The notes beneath the pieces are model-generated. The model made no database searches and was not told the origin of the DNA. It worked only from the letters and a program-made list of their open reading frames with translations. This document shows positions 1 to 64,000 of a stretch of DNA of 64,000 bases, piece by piece. Origin of the DNA: an uncultured Elusimicrobia bacterium (GTDB lineage Bacteria; Elusimicrobiota; Endomicrobiia; Endomicrobiales; CAIRNS01); NCBI GenBank assembly GCA_903880015.1, contig CAIRNS010000015.1:1-64000 (forward strand), read 5' to 3'. Each line of letters starts with the position of its first letter. The first letter of the stretch is position 1. The position numbers and the translations under genes are program-made.

Positions 1-2
1 CT

Positions 3-554
3 GTCAGAGCGGTGATTATGCGGAAAAACTTCCGGGAGTTGTCGTTGTTTCCAGATTTCTGCAGAAAATACGGGATACAAAAACTGCAATTACGATTTCT
101 CTATGGGTTCCCAGAAGAAAGCATTTTTTTTGGCACTAATTCTTCCGATATGGTCCAGGAGTTTAAAGTCCAGCTCGCGCTCACAGAAGAAAAATGTGAA
201 CATTTTGGTATTGTTCTTGAAAACAATTTCAACACTATTCTCCGGGAACAGGGAAATAGTGGGGCATCTGGTGTTATTTCAGGTGTGCCGAGCTCTCCCC
301 GTTGTGTGAAGCCATGGAAGAGCCTTGCTTTGTTTTTTGACGGGACGGTGAAGCCAGGATGCGAATGCGGGATTCCTGTCGGGAACATGGCTTCTGCCAA
401 CTTGGAGGATGTGTGGAACAATGATGTTATGCAGAACTACCGGAGTAAAATACGCAACAATGACGCGGTTGGGTTTTGCTCGGAAGATTGCTGTAAAGGA
501 ATTATCTGGAAAGCGCAATTGCAAAAATCAGAAAATCAATCTTTCTCAAAGTGA
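3..554 (+). CDS. Radical SAM protein, C-terminal SPASM part (5' truncated)
   Basis: The frame is open to the left window edge, so this is only the C-terminal part. The text FDGTVKPGCECG, then GNM, EDVWNND and a terminal CSEDCC matches the SPASM/twitch layout (Cys, PW, DG.V.PC, GN, WN, R, C..C) that binds auxiliary Fe-S clusters in radical SAM enzymes. The upstream stretch (RELSLFPDFCRKYGIQKLQL) looks like the last strand-helix unit of a radical SAM barrel. The CxxxCxxC core would lie outside the window. Function is unknown; peptide-modifying or glycan-related roles are both possible. It converges on the minus-strand glycan operon with only about 15 nt between stop codons. GTG at 12 or ATG at 18 could be read as starts but would leave no catalytic core. 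Confidence 0.7.
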   Translation, partial: VRAVIMRKNFRELSLFPDFCRKYGIQKLQLRFLYGFPEESIFFGTNSSDMVQEFKVQLALTEEKCEHFGIVLENNFNTILREQGNSGASGVISGVPSSPRCVKPWKSLALFFDGTVKPGCECGIPVGNMASANLEDVWNNDVMQNYRSKIRNNDAVGFCSEDCCKGIIWKAQLQKSENQSFSK

Positions 555-580
555 GAAGGTTTAGAACCTTATTTGAGAAA
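542..580. terminator. Nested inverted repeat at convergent gene ends
   Basis: TTTCTCAAA (542-550) pairs with TTTGAGAAA (572-580), and inside it AAGGTT (556-561) pairs with AACCTT (565-570). The repeat covers the stop of the radical SAM gene and ends just past the stop of the PAS gene. It probably ends both convergent transcripts, but neither strand shows a clean U-tract directly after the stem, so the call is tentative. Confidence 0.35.
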
Positions 581-1495
581 AAAAAGTGTTCCCGCTGGGG
601 TTGTTTTAGTTCCTACCGCAATACAATACAGTGTTTTTTCATTGAATCTTTCCGAAAACTCAGTGCCACGCGCGGCTGATGCGGTGTGCATTAGCTCTGC
701 GATAACGGGGTGGGGCAATACATCGATAATGTGTTTTCCCGTCATCTGCACAGCAAGTAGACCAAACGCTGATGCAAATTGAGGATGTATCGCACTAATG
801 CGATTTTCAGCATTGAGAACCATCATAGGCATGGCATGAAGCGCTACCAGAGATTGGATGAGAATATCAGCTCGCGTATTGGAAGCGATTTCTATCGGAG
901 CGTTGAAGATCTCGGTGTTCAATGGAGGGGTGGTGTCCCGACAGCCGGGACGCCTGAACAGCAACATTATGGCTATGGCAACTATGAAAATGAGAGCCCC
1001 AGCGGTGTATCCTGTCCGTTTTTTAAGATCCGTGAGGGCTGTATCTATTTTTTGTGAAGAGACGACCATACATAGTGTTGCGGAGGACTGAAGCGGAATA
1101 GAATAGAGCCAGGAAGTTGACGATGATTTCTGTATCAGAGGTTTTCGTTTGGTTATTGCTGTACGGTGAAAAGTGTCGGTATATTTTTGGCCCCACTCGC
1201 TTGTTCTGTCGTGAATGAGTATTTTACCGTCCGCATCAAGGATATATGCTGCGGCAATATCATCCATGTGCGCCAGGTTTTGAATCTGTATCAGCAGAAG
1301 GACATCGTCTTTCTCCTTGACAGCCCGGTTGATCGGGCCGACCGCCATAGCGGTGACAGCGACAATTTTGTCCGATATATTATTTTTCATGTGGAGCCGG
1401 ACAGTAGGCAAGAAGTCGAGCCCATAGATGCCGGCAACGGTGGCGGCTATCAGAAAAAAGATTCCGGCGGTTGTTCTTCGGGAGAAGGGAATCAT
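569..1495 (-). CDS. Membrane-anchored Cache/PAS sensor-like protein without an output domain
   Basis: A 308-residue protein with a transmembrane helix at about 10-27, an extracytoplasmic segment of about 130 residues with Cache-like text (AAAYILDADGKILIHDRT), a second helix at about 180-197, and a C-terminal PAS-like domain (MVLNAENRISAIHPQFASAFG, then TGKHIIDVLP). No kinase, cyclase, HAMP or methyl-accepting domain follows, and the protein ends with the PAS fold. The start chosen is ATG at 1495, which overlaps the stop of the upstream glycosyltransferase gene as ATGA; a longer frame to 1630 exists but lies inside that gene. Translational coupling to the GT39-PAP2 gene suggests it senses envelope state for the glycan operon, which is inference. 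It could also act by binding another protein's PAS domain. Confidence 0.6.
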   Translation of the reverse strand: MIPFSRRTTAGIFFLIAATVAGIYGLDFLPTVRLHMKNNISDKIVAVTAMAVGPINRAVKEKDDVLLLIQIQNLAHMDDIAAAYILDADGKILIHDRTSEWGQKYTDTFHRTAITKRKPLIQKSSSTSWLYSIPLQSSATLCMVVSSQKIDTALTDLKKRTGYTAGALIFIVAIAIMLLFRRPGCRDTTPPLNTEIFNAPIEIASNTRADILIQSLVALHAMPMMVLNAENRISAIHPQFASAFGLLAVQMTGKHIIDVLPHPVIAELMHTASAARGTEFSERFNEKTLYCIAVGTKTTPAGTLFFLK

Positions 1496-3738
1496 AATTT
1501 GATGAGTTTTGTCATGATCAGTGCGATACCGCTGCCGATTATCGCGCCGGCCACTACATCCGAGGGGAAATGTACGCCGATATACATGCGGGAAAAACCG
1601 ATGAATACGGCGAAGAGATAGAACGCCCACCAGTATTTTTTAACGCGGCTGGTAAGAAAGGTCGCGACGGCAAAGGCAATCTGTGTGTGCCCCGAAGGAA
1701 ATGAACCCTTAAAAAATATCTCGGCAAAGGTTTTTACCTGCCCGCCGAATACCGCCGGGGGGCGCAACCGTCCGATCCAGTCCTTCATAAAGTTTACCAG
1801 TATTCCACCGATAGCCACGATGGCGATGGCCAGCAAAAACTCGGCCAAAAACTTTTCTCGCCGAGTATTCCACAGCACAATCCCGACAATCGTCAGTAGT
1901 ACAATAAGTCCGGTGTTTAACCCGAGCGCCATGTCGATTTTGCTTACCCAGCCCATCACAAAGTCGAGCGCCGGGAAGTGCATCGTTCTATTGAAGAACC
2001 AGAACACGCGGTGGTCAATCCTAATCAAGGCGGCTGCGATGCTTTTATGTTCGCCCAACGCTGTCGCGGTGTATTGGGTTGGCAGTTTTGCAAGAGCAAA
2101 TTGTCGGCAACGGGTTATCCAGAAGATCCGGCACACTTTGCCCCGGCGGCATATCTTCAGCGTCACCGGCTTGTCAAACGAGGCGAACGGGAACACCGTC
2201 TGTGGGTCTATATAAAAATAATCGTTGGTGACGAACAACGCATCACGGCCGTCAAGCGCGCTGATATCTCGTTGCCAGAGATCATAGGCGTCAATACGGT
2301 CGCTAAGCGTGTAAACAAAGGGGTGTGACGGCACCGCGAATGCCACCTGGCTTGAGACATAGTGGCGGTGACTGAAAATAAACGCGTTAGGCGTCTCCGT
2401 CATCATTTCAGTCAGTTTCTCTCCGACCTCTTTCCATCCGTATAATTCATTGGTGACATCAACTTTTTCCGCTTTAGTGACGCCGTCTTCTATTTTTGAA
2501 GCGTCGGTCTTGGACATAAACCATTCAGGGCGTAGCGGTTTAAAGAGCGCTTGTACCGGGACCAGGACGGTCAGAAAAATTGCCAGCGATGCGGCAGAGG
2601 TAATAAAGATTCTCGCCGGCCGGTTGTCCCAGCGGCTGACAATAAAATGCCCCGCAGAAATGGTCAGCAGGAGATATCCCATGGCCGGCCAATGGGGTAG
2701 AATTTCGTTAAATCCGGCGATGGCGTTAAAGAGAATCAGCGTTGGCAGGGAAAAAGAAAATATAAATAAAGCGGGAAGAGCCGGTGATTGCGCGTGGTTC
2801 GTTGCTTGACGACGCAACGCTTTGACAGCGGTTAAAGACAGTGATCCCGCCAGCGCCCAGTAGAGAAAGAAAAAGAGCGGTGAAAGATACCCTGCCTGGG
2901 CTCCCATGGTTCTGCCCAGGAGCGCTATCGAGAAATGCGGCAGTCCCGTGCCGAAACCATGGCGCAGCTGAAAGCCAAAAGAAACCCAGTTGTTCTCCCC
3001 GTTCCATGCGATGACCGCCGAGAACATAATAAGCGCGACCGCCAGAGCTATGTATGGACCTTTTGTTCGCAGAAGACGACGGTGTTCGCGTGAAAGCAGA
3101 AGAAACAATCCAGCGGATACCGGCAGGAGGACGGCATTATATTTACTTAACAGCCCCGCCCCGAGCACCGCACCCAGCACATACCAGCGGGAAAGGTTCG
3201 GTCGCTTGTCGATGATGATGCGGTGAAAGATGAAGGCGAACAAGGCCCAGCACAGCGCCAGCGGTGCGTCGGGAACCGTTAATACCGCACCCAAAAAGGA
3301 AAAGACCGGGATGATGTTGAGCAGGACTATGGTGAAAAATGCTATTTGCTCGGAATAAAGGTTTTTGGCGAGTTTGTAAAGAACTATGCTGGTACAAAAG
3401 AATATAAGAACAGTGGGGAAGCGTACCGCAAACTCAGTAGAACCGAACACCATGGTTGAAAGTTTGATAATCCATGCGATGAGCGGCGGATGGTCGAAAT
3501 ATGAAAGGGCAGGATGCTGGGTGTAGGTCCAATAATGGGCTTCGTCACCGCTGAGTCCGATGCGCCCGATGATGAACAGGCGGATAATAGCGGTGCCTGT
3601 GTTGAGTATCCAGAAAAGCCGGTTAAATTCTTTTTTTGCGTCAGTGTTGAACAGCGATCGAAAATAGCTCACCACTTGACGTAACAAGTGCGGCGCGGAA
3701 TATTCCCGGGTCATAAGGTTCTTTATGGTAAGTTTCAT
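1492..3738 (-). CDS. GT39/ArnT-like glycosyltransferase fused to a PAP2 phosphatase
   Basis: This 748-residue polytopic protein has two parts. Residues about 30-530 are a GT-C glycosyltransferase of the PMT/ArnT type, with the first-loop acidic motif GDEAHYW and the FDHPPL signature; such enzymes move a sugar from a polyprenyl-phosphate carrier to an extracytoplasmic acceptor. Residues about 560-748 are a PAP2 phosphatase with all three motifs intact: K-x6-RP (KDWIGRLRP), PSGH at 681-684 and SR-x5-H-x3-D (H723, D727). The DPM-like synthase that could charge the carrier lies directly upstream with TAATG overlap at 3736-3740. The PAP2 part could recycle the lipid carrier or dephosphorylate/phosphorylate the acceptor (LpxE/LpxT-like roles); the sequence cannot decide. 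The fusion is continuous, with no internal stop. Confidence 0.85.
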   Translation of the reverse strand: MKLTIKNLMTREYSAPHLLRQVVSYFRSLFNTDAKKEFNRLFWILNTGTAIIRLFIIGRIGLSGDEAHYWTYTQHPALSYFDHPPLIAWIIKLSTMVFGSTEFAVRFPTVLIFFCTSIVLYKLAKNLYSEQIAFFTIVLLNIIPVFSFLGAVLTVPDAPLALCWALFAFIFHRIIIDKRPNLSRWYVLGAVLGAGLLSKYNAVLLPVSAGLFLLLSREHRRLLRTKGPYIALAVALIMFSAVIAWNGENNWVSFGFQLRHGFGTGLPHFSIALLGRTMGAQAGYLSPLFFFLYWALAGSLSLTAVKALRRQATNHAQSPALPALFIFSFSLPTLILFNAIAGFNEILPHWPAMGYLLLTISAGHFIVSRWDNRPARIFITSAASLAIFLTVLVPVQALFKPLRPEWFMSKTDASKIEDGVTKAEKVDVTNELYGWKEVGEKLTEMMTETPNAFIFSHRHYVSSQVAFAVPSHPFVYTLSDRIDAYDLWQRDISALDGRDALFVTNDYFYIDPQTVFPFASFDKPVTLKICRRGKVCRIFWITRCRQFALAKLPTQYTATALGEHKSIAAALIRIDHRVFWFFNRTMHFPALDFVMGWVSKIDMALGLNTGLIVLLTIVGIVLWNTRREKFLAEFLLAIAIVAIGGILVNFMKDWIGRLRPPAVFGGQVKTFAEIFFKGSFPSGHTQIAFAVATFLTSRVKKYWWAFYLFAVFIGFSRMYIGVHFPSDVVAGAIIGSGIALIMTKLIKL

Positions 3739-4430
3739 TATAAAAAACGAAGTTTAAGAACGCGAAAAAGATATTTGAAGAGCGTTGAAGAGCCCAGTTT
3801 CGATGTGCCGGTCTTGCGGGCAAGAAATTCAATCGGTATCTCAGCCATAGATACATTGTTTTTGCGGGCAAAATAAATAACTTCAGTTACAATGAAGGGG
3901 TCCCGTGCGTGCAGGTGGGGAAGCAGTTTTGCGAGCGCGGCTCTGGTGAACATTCGGAAACCCGATGTCGGGTCAGCCAGCGTGACGCCAAGAACCAGAG
4001 AAAGGTAGCGACGCGCCAGGGCGCTGATGATCAGGCGCAGGGCAGAGCGGTCATCGTCTTTTCCGCCGGCGACATAGCGCGAGCCGATGACGATATCGCA
4101 GGTTTTAATTCTTTCAAACATCGCGGGAATAAAGCGAGGTGGGTGAGAGTGGTCTGCGTCAAGCTCAACGATATGTGTTGCGCCCATGTCCAGCGCTTTT
4201 TTAAAGCCATCAATGCCGGCCCATCCGCGCCCACGGTTTTCAGTGCGCAGAAGCAGATGAAGACGGGGATGTGTTTTCATCATTTCTTCAACTATAGTGT
4301 AGGTCCCGTCGGGTGAATGGTCGTCAACCACCAGAACGGCAATATCCAGCGGCAAGGCAAGCAACTCCTGGACTATGGCGGTGATATTGCCCGCCTCATT
4401 ATAGGTGGGCAGAATCGCTACAAGAGACAT
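3738..4430 (-). CDS. Polyprenyl-phosphate sugar synthase (GT2, DPM1-like)
   Basis: A 230-residue soluble GT2 enzyme with the GT-A fold. PTYNEAGN opens the protein, VVDDHSPDGT binds the nucleotide sugar, DADHSHPP supplies the DxD-type metal site, and GSRYVAGG follows, as in dolichyl-phosphate mannose synthases. It lacks the C-terminal membrane helices of the longer DPM/GtrB enzymes. The expected reaction is NDP-hexose plus polyprenyl phosphate to polyprenyl-P-hexose at the inner face of the cytoplasmic membrane. Its product is the usual donor for the GT39-type enzyme encoded next, with which it overlaps by one base. It overlaps the upstream GT9 gene by 13 nt. The sugar is not predictable. Confidence 0.85.
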   Translation of the reverse strand: MSLVAILPTYNEAGNITAIVQELLALPLDIAVLVVDDHSPDGTYTIVEEMMKTHPRLHLLLRTENRGRGWAGIDGFKKALDMGATHIVELDADHSHPPRFIPAMFERIKTCDIVIGSRYVAGGKDDDRSALRLIISALARRYLSLVLGVTLADPTSGFRMFTRAALAKLLPHLHARDPFIVTEVIYFARKNNVSMAEIPIEFLARKTGTSKLGSSTLFKYLFRVLKLRFL

Positions 4431-5539
4431 GCTGTGACCGCCTGTTCCACCATGTCAGCGGTAATCGTATCCATGCAAGTCGGTTTCTTATCGCACATCT
4501 GCCGATAACAGCAAACGCAGTCGAGGGGTGAAACGACTTTGACGCCGCGGTTATATATCGCAATCTCCGGCGCCGAGGTCGGCCCGAACACGGCAACCAC
4601 TTTTTTCTTAAGCCCCAGTGCCGCGTGCAGTGCCAGCGTATCGCCGGTTACCACCAGCTCGCACAGGTTTATAAGCGCAAAAAAATCCGGGATACTGTTG
4701 TCTGTTCCGCTGTTGACCACCGTTGTCCGTGTGTTCTTTGAGAGTCCCGCCAGTATCTCCTGCTCGTCTTCGCCGCCCAACAGAAGAATGGCGTATCCCG
4801 CTTTGCCCAGACGGGCTATAAGCGTTCGGTATCCCCGGTCAGTCCATCGTTTGAGTTTCCAGCGCTTGCCCGCGCCTGGGTTTATGCCGATTATCCTTTT
4901 GCCCGTTAAGCCGTGCCGGTGCGCAAAGGCAGTCGCTTTTTTGACGGATGCCGGCAGCAAGGGGGTGCCTATTTCGTAATCGTTTCGCGGCAGTCCGACG
5001 ATTTTTGCCATCCAATGCTGGTATGTATCCGTGTTCTTTTTTTTGAGAATATCATTACCGCTCATTGCCAGCCAGCGGGAAGCGAAGATGTTAGAAGAGC
5101 GAATACGCCGTTTGTCGTCAAGGCAATAACCGATGATGACCGCGGCAAATGCGGCGCGGGTGAGCATCAAACTTTCCGGGGAAAGGTCAAGGTTAATGAC
5201 TATGTCAAATCGTTCGGCTGAAAGTTTTTCGTAAATAGTTTTGTCCATCGGCCAAATGTGGTCGATGTGAGGGTTGCCGTTAAGGATAGGTTCAGAGCCG
5301 GCGGCGACCAGCCAGGTAATATGAGCGCGCGGCCATTTCGCGCGCAGCCCGGGCAACAGAAAGGTGGTGCGTAAGACATCGCCCATGGCGCCTAATTTAA
5401 TAATAAGTATTCTAGTGACGGGGCTGTTCCGGGTGTTGACAGAACGATAGTGCGTGCAGTTGACGCACACCTGTTTGTTCTTTTTGTGAAACCGGCACGG
5501 CCGGTCAAGAGGAAAGTAAATACAGTCGGTTTTCAACAT
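4418..5539 (-). CDS. Glycosyltransferase family 9 (heptosyltransferase-like) with N-terminal Cys cluster
   Basis: A 373-residue GT9 protein related to the WaaC/WaaF/RfaQ heptosyltransferases of lipopolysaccharide core synthesis. The N-terminal Rossmann text ILIIKLGAMGDVLRTT and the C-terminal nucleotide-binding text VTGDTLALHAALGLKKKVVA are typical. Before the fold lies a Cys cluster at residues 6, 15, 25 and 28 (C-x8-C-x9-C-x2-C), and a second Cys-rich patch sits near the C-terminus (CVCCYRQMC). These look like a metal or Fe-S site, which classical WaaC/WaaF lack. I chose ATG at 5539 because the longer frame would begin with TTG at 5560. It is the first gene of the minus-strand glycan operon. 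The donor sugar is unknown; ADP-heptose is the family default. Confidence 0.8.
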   Translation of the reverse strand: MLKTDCIYFPLDRPCRFHKKNKQVCVNCTHYRSVNTRNSPVTRILIIKLGAMGDVLRTTFLLPGLRAKWPRAHITWLVAAGSEPILNGNPHIDHIWPMDKTIYEKLSAERFDIVINLDLSPESLMLTRAAFAAVIIGYCLDDKRRIRSSNIFASRWLAMSGNDILKKKNTDTYQHWMAKIVGLPRNDYEIGTPLLPASVKKATAFAHRHGLTGKRIIGINPGAGKRWKLKRWTDRGYRTLIARLGKAGYAILLLGGEDEQEILAGLSKNTRTTVVNSGTDNSIPDFFALINLCELVVTGDTLALHAALGLKKKVVAVFGPTSAPEIAIYNRGVKVVSPLDCVCCYRQMCDKKPTCMDTITADMVEQAVTACLL

Positions 5540-5585
5540 GCGTGTAGAGTATTGAACCAAATTATTAAATTCAAATCAAATTTAG

Positions 5586-5591
5586 TAGAAT
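5586..5591 (+). promoter_or_regulatory. Likely -10 box of larE, nine bases before the start
   Basis: TAGAAT lies nine bases before ATG 5601 and there is no Shine-Dalgarno sequence between them. The -35 region (about 5563-5568, TATTAA) is weak. If this box is used the mRNA starts at or within a few bases of the start codon. Confidence 0.4.
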
Positions 5592-5600
5592 GTCCGCACT

Positions 5601-6389
5601 ATGAATAAAAAACAGAAACTTCTTGAAGATTGTATTCGCAGCTATGGAAAAGTGTTGGTAGCTTTTTCCGGTGGTGTTGATTCAACCTATCTATTGGCTA
5701 TAGCGCGCCGGGTGCTGGGGAAAAACAATGTGCTCGCGCTTACCGCCGTCAGTGAAACCTATCCGGCTGCGGAACTCCTTCGGGCGCGTCAATTGGCACG
5801 GCAGTTGGATGTGGTTATAAGGGTTATAAAAACGAACGAGTTGCGCAATGCGTCCTTTAAAAAAAATCCGCGCGACCGGTGCTTCTTTTGTAAAAATGAG
5901 TTGTTTTCAAAATTAGACGCAATAGCGCAAAAACGAGGAATGGTAGTTTGCGATGGAACCAACGCCTCCGACGCCGGCGATTACCGCCCGGGTCGCGCAG
6001 CGGCTAAGAAATGGAAGATTGTTTCGCCGCTGGCAGCGGCGGGGCTGACCAAAGACGACATTAGGGCGTTGAGTAAGCAGATGAAATTGTCGACATGGAA
6101 TATGCCGGCACAGGCATGCCTTGCGTCGCGGTTTCCCTATGGAACGCCCATTACCCTAAAAGAACTGGCCAAAGTGGAGCAAACCGAAGAACTGCTCAAA
6201 CGCCGGGGTTTTGCCGTGGTCCGGGTCCGCAATCACAACGAGCTTGCGCGTATTGAGGTAGAACCGGGTAACATTATTTCTTTGATGAATATACTGTCTG
6301 ATGCATCATTTCTTGCCAGGATAAAAAAGCTTGGCTGGCGCTTTGTTTGCGTCGATGCATCCGGTTATACTATGGGTTGTTTTAACTAA
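5601..6389 (+). CDS. larE: LarE-type ATP-dependent sulfur transferase (nickel-pincer cofactor synthesis family)
   Basis: A 262-residue PP-loop ATPase. SGGVDS at 23-28 is the pyrophosphate-binding loop. NPRDRCFFC puts Cys at 94 and 97, and PAQACLASRFPYG puts Cys at 173, the position of the sacrificial Cys176 of Lactobacillus plantarum LarE. Having three cysteines (94, 97, 173) resembles the LarE group that is thought to carry a [4Fe-4S] cluster and use it for sulfur transfer rather than sacrificing its own Cys. LarE sulfurates the pyridinium precursor of the nickel-pincer cofactor of lactate racemase and relatives. No larB, larC or larA lies in the window, so the substrate is unproven; members of this family are also annotated broadly as ATP-utilising sulfurtransferases. 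Confidence 0.85.
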   Translation: MNKKQKLLEDCIRSYGKVLVAFSGGVDSTYLLAIARRVLGKNNVLALTAVSETYPAAELLRARQLARQLDVVIRVIKTNELRNASFKKNPRDRCFFCKNELFSKLDAIAQKRGMVVCDGTNASDAGDYRPGRAAAKKWKIVSPLAAAGLTKDDIRALSKQMKLSTWNMPAQACLASRFPYGTPITLKELAKVEQTEELLKRRGFAVVRVRNHNELARIEVEPGNIISLMNILSDASFLARIKKLGWRFVCVDASGYTMGCFN

Positions 6390-6416
6390 CAGATGTTCTC
6401 GAAAGGTTGTACCCGC

Positions 6417-6445
6417 TTGACAGGGGTGGTATAAATTTATATAAC
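6417..6445 (+). promoter_or_regulatory. Promoter of the decarboxylase gene, start codon 12 bases after the -10
   Basis: TTGACA (6417-6422), a 17-base spacer and TATAAC (6440-6445) make a near-consensus sigma-70-type promoter. The predicted transcript start (about 6452) is about six bases before ATG 6458, leaving no room for a Shine-Dalgarno sequence. Confidence 0.65.
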
Positions 6446-6457
6446 TACCCATTCTCT

Positions 6458-7912
6458 ATGAAACCACAACAAAAGGCACCTCTTTTTGAGACACTTCTGG
6501 CCCATGCAAAACGGGATGTTATTTCTTTTCATACCCCCGGTCATAAAAACGGCAAGGGCATAGACCGTCGTCTGCGTGATTATACCGGGAAGAATGTTTA
6601 TAAATTTGATGTGACGGTCTTCCCCGAAGTCGATTCCCTGCATGACCCGACGGGTCCTATCCGCAAAGCCCAGAACCTGATGGCGAAGGCCTACGGCGTC
6701 GAACACTCTTTTTTTCTGGTTAACGGTTCCAGCGTCGGCAATATGGCGATGTTCATGGCCGCCTGTAAACCGGGCGGTTCGGTCATCGTGTCCCGTAGTT
6801 CGCATAAATCGATTATGTCCGGCATCATTATGTCTGGGGTGTGGCCGATTTGGATCCAGCCGAAAATAGACCAAAACCTCGATATTATTTTCAATTCATC
6901 CGTTGACGAAATAGAAGAGGCTTTGGACCGTTACCCTGAATCGCAGGCCGTGTTCGTCACCAGTCCTACCTATAACGGAGTGACTACCGACCTTGCAAAG
7001 ATAGCCGAGCTTTGCCATATGCGCGGGAAAGTGTTGCTGGTAGACGAAGCCCACGGACCGCATTTAAAGTTTAACAGCAACCTGCCGATGTCCGCAGTTG
7101 AGGCCGGGGCTGATATGTGCGTGCAGTCGACGCACAAAATACTGTCGGCGTTGTCGCAGGGGTCAGTCCTTCACTTTAATTCTCAACTTATCGATATCAA
7201 TCGCGTTAAAAAGGTTGTATCGATGCTGCAGACAACCAGCCCGAATTATCTTATATTGGCCAGTTTGGATCTTGCCCGGCGCCAGGCAGTGATGACCGGT
7301 CAGGCAGCGTTCGACAAAGTCATTCAGGCTGCAGAATCCGCCCGCCGGCAAATTAATCAATTGAAGAAAATTTCATGTTTTACCAAAGAGGACATTAATC
7401 GGATCGGCTACGAACTCGACCGCACAAAACTGACGGTAAATGTGACGCGGACCGGGTTTTCCGGTTATCAGATTGAAGATATTCTGGCAAAAGAGTACAA
7501 TATCCAAGTTGATTGTGCGGACATATTCAATTTAATAGCTATTTTAGGCATTGGTTCAGACAAAAAAGATGTTCAGGCGTTCGTAGACGCGCTGGTGGAT
7601 ATCGATAAAAAGTATCAGGGGCATCAGAAGAACTGGGGATTGCAAATCCCTTCGCTTTCGACTGAAATGGTCATGATGCCGCGGGATGTGTTCTTGACCG
7701 CGCGCATAAAACGCGTTCCCTTGTCTAAGGCAGCGGGGCAAATTGCGGCGCAAACATTGACGCCGTACCCGCCCGGCATACCGGTGCTTATCCCCGGAGA
7801 ACGCATAACTGAAGAAATTCGCGATTATCTTATGGACATGTCGGCAAAGGATATTCGAGTCAGCGGTCAGGAGACGGACACTCTGCGAACAGTGAAAGTG
7901 GTCGCAAATTAA
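6458..7912 (+). CDS. speA: Orn/Lys/Arg decarboxylase (PLP, fold type I), probably arginine decarboxylase
   Basis: A 484-residue enzyme of the short, Bacillus SpeA/YaaO-type OKR decarboxylase family, without the N-terminal wing domain of the inducible E. coli enzymes. HTPGHKNG near the N-terminus, LVNGSSVGN for cofactor phosphate, VDEAHGPH with the pyridine-binding Asp, and STHKILSALSQGS with the PLP lysine are all present; the C-terminal domain has YPPGIPVLIPGE. The product would be agmatine (or putrescine/cadaverine) for polyamine synthesis; substrate choice cannot be read safely. I chose ATG 6458 because the longer frame starts at TTG 6407 upstream of the strong promoter that would make the message. 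dksA-like follows after 19 bases and is probably co-transcribed. Confidence 0.85.
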   Translation: MKPQQKAPLFETLLAHAKRDVISFHTPGHKNGKGIDRRLRDYTGKNVYKFDVTVFPEVDSLHDPTGPIRKAQNLMAKAYGVEHSFFLVNGSSVGNMAMFMAACKPGGSVIVSRSSHKSIMSGIIMSGVWPIWIQPKIDQNLDIIFNSSVDEIEEALDRYPESQAVFVTSPTYNGVTTDLAKIAELCHMRGKVLLVDEAHGPHLKFNSNLPMSAVEAGADMCVQSTHKILSALSQGSVLHFNSQLIDINRVKKVVSMLQTTSPNYLILASLDLARRQAVMTGQAAFDKVIQAAESARRQINQLKKISCFTKEDINRIGYELDRTKLTVNVTRTGFSGYQIEDILAKEYNIQVDCADIFNLIAILGIGSDKKDVQAFVDALVDIDKKYQGHQKNWGLQIPSLSTEMVMMPRDVFLTARIKRVPLSKAAGQIAAQTLTPYPPGIPVLIPGERITEEIRDYLMDMSAKDIRVSGQETDTLRTVKVVAN

Positions 7913-7931
7913 TGGGAATGGGGTTTATCAC

Positions 7932-8276
7932 ATGAACAAAAAAGAAATGGCAGCATTCAAAAAAGTGCTTCTTGAAAAACGAGCGGACCTTCTTGAAATC
8001 GTGCGCACGAAAAAAGAATGCGATTTGCGTGATGTGGAGATCGGTGACGAGATCGACAGTGCGTCGCAGAATGTCGAAAAAGAAATGCTCTTTGAGCTTG
8101 CCGACAATGAAAAAGTGATGCTGGACGCCATCGAATCGGCTTTGCGCCGCATAGAAAAAGGAACCTTTGGTTCGTGTGAATCCTGCCGGGACAAAATTGC
8201 GGACAAACGCTTGAACGCAATCCCCTGGGTAAGGTATTGCATGCCGTGCCAGTCAAAAGCTGAAAAACCGAAATAA
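7932..8276 (+). CDS. DksA/TraR-family C4 zinc-finger regulator
   Basis: A 114-residue protein. The N-terminal half is a charged coiled coil (about 5-75) containing GDEIDSASQ; the C-terminal half has a four-Cys zinc finger, CESC and CMPC separated by 17 residues, followed by the family text ERLNAIPWVRYC-like (KRLNAIPWVRYC here). Proteins of this family enter the RNA polymerase secondary channel and modulate initiation, with or without ppGpp. It is shorter than E. coli DksA (151) and closer to the YocK/TraR-like group. It follows the decarboxylase gene and ends at a strong terminator. Confidence 0.85.
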   Translation: MNKKEMAAFKKVLLEKRADLLEIVRTKKECDLRDVEIGDEIDSASQNVEKEMLFELADNEKVMLDAIESALRRIEKGTFGSCESCRDKIADKRLNAIPWVRYCMPCQSKAEKPK

Positions 8277-8300
8277 ATATACTGTCAGTCTTGAGGGAAA

Positions 8301-8335
8301 AGTGAGAAGTGAACTATATTCGCTTCTCGCTTTTT
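8301..8335 (+). terminator. Rho-independent terminator after the DksA-like gene
   Basis: AGTGAGAAGTGAA (8301-8313) pairs with TTCGCTTCTCGCT (8319-8331) through 13 base pairs including two G-T pairs, with a five-base loop, followed by TTTTT. It closes the speA-dksA unit just before the next gene. Confidence 0.85.
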
Positions 8336-8345
8336 CATTTTAATA

Positions 8346-9758
8346 ATGAATATAAAGATGTTGTTTGCTTTTGCGCTCATGGTTTCAGCGGTGGTTATTT
8401 TTCACCGGCTGGGTGAAGCTCCGTTGGGGGGCGACGATTGTTACTATGCACAGGTTTCCAAGGAAATGGCGCAATCAGGTGATTATTTGACGCCGCGCAA
8501 CGGCGGCAGACCTGATTTTCATACCAGCAAACCGCCGGTGTTGTATTGGATGAATATCGCTACCGGGAAACTATTCGGATTTACCAACGCAGCCATGCGC
8601 TTGCCTTCCGCGGTGCTCGGATTTGTCGGCGTTGTCTGTTGCGCTCTGTTTGTCAGTCGTTATTTCAGTCCCACTGCAGGGTTGTTCTCTGTCATCATTC
8701 TTACCTTTAGCCAACAATATTTGTATCATGCCCGCAGTGCCGTTACTGATGGGCCGTTTGCGGTATTCTTTTCACTGGCGATGATCGCGTTTTGGGTTGC
8801 CCGTGCGCACCGCAGCGCGTCGTTCTATTATCTGTTCGGGATTTGTGCCGGTCTTGCCGTCATGACGCGGCAAGTGCCCGGGTTATTTATTTTTACGGCT
8901 ATCGGTGTTTATGTGATACTTGCCAAAGATACCGCTGTGATACGGACTCCTCATTTCTGGGGCGCACTTTTTGTTGCCGCTGCAATTATTCTTCCCTGGC
9001 ACATCGTTATGTATCAGCGCTATGGACACGCCTTCTTAAAGCAATATTTCGGAGTTACCCTTATGACCGGCATCAGCGGGTATCCAGCCGGGTATTCTTC
9101 CAGCGCTTCGCTTAATCCCTGGCACGCCTATTTCGATATTCTTCTGAGCAACTACTGGCCATGGCTTCCCTTCATGGTCTATGGTGTGTGCCGGTTTTTC
9201 CGTCAATGGCGTACGCCCTTGGTCATGTATGTTTTGTGCTGGGTGTTTGTGCCATTTGCCATATTTCAAATGGCAAAAGTTAAACAATTTCATTATATTG
9301 TACCGCTGTATGTGCCATTTGCGATTATCGCTGCCGTAGCTTTCGATGCGTTTAAGCCCGTCGCTAAACGATGGACGATTATCGTCCTGTGCGTGTTGAT
9401 ATCGGCGTTGGCAGTTGCGTATATTGCCTATCCTATCATTCCCCTCACGCTTGATAGCCGGGAATTTCGCGATACGATTACTTTGGCACCGGCGGCACGC
9501 GTTGTTGCGGGTGATATCAATGCGGGTGAAGTCGGTTATTCGCATTATAATAACTGCCTTATGTTTTATGCCGACAAAATAGTGATAAAGAACACCGCAG
9601 CTCAGTTGACAGATAAAATGCGCTCAGGTGTCCCGGCATTTTTTGTCGTGCCGAAAGAGCTGTTTGACTCGCTGGTTAAACAGGTGGATTCAGACCAGAT
9701 CCATATTTTAAAAACATCGGAAAAATCAGTGCTATTTGCGACTGCTTTACAGAAGTAA
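8346..9758 (+). CDS. GT39/ArnT-like membrane glycosyltransferase
   Basis: A 470-residue protein with about ten predicted membrane helices. The N-terminal loop carries GGDDCYYAQVSKEM and SKPPVLYW, the acidic and KPP motifs of PMT_2/ArnT-type GT-C enzymes that use polyprenyl-phosphate sugars at the outer face of the cytoplasmic membrane. The C-terminal 100 residues form a soluble domain. It lacks the PAP2 extension found on its relative at 1492-3738, so the two are not simple copies. It stands alone between a terminator and argF. ATG 8358 is an alternative start. Acceptor could be a lipid A, glycan or protein. Confidence 0.8.
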   Translation: MNIKMLFAFALMVSAVVIFHRLGEAPLGGDDCYYAQVSKEMAQSGDYLTPRNGGRPDFHTSKPPVLYWMNIATGKLFGFTNAAMRLPSAVLGFVGVVCCALFVSRYFSPTAGLFSVIILTFSQQYLYHARSAVTDGPFAVFFSLAMIAFWVARAHRSASFYYLFGICAGLAVMTRQVPGLFIFTAIGVYVILAKDTAVIRTPHFWGALFVAAAIILPWHIVMYQRYGHAFLKQYFGVTLMTGISGYPAGYSSSASLNPWHAYFDILLSNYWPWLPFMVYGVCRFFRQWRTPLVMYVLCWVFVPFAIFQMAKVKQFHYIVPLYVPFAIIAAVAFDAFKPVAKRWTIIVLCVLISALAVAYIAYPIIPLTLDSREFRDTITLAPAARVVAGDINAGEVGYSHYNNCLMFYADKIVIKNTAAQLTDKMRSGVPAFFVVPKELFDSLVKQVDSDQIHILKTSEKSVLFATALQK

Positions 9759-9775
9759 TATATATATGGTAAAAT
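9746..9775 (+). promoter_or_regulatory. Promoter of argF with minimal leader
   Basis: TTTACA (9746-9751), an 18-base spacer and TAAAAT (9770-9775). The -35 lies inside the last codons of the preceding gene. The start codon ATG 9786 is ten bases after the -10 box and has no Shine-Dalgarno sequence. Confidence 0.55.
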
Positions 9776-9785
9776 GAGATCTATT

Positions 9786-10724
9786 ATGAAACAGAAAAAG
9801 CGGGATTTGGTTTCACTCTTTGACCTCTCGGCCGGGGATATCTGGTCGTTATTAAAGACGGCGATACGCTTGAAATCCGGCGCCCGCACTACCGATATTC
9901 TTCATAGAAAAACCCTGGGGCTTATTTTCGAGAAACCCTCTACCCGGACCACCGTTTCATTTGCCGTAGCGATGCATCAGCTTGGCGGATTCCCTTTGAT
10001 ACTCAACGCCCAAAACCTTCAGCGTAAACGGGGGGAAACTATTCGTGACACTGCCCTGACGCTGTCGCGGTATCTCGATGCCATTATGATTCGCGCATTT
10101 CGTCATGGGGATGTCGTAGAGCTTGCCCGGTGGGCGACAATTCCGGTCATCAACGGGTTGACCGATAGTGAACACCCATGCCAGGTTTTGGGTGACATAC
10201 TCACCATCATGGAACACAACAATATCCGTTCCGTTGCTGCCCTCAAAAAACTGAAAGTCGTGTTTTCCGGCGATGGCAATAATATGTCTCAATCGTGGAT
10301 AGTTGCGGCATCGCTCTTAGGTTTTACATTCATACTTGCCTGTCCGGAAGGATACGGCCCTGACGCTGAACTCTTGAAACAGGCTCAGCGCAAAGCGCTT
10401 TCTTCCGGCGCGAAGATATCTATTACCCGCGATGTTGTTGGGGCGGTTGCCGACGCTGACGCCATTTACACGGATGTTTGGACTTCCATGGGTGACGAGG
10501 CCGAAGAGGGTAAACGGAAAAAAGATTTCAAACCCTATCAAGTCAATGCCCGTCTCATTGCAAAGGCAAAGCGCGACTGTCTTATCATGCACTGTCTGCC
10601 TGCTATTCGCGGAGAAGAAGTAACCGCTGATGTTCTTGACGGGCCGCAATCAGTTATATTTGACCAGGCGGAAAACCGTTTACATATCCAGAAAGCGGTT
10701 CTTTTGTTTTTGCTGAAATCGTAA
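9786..10724 (+). CDS. argF: Ornithine carbamoyltransferase
   Basis: A 312-residue cytoplasmic enzyme that makes citrulline from ornithine and carbamoyl phosphate in arginine synthesis. EKPSTRT (residues 49-55) binds carbamoyl phosphate; HPCQVLGD and SMGDEAEE are ornithine-carbamoyltransferase features; HCLPAIRGEEV contains the catalytic Cys, with Ile where most enzymes have His in HCLPAHRG. Length is normal. No other arg genes are near. ATG 9786 is preferred over the longer frame at 9774 because of the promoter position. N-acetyl- or N-succinyl-ornithine versions of the family exist, but HPCQ and the SMG loop favour plain ornithine. Confidence 0.9.
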   Translation: MKQKKRDLVSLFDLSAGDIWSLLKTAIRLKSGARTTDILHRKTLGLIFEKPSTRTTVSFAVAMHQLGGFPLILNAQNLQRKRGETIRDTALTLSRYLDAIMIRAFRHGDVVELARWATIPVINGLTDSEHPCQVLGDILTIMEHNNIRSVAALKKLKVVFSGDGNNMSQSWIVAASLLGFTFILACPEGYGPDAELLKQAQRKALSSGAKISITRDVVGAVADADAIYTDVWTSMGDEAEEGKRKKDFKPYQVNARLIAKAKRDCLIMHCLPAIRGEEVTADVLDGPQSVIFDQAENRLHIQKAVLLFLLKS

Positions 10725-10808
10725 ATCGCTGTCTTTCCCATTCATGATATCCCCGCTGACGCGCATACCATTCTTTCTTCGCATTTTCTCCTCAATAAAG
10801 GTAGGACT

Positions 10809-11150
10809 ATGAAACTGGTCACTCTCTTTATCACGGTGCCCAACAAACGGCAGGCAACGGCGATTACAGATGCATTGCTCAAAGAAAAGCTTGTCGCGTG
10901 CGTTTCGACCATCCATAATCTGCGTTCCCGCTATTGGTGGAAGGGGGCAATTGAGTCATCCTCGGAATTATTGTTGACGGCAAAAACCGTCGCCTCAAAG
11001 ATGCCTGCGGTTATCAAGTGCGTCAAACGCCTGCACTCATACGAAGTGCCGGAAATTATAGCCGTACCGATTGTCGCGGGCAATCGAGATTATCTTGATT
11101 GGATCAAAGAGTCAGTCTCCGCAAAACGAAAAAACACTGACTTGCCTTAA
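10809..11150 (+). CDS. cutA: CutA1 family protein
   Basis: A 113-residue ferredoxin-like protein of the trimeric CutA1 family, linked to divalent cation tolerance. LVACVSTIHNLRSRYWWKG and SYEVPEIIAVPI followed by YLDWIKESV match the family core over its full length. The true biochemical role of CutA1 is unsettled; copper binding was shown for some members. It lies 84 bases after argF and is followed by a palindromic repeat. AGGTAGG-like text before the start (10801) gives a weak ribosome site. Confidence 0.9.
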   Translation: MKLVTLFITVPNKRQATAITDALLKEKLVACVSTIHNLRSRYWWKGAIESSSELLLTAKTVASKMPAVIKCVKRLHSYEVPEIIAVPIVAGNRDYLDWIKESVSAKRKNTDLP

Positions 11151-11198
11151 CATTCGAGATGCTGTCGAAGAGAAGGCAACGATTTTGTTAGCTATGTT

Positions 11199-11274
11199 GT
11201 AGCCGCGAAGCTTGCTTCGCCGCCGTTGAGATGGGGATTGTTCCGACCGTCAGCAGAGCAAGCTCTGCAGCTAC
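11199..11274. repeat. REP doublet (REPIN-like) copy A
   Basis: Two palindromes in opposite orientation: GTAG then CCGCGAAGC-TT-GCTTCGC at the left, and GCAGAGC-AA-GCTCTGC then AGCTAC at the right, about 30 bases apart. The outer GTAGC and GCTAC ends are inverted. Relative to copies B-D the two palindrome types are swapped, so this copy is inverted. GTAG next to a hairpin is the signature of REP sequences mobilised by RAYT (Y1) transposases. It lies between cutA and the DUF4321 gene. Confidence 0.75.
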
Positions 11275-11338
11275 AGGTCTAATGGTCAAAAGCGACTATA
11301 TGTTGTTTTACACCAGTTCAGTTATGTCAGGAGGGTTC

Positions 11339-11602
11339 ATGGGGAAAAGTGCGGTTTGGTTTGTTATGGTTGTTATCGTGGGGGCGTTGCTGGGGTCATT
11401 TTTGGGGAAATTAATTGGCATAGTGGTGCCGGCGGGATCCATACGCAATTTGTTTTCAACGGAAATTGCCGCGGGGTTGAGTCCCACGACGCTTGATTTG
11501 CGTATTATCGTTTTGACAATCGGGTGCATGTTCAAGTTCAATGTGATGTCATTTGTCGGTATAGTCGGTGCGGCATACATTTTCAGGGGGCTATCCAAGT
11601 GA
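11339..11602 (+). CDS. DUF4321 small membrane protein
   Basis: An 87-residue protein with two or three membrane helices (about 5-24, 58-80). GALLGSFLGKLIG, then LSPTTLDLRIIVLTIGCMFKFNV fits DUF4321, a short family that commonly sits directly before maf. Function is unknown. The start is ATG 11339, preceded by GGAGGG at proper spacing; longer frames reach into the REP doublet and are unlikely. The stop overlaps the maf start as GTGA, so the two are translationally coupled. Confidence 0.75.
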   Translation: MGKSAVWFVMVVIVGALLGSFLGKLIGIVVPAGSIRNLFSTEIAAGLSPTTLDLRIIVLTIGCMFKFNVMSFVGIVGAAYIFRGLSK

Positions 11603-12177
11603 CGCCGGTAAAAAAAATCGTACTTGCCTCTGCCTCACCGCGGCGTATTTCATTGATGAAGGAGTGGGGTTTCTCCTGCATCGTCACACCCAGTCACATC
11701 CGGGAGAATACCCGTTTCATCCGTCCGTCGGCAATTGTCAAAGACCTTGCCGTGCGCAAAGCGTCGGCGGTCGCCCTGACGATAGACAGCGGGATCGTGC
11801 TCGGTGCGGATACCATCGTGGTTTTAAATGGCGCAATCATCGGTAAACCGAAAAATCATGCTGATGCGATTCGGATATTAAAAGCGTTGTCGGGAAGTTT
11901 TCATGCCGTATACACGGGAATTGCACTCATTGACGCCGCCAGTGGTGCTCAGGTGGTTGATTATGATGTTGCCCGCGTCAAAATGCGGCGCTTTGACCCT
12001 GCAGAAATCACGGGTCTTGCTGGGAAACATCTCGACAAAGCCGGGGCGTATGCGGTACAGGAAACGGAAGACAGATTTGTGGACAGTATCAAGGGCGATT
12101 ATTACACTGTGGTGGGATTGCCGAAAAAAAAGCTATTTGAATGCCTCAATAAAATGTCGGCATTATTGAAAATATAA
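11599..12177 (+). CDS. maf: Maf-family nucleotide pyrophosphatase
   Basis: A 192-residue ITPase-fold enzyme. ASASPRR near the N-terminus, VLGADTIVVLNG and IGKP in the middle, and SIKGDYYTVVGLP near the end are Maf signatures. Maf proteins hydrolyse non-canonical or surplus nucleoside triphosphates (dTTP/UTP or m7GTP types) and have been tied to septum inhibition in Bacillus. I chose GTG 11599, which overlaps the DUF4321 stop (GTGA) and has AGGGGG about eight bases upstream; an in-frame start at 11524 would overlap that gene by 79 bases. Confidence 0.9.
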   Translation: MTPVKKIVLASASPRRISLMKEWGFSCIVTPSHIRENTRFIRPSAIVKDLAVRKASAVALTIDSGIVLGADTIVVLNGAIIGKPKNHADAIRILKALSGSFHAVYTGIALIDAASGAQVVDYDVARVKMRRFDPAEITGLAGKHLDKAGAYAVQETEDRFVDSIKGDYYTVVGLPKKKLFECLNKMSALLKI

Positions 12178-12191
12178 TCAAAAATTCAGAT

Positions 12192-12899
12192 TTAGGGCTG
12201 TTTTTCTATTTCGCTGAGATATGCTTTTATTTTCATTGTTTGATTAAGATATTTATACCATTCATTGAACACCATCATGGTCTTTTCCTGCAGGGTCTGC
12301 TTTAAAAAAATCTCGCGATTCTTGTCAAAGTCCGCCATGCTTCCCCGGTGGACGCGCGCATACTCTATCTGTAATTCCGGTTCGCTGATTTTTACCGATG
12401 AAGCTATCAGCTGGCGGACTTTGGCATTGGTGATCTGTTTCCGGCGGGAATCCTCGAATTCCTTGGGTGTCATTTTTATCGATTGCGCCAATACCTGAAA
12501 ATAGGTCATGCGGTCAAAATGTCCGTCTTTCTGGAACGCAGGGTACTGCTGCTGAATGTTCGCGGATAGCTCTTCGTCTGAAACAGAAATGCCGTACGCT
12601 GCAGCCTGCTGCCAGAAAACCTCTTCTTGAATCAGATCCTGCAATACTTCCTTCTTTTTATTCTCGGTTGTTTCAGCGTTGACTTCCTGTTTTTGTTGGT
12701 GCATAAACTCAATGGCGCGGTTAAGGAGCTTTACATAATTCCGGTAGGGAATCCCGACGCCGTTAACGACGACGACATTGTCGCTGGTTGTTTTGCCGCC
12801 AAAAAAATAACTACCGAACCCGATGAACGCCCCGCCAAGAAATCCGATAATGGTAACGGTGAAAATGATATGCCTGTGCTTGCGTAAAAAATCCATCAT
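12192..12899 (-). CDS. SurA_N/PpiD-like periplasmic foldase lacking a PPIase domain
   Basis: A 235-residue protein with one N-terminal signal-anchor (FTVTIIGFLGGAFIGFGSYF, about 12-31) and a helical SurA_N-type chaperone domain: VVNGVGIPYRNYVKLL, LIQEEVFWQQAAAYGISVSDEEL and QYPAFQKDGHFDRMTYFQVL are typical of PpiD/PrsA N-termini. The usual rotamase domain is absent and the protein ends after about 50 further helical residues. It is probably an envelope chaperone. ATG 12899 (MMDFL) follows AGGAG at good spacing; the longer frame to 12947 runs over a terminator hairpin. Confidence 0.7.
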   Translation of the reverse strand: MMDFLRKHRHIIFTVTIIGFLGGAFIGFGSYFFGGKTTSDNVVVVNGVGIPYRNYVKLLNRAIEFMHQQKQEVNAETTENKKKEVLQDLIQEEVFWQQAAAYGISVSDEELSANIQQQYPAFQKDGHFDRMTYFQVLAQSIKMTPKEFEDSRRKQITNAKVRQLIASSVKISEPELQIEYARVHRGSMADFDKNREIFLKQTLQEKTMMVFNEWYKYLNQTMKIKAYLSEIEKQP

Positions 12900-12935
12900 G
12901 AAAGAGCTCCTGTATAGTATGGTTTGATTATGGGC

Positions 12936-12966
12936 ATAAAAAATCATCGTTTATAAAACGATGATT
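12936..12966 (-). terminator. Terminator of the M23-bactofilin unit
   Basis: An 11-base-pair perfect stem (12942-12952 with 12956-12966) with a three-base loop, followed on the minus strand by TTTTTTAT. It lies 24 bases past the bactofilin stop codon. Confidence 0.8.
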
Positions 12967-12989
12967 GCCGCGGCCCGGGGCGATGCCCC

Positions 12990-13403
12990 TTATCGCTTTT
13001 TTGATTCCGCTTTGTTCATGTCAAGTTCAATGACTGCCCCGTTGTCTGATGCCATGATGCAATTGCCTTCAAAGAGTGCGCTGTCGCCGATAGAAAGAAT
13101 ACCAGTATGCAGGTCGCCAAACACCTGGGCTTTGGGAAGAATCTCCAGAGAGTGAGCAGCAGTTATGTTGCCGGTCACTTTACCGCCCACCACAATGAGC
13201 CGCGCCGTGATGTCGCCGGTTACCTGACCCCGGTCGCCAATGATAATGCCGTTGGCTTCCGTAATATTCCCTTCAAATCTTCCGTCGATTCGAATAGAAT
13301 TTTTTGTGCGGATAGTTCCTTCAAATATGGTGTCGATTCCGATGATCGTTTCAAGAATTCCGAAATCATTGTTGTTCTTCTTTTTTTCGCCGAATCCGAA
13401 CAT
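12990..13403 (-). CDS. Bactofilin
   Basis: A 137-residue polymer-forming cytoskeletal protein. A short flexible head (MFGFGEKKKNNND) is followed by a right-handed beta-helix made of short repeats: GIDTIFEGTIRTKNSIRIDG, RFEGNITEANGIIIG, QVTGDITARLIVVG and KVTGNITAAHSLEI. Bactofilins self-assemble without nucleotides at the membrane and often place or control M23 peptidases. Here the M23 gene lies only 12 bases upstream on the same strand, the same pairing seen in CcmA-Csd1-type shape modules. The pair ends at the terminator downstream. Confidence 0.9.
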   Translation of the reverse strand: MFGFGEKKKNNNDFGILETIIGIDTIFEGTIRTKNSIRIDGRFEGNITEANGIIIGDRGQVTGDITARLIVVGGKVTGNITAAHSLEILPKAQVFGDLHTGILSIGDSALFEGNCIMASDNGAVIELDMNKAESKKR

Positions 13404-13415
13404 GAATCGCTCCCG

Positions 13416-14363
13416 TCAGCTGTATTTTTTATGGGATTGGCTGCCGTTGTTTTTGAGATAACGTGCTGGATTGACAGGGTTTCCCCGGAACTGTACTTCG
13501 TAGTGCAGGTGATTGCCGGTGGATGAGCCGGTATTGCCCATATAGGCAATCAGTTGCCCGCGGCGGACCCGTGCGCCTTTTGTAACGACTAATTTTTTTG
13601 CATGTCCGTACATTGTAGTGTAGCAGTAGCCATGGTCAATGACAACCAACCGGCCGTATCCCGGTGTCCATTCGGCAAGTTTAACGAATCCGTCAGCTGT
13701 TGCGTAAATAGGTGTTCCCGGGGAGTCGGCGATATCGAGTCCGGAATGAAATTCCCCGGTTTCATAAATGGGATGTATGCGGTATCCGAAACAGGAAGTT
13801 ATGTGGCCGCTGCAGGGCCACGTGTTCGGGGTAGAGCGGAAAAGGGCGCGCTCCCTGTCAATAGTAGCGCATATCTCTTGGTAGCTTTCTATGCGCTTTC
13901 TTGTTTCGTTCTGAAGGGCAACCGTCCGGCGGGCAATGTCATCCCGGCTCATTTCATACAAAGTGTCAGTCAGTACCAGGTGCAGTTCGCGTGCGTCAGC
14001 CGGTGATGGTCCGCCCCGTCCCTGCTTTTCGATGATGGCGTTTTTTGATTTCATTTCGAGAAGGGAACGGATCTGATGATCATTTTCTTTAACTTGCTCA
14101 AGCATTTCCTGCGATTTTTCCATTTCCTTGGCAAAAAAAGTGACCTTTGACTTCATGGCCGTTTGGTCGGCTTCCATTTTCCAATAGTCGAAATGCCGGC
14201 TGTAGAGATAGCCGGCGGAAACGGTTATGCCGGTCCAGAGAAAAATAATCAACAAAAGCAACGACGCGGAAAAGCTAATCCTCAGCGGTTTGATGCTGTT
14301 GTGCGGGATTAGCATTATGGTAAGTTTTCGATTGTGTTTTTTCTTAAAAAGCCGTATAAACAT
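13416..14363 (-). CDS. M23 (LytM-type) membrane-anchored peptidoglycan endopeptidase
   Basis: A 315-residue protein with a basic cytosolic head, one membrane helix (about 28-52), a coiled-coil region (about 60-110) and a C-terminal LytM zinc peptidase domain from about 195. Zinc ligands are intact: HSGLD (H-x3-D) and HLHYEV (HxH). It is expected to cleave peptide cross-links in peptidoglycan. It is expressed from its own promoter with bactofilin directly downstream, suggesting a cell-shape or division-site role. GAGGG before ATG 14363 gives a ribosome site. Confidence 0.88.
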   Translation of the reverse strand: MFIRLFKKKHNRKLTIMLIPHNSIKPLRISFSASLLLLIIFLWTGITVSAGYLYSRHFDYWKMEADQTAMKSKVTFFAKEMEKSQEMLEQVKENDHQIRSLLEMKSKNAIIEKQGRGGPSPADARELHLVLTDTLYEMSRDDIARRTVALQNETRKRIESYQEICATIDRERALFRSTPNTWPCSGHITSCFGYRIHPIYETGEFHSGLDIADSPGTPIYATADGFVKLAEWTPGYGRLVVIDHGYCYTTMYGHAKKLVVTKGARVRRGQLIAYMGNTGSSTGNHLHYEVQFRGNPVNPARYLKNNGSQSHKKYS

Positions 14364-14386
14364 GTGCCCTCTTCAATACCTATCAC

Positions 14387-14415
14387 TATATAACAGAATA
14401 AGCATGCTCTGTCAA
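14387..14415 (-). promoter_or_regulatory. Promoter of the M23-bactofilin unit
   Basis: On the minus strand TTGACA (14415-14410), a 17-base spacer and TATATA (14392-14387). It lies about 24 bases upstream of ATG 14363, with GAGGG between. Confidence 0.75.
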
Positions 14416-14437
14416 GTGGGTTTATTATCAATAGCTC

Positions 14438-14466
14438 TTGATAAAGCCCTTCACTTTTGATAGTAT
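14438..14466 (+). promoter_or_regulatory. Promoter of valS
   Basis: TTGATA (14438-14443), a 17-base spacer and TAGTAT (14461-14466). It is divergent from the M23 promoter, with the two -35 boxes 22 bases apart. Transcripts would carry a leader of about 60 bases before valS. Confidence 0.65.
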
Positions 14467-14536
14467 TCCATCAATGCCCATGTGTACAGTCCGCAATTAA
14501 TTTCCGAACAAAGGGAAACAAAAGCAATGGAACAGC

Positions 14537-17278
14537 ATGAATAAGGAAATGGACAAAACATACGATCCTTCGGTTGTCGAACAAAAATGGTATGACTCCT
14601 GGCTGAAAAATGATATTTTTTCATCACACCCCGATAGTACCCGCCGGCCGTTTACCGTCGTAATTCCTCCACCAAATGTGACGGGGTCTCTCCACATGGG
14701 ACACGCGCTTAACGCGACCATGCAGGATATCATCGTTCGTTTTAAACGCATGCAGGGATTTAATCCGTTATGGGTTCCCGGAACCGATCACGGCGGCATA
14801 GCTACGCAAAATGTGGTTGAAAAACTTTTAAAAGCCGAAGGGAAAAGCCGTCACGACTTGGGGCGGGAAAAGTTCCTTGAACGGATGTGGCAGTGGCGCA
14901 CCGAGTCAGGCGACACCATTTTGATGCAGTTGCGGCGGCTCGGCTGTTCTCTGGACTGGTCACGGACACGGTTCACCATGGACGAGACCTGTTCTCGTGC
15001 GGTTACGGCGGCATTTGTCAAACTCTTTGAAAAAGGGCTGATTTACCGGGGAAAACGCCTGGTCAATTGGTGCCCCCGTTGTCATACCGCCTTGGCGGAC
15101 ATTGAAGTTGAGCATGAGGAAGAAGTCGGGAAATTGTGGCATATTAAATATGTGCTTAAATCGCGCGGACTGATTTCTCTTTTCAAAAAAAAGTATATCG
15201 TTGTTGCCACGACACGGCCCGAAACCATGCTGGGCGATACGGCGGTTGCCGTTCATCCCGATGATAAACGCTATAAGGATTTAATCGGGAGCATGGTCGT
15301 TCTGCCGTTAATCGGTCGTGAAATACCGGTTATTGCCGATACGGCTATTGACCCTTCGTTTGGTACCGGAGCGGTGAAAGTGACTCCCGCGCACGATCCG
15401 GTGGATTTTGAGATTGGGGTTCGCCACCAGCTTGACCGCATCGAAGTAATTGATTTTCACGGGAAAATGACTGCCGCAGCCGGTGAACCCTATGCCGGTC
15501 TTGACCGTTTTGCCGCCCGCAAAAAAATCCTCAATGACCTCGAGGCGCAGAAACTGCTTCTTGAAACAGCCAATCATCCGCATGCGGTCGGTCACTGTTA
15601 CCGTTGCGCCACGGTTATTGAACCGCTTTTGTCGGAACAGTGGTTTTTGAAAGTTGAAGACATGTCCCGCCGGGCGATGCAGTCCGTTGCCGACGGCGCG
15701 GTGAAATTTTATCCGGATTCGTGGGCGAAACCCTGTTTGTCGTGGCTGGAAAATCTACGCGACTGGTGCATCAGCCGCCAGATTTGGTGGGGCCACCGTA
15801 TCCCCGTATATTATTGCGCATCAAGCAGTATCAATCCCTATGCCGGCACCCGCACCCCGACGACTGACTGCGCACCTTGTGCGTCTGTAGAATCCCCTGC
15901 AAAATGCCCGCATTGCGGCGGCGCGGAAATGGTGCAGGATGCCGATGTTCTCGATACCTGGTTTTCATCGGCGTTGTGGCCGTTTAGCGTTATGGGCTGG
16001 CCTGAAATCGCCGACAACGCAGATCTTAAATATTATTATCCGACATCGGTGCTGGTTACCGGTCACGAAATTCTTTATCTCTGGGTTGCGCGCATGGTGC
16101 AGATGGGTTTGGAATTCATGGACGCAGTACCGTTCAAGCATGTTTATATTCACGGTATCGTCCGCGATAAATTCGGTAAAAAGATGTCGAAATCGCTGGG
16201 CAATGTCATTGACCCGTTGGGCGTCATGGAAAAATACGGTACCGACGCGTTGCGCTTCTCTCTGACGCAATCCGCCGCGCCCGGCCGCGACATGCAGTTA
16301 AGCGAAGATTCGTTTCTCAGTGCGCGCAATTTTGCCAACAAAATATGGAACGCCAGCCGTTTTATCATGATGAATGTGCGTTCTGTCGATTGGGGAAAAG
16401 ATTTTATCATGGCTGTCTGGCCGCTGGAATTGTGCGACCATTGGATATTGTCCGAATACCGCATCCTGGTGGGTGAAGTGACCGTCGCTCTAGACAGCTA
16501 CAATATGGACGCCGCTGCGCGCCTGATATACGAGTTTTTCTGGTCAAAATACTGTGACTGGTATATTGAGCTGGCAAAAATCCGTATTGCCGGCACTGAT
16601 GCGGAAAAGCGGAAGGTTGCCCTGTCGATTCTGACGGAAATACTTGCGGGCGTCCTGCGGCTTCTCCATCCTATCATGCCGTTTATAACCGAAGAAATAT
16701 GGAGTCATATGGCGGAGCTTGATTTCCGCGCCAAAAAGGGGCCTACCATTGCCCTATCGTCCTGGCCTGAAGTTAATCCTGAAAAGATAGATACAACGGC
16801 GATAGCCCGCATGAGGGCTCTCCAGGAAATCGTTACGGCGGTACGGACCATTCGCAGTGAGATGAACGTCCCTCCGGGAAAACTCATCACGGCGGTGATT
16901 AATGTTTCTGCGCCGGAAACGCGCGAGATGATTGAACAGCACCGGCAGTATGTGCAGTATCTGGCAAAACTTGAGACATTGACAGTGGGCTCAGCGTTGC
17001 CGCGGCCGCCGCAATCGGCGATGTTTGTCGGGGGCGGCATAGAATTATTTGTTCCTCTGGCGGGCATCATTGATCTGGAAAAAGAAAAGACACGCCTGAA
17101 AAAAGAGTCGGCTAACGCAGCGGCTGAAATTGAACGGTGCACCGCCAAATTAAATAACGCTGATTTTTCCGCGCGGGCTCCTGCGTCGGAGGTAGCTAAA
17201 ATGAAAGCGCGTCTTGCCGAAGCGGTCGTTAAAAGCAATAATCTCGATACTACTCTCAAGGCGATGGAAGGCAGATAA
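14537..17278 (+). CDS. valS: Valyl-tRNA synthetase
   Basis: A 913-residue class I synthetase that charges tRNA-Val. PPPNVTGSLHMGHALN holds the HIGH-type signature, the editing domain includes TTRPETMLGDTAVAVHP, KKMSKSLGN is the KMSKS loop, and the C-terminal arm from about 850 is the valine-type coiled coil. An insert near residues 425-465 is Cys-rich and ends in CPHCGG, a zinc-finger-like insertion. Length is within the family range (860-950). ATG 14549 is an alternative start, with AAGGA just before it. rph follows after one base, so the genes are coupled. Confidence 0.95.
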   Translation: MNKEMDKTYDPSVVEQKWYDSWLKNDIFSSHPDSTRRPFTVVIPPPNVTGSLHMGHALNATMQDIIVRFKRMQGFNPLWVPGTDHGGIATQNVVEKLLKAEGKSRHDLGREKFLERMWQWRTESGDTILMQLRRLGCSLDWSRTRFTMDETCSRAVTAAFVKLFEKGLIYRGKRLVNWCPRCHTALADIEVEHEEEVGKLWHIKYVLKSRGLISLFKKKYIVVATTRPETMLGDTAVAVHPDDKRYKDLIGSMVVLPLIGREIPVIADTAIDPSFGTGAVKVTPAHDPVDFEIGVRHQLDRIEVIDFHGKMTAAAGEPYAGLDRFAARKKILNDLEAQKLLLETANHPHAVGHCYRCATVIEPLLSEQWFLKVEDMSRRAMQSVADGAVKFYPDSWAKPCLSWLENLRDWCISRQIWWGHRIPVYYCASSSINPYAGTRTPTTDCAPCASVESPAKCPHCGGAEMVQDADVLDTWFSSALWPFSVMGWPEIADNADLKYYYPTSVLVTGHEILYLWVARMVQMGLEFMDAVPFKHVYIHGIVRDKFGKKMSKSLGNVIDPLGVMEKYGTDALRFSLTQSAAPGRDMQLSEDSFLSARNFANKIWNASRFIMMNVRSVDWGKDFIMAVWPLELCDHWILSEYRILVGEVTVALDSYNMDAAARLIYEFFWSKYCDWYIELAKIRIAGTDAEKRKVALSILTEILAGVLRLLHPIMPFITEEIWSHMAELDFRAKKGPTIALSSWPEVNPEKIDTTAIARMRALQEIVTAVRTIRSEMNVPPGKLITAVINVSAPETREMIEQHRQYVQYLAKLETLTVGSALPRPPQSAMFVGGGIELFVPLAGIIDLEKEKTRLKKESANAAAEIERCTAKLNNADFSARAPASEVAKMKARLAEAVVKSNNLDTTLKAMEGR

Positions 17279-17279
17279 C

Positions 17280-17969
17280 ATGCATACGCGTCCGATAAAA
17301 ATTGTTAAAAACTATTTACAGCATGCCGAAGGTTCCTGTTTGTTCTCGATGGGCGGTACGACGGTTTTGTGCGTTGCTACCGTCGAGGAAAAGGTTCCGC
17401 CGTTTATCGAAGAAAAAGGGCTTGATCATGGCTGGGTTACGGCGGAATATTCCATGATGCCCCGCGCGGGCAAGCAGCGCACGCCCCGCGGCAAGGGCGC
17501 CGGCAGCGGCAGAAGCCAGGAAATTTCGCGGCTTATCGGCAGGTCCTTGCGTGCGGTTGTGGACCTTAACGCTTTGGGGAAACGGACTATTTTGATCGAT
17601 TGCGATGTGCTTCGTGCTGACGGAGGAACGCGTACGGCATCCATTAACGGCGGATATATCGCTCTGTCGCTTGCTTTGAAAAAACTCTACCGCAATAAGA
17701 TTATCGACAGTATGCCGTTAAAGGATTACTGCGCGGCGGTCAGCGTTGGGATATACCGCGGAAAAATGATCGTCGATCTGTGCGCTGTCGAAGACAACGG
17801 CGCCGATGTGGACCTTAATGTGGTCATGAACGGTTCAGGCAGGTTGCTTGAAGTCCAGGGCACGGCTGAAGGGGAACCGTTTTCGCGTCATGATCTCAAT
17901 GCCATGCTCGACCGGGCCGCTGTCGCCATTAAATCCATTTTAGACATACAGAAAAAATACTGCTCGTGA
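17280..17969 (+). CDS. rph: Ribonuclease PH
   Basis: A 229-residue phosphorolytic 3' exoribonuclease that trims tRNA precursors. HAEGSCLFSMGGTTVLC, GWVTAEYSMMPRAGKQRTPR, DCDVLRADGGTRTASINGG and NVVMNGSGRLLEVQGTAEGEPF are family blocks. Compared with E. coli the first ten or so residues (the MRPxGR segment) are missing or replaced from ATG 17280; a longer frame exists but lies inside valS. The stop overlaps rdgB as GTGA. rph-rdgB pairing is common in bacteria. Confidence 0.93.
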   Translation: MHTRPIKIVKNYLQHAEGSCLFSMGGTTVLCVATVEEKVPPFIEEKGLDHGWVTAEYSMMPRAGKQRTPRGKGAGSGRSQEISRLIGRSLRAVVDLNALGKRTILIDCDVLRADGGTRTASINGGYIALSLALKKLYRNKIIDSMPLKDYCAAVSVGIYRGKMIVDLCAVEDNGADVDLNVVMNGSGRLLEVQGTAEGEPFSRHDLNAMLDRAAVAIKSILDIQKKYCS

Positions 17970-18574
17970 CATTACCCACGCTTATCCTTGCCACCAACAA
18001 TAAACATAAAGTCGCCGAGATTACGGCTATCCTCTCCGGCATGCCGCTGACGGTTGTGCCGGTTTCTCAATTTCCGGGTATCCCCGAGGTTGTCGAGGAT
18101 GGGGAAACACTCGAGGAAAATGCCGTCAAGAAAGCCCGCACCATCGCTCTTGCGACAGGGCAATGGTCGCTTGCCGACGATACAGGGCTTGAAGTTGATT
18201 TTCTTGACGGCGCCCCCGGCGTGTATTCAGCGCGCTGGGCGGGACCCGGGTGCACCTATGACGATAACAATAATAAATTGACGCATGCTCTAACCGGCGT
18301 TTCCCGTGAACGCCGCACAGCCCAGTTTAGGTGCGTAATAGCGCTTGCCAATCCTCAAGGGAAAACATGGACGGTAGAGGGTAGTATTCGCGGGTACATA
18401 GGTGAACAGGCGGCCGGCACTAACGGGTTTGGTTACGACCCTATTTTTATGGTTCCCGAATACGGTATGAGTTTCGCGGAATTGTCCGAAACCATCAAAA
18501 ACGAGATAAGCCACCGCGGAAAAGCTCTCCAGAAAGCGAAACCACTGATTTCCTCATTACTCTGCGCGCGATGA
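17966..18574 (+). CDS. rdgB: Inosine/xanthosine triphosphate pyrophosphatase (RdgB/HAM1)
   Basis: A 202-residue house-cleaning enzyme that hydrolyses dITP, ITP and XTP to monophosphates and pyrophosphate. LILATNNKHKVAEI (substrate phosphate loop), SLADDTGLEVDFLDGAPGVYSARWAG (metal and base site) and GTNGFGYDPIFM are diagnostic. It starts with GTG overlapping the rph stop by GTGA. A short imperfect palindrome follows the stop, without a U-tract. Confidence 0.95.
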   Translation: MTLPTLILATNNKHKVAEITAILSGMPLTVVPVSQFPGIPEVVEDGETLEENAVKKARTIALATGQWSLADDTGLEVDFLDGAPGVYSARWAGPGCTYDDNNNKLTHALTGVSRERRTAQFRCVIALANPQGKTWTVEGSIRGYIGEQAAGTNGFGYDPIFMVPEYGMSFAELSETIKNEISHRGKALQKAKPLISSLLCAR

Positions 18575-18635
18575 TGATTGAAATCATCACGTATTCCATC
18601 TTGTCTCAGCGCGCGAACACTCTCATCTAATTCCG

Positions 18636-18665
18636 TTGACACTATTCGTCAAAACTTGTTATAAT
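18636..18665 (+). promoter_or_regulatory. Promoter of tRNA-Pro
   Basis: Consensus TTGACA (18636-18641), an 18-base spacer and consensus TATAAT (18660-18665). The tRNA starts 12 bases after the -10, as expected for a stable RNA with a very short 5' leader. Confidence 0.85.
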
Positions 18666-18677
18666 TACAAAGTATTT

Positions 18678-18751
18678 CGGGAAGTAGCGTAGCTGGCTAG
18701 CGCGCCTGCTTTGGGAGCAGGAGGTCGCGGGTTCAAATCCCGCCTTCCCGA
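18678..18751 (+). tRNA. tRNA-Pro (anticodon TGG)
   Basis: A 74-base cloverleaf. The acceptor stem is CGGGAAG with CTTCCCG and an A discriminator; the D-arm region is TAGCTGGCTAG; the anticodon stem CCTGC/GCAGG encloses TTTGGGA with anticodon TGG at 18712-18714; the T-arm is GCGGG-TTCAAAT-CCCGC. CCA is not encoded and must be added enzymatically. C1-G72 with A73 is the bacterial proline identity pattern. Confidence 0.95.
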
Positions 18752-18837
18752 CGCGATTTTACTGTAAGAATCCCGCCCTTCCACGGACAGTGCCGAGGGT
18801 GTAATCGGGAAGTCAGAATTTTAATAAAACCTTTACA

Positions 18838-19371
18838 ATGAATTGTACGATATTAACAAAAAGTCATTCAGGGCAGGCGCTGGTTGAAAGCATTTTTCTT
18901 ATTCCGATAATCGTGCTTATTATTATTTCTTTGTCATGGTTCTCGCGGGTGTTGATTACCCGCCAGCAGTTAGTCATTGCTGCGCGTTACGGAACGGATA
19001 TGATAGTCAGTACGAATTTGAACGAAGGGCAAATCCGTCAGGAAATCCGCAATTTCTTGTCGCACCGTCTTCTGCAGAGCCGGCAGCTCGACGAGAAAAA
19101 ACTTCCCGATGAAAACATTGTGGTCAAGATAAACGATTTCCCGTACATTCATTTTAATTTGGCAACAGCTGTTATGCGGCCGCAGGATCTTTTTAAAATG
19201 CTGTCCCGTATGGCCAATCCCCTGAGCGCGACTTCAACGGTCGACATAAAATATGAATACGATATTCCGCCGGTTTTTCGGGCGTTGACGCACCAGCGTA
19301 TATTTGTTTCCGCCCGTTCCGAAGTGTTGTCCGGCACGGGATGCCCGGCGCGGATTCACGCGCGCAGCTGA
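18838..19371 (+). CDS. TadE-like pseudopilin
   Basis: A 177-residue protein with a TadE-type N-terminus: HSGQALVESIFLIPIIVLII, i.e. a short basic head, GQ..VE and one long hydrophobic helix, followed by an extracytoplasmic domain. TadE/TadF proteins are minor pilins of Flp/Tad pili, processed by the prepilin peptidase. Next to it is a Flp pilin gene, but no tadA, tadB, tadC, rcpA or peptidase gene is seen. The C-terminal half has no recognisable domain. The start at 18838 lacks a clear ribosome site. Confidence 0.65.
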   Translation: MNCTILTKSHSGQALVESIFLIPIIVLIIISLSWFSRVLITRQQLVIAARYGTDMIVSTNLNEGQIRQEIRNFLSHRLLQSRQLDEKKLPDENIVVKINDFPYIHFNLATAVMRPQDLFKMLSRMANPLSATSTVDIKYEYDIPPVFRALTHQRIFVSARSEVLSGTGCPARIHARS

Positions 19372-19416
19372 GGGTACTGGCCAGAGATTTTTTTTTACAT
19401 TAACAAGGGGGATATT

Positions 19417-19599
19417 ATGGGGTTGAGATTCATGAAGTGCCGCAAAGGGCAGGGGATGGTTGAGTATATCCTCATTGTGGCGTTAATCGCGATTATCGTT
19501 ATTGCCGGGGTGAAGTTATTCGGCGGAAAAGTCAAAGGTCTTTTTACCGGGGCCAGCGACAAAATAGCCACCGAAGGCTCTAATGCCGGGTTGCAGTAA
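19417..19599 (+). CDS. Flp-type pilin
   Basis: A 60-residue prepilin. KGQGMVEYILIVALIAIIVI gives the G|xxxxEY processing motif and the hydrophobic assembly helix of Flp major pilins, and the short C-terminal tail (GASDKIATEGSNAG) is usual for the family. AAGGGGG before ATG 19417 is a strong ribosome site, in keeping with a highly made subunit. It lies 45 bases after the TadE-like gene. Confidence 0.85.
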   Translation: MGLRFMKCRKGQGMVEYILIVALIAIIVIAGVKLFGGKVKGLFTGASDKIATEGSNAGLQ

Positions 19600-19705
19600 A
19601 AACAAAATATGTGTTCGGGGCGTTGACGGGTAACGCGCGATTGCTACAGTGTAACTACATAGTTCTATATTTTTCAACAGCATTAAATAGTAAAGGGAGA
19701 TTGCT

Positions 19706-20668
19706 ATGGTTTTGACCTATCACAAAGCGGGTGTCAATATTGACGCAGGTAACGAACTTGTCCGCCGTATAAAAAAAATGGCACCCGCTATCGGCGGTTT
19801 TTCCGGATTGTTCCCGCTTAAGGGAACAAAATATTACTTGGTCAGTTCTACTGACGGCGTCGGTACAAAATTAAAGTTGGCGTTTTTACTCAACAAGCAT
19901 GATACGGTTGGTATTGACCTTGTTGCGATGAATGTAAATGATCTTGTCTGCTGCGGCGCTACGCCGCTATTTTTTCTTGATTACTATGCGTGCGGCAAAC
20001 TGGATGTAGATCAGGCGGAGAAAGTGGTTAAAGGCATTGTCAACGGCTGCAAACAGGCAAACAGCGCGCTTCTGGGCGGCGAGACGGCGGAGATGCCGGG
20101 CTTTTATAAAAATGGGGAATACGATCTGGCAGGATTTGCCGTCGGTATTGTTGAGAAGGGCCAAGAGATTACCGGGAAGAATGTCCGTCCCGGCGATGTG
20201 CTTATCGGGCTGCCTTCTTCAGGACCCCATTCCAACGGCTACTCACTCATCCGCAAAGTATTCGGCGACAAAGGGCTGAAGAAATATGCCGCTCAACTGT
20301 CTGCGCCGACAAAAATATATGTTAAAGAAGTTTTGCATCTTTTTGAAAAGCTGGGGAAGCTCCGTTCATCGGTAGCCGCTATATCGCATATCACCGGTGG
20401 CGGTTTTTACGACAATATCGAACGCTTATTGCCGAAAAACTGTCGCGTCATAGTCAAAAAATCATCGTGGACCGTCCCGCCTATTTTCTCGATTATTCAA
20501 AAAACGGGAGCGGTGCCGGAACGTGAAATGTACCGGACATTCAATATGGGCATAGGGATGGTTTTTATTGTCAGGGAACATTGTGCGGCTAAAGTGCTCA
20601 AACATCTACCGTCTTCCCGGTTGATCGGCACGGTCGTCAAGGGCACGGTCGGCGTGGATGTTGTCTGA
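19706..20668 (+). CDS. purM: Phosphoribosylformylglycinamidine cyclo-ligase (AIR synthetase)
   Basis: A 320-residue enzyme that closes the imidazole ring in purine synthesis (FGAM + ATP to AIR). DGVGTKLKLAF, NVNDLVCCGATPLFFLDY, LLGGETAEMPGFY and GLPSSGPHSNGYSLIR are family blocks of the PurM/PurL fold. The N-terminus is slightly short, as in many PurM proteins. GGGAG precedes ATG 19706. Its stop overlaps purN (TGATG), so the two are coupled. Confidence 0.95.
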   Translation: MVLTYHKAGVNIDAGNELVRRIKKMAPAIGGFSGLFPLKGTKYYLVSSTDGVGTKLKLAFLLNKHDTVGIDLVAMNVNDLVCCGATPLFFLDYYACGKLDVDQAEKVVKGIVNGCKQANSALLGGETAEMPGFYKNGEYDLAGFAVGIVEKGQEITGKNVRPGDVLIGLPSSGPHSNGYSLIRKVFGDKGLKKYAAQLSAPTKIYVKEVLHLFEKLGKLRSSVAAISHITGGGFYDNIERLLPKNCRVIVKKSSWTVPPIFSIIQKTGAVPEREMYRTFNMGIGMVFIVREHCAAKVLKHLPSSRLIGTVVKGTVGVDVV

Positions 20669-21276
20669 TGAATATACCGGTGCGTCTCGGCGTTCTTATT
20701 TCCGGCGGCGGCACGAATCTGCAGGCCATCATGGATGCCTGTGCGCACGGTGTTCTCAAAAGTTCTGCGGTTGTTGCGGCGGTTGTTTCGAATCGACCGG
20801 ACGCTTTCGGTCTTGAACGCGCGCGCCGAGCCGGTATCCCCGCTCTGTATGCGGATACCAAGAAGTTTACATCACGGACTGAATATTACGCATCGATACT
20901 GTCCGAGCTTTCGGGGCATGGCGTGGATATGGTGTGTCTTGCCGGTTATTTGCTGAAAATAGAATCAAACATGATTGATGCATTCGCCGGCAGGATGGTC
21001 AATATTCATCCGGGGCTTTTACCGCGGTTCGGCGGCCCCGGCATGTACGGCAGTCATGTGCATCAGGCGGTACTGGATGCCCGTGAGACCGTTTCCGGCG
21101 CCACCGTGCATTTTGTCGACGGCGAGTACGATAACGGCCCGATTATCATGCAGGGCAAAGTGCCGGTTCTGCCCGGCGACACACTCGAAATCCTTGCCGG
21201 CCGCGTGCTGGCGGTTGAACATGCGATATATCCGGCAGCTATTTTGCAGGTCATACAGGGTCTCGCTCATAGGTAA
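20668..21276 (+). CDS. purN: Phosphoribosylglycinamide formyltransferase
   Basis: A 202-residue enzyme that uses 10-formyl-THF to formylate GAR in purine synthesis. LGVLISGGGTNLQAIMDAC is the ribose-phosphate site, LAGYLLKIES and NIHPGLLPRFGGPGMYG hold the catalytic Asn-His region, and SGATVHFVDGEYDNGPII supplies the catalytic Asp region. The organism therefore has the folate-dependent PurN route. It overlaps purM by one base and is followed by a long hairpin before purB. Confidence 0.95.
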   Translation: MNIPVRLGVLISGGGTNLQAIMDACAHGVLKSSAVVAAVVSNRPDAFGLERARRAGIPALYADTKKFTSRTEYYASILSELSGHGVDMVCLAGYLLKIESNMIDAFAGRMVNIHPGLLPRFGGPGMYGSHVHQAVLDARETVSGATVHFVDGEYDNGPIIMQGKVPVLPGDTLEILAGRVLAVEHAIYPAAILQVIQGLAHR

Positions 21277-21282
21277 CTATTC

Positions 21283-21325
21283 ACCTTCATTCTTCCCGTA
21301 CAGGGGGAAGATTAGCATGAAGGGT
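21283..21325 (+). other. Hairpin between purN and purB
   Basis: TCTTCCC (21291-21297) pairs with GGGGAAGA (21304-21311) and an outer CCTTCAT (21284-21290) pairs with ATGAAGG (21317-21323), with a bulge. No U-tract follows, so it may act as an mRNA stability or processing element rather than a terminator. Confidence 0.45.
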
Positions 21326-21360
21326 TAACACATTTATGCCATTATATTTACGGAGGTTTC

Positions 21361-22653
21361 ATGATACCACGCTATACACGCCCTGAAATGGCGGGCATCT
21401 GGTCAGACGAGAATCGCCTGAAGACAATGCTGGAAGTCGAGATTTTGGCTGCTGAAGCCATGGCGGGCTTGGGGCAGGTTCCACGCTCTGCGGTTGCTCT
21501 TATCCGAAAAAAAGCGCGCATAGACGCCGTGCGCATCGCTGAGATTGAGGAAACTGTCAAACATGATGTGATAGCTTTTCTTACACAGGTCGGGGAAACG
21601 GTAGGTCCTCAGGCGCGGTTTCTGCACCTTGGCATGACATCGTCGGATGTCCTTGATACCGCATTGGCTGTCCAGATGAAAGAATCCTGCGAGCTTTTGA
21701 TGGCGGGGGTAAAAACGCTCAAGCAGACCGTTAAAAAACTGGCAAAAAAGCATAAAAACACGCCAATGATGGGCAGAACCCACGGCGTGCACGCAGAGCC
21801 CATAACTTTTGGATTTAAAATGGCATCGTGGTACAGCGAAGTGCTCCGCATGGAAAGTTTGATTGCGTCGACACTGGAAGTTGTCGCTCATGGAAAAATA
21901 TCCGGTGCAGTCGGAACTTTTGCGCATCTGAGTCCTCGCGTTGAAGAATATGTATGCAAAAAATTAAAACTTATCCCTGAACCTGTTTCAACGCAAATTA
22001 TTCCTCGCGATCGTCACGCGGTATATTTGTGCCGTTTGGCGTTGATTGGTTCCAGTCTTGAAAAATTCGCAGTTGAGATCCGGCATTTGCAGCGCACGGA
22101 AGTGCACGAGGCCGAGGAACCGTTTACTACAGGTCAAAAGGGATCATCAGCCATGCCGCATAAGCGCAATCCCATCATGTCGGAAAATATATGCGGATTA
22201 GCGCGTCTGTTGCGGGGCTTTGCGATGACCGGGATGGAAAATATTGCGTTGTGGCACGAGCGGGACATCAGTCATTCTTCGGTGGAACGCATTGTCATGC
22301 CGGACGCTTCTATTGCCCTTGATTTCATGCTTGCCCGGATGAATCGTGTTTTGTCGGGTTTGGTGGTGTATCCCGAATATATGCAGTTGAACCTTGAAAA
22401 ATCCCAAGATGTGATTTTTTCAGGGACGCTTCTGCTGGCGCTGGTTGATAAAGGACTTTCCCGTGAAGAAGCGTACGCGCTGGTGCAGAAAGCGGCGTTT
22501 GAGGCGCGGGATACTAAGGACAGTTTTGAGGTTTGCTCAGGACGCAGTGCCGGTATTGCCCGGTATCTCAAGCCCGCCGAGATACGGCGCTGTTGCGATA
22601 TTAGATCCCATTTTGCCAATATAGATTATATATTCAAACGCTGCGGTATCTAA
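21361..22653 (+). CDS. purB: Adenylosuccinate lyase
   Basis: A 430-residue fumarase/aspartase-superfamily enzyme acting twice in purine synthesis (SAICAR to AICAR, adenylosuccinate to AMP) with release of fumarate. MTSSDVLDTA, MGRTHGVHAEPITFG and the superfamily signature GSSAMPHKRNPIMSE with the catalytic Ser are present. CGGAGG before ATG 21361 is a strong ribosome site. Fumarate could feed the fumarase encoded at 29.1 kb. Confidence 0.96.
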   Translation: MIPRYTRPEMAGIWSDENRLKTMLEVEILAAEAMAGLGQVPRSAVALIRKKARIDAVRIAEIEETVKHDVIAFLTQVGETVGPQARFLHLGMTSSDVLDTALAVQMKESCELLMAGVKTLKQTVKKLAKKHKNTPMMGRTHGVHAEPITFGFKMASWYSEVLRMESLIASTLEVVAHGKISGAVGTFAHLSPRVEEYVCKKLKLIPEPVSTQIIPRDRHAVYLCRLALIGSSLEKFAVEIRHLQRTEVHEAEEPFTTGQKGSSAMPHKRNPIMSENICGLARLLRGFAMTGMENIALWHERDISHSSVERIVMPDASIALDFMLARMNRVLSGLVVYPEYMQLNLEKSQDVIFSGTLLLALVDKGLSREEAYALVQKAAFEARDTKDSFEVCSGRSAGIARYLKPAEIRRCCDIRSHFANIDYIFKRCGI

Positions 22654-25600
22654 TGGGAGAATCGATGACCATGAGCGGAAAACCAAAGTATACTCTGTTG
22701 CCTGACGGTACTTTTGTCATTGAGAACTATAACCGTGCAAAACCTTTTGCCAGCTTTTTCCCGGGCATTGCGGGATTGACCGGCGTACCATTATGGGCGT
22801 TTTACGTCAATCGCGGCCAGGCAATCGCGGCTTTCGGTGTTAAAAACAAAGACAATGCCATCATGGAGTTCTTTCCCGCCAATACTGCGTACGCTCTGAC
22901 GCCGACCATGGGATTCCGGACATTTCTCAAGATAACCACCGGGCATAAAACGGTATTTTATGAGCCATTTTCCACCCCTGACGCCGATGCGCCTGGCATA
23001 CAGCAGACCATGCGCATTACGGCGCACGATTTGACCATTGAAGAGACGCATACTTCTCTCGGACTAAAGATCCGTGTTCGCTATTTTACCCTTCCCCGGG
23101 AACCATTGGCGGCGCTGGTGCGGGTGATTGAAATTGAAAATTGCGGAAAAATTGCAAAAAGTATCGAGTTAATTGACGGCATGCCTAAAATAATCCCCTG
23201 CTGGGTGAGCGAAGAAACGCTGAAACATATGAGTTATACTGCCCAGGCGTGGGCGGCTGTCACCAATGTTGAAAACAAGGTGCCCTTCTACCGGTTGAAG
23301 GTGGAGATCAGCGACCGTCCGGAAGTAACGGCCGTGACGAAGAGAAATTTTTATTTTGCGGTTGCCGATGCTTTCGGCATGACGTCTGTCCGCACCGCGG
23401 TCATCGTTGACCCGGAACTTATTTTCGGCCAGGATAAGAGTTTCAGCATTCCCCGCGTTTTTAAGGAAGCGGGAGCGTTCTCGGTGCCCCCGCAACAGCA
23501 GGGGGACAATATTTTCCCCTGCGCGATGAGCTGGTCGCGTGCGGTCCTTCAGTCAGGAAAAAAATACACCGTTGCGTCTGTTGTCGGGCGAGGCGATACC
23601 GAGGCGTCCGTGAACGCGTTTGTCGCCCGCGCGGAGAAACCCCGTTATTTTGAAATGAAATCCCTGGAGAATCATAAAACCATCGACGATGTATCTCGTC
23701 CCATTATGACTCAATCAAATGTTCCCGCGTTTGATCAGTACTGCAAGCAGACCTACCTCGACAATCTCATGCGCGGCGGGCTGCCGGTCATGCTGCCCCG
23801 CGGTGATAAAAAAATGGTTTTTTATGTCTATTCGCGCAAACACGGTGATCTCGAACGCGACTATAATAATTTTCAATTGTCCCCGACCTATTATTCGCAG
23901 GGCAACGGGAACTTTCGCGATATGAATCAAAACAAGCGCAGTGATATTTTCTTTGCGCCGCAGATTCGCGATTACAATGTTCTTGCTTTTTATAATCTCT
24001 TGCAAATTGACGGATATAATCCTCTGGTAGTCAAAGGTTCTTCATTCACTATAAAAAAAACCGGCGTGCAGTTGAAAAAGTTGCTGACGCGTATGGTTCA
24101 CCCGGGCGATGTTGCGGCGCTTGAATTGTTTCTAAAAAAACATTTCGAGCCGGGCAGTTTGATGCTGTTTGTCGACACCCACCCCCTGCGCCTGAAAGTA
24201 GTTCCGGAAAAGTTTTTGGGTGAGATTCTCGGCTGTTCAGAACGGAGTGTTGAGGCCGAACACGGCGAAGGGTTTTGGACTGATCACTGGACTTATAATC
24301 TTGATTTGATGGAAAGTTACGCAGCTATTTATCCGGAAGAAGAAAAATCCATACTTTTTGAGAAACGCGATTTTACTTTCTACGATAATGCACACCGTGT
24401 ATTGCCGCGTGCTGAAAAATATGTTCTTTCAGGCCGTCGCGTCAGGCAGTTCGGTTCTGTGGTCATCGATCCCGTCAAGGGAAAATTAATGCACGCCCGG
24501 GCAGAACATCGTCATGTTATGCGCTCAAAAAATGGCACCGGTCCGGTGTATCGCACGACGCTGGCGGCAAAGATGGTCTGTTTGGCGCTCACGAAGATAT
24601 CTACGCTGGATCCTGACGGAATCGGCATCGAAATGGAAGCGGAGAAACCTGCCTGGTATGACGCGCTTAACGGGTTGCCGGGTGTATTCGGTTCGTCCGT
24701 TCCGGAAACATTTGAACTTAAACGCTTACTCCGCTACCTGAGAAGTCGTCTTGAAGCGGGTACGGGCCGGCCCGTTGCAATAATGGTGCCTGAAGAAGCA
24801 CATAAATTATATGTCGCCTTGGGGAAACTGCTCGCTCATGCAGCTACCAAACCTTTTGCGTTCTGGGATGCAGCCACCGCTCACAAAGAACTTTTTCGGG
24901 CATCGACAAAAATGGGCGTTTCGGGGAAAGAAAAGGCAATCAGCGTCAAAGATCTGATGGCGTTTATTGACGCGGCTTTGAGGAAAATTGATACAGGGCT
25001 TGCCAAGGCGCTTGACCGGAAAACAGGATTATACGCTACGTATTTGTCTTATGAAGCAATTACGTTTAAAAAGACAGGCGCTATCAGTCATCAGGGCAGC
25101 GATTGCGTCCGTATAGAGGCATTTCAACGGCGGGCACTGCCGCTCTTTTTGGAAGCGGAAGTGCACTATCTCAAAACCGAGCCGGATATCGACAAAGCGC
25201 GCGCGCTGTATCAGTCGCTTCTCAAAAGTCCGTTGTTTGACGCCAAGCTTGGCATGTACAAGGTCAACGCATCCTTGGCGTCTGAGCCGGCCGATATAGG
25301 CCGGTGTACCGTCTTTACTCCCGGCTGGCTTGAAAATGAATCTATCTGGCTGCACATGGAATACAAGTATTTAATTGAACTGCTCAAAGCCGGATTATAT
25401 AGAGAATTCTTTGCCGCATTCCATACTGCCGGCGTTTGCTTTCAGAAGCCCGAGACCTATGGGCGCAGTATTTTGGAGAATTCTTCCTTCATTGCTTCCA
25501 GTGCGTTTTTTAACCAGGACACCCACGGTCGCGGATTTGTTGCCCGCCTGAGCGGTTCGACAGCTGAATTCATCGAAATGTGGGTTATCATGACGTGCGG

Positions 25601-25904
25601 AAGAAAACCGTTTAGCGTGACGCAGTCAGGCGAACTTGCATTGACCTTTAAGCCGGCTCTGCCCGGAAATTATTTCACCACTGCGGGAATCTTTACCGCC
25701 ACATTCCTGGGCAGGACCGCGCTGCGGTATCACAATCCGCGACGCATCGATACATTTTCGTCCGGTGCCGGCGTCGCGCGGATGTCGGTAACTTGGGATG
25801 ACGGGTCCACTGAAACTATCGATGGGCCGGCGATAATCGGCGCCCGCGCGCGGCGTATTCGCAATCAGGAAGCAAGCGCTATAGATGTCTTTCTTTCGTT
25901 TTGA
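22653..25904 (+). CDS. Very large GH94/cellobiose-phosphorylase-like protein
   Basis: A cytoplasmic protein of 1083 residues with no signal peptide. GVPLWAFYVNRGQAIAAFG and IMEFFPANTAY near the N-terminus, a beta-sandwich-like first 320 residues, and a helical region from about 700 with WLENESIWLHMEYKYLIELL and SSAFFNQDTHGRGFVARL recall glycoside phosphorylases/hydrolases of the GH94 and COG3459 type with an (alpha/alpha)6 barrel. Substrate and phosphorolytic activity are not readable. The frame starts as TAATG on the purB stop; ATG 22665, with GGGAG just upstream, is an equally good start. It stands between purine genes and pilB, with no sugar transporter nearby. Confidence 0.55.
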   Translation: MGESMTMSGKPKYTLLPDGTFVIENYNRAKPFASFFPGIAGLTGVPLWAFYVNRGQAIAAFGVKNKDNAIMEFFPANTAYALTPTMGFRTFLKITTGHKTVFYEPFSTPDADAPGIQQTMRITAHDLTIEETHTSLGLKIRVRYFTLPREPLAALVRVIEIENCGKIAKSIELIDGMPKIIPCWVSEETLKHMSYTAQAWAAVTNVENKVPFYRLKVEISDRPEVTAVTKRNFYFAVADAFGMTSVRTAVIVDPELIFGQDKSFSIPRVFKEAGAFSVPPQQQGDNIFPCAMSWSRAVLQSGKKYTVASVVGRGDTEASVNAFVARAEKPRYFEMKSLENHKTIDDVSRPIMTQSNVPAFDQYCKQTYLDNLMRGGLPVMLPRGDKKMVFYVYSRKHGDLERDYNNFQLSPTYYSQGNGNFRDMNQNKRSDIFFAPQIRDYNVLAFYNLLQIDGYNPLVVKGSSFTIKKTGVQLKKLLTRMVHPGDVAALELFLKKHFEPGSLMLFVDTHPLRLKVVPEKFLGEILGCSERSVEAEHGEGFWTDHWTYNLDLMESYAAIYPEEEKSILFEKRDFTFYDNAHRVLPRAEKYVLSGRRVRQFGSVVIDPVKGKLMHARAEHRHVMRSKNGTGPVYRTTLAAKMVCLALTKISTLDPDGIGIEMEAEKPAWYDALNGLPGVFGSSVPETFELKRLLRYLRSRLEAGTGRPVAIMVPEEAHKLYVALGKLLAHAATKPFAFWDAATAHKELFRASTKMGVSGKEKAISVKDLMAFIDAALRKIDTGLAKALDRKTGLYATYLSYEAITFKKTGAISHQGSDCVRIEAFQRRALPLFLEAEVHYLKTEPDIDKARALYQSLLKSPLFDAKLGMYKVNASLASEPADIGRCTVFTPGWLENESIWLHMEYKYLIELLKAGLYREFFAAFHTAGVCFQKPETYGRSILENSSFIASSAFFNQDTHGRGFVARLSGSTAEFIEMWVIMTCGRKPFSVTQSGELALTFKPALPGNYFTTAGIFTATFLGRTALRYHNPRRIDTFSSGAGVARMSVTWDDGSTETIDGPAIIGARARRIRNQEASAIDVFLSF

Positions 25905-26008
25905 TACGAGGACTGATAAACAGTTCGGTTGCACGGGATTATTTTATTTTTCTTATCTTACCTCGCGCCGGCGTGAGCGCTAAATAACCGCCGAGAAAAG
26001 GGTGAACC

Positions 26009-27730
26009 ATGGCTCAAAAAGACACGGTTCGACGCAAGACGGTCAAAGAAATTCTGCTGGGCAACAAGATCCTGACCGAAGAACAGCTTGCTCCGGCCAT
26101 GGATGAGTCAAAACGGACGAGTACGCCTCTGCAGTCGGTAGTCGTGCAGATGGAGCTTGTGAGCCGCGTCGATCTCCTGCGTGTTCTGTCCCAGGAATGG
26201 GATATGCGTGCCGTAAATCTTGATGAGATAGAAATCGACACCGAGGTCGTTAAGCTTATTCCCGAGGCGGCCGCGCGGCGATATCACGCGGTTCCGTTTC
26301 TCAAGGAAGAATCTGTTTTGTGCGTCGCCATGTCTGACCCGGGCGATTTTTTTGTCATAGAGGATATTCAGTTGCGGTCTAATTTAAAAGTCCAGTCCTA
26401 CCTGACCCTGCCCGAGGATATTGTCAAGGTTTTGGACAAGGCGTATGGTTTGGCTTCATCTGTTTCCGTTGATAAAGTGATGGGAGACATCTCAGAAGGC
26501 GGCGGCGACGAGCTGCGGCTGGAGACTGTCGAGGAAAAGGTTGAAGTTACCGAGGTTGACGCCACCGCGCCGGAAGTTGAGCGACTGGTAAACGGTATCA
26601 TTTTGGGTGCTTTGCAGCAAAAGGCCTCGGACATTCATATAGAGCCGTTTGAAAATCGTCTGGTTGTCCGTTACCGGGTTGATGGTATGTTGTGTGAAAC
26701 GCCGTTCCAAGTGCCTTATTCTTTTCGCAACGCTCTGATTGCGAAAATTAAGATTATGACGGAACAGATGGATATTACCGAACGCCGCCGTCCGCAGGAT
26801 GGTCGCATTCAGGTCAGAGCTAAAGGCAATCCCATTGAATTCCGTGTGAACATCATTCCGACCGTTTTCGGCGAAGCGTGCGTCATGCGCGTGCTTGACC
26901 GGGCTGCGGTTCGCGTTGAAATGGACACGCTGGGGTTCTTGCCCGATACCCTTGAGAAATTTAAGGCATCGCTCCGTAAACCGTATGGGCTGATCCTGGT
27001 GTGCGGGCCGACCGGCTCCGGTAAATCGACGACGCTGTATGCAGCGCTCAATTCCATCAATACGCCGGACACGAAAATATTAACGGCGGAAAATCCGGTC
27101 GAATACAACTTACCGGGAGTAGTACAGGTAAATGTAATCCAAGAGATCGGTTTTGATTTTGCCTCCGCCTTGCGCGCGTTTTTGCGCCAGGACCCGGATG
27201 TCATTATGGTCGGCGAAATCCGTGACAAAGAAACCGCCCAGATAGCCATGGAAGCCGCGATGACCGGGCATCTGGTGTTTTCAACCATTCATACTAACGA
27301 TGCGCCATCCGCCATTGCGCGCCTCCATGAAATGGGCGTCCCGACATTTTTAATATCTTCGTCGATAGAGTGCATCCTTGCCCAGCGCCTGGTTCGCCGC
27401 GTTTGCAACAACTGTAAACAGCGTATAACGGTGACAGACGAATATCAGAAGTTTTTCGGACAGTACTCTATTGATGCTGCCGGCGCAACCCTGTTTCAGG
27501 GCAAAGGGTGCGATGTGTGCAGGAAGATGGGCTACAAAGGCCGTGCGGGTATCCATGAGCTGTTAACCATGAACGACGCAATGCGGACATTGCTGCTCAA
27601 AGAAATAGCCGCCGGCCCGATCCGCGAGCTGGCCCGCGCTCAGGGTATGCGCACTCTCCTTGAGGACGGACTGGTCAAGGTTACCATGGGGATATCGACC
27701 ATTGAAGAAATATTGGCGGCAGCACAATAA
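26009..27730 (+). CDS. pilB: Type IV pilus assembly ATPase PilB (GspE family)
   Basis: A 573-residue secretion ATPase. An N-terminal MshEN/T2SSE_N domain (about 5-150) precedes the linker and the ATPase core: GPTGSGKSTT (Walker A, about 333-342), the Asp-box region with TAENPVEYNLPG, DPDVIMVGEIRDKETA (Walker B) and TGHLVFSTIHTNDA (His box). A zinc-binding four-Cys element (CNNC and CDVC) is present, as in PilB/GspE. It would power extension of type IV pili or a type II pseudopilus. No pilC, pilT or pilM-Q genes follow; the PilX-like genes at 49.7-53.2 kb are possible partners. AAAAGGGTG precedes the start. Confidence 0.92.
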   Translation: MAQKDTVRRKTVKEILLGNKILTEEQLAPAMDESKRTSTPLQSVVVQMELVSRVDLLRVLSQEWDMRAVNLDEIEIDTEVVKLIPEAAARRYHAVPFLKEESVLCVAMSDPGDFFVIEDIQLRSNLKVQSYLTLPEDIVKVLDKAYGLASSVSVDKVMGDISEGGGDELRLETVEEKVEVTEVDATAPEVERLVNGIILGALQQKASDIHIEPFENRLVVRYRVDGMLCETPFQVPYSFRNALIAKIKIMTEQMDITERRRPQDGRIQVRAKGNPIEFRVNIIPTVFGEACVMRVLDRAAVRVEMDTLGFLPDTLEKFKASLRKPYGLILVCGPTGSGKSTTLYAALNSINTPDTKILTAENPVEYNLPGVVQVNVIQEIGFDFASALRAFLRQDPDVIMVGEIRDKETAQIAMEAAMTGHLVFSTIHTNDAPSAIARLHEMGVPTFLISSSIECILAQRLVRRVCNNCKQRITVTDEYQKFFGQYSIDAAGATLFQGKGCDVCRKMGYKGRAGIHELLTMNDAMRTLLLKEIAAGPIRELARAQGMRTLLEDGLVKVTMGISTIEEILAAAQ

Positions 27731-27769
27731 TATTTAGGCACGCGCCAGAATAATCAAGGAGCAAGGATC

Positions 27770-29095
27770 ATGACCGTATCGATAAAACGACTGTTAAAAA
27801 ATGCCGATAAACCGTCGCATGACGCCCGCAAACTGCATCCGTTTTACCGGGGAAAGATCGAGATTATCCCCAAATGCCGTATCAGAGATTTTAATGATTT
27901 TGCTATTTGGTATACGCCCGGTGTTGCATCTGTGTGCAAAGATATTCAGGCGGTTCCTGAGCTTGCCTATCAATACACCAACAAATGGAACACCATCGCC
28001 ATTGTAACTGACGGCACCCGTGTGCTGGGGCTGGGCGACATCGGACCGGAGGCGGGACTGCCGGTCATGGAAGGCAAATCCCTGCTGTTTAAATATTTGG
28101 GCGGCGTTGACGCGGTGCCCATCTGTTTGGGGACACGCGACCAGCAAAAGATTATCGATACGGTAAAAATCCTTCAGCCGTCGTTCGGCGGGATTAATCT
28201 TGAAGATATCGAACAACCAAAATGCTTTCCGATACTTAAAACCTTGCGCAAAGAATGCTCTATTCCTGTCTGGCACGATGACCAGCAGGGGACTGCGTTG
28301 GTAACTTTGGCGGGGCTTATCAATGCCTTAAAAATAGTCAACAAAAAAATTAATGCCGTGCGCATTGTATTGGTCGGCGCAGGTTCGGCAAATATATGTT
28401 TTGCAAACCTGGTGATGAGCTATGGCGCCAATCCCGCACACATTGTCATGGTTGACCACAAAGGCATTTTGACCAGAGAGCGCACGAACATACAAGTGAC
28501 CCATCCCGATAAATGGGCGCTTTGTCAGGTGACCAACGGCGAACAACGCTCGGGTGGTATTCCCGAGGCGCTTGACGGTGCAGATGTAGTAATCGCTTTG
28601 TCGGCGCCCGGCCCGGGCATTATCAAACCAGAATGGATAAAAAAGATGGCGGACAAAGCTATCGTATTTGCTTGCGCCAACCCCGTGCCGGAGATTTGGC
28701 CCTGGGAAGCCTCCGCCGCGGGCGCGTATGTGGTTGCGACCGGCAGAAGCGATTTTCCCAACCAGGTTAACAATTCGTTGGGGTTCCCCGGCGTATTTCG
28801 CGGCACGCTTGATGTGCGGGCGCAAACCATTACTAACGAAATGTGCATAGCGGCATCTATTGAGTTGGCACAGTGTATTAAACCCTCGGCGCTCAAGCCG
28901 ACGCGGATACTGCCGCCCATGGATGATTGCGATGTGCCTCCCCGTTTGGCGGTTGCCGTCGGCATGAAAGCGCAGCAACAAAAGATTGCCGGACACAAGA
29001 TTTCGGCCGAAAAAATATATCGCGACGCAAAAACTATCATTGCCCGGAGCCGCGCTATTACGACGACGATGATGAAAAAACGGCTCATTAAATAA
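27770..29095 (+). CDS. Malic enzyme (short NAD(P)-dependent form)
   Basis: A 441-residue oxidative decarboxylase that converts malate to pyruvate. It lacks the C-terminal phosphotransacetylase-like domain of MaeB. WNTIAIVTDGTRVLGLGDIG, EGKSLLFKYLGGVDAVPI, WHDDQQGTALVTLAGLINAL (metal site) and VLVGAGSANI (nucleotide fold) are diagnostic, with FANPVPEIWP-like FACANPVPEIWP. It heads a run with fumarase alpha and beta, so the cluster would interconvert fumarate, malate and pyruvate. AAGGAG precedes ATG 27770. Confidence 0.92.
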   Translation: MTVSIKRLLKNADKPSHDARKLHPFYRGKIEIIPKCRIRDFNDFAIWYTPGVASVCKDIQAVPELAYQYTNKWNTIAIVTDGTRVLGLGDIGPEAGLPVMEGKSLLFKYLGGVDAVPICLGTRDQQKIIDTVKILQPSFGGINLEDIEQPKCFPILKTLRKECSIPVWHDDQQGTALVTLAGLINALKIVNKKINAVRIVLVGAGSANICFANLVMSYGANPAHIVMVDHKGILTRERTNIQVTHPDKWALCQVTNGEQRSGGIPEALDGADVVIALSAPGPGIIKPEWIKKMADKAIVFACANPVPEIWPWEASAAGAYVVATGRSDFPNQVNNSLGFPGVFRGTLDVRAQTITNEMCIAASIELAQCIKPSALKPTRILPPMDDCDVPPRLAVAVGMKAQQQKIAGHKISAEKIYRDAKTIIARSRAITTTMMKKRLIK

Positions 29096-29104
29096 GTAAT
29101 CTCA

Positions 29105-29947
29105 ATGAAAACGATTAGTTCGGGAACAATCACGGAAGTGGTATCGCGGCTGTGCCATCAGGCAAATTATTACTTGCCTGAGGATGTCCTTCGCGCGCTT
29201 GAGCATGCTTACACGCGTGAGGAATCGGAACGCGCGCGGGAGATCATCGAACAAATACGAGAGAACGCCCGCATTGCCGCCCACAAGGAAATGGCGTTGT
29301 GTCAGGACACGGGTATAGCGGAAATATTTGTCACGATGGGCAGCGGCGTTAGTGTGACGGGCAGTACTTTGTCCGAGGCCATTCAAGAGGGGGTTGCGCG
29401 GGGATATACAACCGGGTTCTTGCGCACATCCATGGTTTGCGACCCATTGCGCAGAGTCAATACCGGCGACAATACGCCGGCAACCATCACTATAGATATC
29501 GTTGCCGGGGATGAACTTTCAATAACTATTCTGCCCAAGGGTGGAGGCACTGAAAATGCCAGCGTGGTTACCATGATGGCGCCCAACACGGGGATGGAAG
29601 GGTTAATGGATTGTGTCGTTGAGACCGTCAAAACAAAAGGGATGAACGCCTGTCCTCCGCTGATCATCGGGGTCGGCGTCGGCGGTTCATTTTCGACTGT
29701 CGCGGGCCTGGCAAAAAAAGCGCTTCTGCGGCCGATTGGTTCTCCTGCAATAGACGATTATTACGCAACTATTGAGAAACGGGTGCTGTCAGCGATCAAT
29801 GCGTTGGGTATAGGGCCCATGGGTTTGGGTGGTGTGACGACCGCGCTTGCGGTTCACATTCAACCGGCTCCCTGCCACATTGCTTCACTGCCGGTAGCCG
29901 TCAATATGCAATGCCACTGCATGCGCCGTTTAACGGAAGTAATATGA
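29105..29947 (+). CDS. Class I fumarase/tartrate dehydratase, alpha subunit
   Basis: A 280-residue subunit of the oxygen-sensitive [4Fe-4S] hydro-lyase that hydrates fumarate to malate. ALCQDTGIAEIFV, DNTPATITIDIV, PKGGGTENAS and IGVGVGGSFSTVAGLAKKALLR are family blocks; the cluster cysteines include those of CQDTG and the late CHIASLPVAVNMQCH region. The split alpha/beta form is typical of anaerobes and many archaea. Its stop overlaps the beta subunit start as ATGA. L-tartrate dehydratase is the other family activity, but the malic enzyme next door favours fumarase. Confidence 0.9.
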   Translation: MKTISSGTITEVVSRLCHQANYYLPEDVLRALEHAYTREESERAREIIEQIRENARIAAHKEMALCQDTGIAEIFVTMGSGVSVTGSTLSEAIQEGVARGYTTGFLRTSMVCDPLRRVNTGDNTPATITIDIVAGDELSITILPKGGGTENASVVTMMAPNTGMEGLMDCVVETVKTKGMNACPPLIIGVGVGGSFSTVAGLAKKALLRPIGSPAIDDYYATIEKRVLSAINALGIGPMGLGGVTTALAVHIQPAPCHIASLPVAVNMQCHCMRRLTEVI

Positions 29948-30474
29948 TCTCAATACAAATCCCCGACATCAATAATAACATCTCAACATTGCGGGCAGGC
30001 GACCAGGTGCTTCTCTCGGGAACTCTGTTTACCGCCCGGGATGCAGCCCATATTCGGTTAGCTGAACTTATTGCCGGCAATAAACCTCTTCCGATGGATC
30101 TTGCCGGTGCAGTCATTTATTATTGCGGTCCTTGTCCCGCAAAACCGGGCGAACCAATCGGTTCGTGCGGACCGACGACGGCATCCCGCATGGACCCATT
30201 TACGCCGGTGATGCTTTCTCAGGGAATCATCGCGATGATCGGCAAAGGCCCGCGGTCGCCGGCAACCGTGGCAGCCATACAACAGCATGGTGCCGTATAT
30301 TTTGCCGCAACCGGCGGCATAGCGGCTCTCTTGGCGGGCAAGGTGATAACAAGCACGCTGATCGCTTTCGGAGATTTGGGGCCCGAGGCCATATACCGGC
30401 TTGAAGTGAAAAACTTTCCGCTCCTTGTCGCCATAGATTCTCAGGGCAACAATATATACGATACGAAACGATAA
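29944..30474 (+). CDS. Class I fumarase/tartrate dehydratase, beta subunit
   Basis: A 176-residue partner of the alpha subunit, a swivelling beta/alpha domain. LRAGDQVLLSGTLFTARDAAH, YYCGPCPAKPGEPIGSCGPT (substrate-binding region), TTASRMDPFTP and GPEAIYRLEVKNFPLLVAIDSQG match FumB-C/TtdB. The start is ATG 29944 overlapping the alpha stop (ATGA); the frame extends 11 codons upstream but inside the alpha gene. Coupled translation should give equal subunit amounts. Confidence 0.92.
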   Translation: MISIQIPDINNNISTLRAGDQVLLSGTLFTARDAAHIRLAELIAGNKPLPMDLAGAVIYYCGPCPAKPGEPIGSCGPTTASRMDPFTPVMLSQGIIAMIGKGPRSPATVAAIQQHGAVYFAATGGIAALLAGKVITSTLIAFGDLGPEAIYRLEVKNFPLLVAIDSQGNNIYDTKR

Positions 30475-30492
30475 TACCAGAAAAGGCGGTAT

Positions 30493-31344
30493 ATGCTTCT
30501 CGCGATAGACATTGGTAATACCAACATAACGATAGGCATTTTTCAGCAGGGGCGCGGTTGTTATATCAAAGGCCCGGTGAAGATATGGCGCTTGTCGACA
30601 GATAAAAACAGAACGGCGGAGGAATACGGCATTTCACTGCTGGATTTGTTCCATTACTCCGGGATCGATCCTGAAAAAATATCCGGCGTTGCCGCGGGCA
30701 GCGTTGTCCCGTCACTTGACGGGATATTTGCTGATATCGCTACAACTTATTTTCACAAAAAGATTTTTTTTGTGACCGGTGCGACAGCGACGATGCTGAA
30801 AATGCGGTTCCCTAATCCGGGCGAAGTCGGTGCCGACCGTTTGTGCGATGCGGTTGCCGCGAACGCATTTTTCGGATGTCCGTCAATTGTTATTGATTTC
30901 GGTACAGCAACGACTTTTGATTGTATAGATGCAACGGGGGCCTATCGTGGCGGCGCCATCGCTCCCGGGCCGGGTATTTCGGCGGAATCATTGGCGGCAC
31001 GCACCGCCAAACTGCCGCGGGTTGACATGGTTAAACCAGCAAAGGCAATCGGGACATCTACCGTTGAAAGCATTCAGTCCGGACTCTATTTTGGCTATGT
31101 AGGATTGGTCAAAGAAATACTCAAGCGCCTTACCGCGGAACTGGGGGGAACGCCGGCGGTGATTGCTACCGGCGGTCTTGCCGGGCTCATTGTTCCGGAA
31201 ATCAAGGAGGTGAAGAAGATTGTGCCGGAACTGACGCTGGAGGGCATCCGGTTGATTTTTGAACACAGTTTTCGTCATTCGAAAGTGGATATTGTGGATA
31301 AGGCGGTGAATAACCGCACTAAAAAAGCAGGAGATAAAAAATGA
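30493..31344 (+). CDS. coaX: Type III pantothenate kinase
   Basis: A 283-residue ASKHA-fold kinase for the first step of coenzyme A synthesis. LLAIDIGNTNITIGIF (phosphate 1), GADRLCDAVAAN and DFGTATTFDCID (phosphate 2) and GAIAPGPGISAESLAARTAKLP are CoaX signatures. This type is not inhibited by CoA and is usual in lineages lacking coaA. Other CoA genes (coaC, coaB) occur at 43.6 and 46.2 kb. The stop overlaps the next start as ATGA. Confidence 0.95.
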   Translation: MLLAIDIGNTNITIGIFQQGRGCYIKGPVKIWRLSTDKNRTAEEYGISLLDLFHYSGIDPEKISGVAAGSVVPSLDGIFADIATTYFHKKIFFVTGATATMLKMRFPNPGEVGADRLCDAVAANAFFGCPSIVIDFGTATTFDCIDATGAYRGGAIAPGPGISAESLAARTAKLPRVDMVKPAKAIGTSTVESIQSGLYFGYVGLVKEILKRLTAELGGTPAVIATGGLAGLIVPEIKEVKKIVPELTLEGIRLIFEHSFRHSKVDIVDKAVNNRTKKAGDKK

Positions 31345-32087
31345 AAAAAGTATTGTATATTCTGTCATTATGTTTAATTACTTCAAGTAATTCTTTTGGG
31401 GCTAATCCTTTTGATGAATTTAAGAACCAAATCAGCGGTGTTGCAACCGCCATTGCCCAGAAAAACCTTGATAATCTTGCCAAAGATATGGGTGCGCTCA
31501 TTAGCGGTGGGTCGTTTCACCAGGCAAAAGTGTTGGGGTTCCCGGGGTTGGATATAGGCATTCAAGCGCCTATTGTCACCGTTAACAAAGACAACGCTAT
31601 AGTTAAAGCAGCCGGCATAGATACGGTCCCTTTGCCCCTTATTCAGGTAGAAATAGGGTTGCCGGGAAAGACCGATGTAATCGGCCGTTTCTCGAGCTAT
31701 GCCGACTCTTCTTTAGTAGGTGTCGGGTTGCGCTATGGGCTCTATAAAGGGTCTCTGCCGGGAGTTCCTTCAGTGTCCGTTCAATCTGTCTACAACACGC
31801 TCACTGTTGCTGCAGCTGCCAATAAATTCAAAGCAACATCTTTCAGCACTTCCCTGATTGCCTCCGTCGGACTCTTGGTTATTGATCCGTATGTCGGGTT
31901 CAGCTATGACATGACTTCCGTAGAGCCGGACGCCTCCATTATCTCAGGCATGAAGGGCAATGCCAACAATACCCGTATTGAAGGGGGAGTAAATATCTCT
32001 TTGTTGCCCTTAACCTATATAAAGGTCGGGGCGGTGTTATGTGATAGCGTCGTAGGCTATGATCTTGGGTGTGGTATAAAGTTTTAA
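31341..32087 (+). CDS. Unknown secreted, probably outer-membrane beta-barrel protein
   Basis: A 248-residue protein with a Sec signal peptide (KKVLYILSLCLITSSNSFGA, cleavage near residue 21). The mature part starts with a helical segment (FDEFKNQISGVATAIAQKNLDNLAKDMGALIS) and then alternates short amphipathic strands rich in Gly, Val and Tyr, ending VGAVLCDSVVGYDLGCGIKF, with a C-terminal Phe as in outer-membrane barrels. I do not recognise the family with certainty; it resembles DUF6588-type proteins. It is coupled to coaX by ATGA overlap and is the last gene before the groES promoter. Function unknown. Confidence 0.6.
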   Translation: MKKVLYILSLCLITSSNSFGANPFDEFKNQISGVATAIAQKNLDNLAKDMGALISGGSFHQAKVLGFPGLDIGIQAPIVTVNKDNAIVKAAGIDTVPLPLIQVEIGLPGKTDVIGRFSSYADSSLVGVGLRYGLYKGSLPGVPSVSVQSVYNTLTVAAAANKFKATSFSTSLIASVGLLVIDPYVGFSYDMTSVEPDASIISGMKGNANNTRIEGGVNISLLPLTYIKVGAVLCDSVVGYDLGCGIKF

Positions 32088-32107
32088 CCAATTTTTCACT
32101 AAACCAA

Positions 32108-32134
32108 TTAGCACTTCATTGAATCGAGTGCTAA
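32108..32134 (+). promoter_or_regulatory. CIRCE operator 1 (HrcA site)
   Basis: TTAGCACTT, nine bases, GAGTGCTAA: one mismatch to the CIRCE consensus TTAGCACTC-N9-GAGTGCTAA. It lies 34 bases upstream of the groES -35 box. Confidence 0.92.
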
Positions 32135-32167
32135 TTTAAAGCTTTTTACCGACGGTAAAATGGGGGG

Positions 32168-32197
32168 TTGACAAAGATAATTAAGGTTTGTTATAAT
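32168..32197 (+). promoter_or_regulatory. groES-groEL promoter
   Basis: Consensus TTGACA (32168-32173), an 18-base spacer and consensus TATAAT (32192-32197). The last base of the -10 is the first base of CIRCE operator 2, so repressor binding would block polymerase. Confidence 0.9.
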
Positions 32198-32223
32198 TAG
32201 CACACTTAAAACAAGAGTGCCAA
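32197..32223 (+). promoter_or_regulatory. CIRCE operator 2 (HrcA site) at the transcript start
   Basis: TTAGCACAC, nine bases, GAGTGCCAA: three departures from consensus, two in the left arm next to the loop or one in the right arm. It spans the expected transcript start of groES. Confidence 0.85.
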
Positions 32224-32274
32224 AATAAATCAGAAAGACATGTGCTTTCTGAATCTTACAGGAGGTGAAGGAGC

Positions 32275-34229
<1,955 letters not shown>

Positions 34230-34258
34230 TAGATTAAGCCATAAAAGTTCGTAAAGAA

Positions 34259-34307
34259 AAGCCCTTTCCGTAAGGTTCTCATCACCTTCGGGAAGGGCTT
34301 TTTTTTT
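34259..34307 (+). terminator. Strong terminator after groEL
   Basis: AAGCCCTTTCCG (34259-34270) pairs with the arm at 34289-34300 (one G-T pair), and the stem continues inward with AAGGT/ACCTT around a seven-base loop. Nine Ts follow (34299-34307). Confidence 0.93.
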
Positions 34308-34336
34308 GTCTCGAAATTTGCTATCATATACAATCC

Positions 34337-34996
34337 ATGCTGGAAGCAAATATTGAAAAAATATTCAAGTATCTTGCGGAGCGGTCGGTGACACTTGTTG
34401 CGGTCACAAAAACCGTTGCCCCCGAGCGCATAGAGGTAGTGTTGCAAGCTGGCGTAACCGATGTGGGTGAAAGCAGGATACAGGAAGCTTCGCTCAAATT
34501 TGCAGCACTGGGGCCCCGTCTTGTGGGGGTGCGTAAACATCTTATCGGGCACCTGCAGACAAACAAAGCTAAAAAGGCAGTCGAGTATTTTGATCTTATA
34601 CAATCCGTGGATCGCATTGCATTGGCGGAAGTCATCAATATGTGCGCCGGTCTTCGCGGGAAAATACAGGATTGTTTGCTTGAGGTCAAGGTTTCTGACG
34701 AAGAAACAAAACACGGCATTGCCCCCGCAGAACTTGCCGAACTGTATACGCAAGTGCTGAAACTCAAAAATATCAGAATATGCGGGCTGATGGCGATGGC
34801 GCCGTTCTTTGAAGACCCCGAACTTTCACGGGTTTTTTTTAAAAAAGCCCGCCAGTTATTTGACGAAGTTCGCCGGATGTTCCCTCATCCGGAATTTACG
34901 ATACTTTCCATGGGGATGTCCAACGACTATCGCATTGCCGTTGAAGAGGGCTCAACGATGGTCAGGATCGGAACGGCGTTGTTTGCAGAGAAATAG
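34337..34996 (+). CDS. YggS/PROSC-type PLP homeostasis protein
   Basis: A 219-residue alanine-racemase-fold protein that binds pyridoxal phosphate through Lys25 (LVAVTKTV) but has no known catalytic reaction; it buffers PLP and affects amino-acid pools. VGESRIQEASLKF, HLIGHLQTNKAK and LSMGMSNDYRIAVEEGSTMVRIGTALF (in parts) are typical. It often precedes proC, as here (34-base gap). TATCAT at 34322-34327 lies nine bases before ATG, with no ribosome site. Confidence 0.9.
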   Translation: MLEANIEKIFKYLAERSVTLVAVTKTVAPERIEVVLQAGVTDVGESRIQEASLKFAALGPRLVGVRKHLIGHLQTNKAKKAVEYFDLIQSVDRIALAEVINMCAGLRGKIQDCLLEVKVSDEETKHGIAPAELAELYTQVLKLKNIRICGLMAMAPFFEDPELSRVFFKKARQLFDEVRRMFPHPEFTILSMGMSNDYRIAVEEGSTMVRIGTALFAEK

Positions 34997-35030
34997 ATGA
35001 AGAAATATACCTCAATGGGATTCGAAATTT

Positions 35031-35855
35031 ATGAGCAAACTAAAACAACTCAATAAAACAGTAGCTTTTATCGGCGCGGGCAATATGGCTGAGGCCCTTT
35101 TTGCGGGGTTTATTGCCAGCACGCTTGTGCCTGCCCGTCGCATCATTGCTACCGATATTCGCCGGGAGCGTGTTCAAGAGCTCAAAAAACAATATGGTAT
35201 TATTGCCGGCGCGGACAATGCAACTGCCGTTCAGCAGGCGGATATACTATTTCTTGCCGTTAAACCCCAGCAGATAGAGGCCGTGCTCCGGGAGATTGGT
35301 CCAACGGTTTCTGCGCGCCAGGTGATTGTTTCTATTGCGGCCGGGGTAACGACAAAGTTTATTCAATCATTTTTGAAAGTGCGCGTTCCCGTTATCCGTT
35401 TGATGCCCAACACGCCGGCCCTTGTCCGGTGCGGTGCGATTGCGATGGCGCGGGGAAGGCATGCAACGCCGGCGCATGCGCTGATGGTTCGCCGCTTGTT
35501 GGAAACCGTGGGCATTGTCGTCGATGTGCAGGAAAAAAATATCAATGCAGTGACGGCGTTGTCCGGTTCGGGTCCGGCATATGTGTTTTACTTGTGTGAA
35601 GCAATGCAAAAGGCCGGTGTCGCGCTGGGCCTTTCCCGTGCGGTTGCCGGACTGCTTGCCCGGCAGACAGTTTTTGGTTCAGGGGTGATGCTCAAAACCA
35701 GTTCCGACGATGCCGCTGAACTGCGCCGTAAAGTCACTTCGCCGGGGGGCACGACGCATGCCGCTATTTCCCACTTTGAAGATAAACAATGGTGCCGTAC
35801 CGTTACCGAGGCGCTGAAGTGTGCGCAAAAAAGGGCTCAGGAATTGTCCCGATAG
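35031..35855 (+). CDS. proC: Pyrroline-5-carboxylate reductase
   Basis: A 274-residue NAD(P)H-dependent enzyme for the last step of proline synthesis. VAFIGAGNMAEALFAGF is the nucleotide-binding loop; ILFLAVKPQQIE, VIRLMPNTPALVRCGAIAM, ALSGSGPAYVFYL and RRKVTSPGGTTHAAI are family blocks with the substrate Ser/Thr region intact. Full length. It forms a common yggS-proC-yggT/yggU style cluster with its neighbours. Confidence 0.96.
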   Translation: MSKLKQLNKTVAFIGAGNMAEALFAGFIASTLVPARRIIATDIRRERVQELKKQYGIIAGADNATAVQQADILFLAVKPQQIEAVLREIGPTVSARQVIVSIAAGVTTKFIQSFLKVRVPVIRLMPNTPALVRCGAIAMARGRHATPAHALMVRRLLETVGIVVDVQEKNINAVTALSGSGPAYVFYLCEAMQKAGVALGLSRAVAGLLARQTVFGSGVMLKTSSDDAAELRRKVTSPGGTTHAAISHFEDKQWCRTVTEALKCAQKRAQELSR

Positions 35856-35891
35856 GCTGTGCGAGTATATTTTACGGAGAGGTGATTATAT

Positions 35892-36155
35892 ATGATGATC
35901 AAAGTTCGCGTGATCCCCAATTCCAAACGCAACGAGGTGGTCAGCAGAATCGGTTCGATACTGCGAGTAAAGATTTCAGCGCCCGCCGTTGAAGGCCGCG
36001 CCAACGAGGAACTCTGTGATTTTCTGTCGGAATTCTTTGAAGTCCGCCGTTCTCATGTCTATTTGCGCAAAGGCGAGCGCGGTCGCGAGAAAACTATTGA
36101 AATATGCGGTCGTTCCGAAGAGGACCTTGAAGAGGTTCTTGAAACCATCCCCTGA
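35892..36155 (+). CDS. DUF167 (YggU) family protein
   Basis: An 87-residue small alpha/beta protein. VRVIPNSKRNEVV, LRVKISAPAVEGRANEEL and LRKGERGREKTIEI are the DUF167 signatures. Function is unknown; it co-occurs with yggS and proC. GGAGAGGTGA upstream gives a ribosome site; the second ATG (35895) may be the true start. Confidence 0.88.
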   Translation: MMIKVRVIPNSKRNEVVSRIGSILRVKISAPAVEGRANEELCDFLSEFFEVRRSHVYLRKGERGREKTIEICGRSEEDLEEVLETIP

Positions 36156-36220
36156 GATGCAGCGCTAACCCCGGCCGAGACGCCCTATTCAGCGGCGTTT
36201 ATGAATTAGTGGATAGAGTG

Positions 36221-37258
36221 ATGATAAAAACATTTTACTGGCGCGACGGCGCGTTTTATATTTTAAATCAACTTCTTCTGCCGCATCATGTGGTGTATGT
36301 TCCGTGTCGTCGTTCGCGGGATGTGGCCAACGCCATACAAACTATGGTGGTGCGCGGCGCCCCCGCAATCGGAGTCGCGGCGGCGTTCGGTATGGCTTTG
36401 GCAGCCCGGGAAAAAAAGAATGAATCCCCGCTGGCACACTCGCGAAGGATTATGTCCGCCGCGGTTACGCTGGGAGCAACCCGCCCGACTGCGGTCAATC
36501 TTTTCTGGGCGCTGGAACGAATGAAAAAGATTGTTGCCGGGTATCCAACACAGCGTTCGCAGAAAACCCTTGCAGACCTTCTTTTACAGGAAGCTCAGCA
36601 CATGCTGGTCGAAGATATTGCAGTCAACAAGAAAATCGGCGATTTCGGCGCGAGCTTGCTCAAAAAAAATTCAGTTGTTCTCACCCATTGCAACGCCGGC
36701 GCACTGGCGACGGCGGGGTATGGCACGGCGTTGGGCGTGGTACGCTCAGCTCACCGGCAGGGGAAAATAAAGCTGGTTTTTGTCGATGAAACGCGTCCCT
36801 ACCTGCAAGGTTCCCGGCTGACCGCATGGGAAATGAAGCAGGAAAAAATACCCTATTGTCTTATTACCGATTCCATGGCCGGACACTGTATGAAAACTGC
36901 CGGTATCACGGCGGTTATTGTGGGCGCGGACCGGATTGCCGCCAATGGTGATACCGCCAACAAGATTGGCACCTATGCGCTGTCTATTCTTGCCCGTCAT
37001 CATCACATCCCGTTCTATGTGGCAGCACCTCTGTCCACTATAGACGGCGCCGCACCAACGGGCGATGACATCGTTATCGAGGAACGCCCCGGCAAAGAAG
37101 TGCTGTTTATCAACAATAAATCTATCGCGCCCACGGGAACAGTTGCCCGCCATCCCGGATTTGATGTGACTCCGGCAGGGCATATTACGGCAATCATTAC
37201 GGAAAAGGGCGTGGTCAAACCTTCAGCTCTTAAAATCAGAATAGCGAGGCCTGCATGA
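36221..37258 (+). CDS. mtnA: Methylthioribose-1-phosphate isomerase
   Basis: A 345-residue enzyme of methionine salvage (MTR-1-P to MTRu-1-P), homologous to eIF2B subunits. VVRGAPAIGVAAAFG, THCNAGALATAGYGTALGV (catalytic Cys), VDETRPYLQGSRLTAWEM and GADRIAANGDTANKIGTY (catalytic Asp) are intact. Other salvage genes are not in the window, so it could also act in a DHAP-type or ribose-1-phosphate shunt described for MtnA homologues. ATG 36221 is preferred to GTG 36209. Confidence 0.93.
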   Translation: MIKTFYWRDGAFYILNQLLLPHHVVYVPCRRSRDVANAIQTMVVRGAPAIGVAAAFGMALAAREKKNESPLAHSRRIMSAAVTLGATRPTAVNLFWALERMKKIVAGYPTQRSQKTLADLLLQEAQHMLVEDIAVNKKIGDFGASLLKKNSVVLTHCNAGALATAGYGTALGVVRSAHRQGKIKLVFVDETRPYLQGSRLTAWEMKQEKIPYCLITDSMAGHCMKTAGITAVIVGADRIAANGDTANKIGTYALSILARHHHIPFYVAAPLSTIDGAAPTGDDIVIEERPGKEVLFINNKSIAPTGTVARHPGFDVTPAGHITAIITEKGVVKPSALKIRIARPA

Positions 37259-37743
37259 ACATTCGGAAGATTTTCATTGTCGACAGAAAGTTTCAAGGCA
37301 ATTTCATCTTTAAGAACCTTCTGCTGTTGGTCATTGCTTTCGTCATGTTGTTCGGGGCTATCAAGGTATGGGAAAAATATCAGGTAAACCAGGGTTTTCT
37401 TCTGCGCCCGCCGCAAAACAGTTCCGTGGTGGCGTGGGCGCAGCAGAACAATGTTCCTCTTGACAGCGCACAATTCCTGCGCGAATTTATCCGCCGGGCG
37501 CAGGTGTTTACCTTTTTCGACTTGATATGGAAGCCGCTCTTGCTTGTGCTGCTCATCAATATTCTTATTCTCGTTATAGCGAACATATATTATTCCCATA
37601 AAATTGCAGGGCCGATATTCCGTCTTAAAAGCCAACTCCAGCGCAAACTTAACGGTGAGGATATTCCTGCAATCCGGTTTAGAAAGAACGATCCGTTTCA
37701 GGAATTGGCTGAATTAATAAATAAAGTTTTGCAGCTCAAATAG
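37255..37743 (+). CDS. Two-helix membrane protein with HAMP-like tail
   Basis: A 162-residue protein with membrane helices at about 20-41 and 91-115, a 50-residue extracytoplasmic loop between them and a C-terminal HAMP-like segment (YSHKIAGPIFRLKSQLQRKL, then GEDIPAIRFRKNDPFQELAE). The layout is that of a chemoreceptor or sensor-kinase input half without any output domain. It overlaps mtnA by ATGA and precedes ileS by 43 bases. Function unknown; it may modulate a partner through the HAMP-like coiled coil. Confidence 0.6.
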   Translation: MNIRKIFIVDRKFQGNFIFKNLLLLVIAFVMLFGAIKVWEKYQVNQGFLLRPPQNSSVVAWAQQNNVPLDSAQFLREFIRRAQVFTFFDLIWKPLLLVLLINILILVIANIYYSHKIAGPIFRLKSQLQRKLNGEDIPAIRFRKNDPFQELAELINKVLQLK

Positions 37744-37786
37744 GCGATTTGTTTCTTATATCTCAACACACCGGTACGGAGTCATA

Positions 37787-40588
37787 ATGGATTTCTCAAA
37801 AACAGTCAATCTGCCGCAGACCGAATTCCCTATGAAGGCGAATCTTCCCCAGCGCGAACCTGATGCCGCCGCCAAGTGGGACGCAGATAAACTTTACCTG
37901 CGCATGCAGGAAAAGAATCGCGGGAAGAAATCGTTCATCCTCCATGACGGCCCTCCGTACGCCAACGGCCACATTCATATCGGCACGGCACTCAATAAAA
38001 TACTTAAGGATTTTGTTGTTAAATATAAATCCATGGCGGGATTCTCTTCTCCGTACACGCCGGGGTGGGACTGTCACGGACTGCCCATAGAAACGCAATG
38101 TTTGAAGGATATGAAGAAGGACAAGCACTCGGTGGACCGTGGTGCGTTTCGCAAGCAGGCGGCGGCGTTCGCCCGTAAATTTATAGACATCCAGCGCGCA
38201 GAATTTAAACGACTGGGCGTTCTTGCCGATTGGGAGAATCCGTATGTGACGCTGGCGCCACGGTATGAAGAAACTACGGTGCGCGTTTTTGCTGACCTTG
38301 TCAAAAATGGATATATTTATCGCCGCAAAAAACCCGTATACTGGTGTCCCACTTGTGAGACCGCGCTGGCGGATGCCGAAGTGGAGTATGCAAACCATGA
38401 AAGCCATTCTGTTTTCGTAAAGTTCCCGGTTGTTTCAAACGGCAATCTTCCCGTTGCCGGCGCGTCAGTTCTTCTGTGGACTACCACGCCCTGGACACTG
38501 CCCGCCAATGTGGCCGTCGCTTTCCATCCCGATGCTCAGTACGCGTTGGCGGAGCTTGCCTTTGACGGGGGCAACACCGAAAAATTGATTCTTTCTCAAC
38601 AACTTCTGCCCGCAGTCGCCCAACGGCTTGGCGCGCTGTCGCATACCATCGTGGCCTCGTTTTCCGGAAAAGAGTTGACTGCTCTCGTCTGTGAGAACCC
38701 CGTGACCGGTAAACGCTCCGAAGGGATTACCGCCGACTATGTCACGCTTGAAGACGGTACGGGTGTGGTCCATATCGCGCCCGGCCATGGTCAGGAGGAC
38801 TATCAGGCAGTCCGTTTCGCCTATCCTCATCTGGCGAAAGATATCATTTCGCCTGTCGATAACCGGGGGAGGTTCACTGACGAAGTTCCCGAGTTTCAGG
38901 GGCAGAATATTTTTGCCGCCAACAAACTGATTATAGAAAAATTGAGGGTGTCCAAACATCTTCTCAAGGTGGAGGATCTGTCGCATTCCTATCCTCATTG
39001 CTGGCGCTGCAAAAAGCCGGTTATTTTCCGCGCGACGCCGCAATGGTTCATGAGCGTGGAACATCAGGAACTCAAAAATAAACTTCTTGCCGCTGTCAAT
39101 GGCGTCACCTGGATTCCTTCATACGGACAGAACCGCATGGCAGGCATGCTCGCCACGCGCCCTGACTGGTGTCTTAGCCGTCAGCGTCTCTGGGGCGTTC
39201 CGATACCGATATTTTATTGCGAGTCGTGCAATACCCCGCTTCTGGATCACCGCGTTATTGAACATATTGCCACGCAGTTCGGTGAGCACGGGTCAGATAT
39301 CTGGTTTGAAAAAACCCCCGCTGAGCTTCTCGCGCCGTTGACTCCCGTATGCGCTTGCTCATCGACAGTGTTTCGCAAAGAAGAGGATATCCTTGATGTC
39401 TGGTTTGATTCGGGGGTTTCATCGTTCGCCGTTCTTGCCAGCGGCGTTTTCCCGGGCATGTCCTGGCCTGCAGATATGTACCTTGAAGGCAGTGACCAGC
39501 ACCGGGGATGGTTTCAGACATCCCTGCTGCCGTCAGTCGCTCTGCGGGGCACCGCGCCCTATACCGCGGTACTGACGCACGGGTTCGTTGTTGACGGCGA
39601 AGGCAAAAAGATGTCGAAGTCGTTAGGCAATGTTATAGCTCCCGAACAGATTATTTCTCAGAACGGCGCGGACATCCTGCGGTTATGGGTGGCGGCCAGC
39701 GATTATCGTGAAGATATACGGATTTCACCCGAGATACTAAAAGGTCAGATTGACGCGTACCGCAAAATCCGTAATACGATCCGTTTTTTGCTCGGCAATA
39801 TCGCCGGGTTTAATCCGACGCAGAACACGGTGCCGTTTGACCGCCTGCGCGAGATTGACCGCTATGCGTTAGTGTCTTTGCAAAGCGTTCTTGTGCAGGT
39901 GACGGCGGCGTATGAGTCCTACGAATTTCACAAGGCGGCCACGGCAATCAATAATTTCTGCACCGTGTTTCTCAGCAATTTTTATCTTGACGCGCTTAAA
40001 GACACCTTGTATTGCGACGCTCAGGATGCACCGTCCCGCCGCAGTGCTCAGACCGTTTTGTGGGAGCTCGCGAGCGTTCTGACGCGCCTGATGTCGCCGA
40101 TACTGTCTTTTACCGCTGAAGAGGTGTGGCTTGAATTGCGTGCCATAGACGCTGCATTGCCGCCATCGGTTTTTCTCGCGGATTTTCCGGTCGTTAACGC
40201 GGAACGCACAATTTCAGGTGAGATGCAATCGCTTTGGTCAACGATGCTTGCAATGCGGGCCCAGTCGCTTACGGCGTGTGAAACCCTGCGCAAAGACAAG
40301 AAAATCGGTTCCAGCGCCGGCGCGCATCTCGATATTTTTGACGATGGGTTGCTTACGGGCATCGACCGTGAACTCCTTGCCCAGGTGATGGGCACTGCCG
40401 ACATTGAAGTGAAGTGCATTGCGGACCCCGGCAATCGCGCGCAGGAAGTGGTAGTAGCCGCCACACCGTCTGTGCATGCCAAGTGCGAACGCTGCTGGCA
40501 GTACAAGCAGGATGTCGCTGTTTCTTCCGCGTTCGGCGGGGCGTTGTGCGGCCGGTGCGTTGCCGTCTTAGACGGAGCGCCGAAATAA
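37787..40588 (+). CDS. ileS: Isoleucyl-tRNA synthetase
   Basis: A 933-residue class I synthetase of the bacterial (type 1) form. PPYANGHIHIGTALNK is the HIGH motif, LWTTTPWTLPANVAVAFHP opens the editing domain, YLEGSDQHRGWFQ and KKMSKSLGNVI follow, and the C-terminal zinc site CERCWQY and CGRC closes the protein. lspA starts on its stop codon (TAATG), a pairing common in bacteria. Confidence 0.97.
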   Translation: MDFSKTVNLPQTEFPMKANLPQREPDAAAKWDADKLYLRMQEKNRGKKSFILHDGPPYANGHIHIGTALNKILKDFVVKYKSMAGFSSPYTPGWDCHGLPIETQCLKDMKKDKHSVDRGAFRKQAAAFARKFIDIQRAEFKRLGVLADWENPYVTLAPRYEETTVRVFADLVKNGYIYRRKKPVYWCPTCETALADAEVEYANHESHSVFVKFPVVSNGNLPVAGASVLLWTTTPWTLPANVAVAFHPDAQYALAELAFDGGNTEKLILSQQLLPAVAQRLGALSHTIVASFSGKELTALVCENPVTGKRSEGITADYVTLEDGTGVVHIAPGHGQEDYQAVRFAYPHLAKDIISPVDNRGRFTDEVPEFQGQNIFAANKLIIEKLRVSKHLLKVEDLSHSYPHCWRCKKPVIFRATPQWFMSVEHQELKNKLLAAVNGVTWIPSYGQNRMAGMLATRPDWCLSRQRLWGVPIPIFYCESCNTPLLDHRVIEHIATQFGEHGSDIWFEKTPAELLAPLTPVCACSSTVFRKEEDILDVWFDSGVSSFAVLASGVFPGMSWPADMYLEGSDQHRGWFQTSLLPSVALRGTAPYTAVLTHGFVVDGEGKKMSKSLGNVIAPEQIISQNGADILRLWVAASDYREDIRISPEILKGQIDAYRKIRNTIRFLLGNIAGFNPTQNTVPFDRLREIDRYALVSLQSVLVQVTAAYESYEFHKAATAINNFCTVFLSNFYLDALKDTLYCDAQDAPSRRSAQTVLWELASVLTRLMSPILSFTAEEVWLELRAIDAALPPSVFLADFPVVNAERTISGEMQSLWSTMLAMRAQSLTACETLRKDKKIGSSAGAHLDIFDDGLLTGIDRELLAQVMGTADIEVKCIADPGNRAQEVVVAATPSVHAKCERCWQYKQDVAVSSAFGGALCGRCVAVLDGAPK

Positions 40589-41049
40589 TGTATTATTTCA
40601 GTATTGTTTTTCTGGTGTTTCTCGACCAGCTGACAAAATATTTGATCAGTTCCCGGATGTATGTCGGACAAAGCGTCGAGATTGCACCATTTTTTCATCT
40701 CAGCTATGTGACCAACACAGGGATAGCGTTTAGCTTGTTTCAACAGGGCAATGTGATTTTTATTATTGTTACGGCGTTGGCGCTTATCGCCATGGCCGTG
40801 TGGCATCAGCGCAGCACTGAACCCCGCTGCAGCTGGCTGTCATGTGCGCTGATGCTGGTGTTTTCCGGGGCAAGCGGCAATCTCATTGACCGGGTATTTC
40901 GCGGTGCCGTCGTTGATTTTCTCGATGTCAGCGCCGGCACATACCATTGGCCGGCGTTCAATGTGGCCGATTCGTGTATTTCCATCGGCGGCATACTTCT
41001 TATGGTGATGCTCTTAAGGAATGACGCCCATGTTTCCCGTTCTCGTTAA
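40588..41049 (+). CDS. lspA: Lipoprotein signal peptidase (SPase II)
   Basis: A 153-residue four-helix membrane aspartyl protease that removes signal peptides from diacylated prolipoproteins. DQLTKYLI, YVTNTGIAFSLF, GNLIDRVFRGAVVDFLDV and FNVADSCISIG contain all conserved blocks including the two catalytic Asps (NLIDR and VADS). The start is the ATG overlapping the ileS stop; a longer open frame from 40414 lies inside ileS. lgt overlaps its 3' end. Confidence 0.95.
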   Translation: MYYFSIVFLVFLDQLTKYLISSRMYVGQSVEIAPFFHLSYVTNTGIAFSLFQQGNVIFIIVTALALIAMAVWHQRSTEPRCSWLSCALMLVFSGASGNLIDRVFRGAVVDFLDVSAGTYHWPAFNVADSCISIGGILLMVMLLRNDAHVSRSR

Positions 41050-41791
41050 ACTGGGTCCGCTTACCATTCATACCTACGGGTTGATGATTGCTATCGGTAT
41101 GTTTGCGGCCTTGCAGTATCTGCGTAAAGGTCTGCTATCGTCCGGTGTGCCGGAAAACCGCGTTCTTGATATGGCATTGTATGCTATAATCGCGGGACTC
41201 GTTGGCGCGCGATTGACCTATGTGGCGCTCAACGGCAACTATTATTTGTATCACCCTGTTGAAATTTTCAAATTGTGGGAAGGCGGTCTTGTATTTTACG
41301 GCGGTTTTGCCGCCGGGATTGCGGCCGTTATAGTTTTTGTCAGAAGGACGCGCGAACTGCGTCTGTGGAATGTGGGGGATGTGTGCGCTCCCGCGCTGAC
41401 TCTGGCGCATAGTTTCGGGCGGGTGGGTTGTTTCTTTGCCGGGTGTTGTTATGGACGGGAATGTCAGCTGCCGTGGGCGATTTCTTTTACAAACCCCGGC
41501 TCTTTGGCGCCGATATATATTTTGCGCCATCCGACGCAACTCTATGAAGCCGTCGGAACGCTCGCATTGTTTTTTGTTCTGGACCGTCAGCGGCGGGGGT
41601 TGCATGCTGAGGGAACGACATTCGGCTGGTATCTGATTTCGTATTCATTGCTGCGGTTTATCATCGAGTTCTTTCGCGGGGACGACCGCGGCGGCGCGGT
41701 GATGGGGTTGTCGCCCAGTCAGGTGTTCTCGTTGTTCGCGTTAACGGCAGGCATAGTCATCCTATGGTTCAGAAAAAAGCGGGTAATGTAA
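41030..41791 (+). CDS. lgt: Prolipoprotein diacylglyceryl transferase
   Basis: A 253-residue seven-helix membrane enzyme that transfers diacylglycerol to the lipobox Cys. TIHTYGLMIAIGMFAAL, GARLTYVAL, WEGGLVFYGGFAAG, FGRVGCFFAGCCYG and HPTQLYEAVG cover the catalytic Arg/His regions. ATG 41030 with AAGGA nine bases upstream is preferred over ATG 41021. It overlaps lspA by 20 bases, so the two consecutive lipoprotein-maturation enzymes are translated together. Confidence 0.95.
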   Translation: MFPVLVKLGPLTIHTYGLMIAIGMFAALQYLRKGLLSSGVPENRVLDMALYAIIAGLVGARLTYVALNGNYYLYHPVEIFKLWEGGLVFYGGFAAGIAAVIVFVRRTRELRLWNVGDVCAPALTLAHSFGRVGCFFAGCCYGRECQLPWAISFTNPGSLAPIYILRHPTQLYEAVGTLALFFVLDRQRRGLHAEGTTFGWYLISYSLLRFIIEFFRGDDRGGAVMGLSPSQVFSLFALTAGIVILWFRKKRVM

Positions 41792-41793
41792 TT

Positions 41794-42678
41794 ATGGCAG
41801 AAAATGAATGGTGTGTTGAAAGTGCTGATGGCGAACGGCTTGATCTTTTTTTAGTGCGCCATAATCCCGGGTATTCCCGCGGTTATTTTCAAAAATTGAT
41901 AAAAAACGCCAGCGTGTTGGTTAACGGAGTGGTCCTGACGCCCCATTACGCTGTGCGCGAGAACGATATGATAACGGTCCGCCATGAAGACCGCCAGCCC
42001 GCGTGCGTCGGGGAAGATATATCTCTGGATATCATACATGAAGACGACGATATATTGCTTATAAACAAACCGGTAGGTCTTGTCGTGCACCCTGCCTGCG
42101 GTCATGCCGGCGGAACCCTGCTCAACGCTTTGTACGGTCATGCGCGGGGGGCATTTGTGCCGTTTTTGGTGCACCGGCTTGATAAGAACACTTCCGGCGT
42201 TATCGTGACCGTTAAAAATGAAAAGGCAAAAAAAAGTTTAGTCGCTCAATTTCAAAAACGCGCGGTTAAAAAGGTGTATCGCGCGCTGGTCAAGGGCGTT
42301 ATAATAGAACAGCGGGTCAGGATAGAAGCCCCCATCGGAAGATCGCAGAAGGACCGGAAAATAATGATGGTCGGACCCCTGGCAAAAAAAATGGCGGTAA
42401 CCGAGTTGTCGGTGATTCGCCGGGATAAAGATTATTCCTGTATTGAGGCGTATCCGGTTACCGGACGCACCCATCAGATTCGTTGTCACCTTGCTTATAT
42501 CGGTCATCCCGTCGCGGGCGATACTGTTTACGGCGGGCCGGAAGAAATTGCTGGCATTCCGGTTATCCGGCAGTTACTGCACGCATACAGCATCTCGTTT
42601 AACCATCCGGGGACCGGCAAGCGCGTGGAGTATGGCGCACCGATGCCGGATGATATGAAAAAATGGTGGGGAAAATAA
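41794..42678 (+). CDS. RluA-family 23S rRNA pseudouridine synthase (RluD-like)
   Basis: A 294-residue protein with an N-terminal S4 RNA-binding domain (ERLDLFLVRHNPGYSRGYFQ, then VLVNG) and a pseudouridine synthase domain with the catalytic Asp in VHRLDKNTSGVIV, plus INKPVGLVVHPA and PVTGRTHQIRCHLAYIGHPV. RluD modifies helix 69; RluB/C-type targets cannot be excluded. lspA-lgt-rluD order is common. It starts three bases after the lgt stop. Confidence 0.92.
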   Translation: MAENEWCVESADGERLDLFLVRHNPGYSRGYFQKLIKNASVLVNGVVLTPHYAVRENDMITVRHEDRQPACVGEDISLDIIHEDDDILLINKPVGLVVHPACGHAGGTLLNALYGHARGAFVPFLVHRLDKNTSGVIVTVKNEKAKKSLVAQFQKRAVKKVYRALVKGVIIEQRVRIEAPIGRSQKDRKIMMVGPLAKKMAVTELSVIRRDKDYSCIEAYPVTGRTHQIRCHLAYIGHPVAGDTVYGGPEEIAGIPVIRQLLHAYSISFNHPGTGKRVEYGAPMPDDMKKWWGK

Positions 42679-42703
42679 TAAAATTATCCGCAGGTGAAAT
42701 GGT

Positions 42704-43315
42704 ATGAAACAGAAAAAAATACATGCTCAGGGATTGATTATCGTGCTGTCGGCGCCGTCGGGAGCTGGCAAGACGACCTTGGCGCACCTGCTGCAAAAAG
42801 ATGCACGCGGCGTTACCTTCTCCGTTTCCTGTACGACACGGTCGCGGCGCCCGGGAGAACGAAGCGGTCGCGACTACTTCTTTATAACAGAAAAACAGTT
42901 CACGGCCATGGTTGCGCGGGGCGGTTTTGCCGAATGGGCGCGCGTGCATGACCATTGTTACGGCACCCCGAAAGCAGCTCTGCAAAAAGCCATTGCCGCC
43001 GGCAAAGATGTCATTCTTGACATCGATGTCCAGGGCGGGCTTCAGGTAAAAAAACAATTTCCCGGCGCAGTGTTGATTTTTGTCATGCCGCCGACCATGA
43101 AAGAGTTGGAGCGGCGTCTGAGAGGACGCGGGCAGGACGATGAAGCGACTATCCAGCGCCGTCTTGCCAATGCCCGGGCGGAAATTAAATGTATGCCCCG
43201 GTATGATTACCGGGTGATCAACGCCGACATAACAGTAGCCCGCGCGCTGGTTGCATCCATTGTGGCGGCAGAACACGCAAAAATAAAGAAAGCAACTAAG
43301 GAGAGTGTACAATGA
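42704..43315 (+). CDS. gmk: Guanylate kinase
   Basis: A 203-residue P-loop kinase that phosphorylates GMP to GDP. LSAPSGAGKTTLAHLL is the Walker A loop, SCTTRSRRPGERSGRDYFF the GMP site, DIDVQGGLQVKKQFPGAVLIF and RLANARAEI the remaining blocks. AGGTGA precedes ATG 42704. It overlaps rpoZ by ATGA; gmk-rpoZ-coaBC is a widely conserved order. Confidence 0.96.
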   Translation: MKQKKIHAQGLIIVLSAPSGAGKTTLAHLLQKDARGVTFSVSCTTRSRRPGERSGRDYFFITEKQFTAMVARGGFAEWARVHDHCYGTPKAALQKAIAAGKDVILDIDVQGGLQVKKQFPGAVLIFVMPPTMKELERRLRGRGQDDEATIQRRLANARAEIKCMPRYDYRVINADITVARALVASIVAAEHAKIKKATKESVQ

Positions 43316-43605
43316 GTCAAAAAGCGACGGGTTCAGAAACAACGCAGCGGTATGAGACAGTGGTGCTGGCAATCGAATGGATGCGGATTATGCAGGGGCT
43401 CGTAGAGTTTAAAGACCTGAGCCATTCCGAACTGGTCAAAAAAGCTGCGGACGATGTTTCTCGGAAATTGATAACGGAAGCCGACATAGCGAAATACCGC
43501 AAAACGGCGCCGGCAGTTGCCGCTCCTGTTGAAAAGAAAATTGCCACAGTTATCATCGAAGAGGAAGAAGAAAAAGAAGTGAAAAAAACCAAGAAAAAGA
43601 AATGA
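43312..43605 (+). CDS. rpoZ: RNA polymerase omega subunit
   Basis: A 97-residue protein whose central part (RYETVVLAIEWMRIMQGLVE, then DLSHSELVKKAADDVSRKLI) fits the omega fold that wraps the beta-prime C-terminus. The tail is unusual: an acidic run followed by KKTKKKK. Position between gmk and coaC supports the call. It starts and ends with ATGA overlaps. Confidence 0.8.
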   Translation: MSQKATGSETTQRYETVVLAIEWMRIMQGLVEFKDLSHSELVKKAADDVSRKLITEADIAKYRKTAPAVAAPVEKKIATVIIEEEEEKEVKKTKKKK

Positions 43606-44150
43606 GCCGAGAAAAAAAAATACCCACCATCGTTATCGGTATTTGCGGCGGGATAGCGGCGTATAAAATCCCGGAGCTCATACGCCTTCTGCGGGCGGCG
43701 CACATGGACATCAGATGTGTGCTCACCGTTAATGGCGCGCGGTTTGTCACGCCGCTGACCGTGCAAACGCTCTCCCGTAACCGGGTCTATGAAGGGATGT
43801 TTGACCCCGCTGATTGGGACATCGAACATATTTCGCTGGCGGATGACGCCGATGTGGTCGTTGTGGCGCCTGCCACGGCGGATACCATAGCTCGTCTTGC
43901 CGCGGGCCGGGCTGATGATTTGTTGTCAAGCGTGATACTGGCGACAGGTGCTCCCGTCATGGTGTGCCCCGCCATGAACGAAAAGATGTGGTTGCACCCC
44001 GCTACGCAAAAAAATGTCGCACTGTTAAAGAAATACGGCTATACATTTGTAGACCCCGAGTCGGGTGAACTGGCGTGCGGCGTTACTGGCGTCGGGCGGC
44101 TGGCATCCTTGGACACCATTGTCCGCCGGATTAAAGAATTGTTGGTTTGA
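43602..44150 (+). CDS. coaC: Phosphopantothenoylcysteine decarboxylase, stand-alone (CoaC)
   Basis: A 182-residue flavoprotein that decarboxylates PPC to phosphopantetheine in CoA synthesis. GICGGIAAYKIPELIR (FMN site), the catalytic His in DIEHISLAD, PAMNEKMW and ELACGVTGVGRL (active-site Cys flap) are all present. In most bacteria this domain is fused to CoaB; here the CoaB part is encoded separately 2.0 kb downstream, after three unrelated genes. Confidence 0.93.
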   Translation: MSREKKIPTIVIGICGGIAAYKIPELIRLLRAAHMDIRCVLTVNGARFVTPLTVQTLSRNRVYEGMFDPADWDIEHISLADDADVVVVAPATADTIARLAAGRADDLLSSVILATGAPVMVCPAMNEKMWLHPATQKNVALLKKYGYTFVDPESGELACGVTGVGRLASLDTIVRRIKELLV

Positions 44151-44869
44151 TGAAAAAATATATCCTCCTATTATTATTGAGCAGTCTGTGCTCACCGGCG
44201 TTCGCCCAAAAACTGCCCAAACCGGCTGACTGGGTAAACGATTATGCCGGGGTGATGGACGCTGCCGCGGTGGATAATACAAAATCCCTTATTGCCGAGC
44301 TGGAACAGAAAACCTCGGCTGAGATTGCGGTGGTCACCGTAAAAAATCTGGGTAACGATACCATTGAAAATTATGCGGCAACCCTTTTTAAAGAGTGGGG
44401 TATCGGAAAAAAAGGTAAAAACAACGGCATTCTTTTACTGGCGTCTATCGAAGAACGAAAAGTTAAAATCGAGGTTGGTTACGGTCTTGAAGGCATACTC
44501 AACGACGGACTGTGTGGCGAGATATTGGACCGGTTTGTCGTTCCTCAACTCAAAAATGGCGCATACGGCACTGGGATGTTTCAAGGCACGCGCGCCATCG
44601 CTACCGTGATTGCTGCCGACGCCGGTGTTCAATTGACCGGGGAAGGGCTTGCTGTTGCGCCACAAAAAAAAATCAGTGCGGGGGAGTTGATCCTTAAGGG
44701 CATATTTTTCATTGCCATGATTATTCTCTTTATTCGCCATCCGTTCCTTTTCCTGCTGTTTATGGGGATGGGCGGCGGCGGGTCCCGCGGCGGCGGCGGT
44801 TTTGGCGGAGGATTTGGCGGGTTTGGCGGCGGCTCAAGCGGCGGGGGCGGATCCTCGCGCGGATTTTAG
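44150..44869 (+). CDS. TPM-domain (YgcG-type) membrane protein with Gly-rich tail
   Basis: A 239-residue protein with a signal peptide (KKYILLLLLSSLCSPAFA, cleavage near 19), a TPM/Psb32-type domain (about 25-165: VNDYAGVMD, EQKTSAEIAVVTVKNLG, WGIGKKGKNNGILLLASIEE, RKVKIEVGYGLEG), a membrane helix at about 184-205 and a tail almost entirely Gly/Ser/Phe. TPM proteins often pair with LemA, as here (lemA is two genes on). Role unclear; links to membrane stress and photosystem repair are known for relatives. It starts on the coaC stop (TGATG). Confidence 0.88.
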   Translation: MKKYILLLLLSSLCSPAFAQKLPKPADWVNDYAGVMDAAAVDNTKSLIAELEQKTSAEIAVVTVKNLGNDTIENYAATLFKEWGIGKKGKNNGILLLASIEERKVKIEVGYGLEGILNDGLCGEILDRFVVPQLKNGAYGTGMFQGTRAIATVIAADAGVQLTGEGLAVAPQKKISAGELILKGIFFIAMIILFIRHPFLFLLFMGMGGGGSRGGGGFGGGFGGFGGGSSGGGGSSRGF

Positions 44870-44880
44870 GAGATATTCTT

Positions 44881-45585
44881 ATGGCTGATATTCTGAAAAA
44901 GTTTGTGGAACAGGTAGTGGCCGCTTACGGTTCTCAATTGGTTTCCGTTGTGCTGTATGGTTCAAAAGCGAGCGGCAACGATGTCAAAAAGCATTCCGAC
45001 CATAATGTGCTCCTTGTTCTTGCCGATGCAGGGTTTGCAGAGCTCAAGAAACTGCAGGGTAAATTAGGGTGGTGGAAAAAAGAGGGTAACCGTCCGCCGC
45101 TGATTTTCAGCAAAGCCATGCTGGCAAGTTCAACGGATGTATTTCCGATAGAGTTTGGGGACATGAAAGACAATCATAAAGTATTGTGGGGCGAAGATGT
45201 TTTTACGGCGCTCTCTATTGCCGACGACAATCTTCGGCACCAGTGCGAGTTTGAATTAAAAGGGAAATTACTGCGGTTGCGTCAGCTCTATATAGAATCA
45301 AATCAAAAAGCCCGCGAATTACAGGCTATCATGATAGCCACGATATCGCCGGTCATTGCGGTAAGTCGTCACATTATGCGCCTGGTAGGGGAACCCATCC
45401 CGGGCGACAAAGTGCAGGCAATGGAACGGCTCGCGCACCTTGCTGGATTTGAGTACGCCGCGCTGGGGGCAGTTGTTGCCCTCAAAAAGGGCGATGCAGA
45501 CGCCCTGCGCGCCGACCCGGCGGTCCTATTTGAAAACTATATCAATGCGGTGGGGAAATTAGCTGACTTCGTCGACAAATTGTAA
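44881..45585 (+). CDS. Nucleotidyltransferase-fold protein with altered catalytic motif
   Basis: A 234-residue protein. VLYGSKASGNDVKKHSDHNV is a Pol-beta-type nucleotidyltransferase motif (GS...D-x-D) in which the second acidic residue is Asn, so metal catalysis may be lost. The C-terminal half is helical (about 120-230), as in KNTase/HEPN-like C-terminal domains. It sits between the TPM and lemA genes, 11 and 31 bases away. Function unknown. Confidence 0.65.
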   Translation: MADILKKFVEQVVAAYGSQLVSVVLYGSKASGNDVKKHSDHNVLLVLADAGFAELKKLQGKLGWWKKEGNRPPLIFSKAMLASSTDVFPIEFGDMKDNHKVLWGEDVFTALSIADDNLRHQCEFELKGKLLRLRQLYIESNQKARELQAIMIATISPVIAVSRHIMRLVGEPIPGDKVQAMERLAHLAGFEYAALGAVVALKKGDADALRADPAVLFENYINAVGKLADFVDKL

Positions 45586-45616
45586 TCTTTGAAAATATCG
45601 CATAAAAGGAGATCGC

Positions 45617-46183
45617 ATGAAAACTGTATGGATTGTGCTCGGCGTTATTGTTTTGGTGGTACTTATGGTGGGCGGATGGTGGATGAGCGGATATAACCGT
45701 TTTGTCGGTTTACGCGAATCGGTCAAAGCCGAGTGGGCGCAGGTGGAAAATCAGATGCAGCGCCGCAACGACCTTATCCCCAACTTAGTGAATACCGTCA
45801 AGGGATATGCGAAACACGAAAAAGAAGTTTTTGAGTATATAGCCGCGGCGCGCGCACAGCTTGCCGGCGCACGGACAGTCGGGCAGAAAATAGCCGCCAA
45901 CCAGGCAATGGACGGTGCATTGTCCCGCTTGCTGGTCATCGTTGAACAATACCCCATTCTCAAAGCCAACGAAAATTTCATCCGTCTGCAGGACGAGCTT
46001 GCCGGTACTGAGAATCGCATTGCCGTTGCCCGTCAGCGATACAATGAGTCCGTGCAGGTGTACAATGTGATGATACAGCAGTTCCCGGCAATGATTATCG
46101 CGCGGATATCCGGATTTCAAAAGAACGACGATTATTATAAAGCTGAAACTGCGGCAAAAGTTGCTCCAAAAGTGGAGTTTTAA
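45617..46183 (+). CDS. lemA: LemA family protein
   Basis: A 188-residue protein with an N-terminal membrane helix (about 3-23) and a helical bundle outside. YNRFVGLRESVKAEWAQVEN, QRRNDLIPNLVNTVKGYAKHE, LKANENFIRLQDELAGTENR and ARQRYNESVQVYNVMIQQFP are LemA signatures, full length. Function is poorly known; it is regularly adjacent to TPM proteins. AAAGGAG precedes ATG 45617. Confidence 0.95.
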   Translation: MKTVWIVLGVIVLVVLMVGGWWMSGYNRFVGLRESVKAEWAQVENQMQRRNDLIPNLVNTVKGYAKHEKEVFEYIAAARAQLAGARTVGQKIAANQAMDGALSRLLVIVEQYPILKANENFIRLQDELAGTENRIAVARQRYNESVQVYNVMIQQFPAMIIARISGFQKNDDYYKAETAAKVAPKVEF

Positions 46184-46192
46184 CGCTGCGCA

Positions 46193-46843
46193 ATGCGTAC
46201 AAAAAAGCTTACCTTCCTTATTACTTCAGGGCCAACCCGCGAGTATCTGGACCCGGTGAGATACCTGTCTAACGCATCATCGGGAAAAATGGGGTGCGCT
46301 CTGGCAATGGCGGCGCACCGTCAGGGTCATCGGGTTATTTTTGTGACCGGACCGGCGGTGCATGCTTCACCGCGGGGAGCGCGCATAGTTACGGTAATTT
46401 CAGCGCGCGATATGTTTCGTCAGGTAAAAAAATGGCTGCCGCAGGCGGATATTGTCATCGGGGCGGCAGCGGTGAGCGATTACCGTCCGCGGAGCGTTAG
46501 TGCCCGTAAAATAAAGAAATCCGGTGTTGATTGCACGCTCTCCTTAGTTGAGAATCCGGATATAATCGGTTTTGTCGGCACGCACAAATCCCGTGCCGTT
46601 GTGGTCGGATTTGCCCTCGAGACCGCTGACGCCACCAAACGCGCGCAAAAGAAACTGTTCAAAAAAAATCTCGATCTTATTGTAGCCAATGGGCCCCGGT
46701 CGCTGGATTCTGCCAAAACATCTGCCTGTATAATCGGGCGAAACGGACTTGTTGCGCGTCGGGAAAAAATCACCAAAAGTTTGTTGGCCGGGGAAATCGT
46801 TCATGAATCGCTCCGATTACACAAAAACAATTTCGCTGATTAA
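46193..46843 (+). CDS. coaB: Phosphopantothenate-cysteine ligase, stand-alone (CoaB)
   Basis: A 216-residue enzyme that joins cysteine to phosphopantothenate. ITSGPTREYLDPVRYLSN and ASSGKMGCALA form the nucleotide site, VIGAAAVSDYRP the phosphopantothenate site, and VGFALETAD and LDLIVANG close the fold. Normally fused behind CoaC as Dfp/CoaBC; here separated from it by tpm, the nucleotidyltransferase gene and lemA, all in the same orientation. udg overlaps its 3' end by 41 bases. Confidence 0.93.
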   Translation: MRTKKLTFLITSGPTREYLDPVRYLSNASSGKMGCALAMAAHRQGHRVIFVTGPAVHASPRGARIVTVISARDMFRQVKKWLPQADIVIGAAAVSDYRPRSVSARKIKKSGVDCTLSLVENPDIIGFVGTHKSRAVVVGFALETADATKRAQKKLFKKNLDLIVANGPRSLDSAKTSACIIGRNGLVARREKITKSLLAGEIVHESLRLHKNNFAD

Positions 46844-47555
46844 AACCTATGTCGCCGAGGAAAAGGACTGGTACGGCGACGAACTCTCTTACGACGCCGC
46901 GGCGAAATCATCAGTGCTGCCGGTTTCCGCGGCTGACACGGCGCGCGCCGACGCAGAAAGAGTATTAATGAAAAAATCGAGTTCTGCATTAGAAAAACTG
47001 CGCAAAGAAATATGCGATTGCGTGCGTTGTCCGCTGGGGAAAACCAGAATTAATTTCGTGTTCGGCACCGGCAATCCGCGCGCCCGGTTGATGTTTGTCG
47101 GCGAAGGTCCTGGTTTTTCTGAAGACCATCAGGGTGAACCGTTCATCGGCCGTGCCGGGAAGATGCTGACGAAAATCATCGAGGCGATGGGCATGCTCAG
47201 GTCAGATGTCTATATCGCTAATATTGTCAAATGTCATCCGATGAAAGATGCGTCTAATCCCGAACTGCACGGCAATGACCGTCCGCCCACGCCTGAGGAA
47301 ATGGCATTCTGTATGCCCTATTTGGAACGCCAAATCGAATGTATCAAGCCGGTTGTCATCTGCACGCTGGGTACGACCGCATCCCAAGGTCTACTGGGCG
47401 TTGATACCGTTATCGGCAAACTGCGCGGGAACATGGTGGACTACAAAAAGTATAAACTGATGCCGACCTACCATCCTGCGGCCCTGTTGCGCAACCCTGC
47501 ATTAAAACGCGATCTCTGGGAAGACATGAAACAGATTAAAAAGATTTTAGCGTAA
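46803..47555 (+). CDS. Uracil-DNA glycosylase, family 4 (Fe-S)
   Basis: A 250-residue DNA repair enzyme that removes uracil. An N-terminal extension of about 75 residues precedes the core: CDCVRCPLGKTR (first cluster Cys pair), FVGEGPGFSEDHQGEPFIGRAGKML in two parts (motif A), IANIVKCHPMKD with another cluster Cys region, CMPYLERQIECIKPVVICTLG and YHPAALLRN (motif B). Family 4 enzymes carry a [4Fe-4S] cluster and are heat-stable in many lineages. ATG 46803 lies inside coaB's end; a longer frame to 46749 is unlikely. Confidence 0.92.
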   Translation: MNRSDYTKTISLIKTYVAEEKDWYGDELSYDAAAKSSVLPVSAADTARADAERVLMKKSSSALEKLRKEICDCVRCPLGKTRINFVFGTGNPRARLMFVGEGPGFSEDHQGEPFIGRAGKMLTKIIEAMGMLRSDVYIANIVKCHPMKDASNPELHGNDRPPTPEEMAFCMPYLERQIECIKPVVICTLGTTASQGLLGVDTVIGKLRGNMVDYKKYKLMPTYHPAALLRNPALKRDLWEDMKQIKKILA

Positions 47556-47577
47556 TCATTTTTTCCGCAAAACAATT

Positions 47578-49563
47578 ATGATCATTGCCGTAGTCCTGCC
47601 ATTACCTCTTGATAAAACATTTCACTATTCAGTTCCTGCAGCCTTGACCGGCGTCGTTGTTCCCGGGATGCGGGTTCGGGTCCCTTTCGGCCCCCGGACA
47701 ATGATCGGGTTTGTCACGGGCTTTGCCGAAAATACCGGACTGCTTATTTTAAGAAATATTCTTGGCATTGTTGACGCTGAGGCCGTCGTCACCCCCGATC
47801 TTCTGGCGCTGGCTCACTGGATGGCTGCACAATACCTTTGCTCAACGGGCGAGGCCTTGGCGACCATCGTTCCATTGTCCCTGCGCGCCCCGGTACGCCC
47901 CCGTGTAGTTTCACCGCCTGCTCCTCTGACGGTTTGCGAGCCCTCCGCCGCGCCCGTTCTGACGCCGGCGCAACTCAGCGCTGTCGAAAGTATTACCGCG
48001 TCCCTGTCTCGGCCCGGTGGTGAAACATTTTTGTTGAACGGTATTACCGCATCCGGGAAAACCGAGGTATATTTGGCGGTGATGCGCGCCGCACTTGCCG
48101 CCGGCCGTCAAACAATTTTTCTGGTGCCGGAAATATCTTTGACCCCGCAGTTTATAACCCTTGTTCAAAAACGATTCCCCGGCATCGTCGGTGTCTGGCA
48201 CAGCCAGTTGTCGGATGGGGAAAAATACCGCACCTGGGAAGCCGCGCGAACGGGGGCTATCAGCATGATTGTCGGTGCCCGGTCGGCAATATTCGCACCT
48301 TTTAAAAAACTCGGGGTCATCGTCATTGACGAGGAACATGAATCGACCTATAAACAGGAACAAAAACCGGCGTATCACACACGGGATGTAGCCATTGAGC
48401 GGGCCCGTCACACAGGGGCCGTGATTATATTGGGTTCGGCGACCCCGTCGCTGGAAACTTATTATGCCGCAAAAAGCGGGCAGTACCGCCTACTGGAGCT
48501 TGCGGAGCGGATAGATAAGAAGCCCCTACCGCTGGTGCGGATTGTTGATCTTAATCGTCTCCGGCAGAAGGCAAAGGTTTTATCGTCAGAAATTGTTGAG
48601 GCGCTTACAAAAACCCTGGCGCGCCGCGAGCAGGCGATAGTGTTTATCAATCGCCGCGGGTTTGCGCCCAGCATTGCCTGTCAGGATTGCGGCGAGGTGT
48701 GGCAGTGCCCGCGTTGTTCGGTTTCCCTGGTGTATCACCGTGCGACGGAGGATTTGCGGTGCCATTACTGTGAATACCACGCAGGATGGCCGGGCATCTG
48801 CCCGCAGTGCAAGAGCACGAATATTTCTATTTTCGGCGTCGGGACCCAAAAGGTGGAACACGAATTGAAACACTTGTTCCCGCAGGGGAAAGTGATGCGG
48901 CTGGACCGCGATACAGCGTCGAAAAAAGGGGTCTATCAACAGGCGTATCATGATTTCAAAAATGAAGAGGTTGATATTTTGCTGGGCACCCAGATTGTCA
49001 CCAAAGGATTTGATTTTCCTCGCGTGACGCTGGTGGCCGTTGTAGACGCCGACACGGCGCTCTATGTACCGAATTTCCGCGCGGCGGAAAGAACATTTCA
49101 GTTGATTACTCAGGTTGCGGGCCGGTGCGGCAGAAGCGATTTGGGCGGCGAAGTTATCATTCAATCGCGCCACGCAGTGCACTACGCGCTGGCAGCCGCA
49201 TCCCGGCACGATTACAAGGGCTTTTATGCCCTGGAACTGCCCTTCCGCCGGGAAATGAATTACCCACCCTTCTCGCATCTGGTGAACTTCCTCATCCGGG
49301 GCGCCAACGAGGAAAAAGTGGAAGCTGCTGCAAAGATGGTCGCAGAGGCGGTCAAAACTGCCAAGGACGCCGGCGGGCTCGGCATCGATATCCTCGGCCC
49401 CGCCCAGGCAGCGCATTACAAACTGCACAACAAATTCCGCTGGCAAATCGTCATCAAAGGCACTCGTCCCGACGCCGTGCACATCGCCCGCGAAATAAAA
49501 AAAATTAAAATGCCGTCGGGAATTTTAACCAGTATTGACATAGACCCAATGGATGTGATTTGA
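47578..49563 (+). CDS. priA: Primosomal protein N' (replication restart helicase PriA)
   Basis: A 661-residue superfamily 2 helicase. The N-terminal 3'-DNA-binding domain (HYSVPAALTGVVVPGMRVRV-like text) is followed by GITASGKTEVYL (Walker A), IDEEHESTYKQEQKPAYHTRD (Walker B region), GSATPSLETYY, and a zinc-binding insert with CQDC, CPRC, CHYC and CPQC pairs, then the C-terminal helicase block GTQIVTKGFDFPRVTLV. It is shorter than E. coli PriA (732) mainly near the N-terminus, within the family range. Confidence 0.95.
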   Translation: MIIAVVLPLPLDKTFHYSVPAALTGVVVPGMRVRVPFGPRTMIGFVTGFAENTGLLILRNILGIVDAEAVVTPDLLALAHWMAAQYLCSTGEALATIVPLSLRAPVRPRVVSPPAPLTVCEPSAAPVLTPAQLSAVESITASLSRPGGETFLLNGITASGKTEVYLAVMRAALAAGRQTIFLVPEISLTPQFITLVQKRFPGIVGVWHSQLSDGEKYRTWEAARTGAISMIVGARSAIFAPFKKLGVIVIDEEHESTYKQEQKPAYHTRDVAIERARHTGAVIILGSATPSLETYYAAKSGQYRLLELAERIDKKPLPLVRIVDLNRLRQKAKVLSSEIVEALTKTLARREQAIVFINRRGFAPSIACQDCGEVWQCPRCSVSLVYHRATEDLRCHYCEYHAGWPGICPQCKSTNISIFGVGTQKVEHELKHLFPQGKVMRLDRDTASKKGVYQQAYHDFKNEEVDILLGTQIVTKGFDFPRVTLVAVVDADTALYVPNFRAAERTFQLITQVAGRCGRSDLGGEVIIQSRHAVHYALAAASRHDYKGFYALELPFRREMNYPPFSHLVNFLIRGANEEKVEAAAKMVAEAVKTAKDAGGLGIDILGPAQAAHYKLHNKFRWQIVIKGTRPDAVHIAREIKKIKMPSGILTSIDIDPMDVI

Positions 49564-49568
49564 ACTCG

Positions 49569-49639
49569 GTAGCTGCAGAGCTTGCTCGGCCGGTGTTGGT
49601 GGTAAAACCGCACGGCGGCGAAGCAAGCTTCGCTGCTAC
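49569..49639. repeat. REP doublet (REPIN-like) copy B
   Basis: GTAG then CTGCAGAGCTTGCTCGGC at the left (the palindrome arm has decayed from CTCTGC to CTCGGC), a 30-base spacer, and GCGAAGC-AA-GCTTCGC then TGCTAC at the right. It lies between priA and the first pilin-propeller gene. Confidence 0.75.
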
Positions 49640-49672
49640 AGAATAGAAACGCATTGCGTTGTCTGAAAAGTA

Positions 49673-49702
49673 TTGACATTTACCCGATGGATTTATTATA
49701 AA
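49673..49702 (+). promoter_or_regulatory. Promoter of the first pilin-propeller gene
   Basis: TTGACA (49673-49678), an 18-base spacer and TATAAA (49697-49702). The transcript start would be near 49709, which rules out ATG 49704 and supports ATG 49725 with AAGGA about ten bases upstream. Confidence 0.7.
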
Positions 49703-49724
49703 TATGGACAAGGAATACACTTGT

Positions 49725-51311
49725 ATGCAGAAAAATACATATATTTTTAATGAGCGGGGAACGGTGCTGATGATGGTTATCATCGCCAGCATTATTCTGA
49801 GCATTATAGGCATTGCGTCGATCAGTCTTTCCGGGCTGCAACAGATTGCTGCGCGGGCGGAGGTTGATGTCCAGCGGGCAAATGCAATGGCGGACGCTGG
49901 TCTGGAATACGGCAAGATGTGGATATCCAGCAGATGCATCAGCACGGAATTATTCCCCGAGAATTTAACCGTTCCGCCGCCGGGCAACCAAAACAGTATT
50001 TCGTTGGGGACGATTTCTTTTGGCTCGCGCGGTTCCTGCGCTGTCAGCATTACCCCTGACCGGCTCAATGATGTCGATTTGCTCATTTCAAGCAAGTCGG
50101 TCATCGGGACATACACTATTTCATCGACTGCCACTATCAGCACGGGTGCAACGGGGACCATGGACACGACGAAAAACAAGACCTGCCAAGTCCGTCTGTG
50201 GTACACGACGACATTTAGTTCGGGGCCAGTGATGAATGTTGGGAGATCTTATCACACCGCCACGTTGCTTCCTAGCGGGAAAGTCCTCGTCGCGGGTGGT
50301 TCAGGAGCTCTTGCTTCTGCGGAATTGTATAATCCTACGGTAAATTCATTTGCCACGACTGGCTCAATGGGCATCGCGAGGGTCCATCATACAGCGACAT
50401 TGACATTACTAAACACCGGGAAAGTGTTAATTGCAGGCGGATCATCGGATGATTTGGTAAATGTGCGACCCACCGCAGAATTATTTGATCCCGCCGGCAA
50501 TGGTGGACTGGGGTTATTTGTCTGGACTGGTCCAATGTTTGCAGCAAGATATTATCATACTGGTACAATACTTCCCACCGGGTACATATTGGTTACGGGA
50601 GGGATAGGAACCAGCGGGACTCTGCTTACTTCCGCGGAATTATTTGATCCCGCCGGAAATGCTGGAGCTGGATCGTTCACTCAACTTACTGCTGTACTCT
50701 CAATACCGTTATACGGCCATGTCGCGACGCTGCTCCTCAACGGAAAAGTTCTGATTGCAGGAGGGCTCACCACTAGTGCAACTCCTTCGAATGCTGCGGG
50801 CTTATATAGTGTTGGCACTGCTGCGAATTTTACTCCGACCGGTCTAATGAATGTAGCTAGATATGATTTCGCCACAGCCCTTCTTCCCACCGGGAAAGTT
50901 CTCGTCGCAGGGGGGGCGAACGGTACAGGGATATTGAGTTCTGCGGAATTATTTGATCCTGCTGGCAATGGGGGAATCGGATCTTTTTCCGCGACTGGCT
51001 CGATGTCAACGGCGAGGGCGAACTGCACCGCCACGCTTTTGCCAAACGGTAAAGTCCTTGTTGTTGGGTCGGGAACGAATGCCTCAACTGATTTGTACGA
51101 TCCTGCGGCAGGAACATTTTCTCCCGTTGGTTCTCTGTCAGGATCAAGATTGAGACATACCAGTACACTGCTTCTCAGTGGCAAAGTCCTGGTCGCGGGT
51201 GGGGACAGTTCAGTATATAAGACAAATGCGACCGATCTGTTCAGATCTATGCTCGGTAAACCGGTTGATAATTCCTACATCGAGGGTCCCGTCACACGGA
51301 CAGTGCACTAA
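49725..51311 (+). CDS. PilX-type minor pilin fused to a seven-motif kelch beta-propeller (copy 1)
   Basis: A 528-residue protein. Residues 8-50 (NERGTVLMMVIIASIILSII, then AEVDVQRANAMADAGLEYGK) are a PilX_N-type prepilin-like N-terminus: short head, long hydrophobic helix and the helix with AD.GLE. A linker of about 120 residues leads to seven kelch-like motifs of the form HTATLLPSGKVLVAGG...AELYDP...ar, each about 47-60 residues, enough for a full seven-bladed propeller. It ends GKPVDNSYIEGPVTRT. No catalytic site is recognisable. It is likely a pilus- or pseudopilus-borne surface protein. I use ATG 49725 (MQKNTYIF), matching the start of the sister gene. A run of seven Gs lies at 50910-50916, in frame. 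Confidence 0.8.
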   Translation: MQKNTYIFNERGTVLMMVIIASIILSIIGIASISLSGLQQIAARAEVDVQRANAMADAGLEYGKMWISSRCISTELFPENLTVPPPGNQNSISLGTISFGSRGSCAVSITPDRLNDVDLLISSKSVIGTYTISSTATISTGATGTMDTTKNKTCQVRLWYTTTFSSGPVMNVGRSYHTATLLPSGKVLVAGGSGALASAELYNPTVNSFATTGSMGIARVHHTATLTLLNTGKVLIAGGSSDDLVNVRPTAELFDPAGNGGLGLFVWTGPMFAARYYHTGTILPTGYILVTGGIGTSGTLLTSAELFDPAGNAGAGSFTQLTAVLSIPLYGHVATLLLNGKVLIAGGLTTSATPSNAAGLYSVGTAANFTPTGLMNVARYDFATALLPTGKVLVAGGANGTGILSSAELFDPAGNGGIGSFSATGSMSTARANCTATLLPNGKVLVVGSGTNASTDLYDPAAGTFSPVGSLSGSRLRHTSTLLLSGKVLVAGGDSSVYKTNATDLFRSMLGKPVDNSYIEGPVTRTVH

Positions 51312-51436
51312 TGCGCGACAGATTGCGATAATGCTTGCACAGCGCAATAAATTGTACTGCTGCAATCGTGCTCTCCCCGTTTTTTTCTTTCTATTGCTTC
51401 CTGAAGATTAAATCCTTAGTGGTGATGTTTGTAAAG

Positions 51437-51512
51437 GTAGCTGCAGAGCTTGCTCTGCCGGTGTTGGTGTTGGTTGTACAATCACACCGCGGCGAACCAA
51501 GCAGTGTGCTAT
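51437..51512. repeat. REP doublet (REPIN-like) copy C, right half decayed
   Basis: GTAG then CTGCAGAGCTTGCTCTGC at the left is intact; the right half (GCGAACC-AA-GCAGTGTGCTAT) has lost its palindrome. It lies between the two pilin-propeller genes, 1868 bases after copy B. Confidence 0.7.
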
Positions 51513-51544
51513 GGAATTTCAAACATCGGGCCGCAATATAAGTG

Positions 51545-51573
51545 TTGACACAGCCTAAATGTGGTACTATATG
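51545..51573 (+). promoter_or_regulatory. Promoter of the second pilin-propeller gene
   Basis: TTGACA (51545-51550), a 17-base spacer and TATATG (51568-51573). AAGGGAGAG follows at about ten bases before ATG 51598. Confidence 0.75.
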
Positions 51574-51597
51574 TATAAGTAAGGGAGAGTAACGCAT

Positions 51598-52938
51598 ATG
51601 CTCACAAAAATAAGTATTTTTAATGAACGGGGTACGCTACTGATGGTGGTTATCATCTTTGGCATTATTCTGAGCATTGTGGGTATCGCGACCATCAGCC
51701 TTTCGGGGTTGCAGCAGAGTGCTGCGCGCGCAGATGTTGATATTCAGCGGGTAAATGAAATGGCGGACGCTGGTCTGGAATACGGCAAGATGTGGATATC
51801 CAGCAGATGCATCAGCACGGACTTGTTACCCGAGAATTTGCCCGGGCAGGGGAACCGCAACAGTATTTTTTTCGGGACAATCCCTTTTGGTTTGCGCGGT
51901 TCGTGCGCGGTCAGCATTACGCCTGACCTGCTCAACGATGTGGATTTGCTTTTTTCAAGCATGTCGGTCATCGGGACATACACTATTTCATCGACTGCCA
52001 CTATCAGCACGGGCGCAACGGGAACCATGGACACGACGAAAAACAAGACCTGCCAAGTCCGTCTGTGGTATACGCTCACCATTAGCTCAGGTCCGGTGAT
52101 GACGACCGGGAGATATGGGCACACAGCTACTCCACTTCCCAATGGGAAAGTCCTTATTGCGGGTGGTAAGGGTAGTGGAGGTTCCTTGGTTAATAACACT
52201 GCTGAATTGTATGATCCAGTTGCCAACACATTTACTGCGACAGCTACAAATATGATTGGAGCGAGGTTTTGGCATACCGCTACACTGCTTCTTAACGGCT
52301 ATGTTCTTCTTGCAGGCGGGCTAGAAGGAAGCGAATTAAAGACTACTGAATTGTTTGATCCTGCTGGTGGGGGGGTGGGTTCATTTACCGCGGGACCTGA
52401 GATGACTTCATGGAGGGCATTCCACAACGCGACCCTGCTTAACAACGGAAAAGTTCTTATTGCAGGGGGAGGGTACAGCGGCAATCCCTATTTGGACACT
52501 GCCGAATTGTATGATCCAGTCGTCAGCACATTTACCGCGATAACTGCAAGAATGACTTCACCGAGATCTTCTTGGCCAACTGCCACGCGGCTTCCTAACG
52601 GCAAGGTCCTTATTACAGGGGGGCAGAACGGCGGCAATTTTTTAAGCAGTGCTGAGTTGTATGATCCAGGCGTCAGCACATTTACCGCGACACCTGACAT
52701 GACTTCAAGAAGATATCACCATTCCGCCACCATGCTGCTTAGTGGGAAAGTCCTTGTTGCGGGAGGGTATTATGACGGATCAACCTATCTGGACAGTGCT
52801 GAATTATATGATTATATTGCCAACACATTTACTGCGACACCTGCTATGACTTGCCAAGTGCCGGTATGCACCGGCGTCTTGTTTCCCGGTCGCAATGTTT
52901 TTGTTTACGGGTTAGACGGGGGGGGGCTTTACAAATAA
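51598..52938 (+). CDS. PilX-type minor pilin fused to kelch beta-propeller (copy 2), cut short at a G9 tract
   Basis: A 446-residue reading frame closely related to copy 1, with long stretches of identical DNA in the N-terminal third (for example around 51764-51822). NERGTLLMVVIIFGIILSI begins the pilin helix. Five complete kelch-like motifs (GKVLIAGG...AELYDP...FTAT) and half of a sixth follow. At the run of nine Gs (52918-52926) the frame leaves the propeller and stops after GGGLYK. With eight Gs it would read DGGGFTNKTQLYDPVANKF and continue through a seventh motif to GKPVDNSYIEGPITRT, the tail of copy 1. It is therefore either in an OFF phase, decayed, or carries a sequencing error. Confidence 0.8.
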   Translation: MLTKISIFNERGTLLMVVIIFGIILSIVGIATISLSGLQQSAARADVDIQRVNEMADAGLEYGKMWISSRCISTDLLPENLPGQGNRNSIFFGTIPFGLRGSCAVSITPDLLNDVDLLFSSMSVIGTYTISSTATISTGATGTMDTTKNKTCQVRLWYTLTISSGPVMTTGRYGHTATPLPNGKVLIAGGKGSGGSLVNNTAELYDPVANTFTATATNMIGARFWHTATLLLNGYVLLAGGLEGSELKTTELFDPAGGGVGSFTAGPEMTSWRAFHNATLLNNGKVLIAGGGYSGNPYLDTAELYDPVVSTFTAITARMTSPRSSWPTATRLPNGKVLITGGQNGGNFLSSAELYDPGVSTFTATPDMTSRRYHHSATMLLSGKVLVAGGYYDGSTYLDSAELYDYIANTFTATPAMTCQVPVCTGVLFPGRNVFVYGLDGGGLYK

Positions 52939-53176
52939 GACTCAATTGTATGATCCTGTCGCCAATAAATTTACTGCGACATCCGTGACGACTTCGCCGA
53001 GAACCGGGTGGACTACCACCCAGCTTCCTAACGGAAAGGTCCTTATTGCAGGGGGATTTATTCAAAGCCCATCACCAACCATTTTAAACACTTCGTATTT
53101 GGTCAGCAGAAAAATGACCGGCAAACCAGTGGATAACTCCTACATCGAGGGACCTATTACACGGACAGCACGCTAA
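52928..53176 (+). pseudogene. Out-of-frame 3' part of pilin-propeller copy 2
   Basis: This +1 frame begins straight after the G9 tract and encodes FTNKTQLYDPVANKFTAT, one more full motif (TTTQLPNGKVLIAGGF) and the conserved end GKPVDNSYIEGPITRT. It has no start of its own with a ribosome site. Joined to the upstream frame by loss of one G (or gain of two), it completes a seven-motif propeller. Confidence 0.8.
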
Positions 53177-53302
53177 CGCGCATAGGTGGCGATAGCGCCG
53201 CATACAACGCAACAAATAGTACTGCTGAAAATCGTACTCTCCCAATATTTCTTTCCCGAATAATTCCGAAAATTAAACTCGTAGTAGTTGGTTTTTGTAA
53301 AG

Positions 53303-53373
53303 GTAGCTGCAGAGCTTGCTCTGCCGGTGTTGGTGGTAAAACCCTCCGGCGGCGCAGCAAGCTTCGCTGCTAC
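53303..53373. repeat. REP doublet (REPIN-like) copy D
   Basis: GTAG then CTGCAGAGCTTGCTCTGC at the left and GCGCAGC-AA-GCTTCGC then TGCTAC at the right, with the same spacer text (GGTGTTGGTGGTAAAACC) as copy B. It follows pilin-propeller copy 2, 1866 bases after copy C. Confidence 0.78.
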
Positions 53374-53435
53374 AAAAATATTGATTTGTGGGGCTCAAAA
53401 TTGACGCGGAACTTCTAAAAATCGTTTGGATTTGA

Positions 53436-53441
53436 TAAAAT
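53436..53441 (+). promoter_or_regulatory. -10 box of def, seven bases before the start codon
   Basis: TAAAAT lies seven bases before ATG 53449; a weak -35 (TTCTAA, 53413-53418) lies 17 bases upstream. The predicted transcript begins at the A of the ATG or one base before it. Confidence 0.5.
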
Positions 53442-53448
53442 AACAATC

Positions 53449-53958
53449 ATGTGTGCCCTGAAGATTTGTAAATTAGGTGAGCCGGTCTTGCGCCAGAAGT
53501 GCAAAGCGGTCAAAGAGATAACGCCTGAGGTGCGGTTGCTTATCAGTGATATGCTGCGCACGCTCTATGCGGTTCCGGGCGTTGGTCTGGCTGCTAATCA
53601 GGTTGGGGTCCCCGTGCGGGTATGTGTCATTGATGTCGGGTTGGATGGCAAACGACAACCGATGGCGCTCATCAATCCGGTCTTGGTCAAAGGGGAAGGA
53701 AAGATGGAGGCGGAGGAAGGTTGTTTGTCGCTTCCCGGCATGTGGGCGCCGGTTAAACGTTTCAAAAAAGTTCAGGTGAACGCCATAAATGAAATGGGTA
53801 TTCCGGTGACCATCGTCGGCGAGGATTTGCTTGCCCGCGCCCTTCAGCATGAAATAGACCACCTGAACGGAAAAATGTTCATCGATTATTTGACGGCGCC
53901 TCAAAAAAAAGCGATTGCAAAAGAAATAAAAGACCGCAAAAAAAAGGGTGAGTGGTGA
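53449..53958 (+). CDS. def: Peptide deformylase
   Basis: A 169-residue metalloenzyme that removes the formyl group from nascent proteins. GVGLAANQVGV (motif 1), EEGCLSLPGM (motif 2, metal Cys) and QHEIDHLNG (motif 3, two metal His and the catalytic Glu) are intact. fmt follows with a GTGA overlap, so the formylation and deformylation enzymes are coupled. No ribosome site precedes the start. Confidence 0.96.
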   Translation: MCALKICKLGEPVLRQKCKAVKEITPEVRLLISDMLRTLYAVPGVGLAANQVGVPVRVCVIDVGLDGKRQPMALINPVLVKGEGKMEAEEGCLSLPGMWAPVKRFKKVQVNAINEMGIPVTIVGEDLLARALQHEIDHLNGKMFIDYLTAPQKKAIAKEIKDRKKKGEW

Positions 53959-54908
53959 AGATACTATTTTTCGGAACGCCTGCGGTGGCGCTTCCCTTCC
54001 TGTCCCGTCTCTGCGGGGTCCATACTGTTGAGGCGGTGATTACCCGCCCCGACCGTCCCTCGGCGCGCGGTCAAAAAATCACTGCTCCGCCGGTAAAAAC
54101 GCTGGCGATTGAAAACAATATACCGGTATTTCAGCCGGAGCGGTTTGATGATGCCATTGTAACTTCTTTGCGTGCCTATTCGGCCGATGTGGGCGTTGTC
54201 GTTTCTTACGGCAATCTTATTCCTGAAAATATTTTCACCCTTCCCGTGCACGGTTGTTTCAATATCCATTTCTCTCTGCTGCCACAGTACCGCGGGGCGG
54301 CGCCTATTCAGCATGCGTTGATTCACGGGGAATCCGTCACGGGTGTTTCGTCGTTCTGGCTGGAAAAAACGCTTGATTCCGGGCCGTTGTTACTTCAGGA
54401 AAAAGTGGCGATATCAGTTGCTGATGACGCAGTGTCCTTAAAAGAAACATTAATTTCCCGGGGCGTTGAATTGATGATGCGCACCCTTGATAAAATTTCC
54501 GCCGGTCCCTGCGCGGGGATCCCTCAGGATGGGGTAGTCACATTCGCTCCGTCGCTTAAAAAAGATCACGGCAGGATTGATTGGTCAAAATCCGCGCAGG
54601 AAATCGTCAACCTTATCCGGGGAACAAAGCCGTGGCCCGGTGCGTATACTATTGTTCAAGACGGGAAAATGGCAGGAAAGCGCCTAAAAATACTGCGCGC
54701 GGCAGTAGTATCCCCCGATGATTTTTCCGCCATCGTTCCGCCGGTTGCCCCCGGCTGTGTAGTAGCACTGCATCCTGCGGCAGGGTTTAGCGTTCAGTGC
54801 GGCACCGGTATTTTGCTGGTGAGCGAAGTCCAGCGGGAAAATGGTTCCGCGATGTCTGCCTGGGCGTTTCTGCAGGGGGCGTCTCTTAACCCGGGAATGT
54901 ATGTCTAA
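53955..54908 (+). CDS. fmt: Methionyl-tRNA formyltransferase
   Basis: A 317-residue enzyme that formylates initiator Met-tRNA. ILFFGTPAVALPFL, ITRPDRPSARGQKI, NIHFSLLPQYRGAAPIQHAL (catalytic Asn-His region) and TGVSSFWLEKTLDSGPLL are in the N-terminal domain; the C-terminal OB-like domain (RGTKPWPGAYTIVQDGKM) binds tRNA. GTG 53955 overlaps the def stop (GTGA); AAGGG lies five bases upstream. GTG 53952 is an alternative. Confidence 0.95.
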   Translation: MKILFFGTPAVALPFLSRLCGVHTVEAVITRPDRPSARGQKITAPPVKTLAIENNIPVFQPERFDDAIVTSLRAYSADVGVVVSYGNLIPENIFTLPVHGCFNIHFSLLPQYRGAAPIQHALIHGESVTGVSSFWLEKTLDSGPLLLQEKVAISVADDAVSLKETLISRGVELMMRTLDKISAGPCAGIPQDGVVTFAPSLKKDHGRIDWSKSAQEIVNLIRGTKPWPGAYTIVQDGKMAGKRLKILRAAVVSPDDFSAIVPPVAPGCVVALHPAAGFSVQCGTGILLVSEVQRENGSAMSAWAFLQGASLNPGMYV

Positions 54909-54922
54909 ACGATGGCGCATTT

Positions 54923-54931
54923 TGGTATAAT
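54923..54931 (+). promoter_or_regulatory. Extended -10 promoter of htpX-rsmB-rlmN
   Basis: TGGTATAAT is a consensus extended -10 element (TGnTATAAT) with no good -35 box. AAGGAG lies at 54952-54957 and ATG at 54964. Confidence 0.6.
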
Positions 54932-54963
54932 ATGTTTAACGGTAGTTGTATAAGGAGCATGAT

Positions 54964-55842
54964 ATGAACGCGATAAAAACTTTTCTGTTGATGGCGGTAC
55001 TTACTATATTGGTTATTTTCATCGGTCAGATGATGGGCGGCACCAGCGGGATGATGATGGCATGTATGATTGCGGGCGTCATGAACTTTGTGTCGTACTG
55101 GTTTTCCGACAAAATCGTGCTGATGATGTATAAAGCCCGGGAGATTAAGCCCGGCGAACTGCCGCGGGTTCACCGCGCGGTGCAGTATCTGGTTCTGCAG
55201 GCGAAACTGCCCATGCCGCGGTTGTATGTTATCGATTCGCCGATGCCCAATGCGTTTGCGACCGGGCGCAACCCCCAGCACGCTGCCATAGCCGTGACCA
55301 CGGGGATACTGGACATTCTTGACGATAAAGAACTTGCCGGGGTTATCGCTCACGAATTATCGCATGTCAAAAATCGCGACATATTGATTTCCACTTTGGC
55401 TGCAACCGCGGCCGGCGTTATATTTATGTTGGCGCGCATGGCTCAGTTTGCCGCCATTTTCGGCGGCGGTTCGCGCGACCGCGACGGCGGTGGCAGCCCG
55501 TTGGGGATGCTGATGATAGCGATTGTCGCGCCCTTGGCAGCCATGATTATTCAGATGGCTATTTCCCGGTCCCGCGAATATCAGGCGGATGCAACCGGAG
55601 CCCGTATGATGGGCGATTCTCTTTCCCTTGCCAATGCGTTGCGCAAGCTGACGCTGGGTGTAAAACAGCATCCTGTTGAAGTCAACCCGACGACAGCGCA
55701 TATGTTTATCGTCAGCCCCTTTTCCGGGAAATCCATGATGACGCTTTTCTCAACCCACCCGCCGATGGAAGAACGCATCAAACGGCTTGAAGCGTTGGCG
55801 CAGGAAGTCAATCCATACGCCGCCCCAAAAATCATCTATTAA
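54964..55842 (+). CDS. htpX: HtpX-type membrane metalloprotease
   Basis: A 292-residue M48 peptidase of membrane protein quality control. Two N-terminal helices (about 5-45) are followed by [19 protein letters not shown], the zinc motif [12 protein letters not shown] (HExxH, about 128-132), two more helices with a Gly-rich loop between them ([12 protein letters not shown]), and [13 protein letters not shown] with the third zinc ligand Glu. ATG 54964 after AAGGAG is preferred to the longer frame at 54946. rsmB starts on its stop codon (TAATG). Confidence 0.95.
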
Positions 55843-57137
55843 TGAAAAATTCCCGTCAGCTGGCTTTGGAAATTCTCGGCACATACAGCCCGGGGTGCAG
55901 TACTGTTTCAGTTCTTTTAAACGACCGGCTGGCTCGGGTGAAAGATGCTCCGGACAAGGGTTTTATCAGGGGCTTGGTGTGGGGCGCTGTCCGGTATGCG
56001 AATGCCCTTGATTGGGCGATTAACCGCTTTCTGGTAAAACCGCAAAAACTTAAACCACTGGTACTCGATATTCTGCGACTGGGCGCGTATCAGATACTCT
56101 ACGAACACCAGCGCATTCCGGCATACGCTGCGGTTGATGAATCGGTTGGTCTTGCACGGATAGCGGCGCCATGGGCTTCAGGATTGGTTAACGCGGTCCT
56201 TCGTTCATTGGTTCGCTGTCGGGATACTGAAGGATCTGTTTTTCCCCGCGATCAGTTTGACACCGCCGCCCGTTGGCTGAGTATTTCTCAGGCGCATCCG
56301 GAGTGGATGGTCAACCGCTGGCTGGACAGAATGGGCGAAGAAGAAACGAGTGCTCTGTGTGCAGCCAACAATAGTCCCGCACTGCTCACGATTCGTGTTA
56401 ATACACTCAAAGTTTCCCGGGATGCGGTGATGCGCGAGCTTGCCGCAGCAGATGTATCAGCGGAACTCTGCAGTCGTTCTTCCGACGGGGTTATCATAAC
56501 CGAGCGTTGTGAACTGGAAAAGATTCAGGGTTATAGCGACGGGCATTTTGTGGTGCAGGACGAAGCGTCGCAGACGGTAGCCCACTTTCTTGACCCCCGC
56601 GCCGGTGAGACAGTACTCGATGTGTGTTGCGGGTCCGGCATAAAAACAACGCATCTGGCGCAGATAACGCGCAATAACAGCCGGATATGCGCCCTCGACA
56701 GTGACGGGGATAAAATAAAACGGGCCCGCGCCCTATCGGCGGGGATGGGCGCGACGGCGGTTGAATATTTTCCCATCGATATTCGCCAATTCAAAGAACG
56801 CGTGTTCGATAAGATATTGATAGACGCTCCCTGCTCGGGGCTGGGCGCAATCCGGCGCAAACCCGATATCAAGTGGAACCGGACGGCAGGGGATATAACC
56901 GCACGATATCCCGCCATGCAGGCAGCTATTTTACAGTCCTGCGCACCGCTTCTTGCAGACCGGGGAACTATGGTTTATGCGACTTGTTCAACGGAACCGG
57001 AAGAGAATGAACGGATTGTCGAAAAATTTATAGATGAGAACCCCGCATTTTTGCTGGGTGAAACTCGGCGGACATGGCCTCATCGCGACGGTATAGACGG
57101 ATTTTTTATGGCAAAACTAATTAAGGGGACGCAGTGA
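55842..57137 (+). CDS. rsmB: 16S rRNA m5C967 methyltransferase RsmB
   Basis: A 431-residue protein with an N-terminal NusB-like RNA-binding domain (about 1-140) and a SAM methyltransferase domain: DVCCGSGIKTTHLA (SAM motif I), DAPCSGLGAIRRKPD and MVYATCST with the two conserved Cys, of which that in TCS forms the covalent link to cytosine. Standard Sun/RsmB layout and length. Overlaps htpX and rlmN (GTGA), so the three are one transcript. Confidence 0.95.
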   Translation: MKNSRQLALEILGTYSPGCSTVSVLLNDRLARVKDAPDKGFIRGLVWGAVRYANALDWAINRFLVKPQKLKPLVLDILRLGAYQILYEHQRIPAYAAVDESVGLARIAAPWASGLVNAVLRSLVRCRDTEGSVFPRDQFDTAARWLSISQAHPEWMVNRWLDRMGEEETSALCAANNSPALLTIRVNTLKVSRDAVMRELAAADVSAELCSRSSDGVIITERCELEKIQGYSDGHFVVQDEASQTVAHFLDPRAGETVLDVCCGSGIKTTHLAQITRNNSRICALDSDGDKIKRARALSAGMGATAVEYFPIDIRQFKERVFDKILIDAPCSGLGAIRRKPDIKWNRTAGDITARYPAMQAAILQSCAPLLADRGTMVYATCSTEPEENERIVEKFIDENPAFLLGETRRTWPHRDGIDGFFMAKLIKGTQ

Positions 57138-58219
57138 CTAAGGAAACCGGTGCAAAGAAGTTCTTTTTAGATATTGAACCTGACGGCATCGAGAAATTAA
57201 TCGTTGCAGCGGGCCATGATGCGTATCGGGCAGCCCAGATAGTCACCTGGGTGTATCAGAAACAGTGCGATGATTTTAGCACCTGTACCAATATTCCCGC
57301 CGATTTGCGCACCTATTTGTCCCAACATTATTATCTGAGGTCAATGACGATTGCGGGAAAGAAAATGTCCGCCATAGACGGGACTGTCCGCTACGAGTTC
57401 AAAACGCGCGACAACCTTTCCGTGTTCGCCGTGTTTCTGCCGACCAGAGACCGCCGGACGGTATGCATATCTTCGCAGGTGGGATGCCCCATTCAATGCC
57501 GGTTTTGCGCGTCAGGTGCAGTGAAAATGAAACGAAACCTTACCCGCGGCGAGATTGTAGAGCAAGTGCTTGCCTTGTCGAAAGATACCGGACAACGGAT
57601 TACGGGCGTACTGTTTATGGGTATGGGAGAACCGCTTTTAAACTACAACGCGGTTGTGTCATCGGTTCGTTCACTGACGGATTTCCATCAGTTCGGCATT
57701 GGTCGCCGCCATATTACACTTTCGACCGTCGGCATTGTTCCTCTTATTCGCCGGTTGGCCGAAGAACAATTAGGCGTTCGTCTGGCGTTGTCCCTCCACG
57801 CGCCGGATGATGATGTTCGGCGCACCTTGATTTCAGAACGGGTGGTGCCGTTTAGAATAGTTGATATACTGGAAGCAGGATTGTTTTATTCCCGGAAGAA
57901 CAAGACCCGTCTAACGCTTGAGTACATTGTATTTGACGGCGTCAATGACGACATGAAGACCATGAAAAGCTTCGTTGACCTCATTGCCCGTCATGTGCAC
58001 CCGACCGATCTTTTGCAGGTGAATTTGATTGCCTATAATGACACTGTTCACGACTCAATGCACATGGAGGGTTCAAAGACCCGTTTGCGTCTTGCCCCGC
58101 CCCGCCGTGAAACAATGGAGCACATAAAAAACTTCCTCATCAAGCGGGACATTCTCGCCATTATCCGCGAACCCAAAGGTGCTGATATAGAAGCCGCCTG
58201 CGGCCAACTCGGATTTTGA
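57134..58219 (+). CDS. rlmN: Radical SAM 23S rRNA/tRNA m2A methyltransferase RlmN
   Basis: A 361-residue enzyme that methylates C2 of A2503 in 23S rRNA (and A37 in some tRNAs). SSQVGCPIQCRFCASG carries the CxxxCxxC cluster motif, GVLFMGMGEPLLNY follows, and the late EAACGQL holds the methyl-carrying Cys near the C-terminus, with the C-rich region otherwise as in E. coli RlmN. The A2503 function is the default of the family; Cfr-type resistance enzymes are similar but lack this local context. The start is GTG 57134 overlapping the rsmB stop. Confidence 0.94.
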   Translation: MTKETGAKKFFLDIEPDGIEKLIVAAGHDAYRAAQIVTWVYQKQCDDFSTCTNIPADLRTYLSQHYYLRSMTIAGKKMSAIDGTVRYEFKTRDNLSVFAVFLPTRDRRTVCISSQVGCPIQCRFCASGAVKMKRNLTRGEIVEQVLALSKDTGQRITGVLFMGMGEPLLNYNAVVSSVRSLTDFHQFGIGRRHITLSTVGIVPLIRRLAEEQLGVRLALSLHAPDDDVRRTLISERVVPFRIVDILEAGLFYSRKNKTRLTLEYIVFDGVNDDMKTMKSFVDLIARHVHPTDLLQVNLIAYNDTVHDSMHMEGSKTRLRLAPPRRETMEHIKNFLIKRDILAIIREPKGADIEAACGQLGF

Positions 58220-58244
58220 CAAGATTTTTGATATTTAGTAAAAT
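58216..58244 (+). promoter_or_regulatory. Promoter of psd-pssA
   Basis: Consensus TTGACA (58216-58221), a 17-base spacer and TAAAAT (58239-58244). The -35 overlaps the rlmN stop codon. Confidence 0.75.
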
Positions 58245-58273
58245 AATTCAATTATATAGCGAGGATAACTACT

Positions 58274-58891
58274 ATGTGGATTGCAAAAGAAGGTTGGCCA
58301 TTTATTATAGTTCCCATTGTGGCAGGGATAGTGTTGTTTTCCGTGCGTTTTGGCTTTGTGGGCTCATTGCTGGGTTCGTTGTGTCTGATATTCGGGTTGT
58401 TTTGCGCATTTTTCTTTCGCGATCCGTCGCGCACGATTGTCGAGGATCCCGCAGCTATCGTTTCTCCGTGTGACGGGACCGTCATGGAAATAACAAAAGA
58501 AAACGGACAGGATGTCATTCGGGTATTCTTGTCGGTTTTTAATGTGCATATACAACGGGCACCGGTGGCGGGGACTGTTGTCGAAGTGCGCTATATACCG
58601 GGCAAGTTTTTGCCGGCGATGAAGCCGGAGGCGTGCATCGTTAACGAACAAAATGTCATTACCGTTGCCGCCCAGTCAGGGACCTATGTGGTCAAACAGA
58701 TTGCGGGTATTTTGGCCCGCCGCGTGGTTGCCTGGAGCAAAACGGGCGATGTGTTGCAAAAAGGCGACAAGATTGGTTTAATAAAATTCAGTTCACAGGT
58801 TGATTTATATGTCCCGCCTTCAACGGATATTACTGTTAAAGTCGGCGACAAAGTGACGGGTGGGGAAACTATTATGGGAAAGATACGCTAA
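58274..58891 (+). CDS. psd: Phosphatidylserine decarboxylase proenzyme (short, archaeal-type PSD-A)
   Basis: A 205-residue membrane enzyme that makes phosphatidylethanolamine. Two N-terminal helices (about 10-50) precede FFRDPSRTIVEDPAAIVSPCDGTV, FLSVFNVHIQRAPVAGTV and WSKTGDVLQKGDKIG. In the self-cleavage region this protein reads LIKFSSQVDLYVP, where most PSDs have a Gly-Ser pair (FGS). The pyruvoyl group would then form at a Ser-Ser junction, as in histidine decarboxylase, unless another site is used. pssA follows after one base. Confidence 0.88.
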   Translation: MWIAKEGWPFIIVPIVAGIVLFSVRFGFVGSLLGSLCLIFGLFCAFFFRDPSRTIVEDPAAIVSPCDGTVMEITKENGQDVIRVFLSVFNVHIQRAPVAGTVVEVRYIPGKFLPAMKPEACIVNEQNVITVAAQSGTYVVKQIAGILARRVVAWSKTGDVLQKGDKIGLIKFSSQVDLYVPPSTDITVKVGDKVTGGETIMGKIR

Positions 58892-58892
58892 T

Positions 58893-59705
58893 ATGGTCAA
58901 TATTCGACGGGGTATTTATGTGTTGCCCAGCATTTTCACCGGAGCTAATCTCGGCATTGGCTTTCTGTCAGTTATCTATTCTATCAACGAACAGTTTACG
59001 GCAGCGGCATGGGCGATACTGGCATCCATTATCATGGACATGGTTGACGGGCGCATCGCCCGTCTGACCAATACGACCAGCCGGTTTGGTTTGGAATTTG
59101 ATTCGTTGTCAGATCTTATTTCTTTCGGCGTGGCGCCGGCGATATTGATGTATCAGATGCTCTTGTCCGGCATGAAAGGCCCCGGTATTGCCATTGCGTT
59201 GTTTTATGTCATGGCGGGCGCTTTGCGTCTGGCACGGTTTAATGTGAAGGCGCAGGATGGCGAGGCCAGCACCGAATTCAGCGGGCTTCCCATACCGGCG
59301 GCTGCGGGTATGCTTGCATCCTTTGTGTTAAGCTATCAGCTGTTTCTTGACGGGCAGGAAGTAACCGTTAAAACAATTCCGCTGATTATGAAAAAGATGC
59401 CTTTTTTCTTTCATATGCTGCCCCTTATTGTTATAATAATTTCGATGCTGATGATTTCCACTGTCCCGTATCAGGCCTTTAAAAAGTTCAAAGCGGGGCG
59501 TCCGAAATCACTGCATCTGATATCGTTATTTCTGGTTACCATTTTGTTTATCGTGACCTATCCGCAGAATTCCATATTCATTATTTTCCTGGCCTACCTG
59601 CTTTCGGGTTTTGTCGGGTACATAGCCCGATACTGGCGACTCCGGAAACTGCTGATTAACTCTTTCAAATCAAAGAGTCCCGATGAAACTTCTCCGCAGA
59701 AATAA
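58893..59705 (+). CDS. pssA: CDP-diacylglycerol-serine O-phosphatidyltransferase
   Basis: A 270-residue CDP-alcohol phosphatidyltransferase with about seven helices. DMVDGRIARLTNTTSRFGLE then FDSLSD is the full DGxxAR-x8-G-x3-D-x3-D motif. It supplies phosphatidylserine to Psd. The start is ATG 58893, two bases after the psd stop, and the pair gives a complete route from CDP-DAG to PE. The last 30 residues are basic and hydrophilic. Confidence 0.95.
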   Translation: MVNIRRGIYVLPSIFTGANLGIGFLSVIYSINEQFTAAAWAILASIIMDMVDGRIARLTNTTSRFGLEFDSLSDLISFGVAPAILMYQMLLSGMKGPGIAIALFYVMAGALRLARFNVKAQDGEASTEFSGLPIPAAAGMLASFVLSYQLFLDGQEVTVKTIPLIMKKMPFFFHMLPLIVIIISMLMISTVPYQAFKKFKAGRPKSLHLISLFLVTILFIVTYPQNSIFIIFLAYLLSGFVGYIARYWRLRKLLINSFKSKSPDETSPQK

Positions 59706-59741
59706 TACGCGCATGCTTTTGTCGTCACTGCACGAGGATTC

Positions 59742-59766
59742 ATCCCCGAATGACGGTATCGGGGAT
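59742..59766 (+). other. Perfect hairpin in the leuA leader
   Basis: ATCCCCGA (59742-59749) pairs with TCGGGGAT (59759-59766) around a nine-base loop. It ends eight bases before the AGGAGG ribosome site of leuA. The run ATTGTTT after it is too weak for a certain terminator; it may end the pssA message or control leu translation. Confidence 0.5.
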
Positions 59767-59787
59767 ATTGTTTAGGAGGAAATGTAT

Positions 59788-61299
59788 ATGAATAATAAAG
59801 TTATATTTTTTGATACTACTCTGCGTGACGGTGAACAGTCGCCGGGCGCCAGTTTGAACATTGTTGAAAAGATGGAAATGGCGCGCCAGCTGGCTGCGCT
59901 GGGCGTTGATGTGATGGAGGCGGGATTTCCCATCTCAAGCCCGGGAGATTTTGAAGCGGTAAAACTTATTGCCAAAACAATCAAAGGCCCGATTATAGCC
60001 GGGTTATGCCGTGCGAGCGAAAAGGATATTACTGCCTGCTGGAACGCGGTAAAATATGCCCGTAAGCCGCGTATTCATATCTTTTTAGCGACCTCGGATA
60101 TTCATATTGAGAAGAAACTGCAGAAAACCCGCGCTGAGGTTTTTGCTATGGCGGTTCATGCGGTAAAGTTCGCCAAAAAATTGTGCGACGATGTCGAGTT
60201 TTCGGCGGAAGACGCGACCCGTACGGATGTTGATTATCTGTGTTCGATTGTCGAGGCGGTAATCGCCGCCGGTGCCACGACCGTCAATATCCCCGATACT
60301 GTTGGATACACGGTGCCGCAGGAATACGGCGCCCTCATTGGTACTATCCGCACCCGCGTTAAAGGCATTGAAAAAGCGGTGATTAGCGTTCATTGCCATA
60401 ACGACCTGGGTCTGGGCGTCGCCAATTCGTTGGCGGCGGTGGCGGCAGGGGCGCGTCAGGTGGAGTGCACCATCAACGGCATCGGCGAACGGGCCGGCAA
60501 CGCTTCCCTCGAAGAAGTGGTCATGGCTCTCAAGACGCGCCGGAATTTTTTCAAACTTGATTACGGCATCAATACCAGGGAAATCTATAAGACAAGCCGT
60601 CTTTTTTCGTCACTGACCGGCATCCCCGTTCAGCCGAACAAGGCGATTGTCGGTGCAAACGCTTTTGCGCACGAGGCGGGCATACATCAGGACGGCGTGC
60701 TTAAAGAACGGCGCACCTATGAGATTATGCGGCCTGAGGATGTGGGCGTTCCCGCAAGCAAATTGGTGCTGGGGAAACATTCGGGCCGTCATGCCCTGGT
60801 CAGTCGTCTCAAAGATTTGGGCTATCGCGTAAAGCCGGCGGATGTGGTGTCGTTATTTGACCGCTTCAAAGTGCTGGCTGATAAAAAGAAAGTTATATAT
60901 GACGACGATATCGTTGCTTTGGCGGAACAGGGAATCAAACAGCCGCCGGCTACCTATTGTCTTGAATATCTTAACACTTCGTCGGGTACCGGCGTCATTC
61001 CTACTGCGACCGTGCGTCTAATGGTGAAAAAAGTGATCGTGCAGGAAGCGGCGTGCGGCGACGGACCGGTTGATGCGGCGTACAAGGCAATCGATAAAAT
61101 TACCGGCATCAAGGTGACGCTGGCGGATTACAATCTGCGCGCGATTTCCGGCGGTAAGGATGCGCAGGGCGAAGTAAATGTCAGGGTGGAGCGCAACGGC
61201 GTGACATTCACGGGGCGCTCAACCTCAACCGACATCATCGACGCCAGCGCCAAGGCGTACATTCAGGCATTGAACAAAATAGCTGCCGGCGCACGATAG
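59788..61299 (+). CDS. leuA: 2-isopropylmalate synthase
   Basis: A 503-residue enzyme that condenses acetyl-CoA with 2-oxoisovalerate, committing to leucine synthesis. [18 protein letters not shown] (metal Asp, Arg), [31 protein letters not shown] and [16 protein letters not shown] make the TIM barrel; residues from about 385 form the regulatory LeuA domain with [14 protein letters not shown]. Full length, type 1. AGGAGG eight bases upstream selects ATG 59788 over ATG 59782. Citramalate synthase and homocitrate synthase are related, but the adjacent leuCDB fixes the call. Confidence 0.96.
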
Positions 61300-61327
61300 T
61301 GAATATTTAATTAAAGAGGAGTACAGC

Positions 61328-62590
61328 ATGGGACAGACGATAACAGAAAAAATATTGGCCGCTCATTGCGGCGTGAAATCGGTCAAAGCCGGAGAGTTCA
61401 TCGAGCCGAAGATTGATATCGCCTTGGGTAACGATGTTACTTCGCCGCTGGCAATAAAAGAGTTCCGCCAGGTCGGCGCAAAAAAGGTTTTTGACCGTTC
61501 AAAAGTAGTTTTGGTGATGGACCATTTTACGCCGAACAAGGATATTGACAGCGCCGAACAAGTTAAGTTTGTGCGGACATTCGCGCGGGAACAGAAGCTG
61601 GTGCATTATTATGAGGGCGGTAATTGCGGCGTAGAACATGCATTGCTGCCGGAACAGGGCATTGTTGTTCCCGGAGACCTCGTTATCGGCGCCGATTCTC
61701 ATACCTGTACCTACGGCGCAATGGGCGCGTTCTCAAGCGGCGCGGGTTCGACGGATTTGTGCGCGGCGATGATAACGGGGAAAATCTGGCTAAAGGTCCC
61801 TAAGACGATAAAATTTGTTTATACCGGCAAACTTAACACATGGGTCGGCGGCAAAGACCTTATTTTGTATACGATAGGGAAAATCGGCGTTGACGGCGCG
61901 CTCTATCAGGCGATGGAATTTACAGGCCCAGTCATTGAAAAACTATCCATGTCAGACCGCTTTACCATGGCTAACATGGCGATAGAAGCGGGGGGAAAGA
62001 ACGGTATTATTGCTCCTGATAAGCAGACTCTTGCATATATGAAGGGGCGGGGAAAACGGGCAGGGAAGATTTTCCAGAGCGACCCTGACGCAACCTATGC
62101 CGACATCATAGAAATCGATTGTTCAAAGATCGTCCCTCAGGTCGCGGTTCCTTTTTTACCGTCGAACGCTAAAACGGCGCGGTCGCTCAACGCCATTGAA
62201 ATCGATCAGGTGGTAGTTGGTTCCTGCACCAACGGCCGTATAGAAGATTTACGGCTGGCTGCGTCGATAATCAAAGGAAAAAAAGTACATTCTCGCGTGC
62301 GCATGCTGGTCATACCGGCGACGCCGCAGATATACAGCGCCGCGCTTAAAGAAGGGCTTCTTGAGATATTCATGAAAGCCGGCGCGATAATTTCCGCGCC
62401 CACCTGCGGTCCCTGTCTGGGCGGACATATGGGCATTCTCGCGTCAGGCGAACGGTGCGTTGCGACAACCAACCGCAATTTCGTCGGGCGGATGGGTCAT
62501 CCCAAATCCGAAGTGTATCTTGCCAATCCGGCGGTTGCCACCGCTTCGGCAATCACGGGAAAAATAATCGATCCGTCTCAATTAAAATAA
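61328..62590 (+). CDS. leuC: 3-isopropylmalate dehydratase large subunit
   Basis: A 420-residue aconitase-fold subunit holding the [4Fe-4S] cluster. [36 protein letters not shown] and [20 protein letters not shown] contain the three cluster cysteines. This is the shorter archaeal/anaerobe-type LeuC (about 420) rather than the 466-residue E. coli type. AGAGGAG precedes ATG 61328. leuD follows after ten bases. Confidence 0.95.
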
Positions 62591-62600
62591 GGAGAGCGAC

Positions 62601-63095
62601 ATGGCTTCACTGACACTCCAGGGCAGCGCGCACCGCTACGGCGCGAACATAAATACGGATGAAATTATTCCGGCACGCTATTTGAATACATCCGATCCGG
62701 ATGAGCTGGCGAAGCACTGCATGGAGGATCTCGATAAGGACTTCATGAAAAAACTAAAACCCGGCGATTTTATCGTTGCCGAGCAGAATTTCGGGTGCGG
62801 TTCCTCGCGGGAACATGCGCCGATAGCTATTAAAAAAGCAGGCGTCAGCGCGATTATCGCTTCCACCTTCGCGCGCATTTTCTTTCGCAATGCCATCAAT
62901 ATAGGATTGCCGATTCTCGAATGCCCGGCGGCAGTAAAAAATATTAAATCAGGCGATGTTCTTTCCATCGACTTGACCGCGGGAACCATAAAGAATGTGA
63001 CCCGCTCGGAAGTATATCAGGCTCAGCCGTTCCCGCCGTTCATGCAGGACATCATCAAACAGGGCGGGTTGTTAAACTATTTAAAGCGAAGATAA
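62601..63095 (+). CDS. leuD: 3-isopropylmalate dehydratase small subunit
   Basis: A 164-residue swivelling domain that completes the LeuCD isomerase. [43 protein letters not shown] in two parts and [20 protein letters not shown] are the family signatures. It is the short LeuD typical of partners of the 420-residue LeuC. GGAGAG precedes ATG 62601. Confidence 0.96.
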
Positions 63096-63110
63096 GAAAA
63101 GGGGAACATC

Positions 63111-64000
63111 ATGGGAAAAACCTATCGTATTGCAGTCGTAGCCGGAGACGGGACAGGACCGGAAGTTATCAGAGAAGGCATAAAAGTTATTGATACATTG
63201 TCCCGAAAATCCGATTTCAAGATTGATTGGATATATTATAATCTCGGCGGGGAACAGTACAAAAAATGCCAGGAGATTTTACCCGACAGCGTTCTGGCGG
63301 AGTTGAGAAAAGTCGATGCAATTTATCTCGGCGCCATCGGGCATCCCGATGTGAAGCCGGGTATTTTGGAAAAGGGACTCTTGCTGCGCCTCAGGTTTGA
63401 ACTGGACCAGTACATCAATTTGCGGCCGGTAAAGTTGTACCCCAATGTCGCCTCACCCCTGAAAGATAAGACGCCTGAGCAGATTGATTTTGTCGTTGTT
63501 CGTGAAAACACCGAGGGCATGTACTGCGGCGCCGGCGGATTTCTGCGCAAGGGCACGCCGCAGGAAACAGCAGTCCAGGAATCAATCAATACGCGTTTTG
63601 GCGTCGAGCGGTGTATTCGATACGCTTTTGAGCTGACCAAGAAACGCAACAAACAAAAAAAACTGACTCTATGCGGCAAAACGAATGTCTTGACCTATGC
63701 GTTTGATTTGTGGGAACGCGCGTTTTATCATGTTGCCAAGGAATATCCCGGTGTGAAGCCCGATTACGCCCATGTTGACGCAACTTGTATGTGGATGGTA
63801 AAAAACCCCGAATGGTTTGATGTTATCGTGACGGACAACTTGTTCGGCGACATTATCACCGACCTTGGTGCGATGATACAGGGTGGTATGGGCATTGCCG
63901 CAGGCGGAAATATCAATCCTAACGGGGTATCGATGTTCGAACCCATCGGCGGGTCGGCGCCGAAATATACCAATCAGAATGTCATCAATCCTTTGGCGGC
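63111..64000 (+). CDS. leuB: 3-isopropylmalate dehydrogenase (3' end outside the window)
   Basis: An open frame of 296 codons running off the right edge. [83 protein letters not shown] and [11 protein letters not shown] are family blocks of beta-decarboxylating dehydrogenases. The text is of the NAD-dependent LeuB/tartrate-dehydrogenase branch that often pairs with short LeuC and LeuD. It would oxidise 3-isopropylmalate to 2-oxoisocaproate. GGGGAA precedes ATG 63111. Isocitrate or homoisocitrate use is less likely given leuACD. Confidence 0.92.

Follow-up and report, generated by a model that had tools for sequence, protein, structure and literature searches.

The window, that is, the whole 64,000-nucleotide stretch of DNA that was analysed, carries a tandem pair of neighbouring genes between priA and def. 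Both encode a pilin leader, with NERG ahead of a hydrophobic segment, then the body of a pilin, and kelch repeats. The first gene, referred to here as the sister, is intact, and the second, the target, is divided between two reading frames. The features of the locus are as follows:

49568..49639, + strand: dispersed hairpin repeat before the sister
49704..51311, + strand: sister gene, an intact PilX-type pilin with a seven-motif kelch propeller (ORF of 535 aa)
51436..51510, + strand: dispersed hairpin repeat between sister and target
51598..52938, + strand: target gene, first part as read, with the pilin module, five kelch motifs and part of the sixth (ORF of 446 aa)
51598..52095, + strand: pilin module of the target, with a leader ending in NERG, a hydrophobic helix and the pilin body (from alignment with the sister and with PilX of the relatives G004 and G002)
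52913..52915, + strand: TAG that closes the frame of the tail and so bounds the frame change on the left
52916..53176, + strand: target tail in the other frame, covering the remainder of motif six, then motif seven and the C-terminal pilin text GKPVDNSYIEGP
52918..52926, + strand: nine-G run, site of the frame break in the target
52936..52938, + strand: TAA ending the first part of the target, right limit of the frame change
53302..53373, + strand: dispersed hairpin repeat after the target (fold z -4.5)
11199-11274: further copy of the dispersed hairpin repeat in the window

A count based on the left arm of this hairpin repeat, which is about 72 bases long, puts it at 19 sites in the genome. 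Around and between the pilin genes there are three copies, spaced 1866-1868 bases apart, and they could drive duplication or deletion of these genes by recombination. An Rfam search over the region of the pair matched no family.

Repeated kelch motifs scoring above the Pfam cut-offs mark both proteins as carrying a kelch propeller, with Kelch_1 matching the target (E 7e-28, 96 bits, cut-off 20) and Kelch_4 the sister (E 3e-27, 95 bits, cut-off 22). The sister has seven motifs; the target has five clear motifs, a sixth that is degenerate where the frame breaks and another in the tail, and reaches the seven-motif propeller given in a preliminary description of this DNA only with the tail counted. 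The PilX_N model falls short of its cut-off in the target (E 0.005, 17 bits against 25.5), which is nevertheless 27% identical to the PilX of a relative, G004 (E 5e-8), and a search of this genome with the 170-aa G004 protein returned the target and the sister as its only clear matches (E 5e-8 and 3e-7). In G004 and G002, PilX is encoded between pilW and pilM, the small pilin genes of these two genomes being named by our own reading of sequence and gene order. In the present genome, pilM directly follows pilW and PilX is absent from that place (L109, G000:C10, 1786-1855), while core pilus genes were found on other contigs. Because the PilX_N score lies below the cut-off, the two genes are called PilX-type rather than Pfam family members, on the basis of homology and of the missing operon partner. 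They are the only PilX-like genes of the genome, and the pair looks like a moved and enlarged replacement of the PilX missing between pilW and pilM.

The shared C-terminus GKPVDNSYIEGP resembles that of plain PilX (IGSWKEFPIERV vs VDNSYIEGPITR), and for this reason the kelch propeller appears, judging from the protein sequences, to have been inserted before the last pilin strand. The proposal that the target encodes a surface protein is thus supported in the form of a pilus protein, through its homology to pilins and propellers. A single-sequence structure prediction of the sister reached a pLDDT of 37, too poor for use. No propeller domain of the PilC/PilY1 type was among the Pfam matches at E up to 1, and a search of 150 relatives revealed no other pilin-propeller fusion. 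Likewise, scanning a collection of genome contigs with both proteins found no relative, and scanning viral contigs for the tract with its flanks found none.

Read from 51598, the frame of the target runs for 446 codons to the TAA at 52936-52938, 12 bases past the G run. The tail frame is closed by the TAG at 52913-52915 and is then open through a kelch motif and the terminal text to a TAA at 53174-53176. Since these two stops close the two frames, the change of frame is confined to 52916-52935, an interval of about 20 bases of which the G run makes up nine. The run at 52918-52926 in the second pilin-propeller gene had been described as the only tract above seven Gs, and it is indeed the sole G or C run of at least eight in the window. 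The break had also been placed exactly at this run, which lies within the permitted interval and fills about half of it. As had been proposed, the other frame reads through the rest of motif six and motif seven to the terminal text of the sister, remaining open to 53176. Only 1.3% of composition-shuffled tails were open, so that the open tail is not a matter of chance. The locus therefore has two abutting open frames and, as set out below, a maintained tail, the arrangement of a contingency gene in which tract length switches the frame of an otherwise intact gene. In alignment with the target, the sister has no long G run at the matching place. The nine Gs stand exactly at the cut-off of the Neisseria phasome, a poly-G/C tract of at least nine (PMC5953494).

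A comparison of the last 20 codons of target and sister gives 8 changes at 15 silent sites and 5 at 45 replacement sites (dS 0.91, dN 0.12, p = 0.0017), compared with a dS of 0.41 and a dN of 0.10 in the pilin module. Because these differences are mostly silent, the target tail is a maintained protein end that has evolved as a protein sequence through most of its history after the duplication. The target may, with a lower probability than the switching reading developed below, represent the ordinary loss of a redundant duplicate, through a single slippage fixed in the lineage too recently for a second lesion to have arisen, the function being carried by the sister. An intact tandem sister makes losing the target cheap, blade six is already degenerate before the G run, and the first lesion in such a loss would be expected to be just one mutation, at the site most prone to slippage. 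The tail speaks against such a loss in having no signs of decay, being open and showing an excess of silent changes over its last 20 codons, a figure to which the constraint on the sister contributes; half of the substitution record belongs to the sister, and a recent loss of the target is therefore compatible with the dS and dN values. The preliminary description had further argued that a break at the only long tract points to slippage rather than decay. This argument does not separate the two, because slippage is the commonest way in which a redundant gene copy is lost and because sequence errors, too, fall at homopolymers.

Within the pilin module, two stretches (51750-51830 and 51957-52070) are nearly identical to the sister, with a dS of 0.17-0.31 against 0.56-0.62 elsewhere in the module. 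This pattern suggests gene conversion between the copies in the pilin module while the propellers diverge.

A run of this length is within what chance would produce, since the Gly-Gly motif of the kelch repeats is G-rich. GGG codes for about one-third of the propeller glycines, compared with 20% in other genes. When the window was shuffled 100 times with its dinucleotides kept, 35 of the shuffles contained a run of nine Gs, with 0.64 such runs expected in the window, and recoding both propellers with the codon use of the window yielded a run of at least eight in 13% of trials. Across the genome, 9 G runs of at least nine were seen against 12.8 expected, and 22 of at least eight against 49 expected, the expectation being computed from the dinucleotides of the window. 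The enrichment in tracts that would support a contingency gene is therefore not found here, and its lack also suits the loss of a redundant copy. The nine-G run needs no special explanation, and the genome as a whole carries no sign of a poly-G strategy. The mismatch-repair proteins MutS and MutL are encoded in the genome, and all 13 other coding G/C runs of at least eight are in frame, including those in atpG and purH (named by our own sequence reading) and in kdtA (named by Pfam), which indicates that slippage at such runs is rare or purged.

The same controls bear on a further explanation, in which the true gene is in frame and the break stems from a mistake in sequencing or assembly, or from mixed lengths merged into one consensus, in a genome of 31 contigs that is a draft or was assembled from a metagenome. 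Homopolymers are the usual sites of error, and one base at one run would suffice. A general homopolymer or assembly problem was considered and ruled out by the intact frames at other homopolymers, namely the 13 coding G/C runs just mentioned and 22 of the 23 A/T runs of at least eight in the window, the remaining one being intergenic. A lone error at the target run is in our view a less probable account than the loss of a redundant copy, though not a negligible one: the genome offers only four other in-gene G runs of at least nine, at C6:11974, C6:15873, C25:45798 and C29:66161, all in frame, and so few controls constrain the frequency of errors in runs this long only loosely.

Together with the target, the genes with coding runs of at least nine comprise an epimerase, a glycan-cluster protein without a Pfam family, a HAD phosphatase and an O-antigen ligase, all surface-related by our own reading. 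The idea that they form a designed set of surface genes was rejected because it arose after the fact, because the frame is intact in the other four genes and because membrane proteins rich in Gly and Trp favour G runs. A surface-glycan cluster of 16.6 kb (L110, G000:C6) contains in-gene G runs of 8, 10 and 9, all in frame. Elsewhere, a G9 run at G000:C28:133581-133589 lies two bases before the contig end, where mixed run lengths may have broken the assembly.

Recoding, in which the ribosome or RNA polymerase slips at the G run and the truncated product is constantly made alongside the full one, would draw on the fact that a homopolymer run is in principle a slippery site. It would require a +1 shift or the dropping of a base from the transcript. 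Neither a stimulating RNA structure nor conservation of the site, either of which would mark a programmed frameshift, was found: the sequence after the run forms no stable RNA structure (z -0.5), and the same break occurs in no gene of the 150 relatives searched, hence without support from conservation. We regard recoding as highly improbable.

The organism belongs to Endomicrobiales (Elusimicrobiota). The 150 relatives came from a genome search that found a large family of genomes similar to this one within the order, and among them the present genome is the sole member of its genus or family. The best named matches of PriA are Endomicrobium, Endomicrobiellum and other Endomicrobia (37-52% identity), and we infer the link between these and the genome-search relatives. 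Two relatives carry genes with a frame broken at a G run. In G001 (C124; L124, L128, L177), two secreted collar-like genes, with leaders 99% identical over 112 bases, each contain a G run within the signal peptide, G10 in one and G13 in the other, and neither gene is in phase with its ATG. These genes, whose runs are at C124:19758 and C124:22502, are strong candidates for phase variation. G015 (L178, L180, L137) has two type I HsdM-HsdS loci in which HsdS is split at G17 and G14, as well as a D12 DNA methylase split at G9, and these are candidate phase-variable restriction-modification genes. The HsdS runs are at C28:14527 and C37:65702, and that of the methylase is at C20:56179.

G runs of at least nine exceed expectation 10 to 60 times in G012 (34 vs 0.6 expected), G014 (11 vs 1.1) and G015 (14 vs 0.8), three genomes of one family that is not that of the present genome, with the expectation taken from the fetched stretches after masking of runs. 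In G012 (1.1 Mb, 35% G+C; L117-L175), most of the examined runs of at least nine are intergenic, and G001, with three such runs, has no excess. Long G runs also stand at contig ends in other drafts, such as G077, and may be sequencer artefacts. HsdS, methylase and secreted-protein genes are classic phase-variable kinds. Since the split genes are of kinds that switch elsewhere, poly-G switching is, by analogy, likely to occur within Endomicrobiales, which raises the prior for the target without proving the case.

Starting from what was directly observed (the G run, the frame break, the maintained tail and the homology to pilins and propellers), the reading that we place first, and hold tentatively, is that the target has undergone a recent and reversible slipped-strand change in a gene on which selection continues to act. 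It would then be a phase-variable pilus adhesin paired with a sister that stays constant. The tandem duplicated genes encode minor pilins of the PilX type with a seven-bladed kelch propeller apparently inserted before the last pilin strand and, because the propeller is built into the pilin in this way, it would be displayed at the pilus, probably at its tip. The target would represent the off state, in which a one-base change in the length of the nine-G run in blade six truncates the protein, removing blade seven and the closing pilin strand. Slipping back of the tract would presumably restore the full-length protein, so that a population could switch, and the full-length protein would act as a putative adhesin.

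Switching is favoured by the threshold length of the tract and its absence from the intact sister, by the intact second half of the gene, by the resemblance to Neisseria pilC and by the poly-G-split genes in the order. Doubts arise from the lack of any excess of G runs in the genome, from the unbroken frames at all 13 other coding runs of at least eight, from the presence of mismatch repair and from the tract length, nine Gs being at the bottom of the range that switches. The gene may be an on/off switch like those of Neisseria pili, but the data fit a simple recent mutation or an error in the sequence nearly as well. The claim of a phase-variable surface protein accordingly stands as regards a pilus protein with a slippery tract, a break at that tract and an intact remainder, while phase variation itself is plausible and unproven. 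We rank a switchable allele first, followed by recent loss, sequence error and, far behind, recoding.

A broader proposal, which we put forward with slightly greater reserve than the switching of the target, is that Endomicrobiales use poly-G contingency genes for restriction-modification, secreted proteins and pili, the target being a switchable single-protein pilin-propeller adhesin beside a constant copy. If true, this would extend poly-G phase variation to Elusimicrobiota, for which a literature search of limited scope found no paper on phase variation. If real, the target would be a case of G-run frame switching in a pilus protein from a bacterium other than the pathogens on which most study of the mechanism has focused, and its propeller built into a pilin would be a new arrangement. 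The broader proposal could be tested with sequence reads that already exist, through the split HsdS, methylase and leader genes of the relatives.

Among the closest counterparts of the pair is the PilX of the pilV-pilW-pilX-pilM cluster in the Endomicrobiales G004 and G002, with which it shares homology over the N-terminal 140 residues and a similar C-terminal text. The PilX proteins of these relatives differ in having about 170 aa, no propeller and a place inside the pilin cluster, whereas the pair lies outside that cluster, between priA and def, and is duplicated and enlarged. Modular pilins with grafted modules are widespread (PMC8179133); compared with examples such as PilB of Streptococcus sanguinis (PMC8179133), the module here is a kelch propeller before the last pilin strand, and the word kelch is absent from the main text of that paper. 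The poly-G-split HsdS, D12 methylase and collar genes of G015 and G001 resemble the target in belonging to the same order and in having a frame broken at a G run (G9, G10, G13, G14, G17), but their proteins are unrelated to it and their runs are mostly longer, those of G015 being far above chance.

In Neisseria, two pilC genes switch by tracts of G9-20 (PMC5953494). The PilC/PilY1 proteins differ from the pair in not being pilins themselves and in having a propeller of a different Pfam family, unmatched here. The target in turn differs from pilC in its kelch propeller within a pilin, in a run near the 3′ end and in a run present in one copy only, and its switching has candidate status. Like the pilus-tip adhesin genes pilC1 and pilC2, the pair consists of two copies encoding a propeller-bearing pilus protein and, as in those genes, the length of an in-gene poly-G run decides the frame of the target (PMC5953494).
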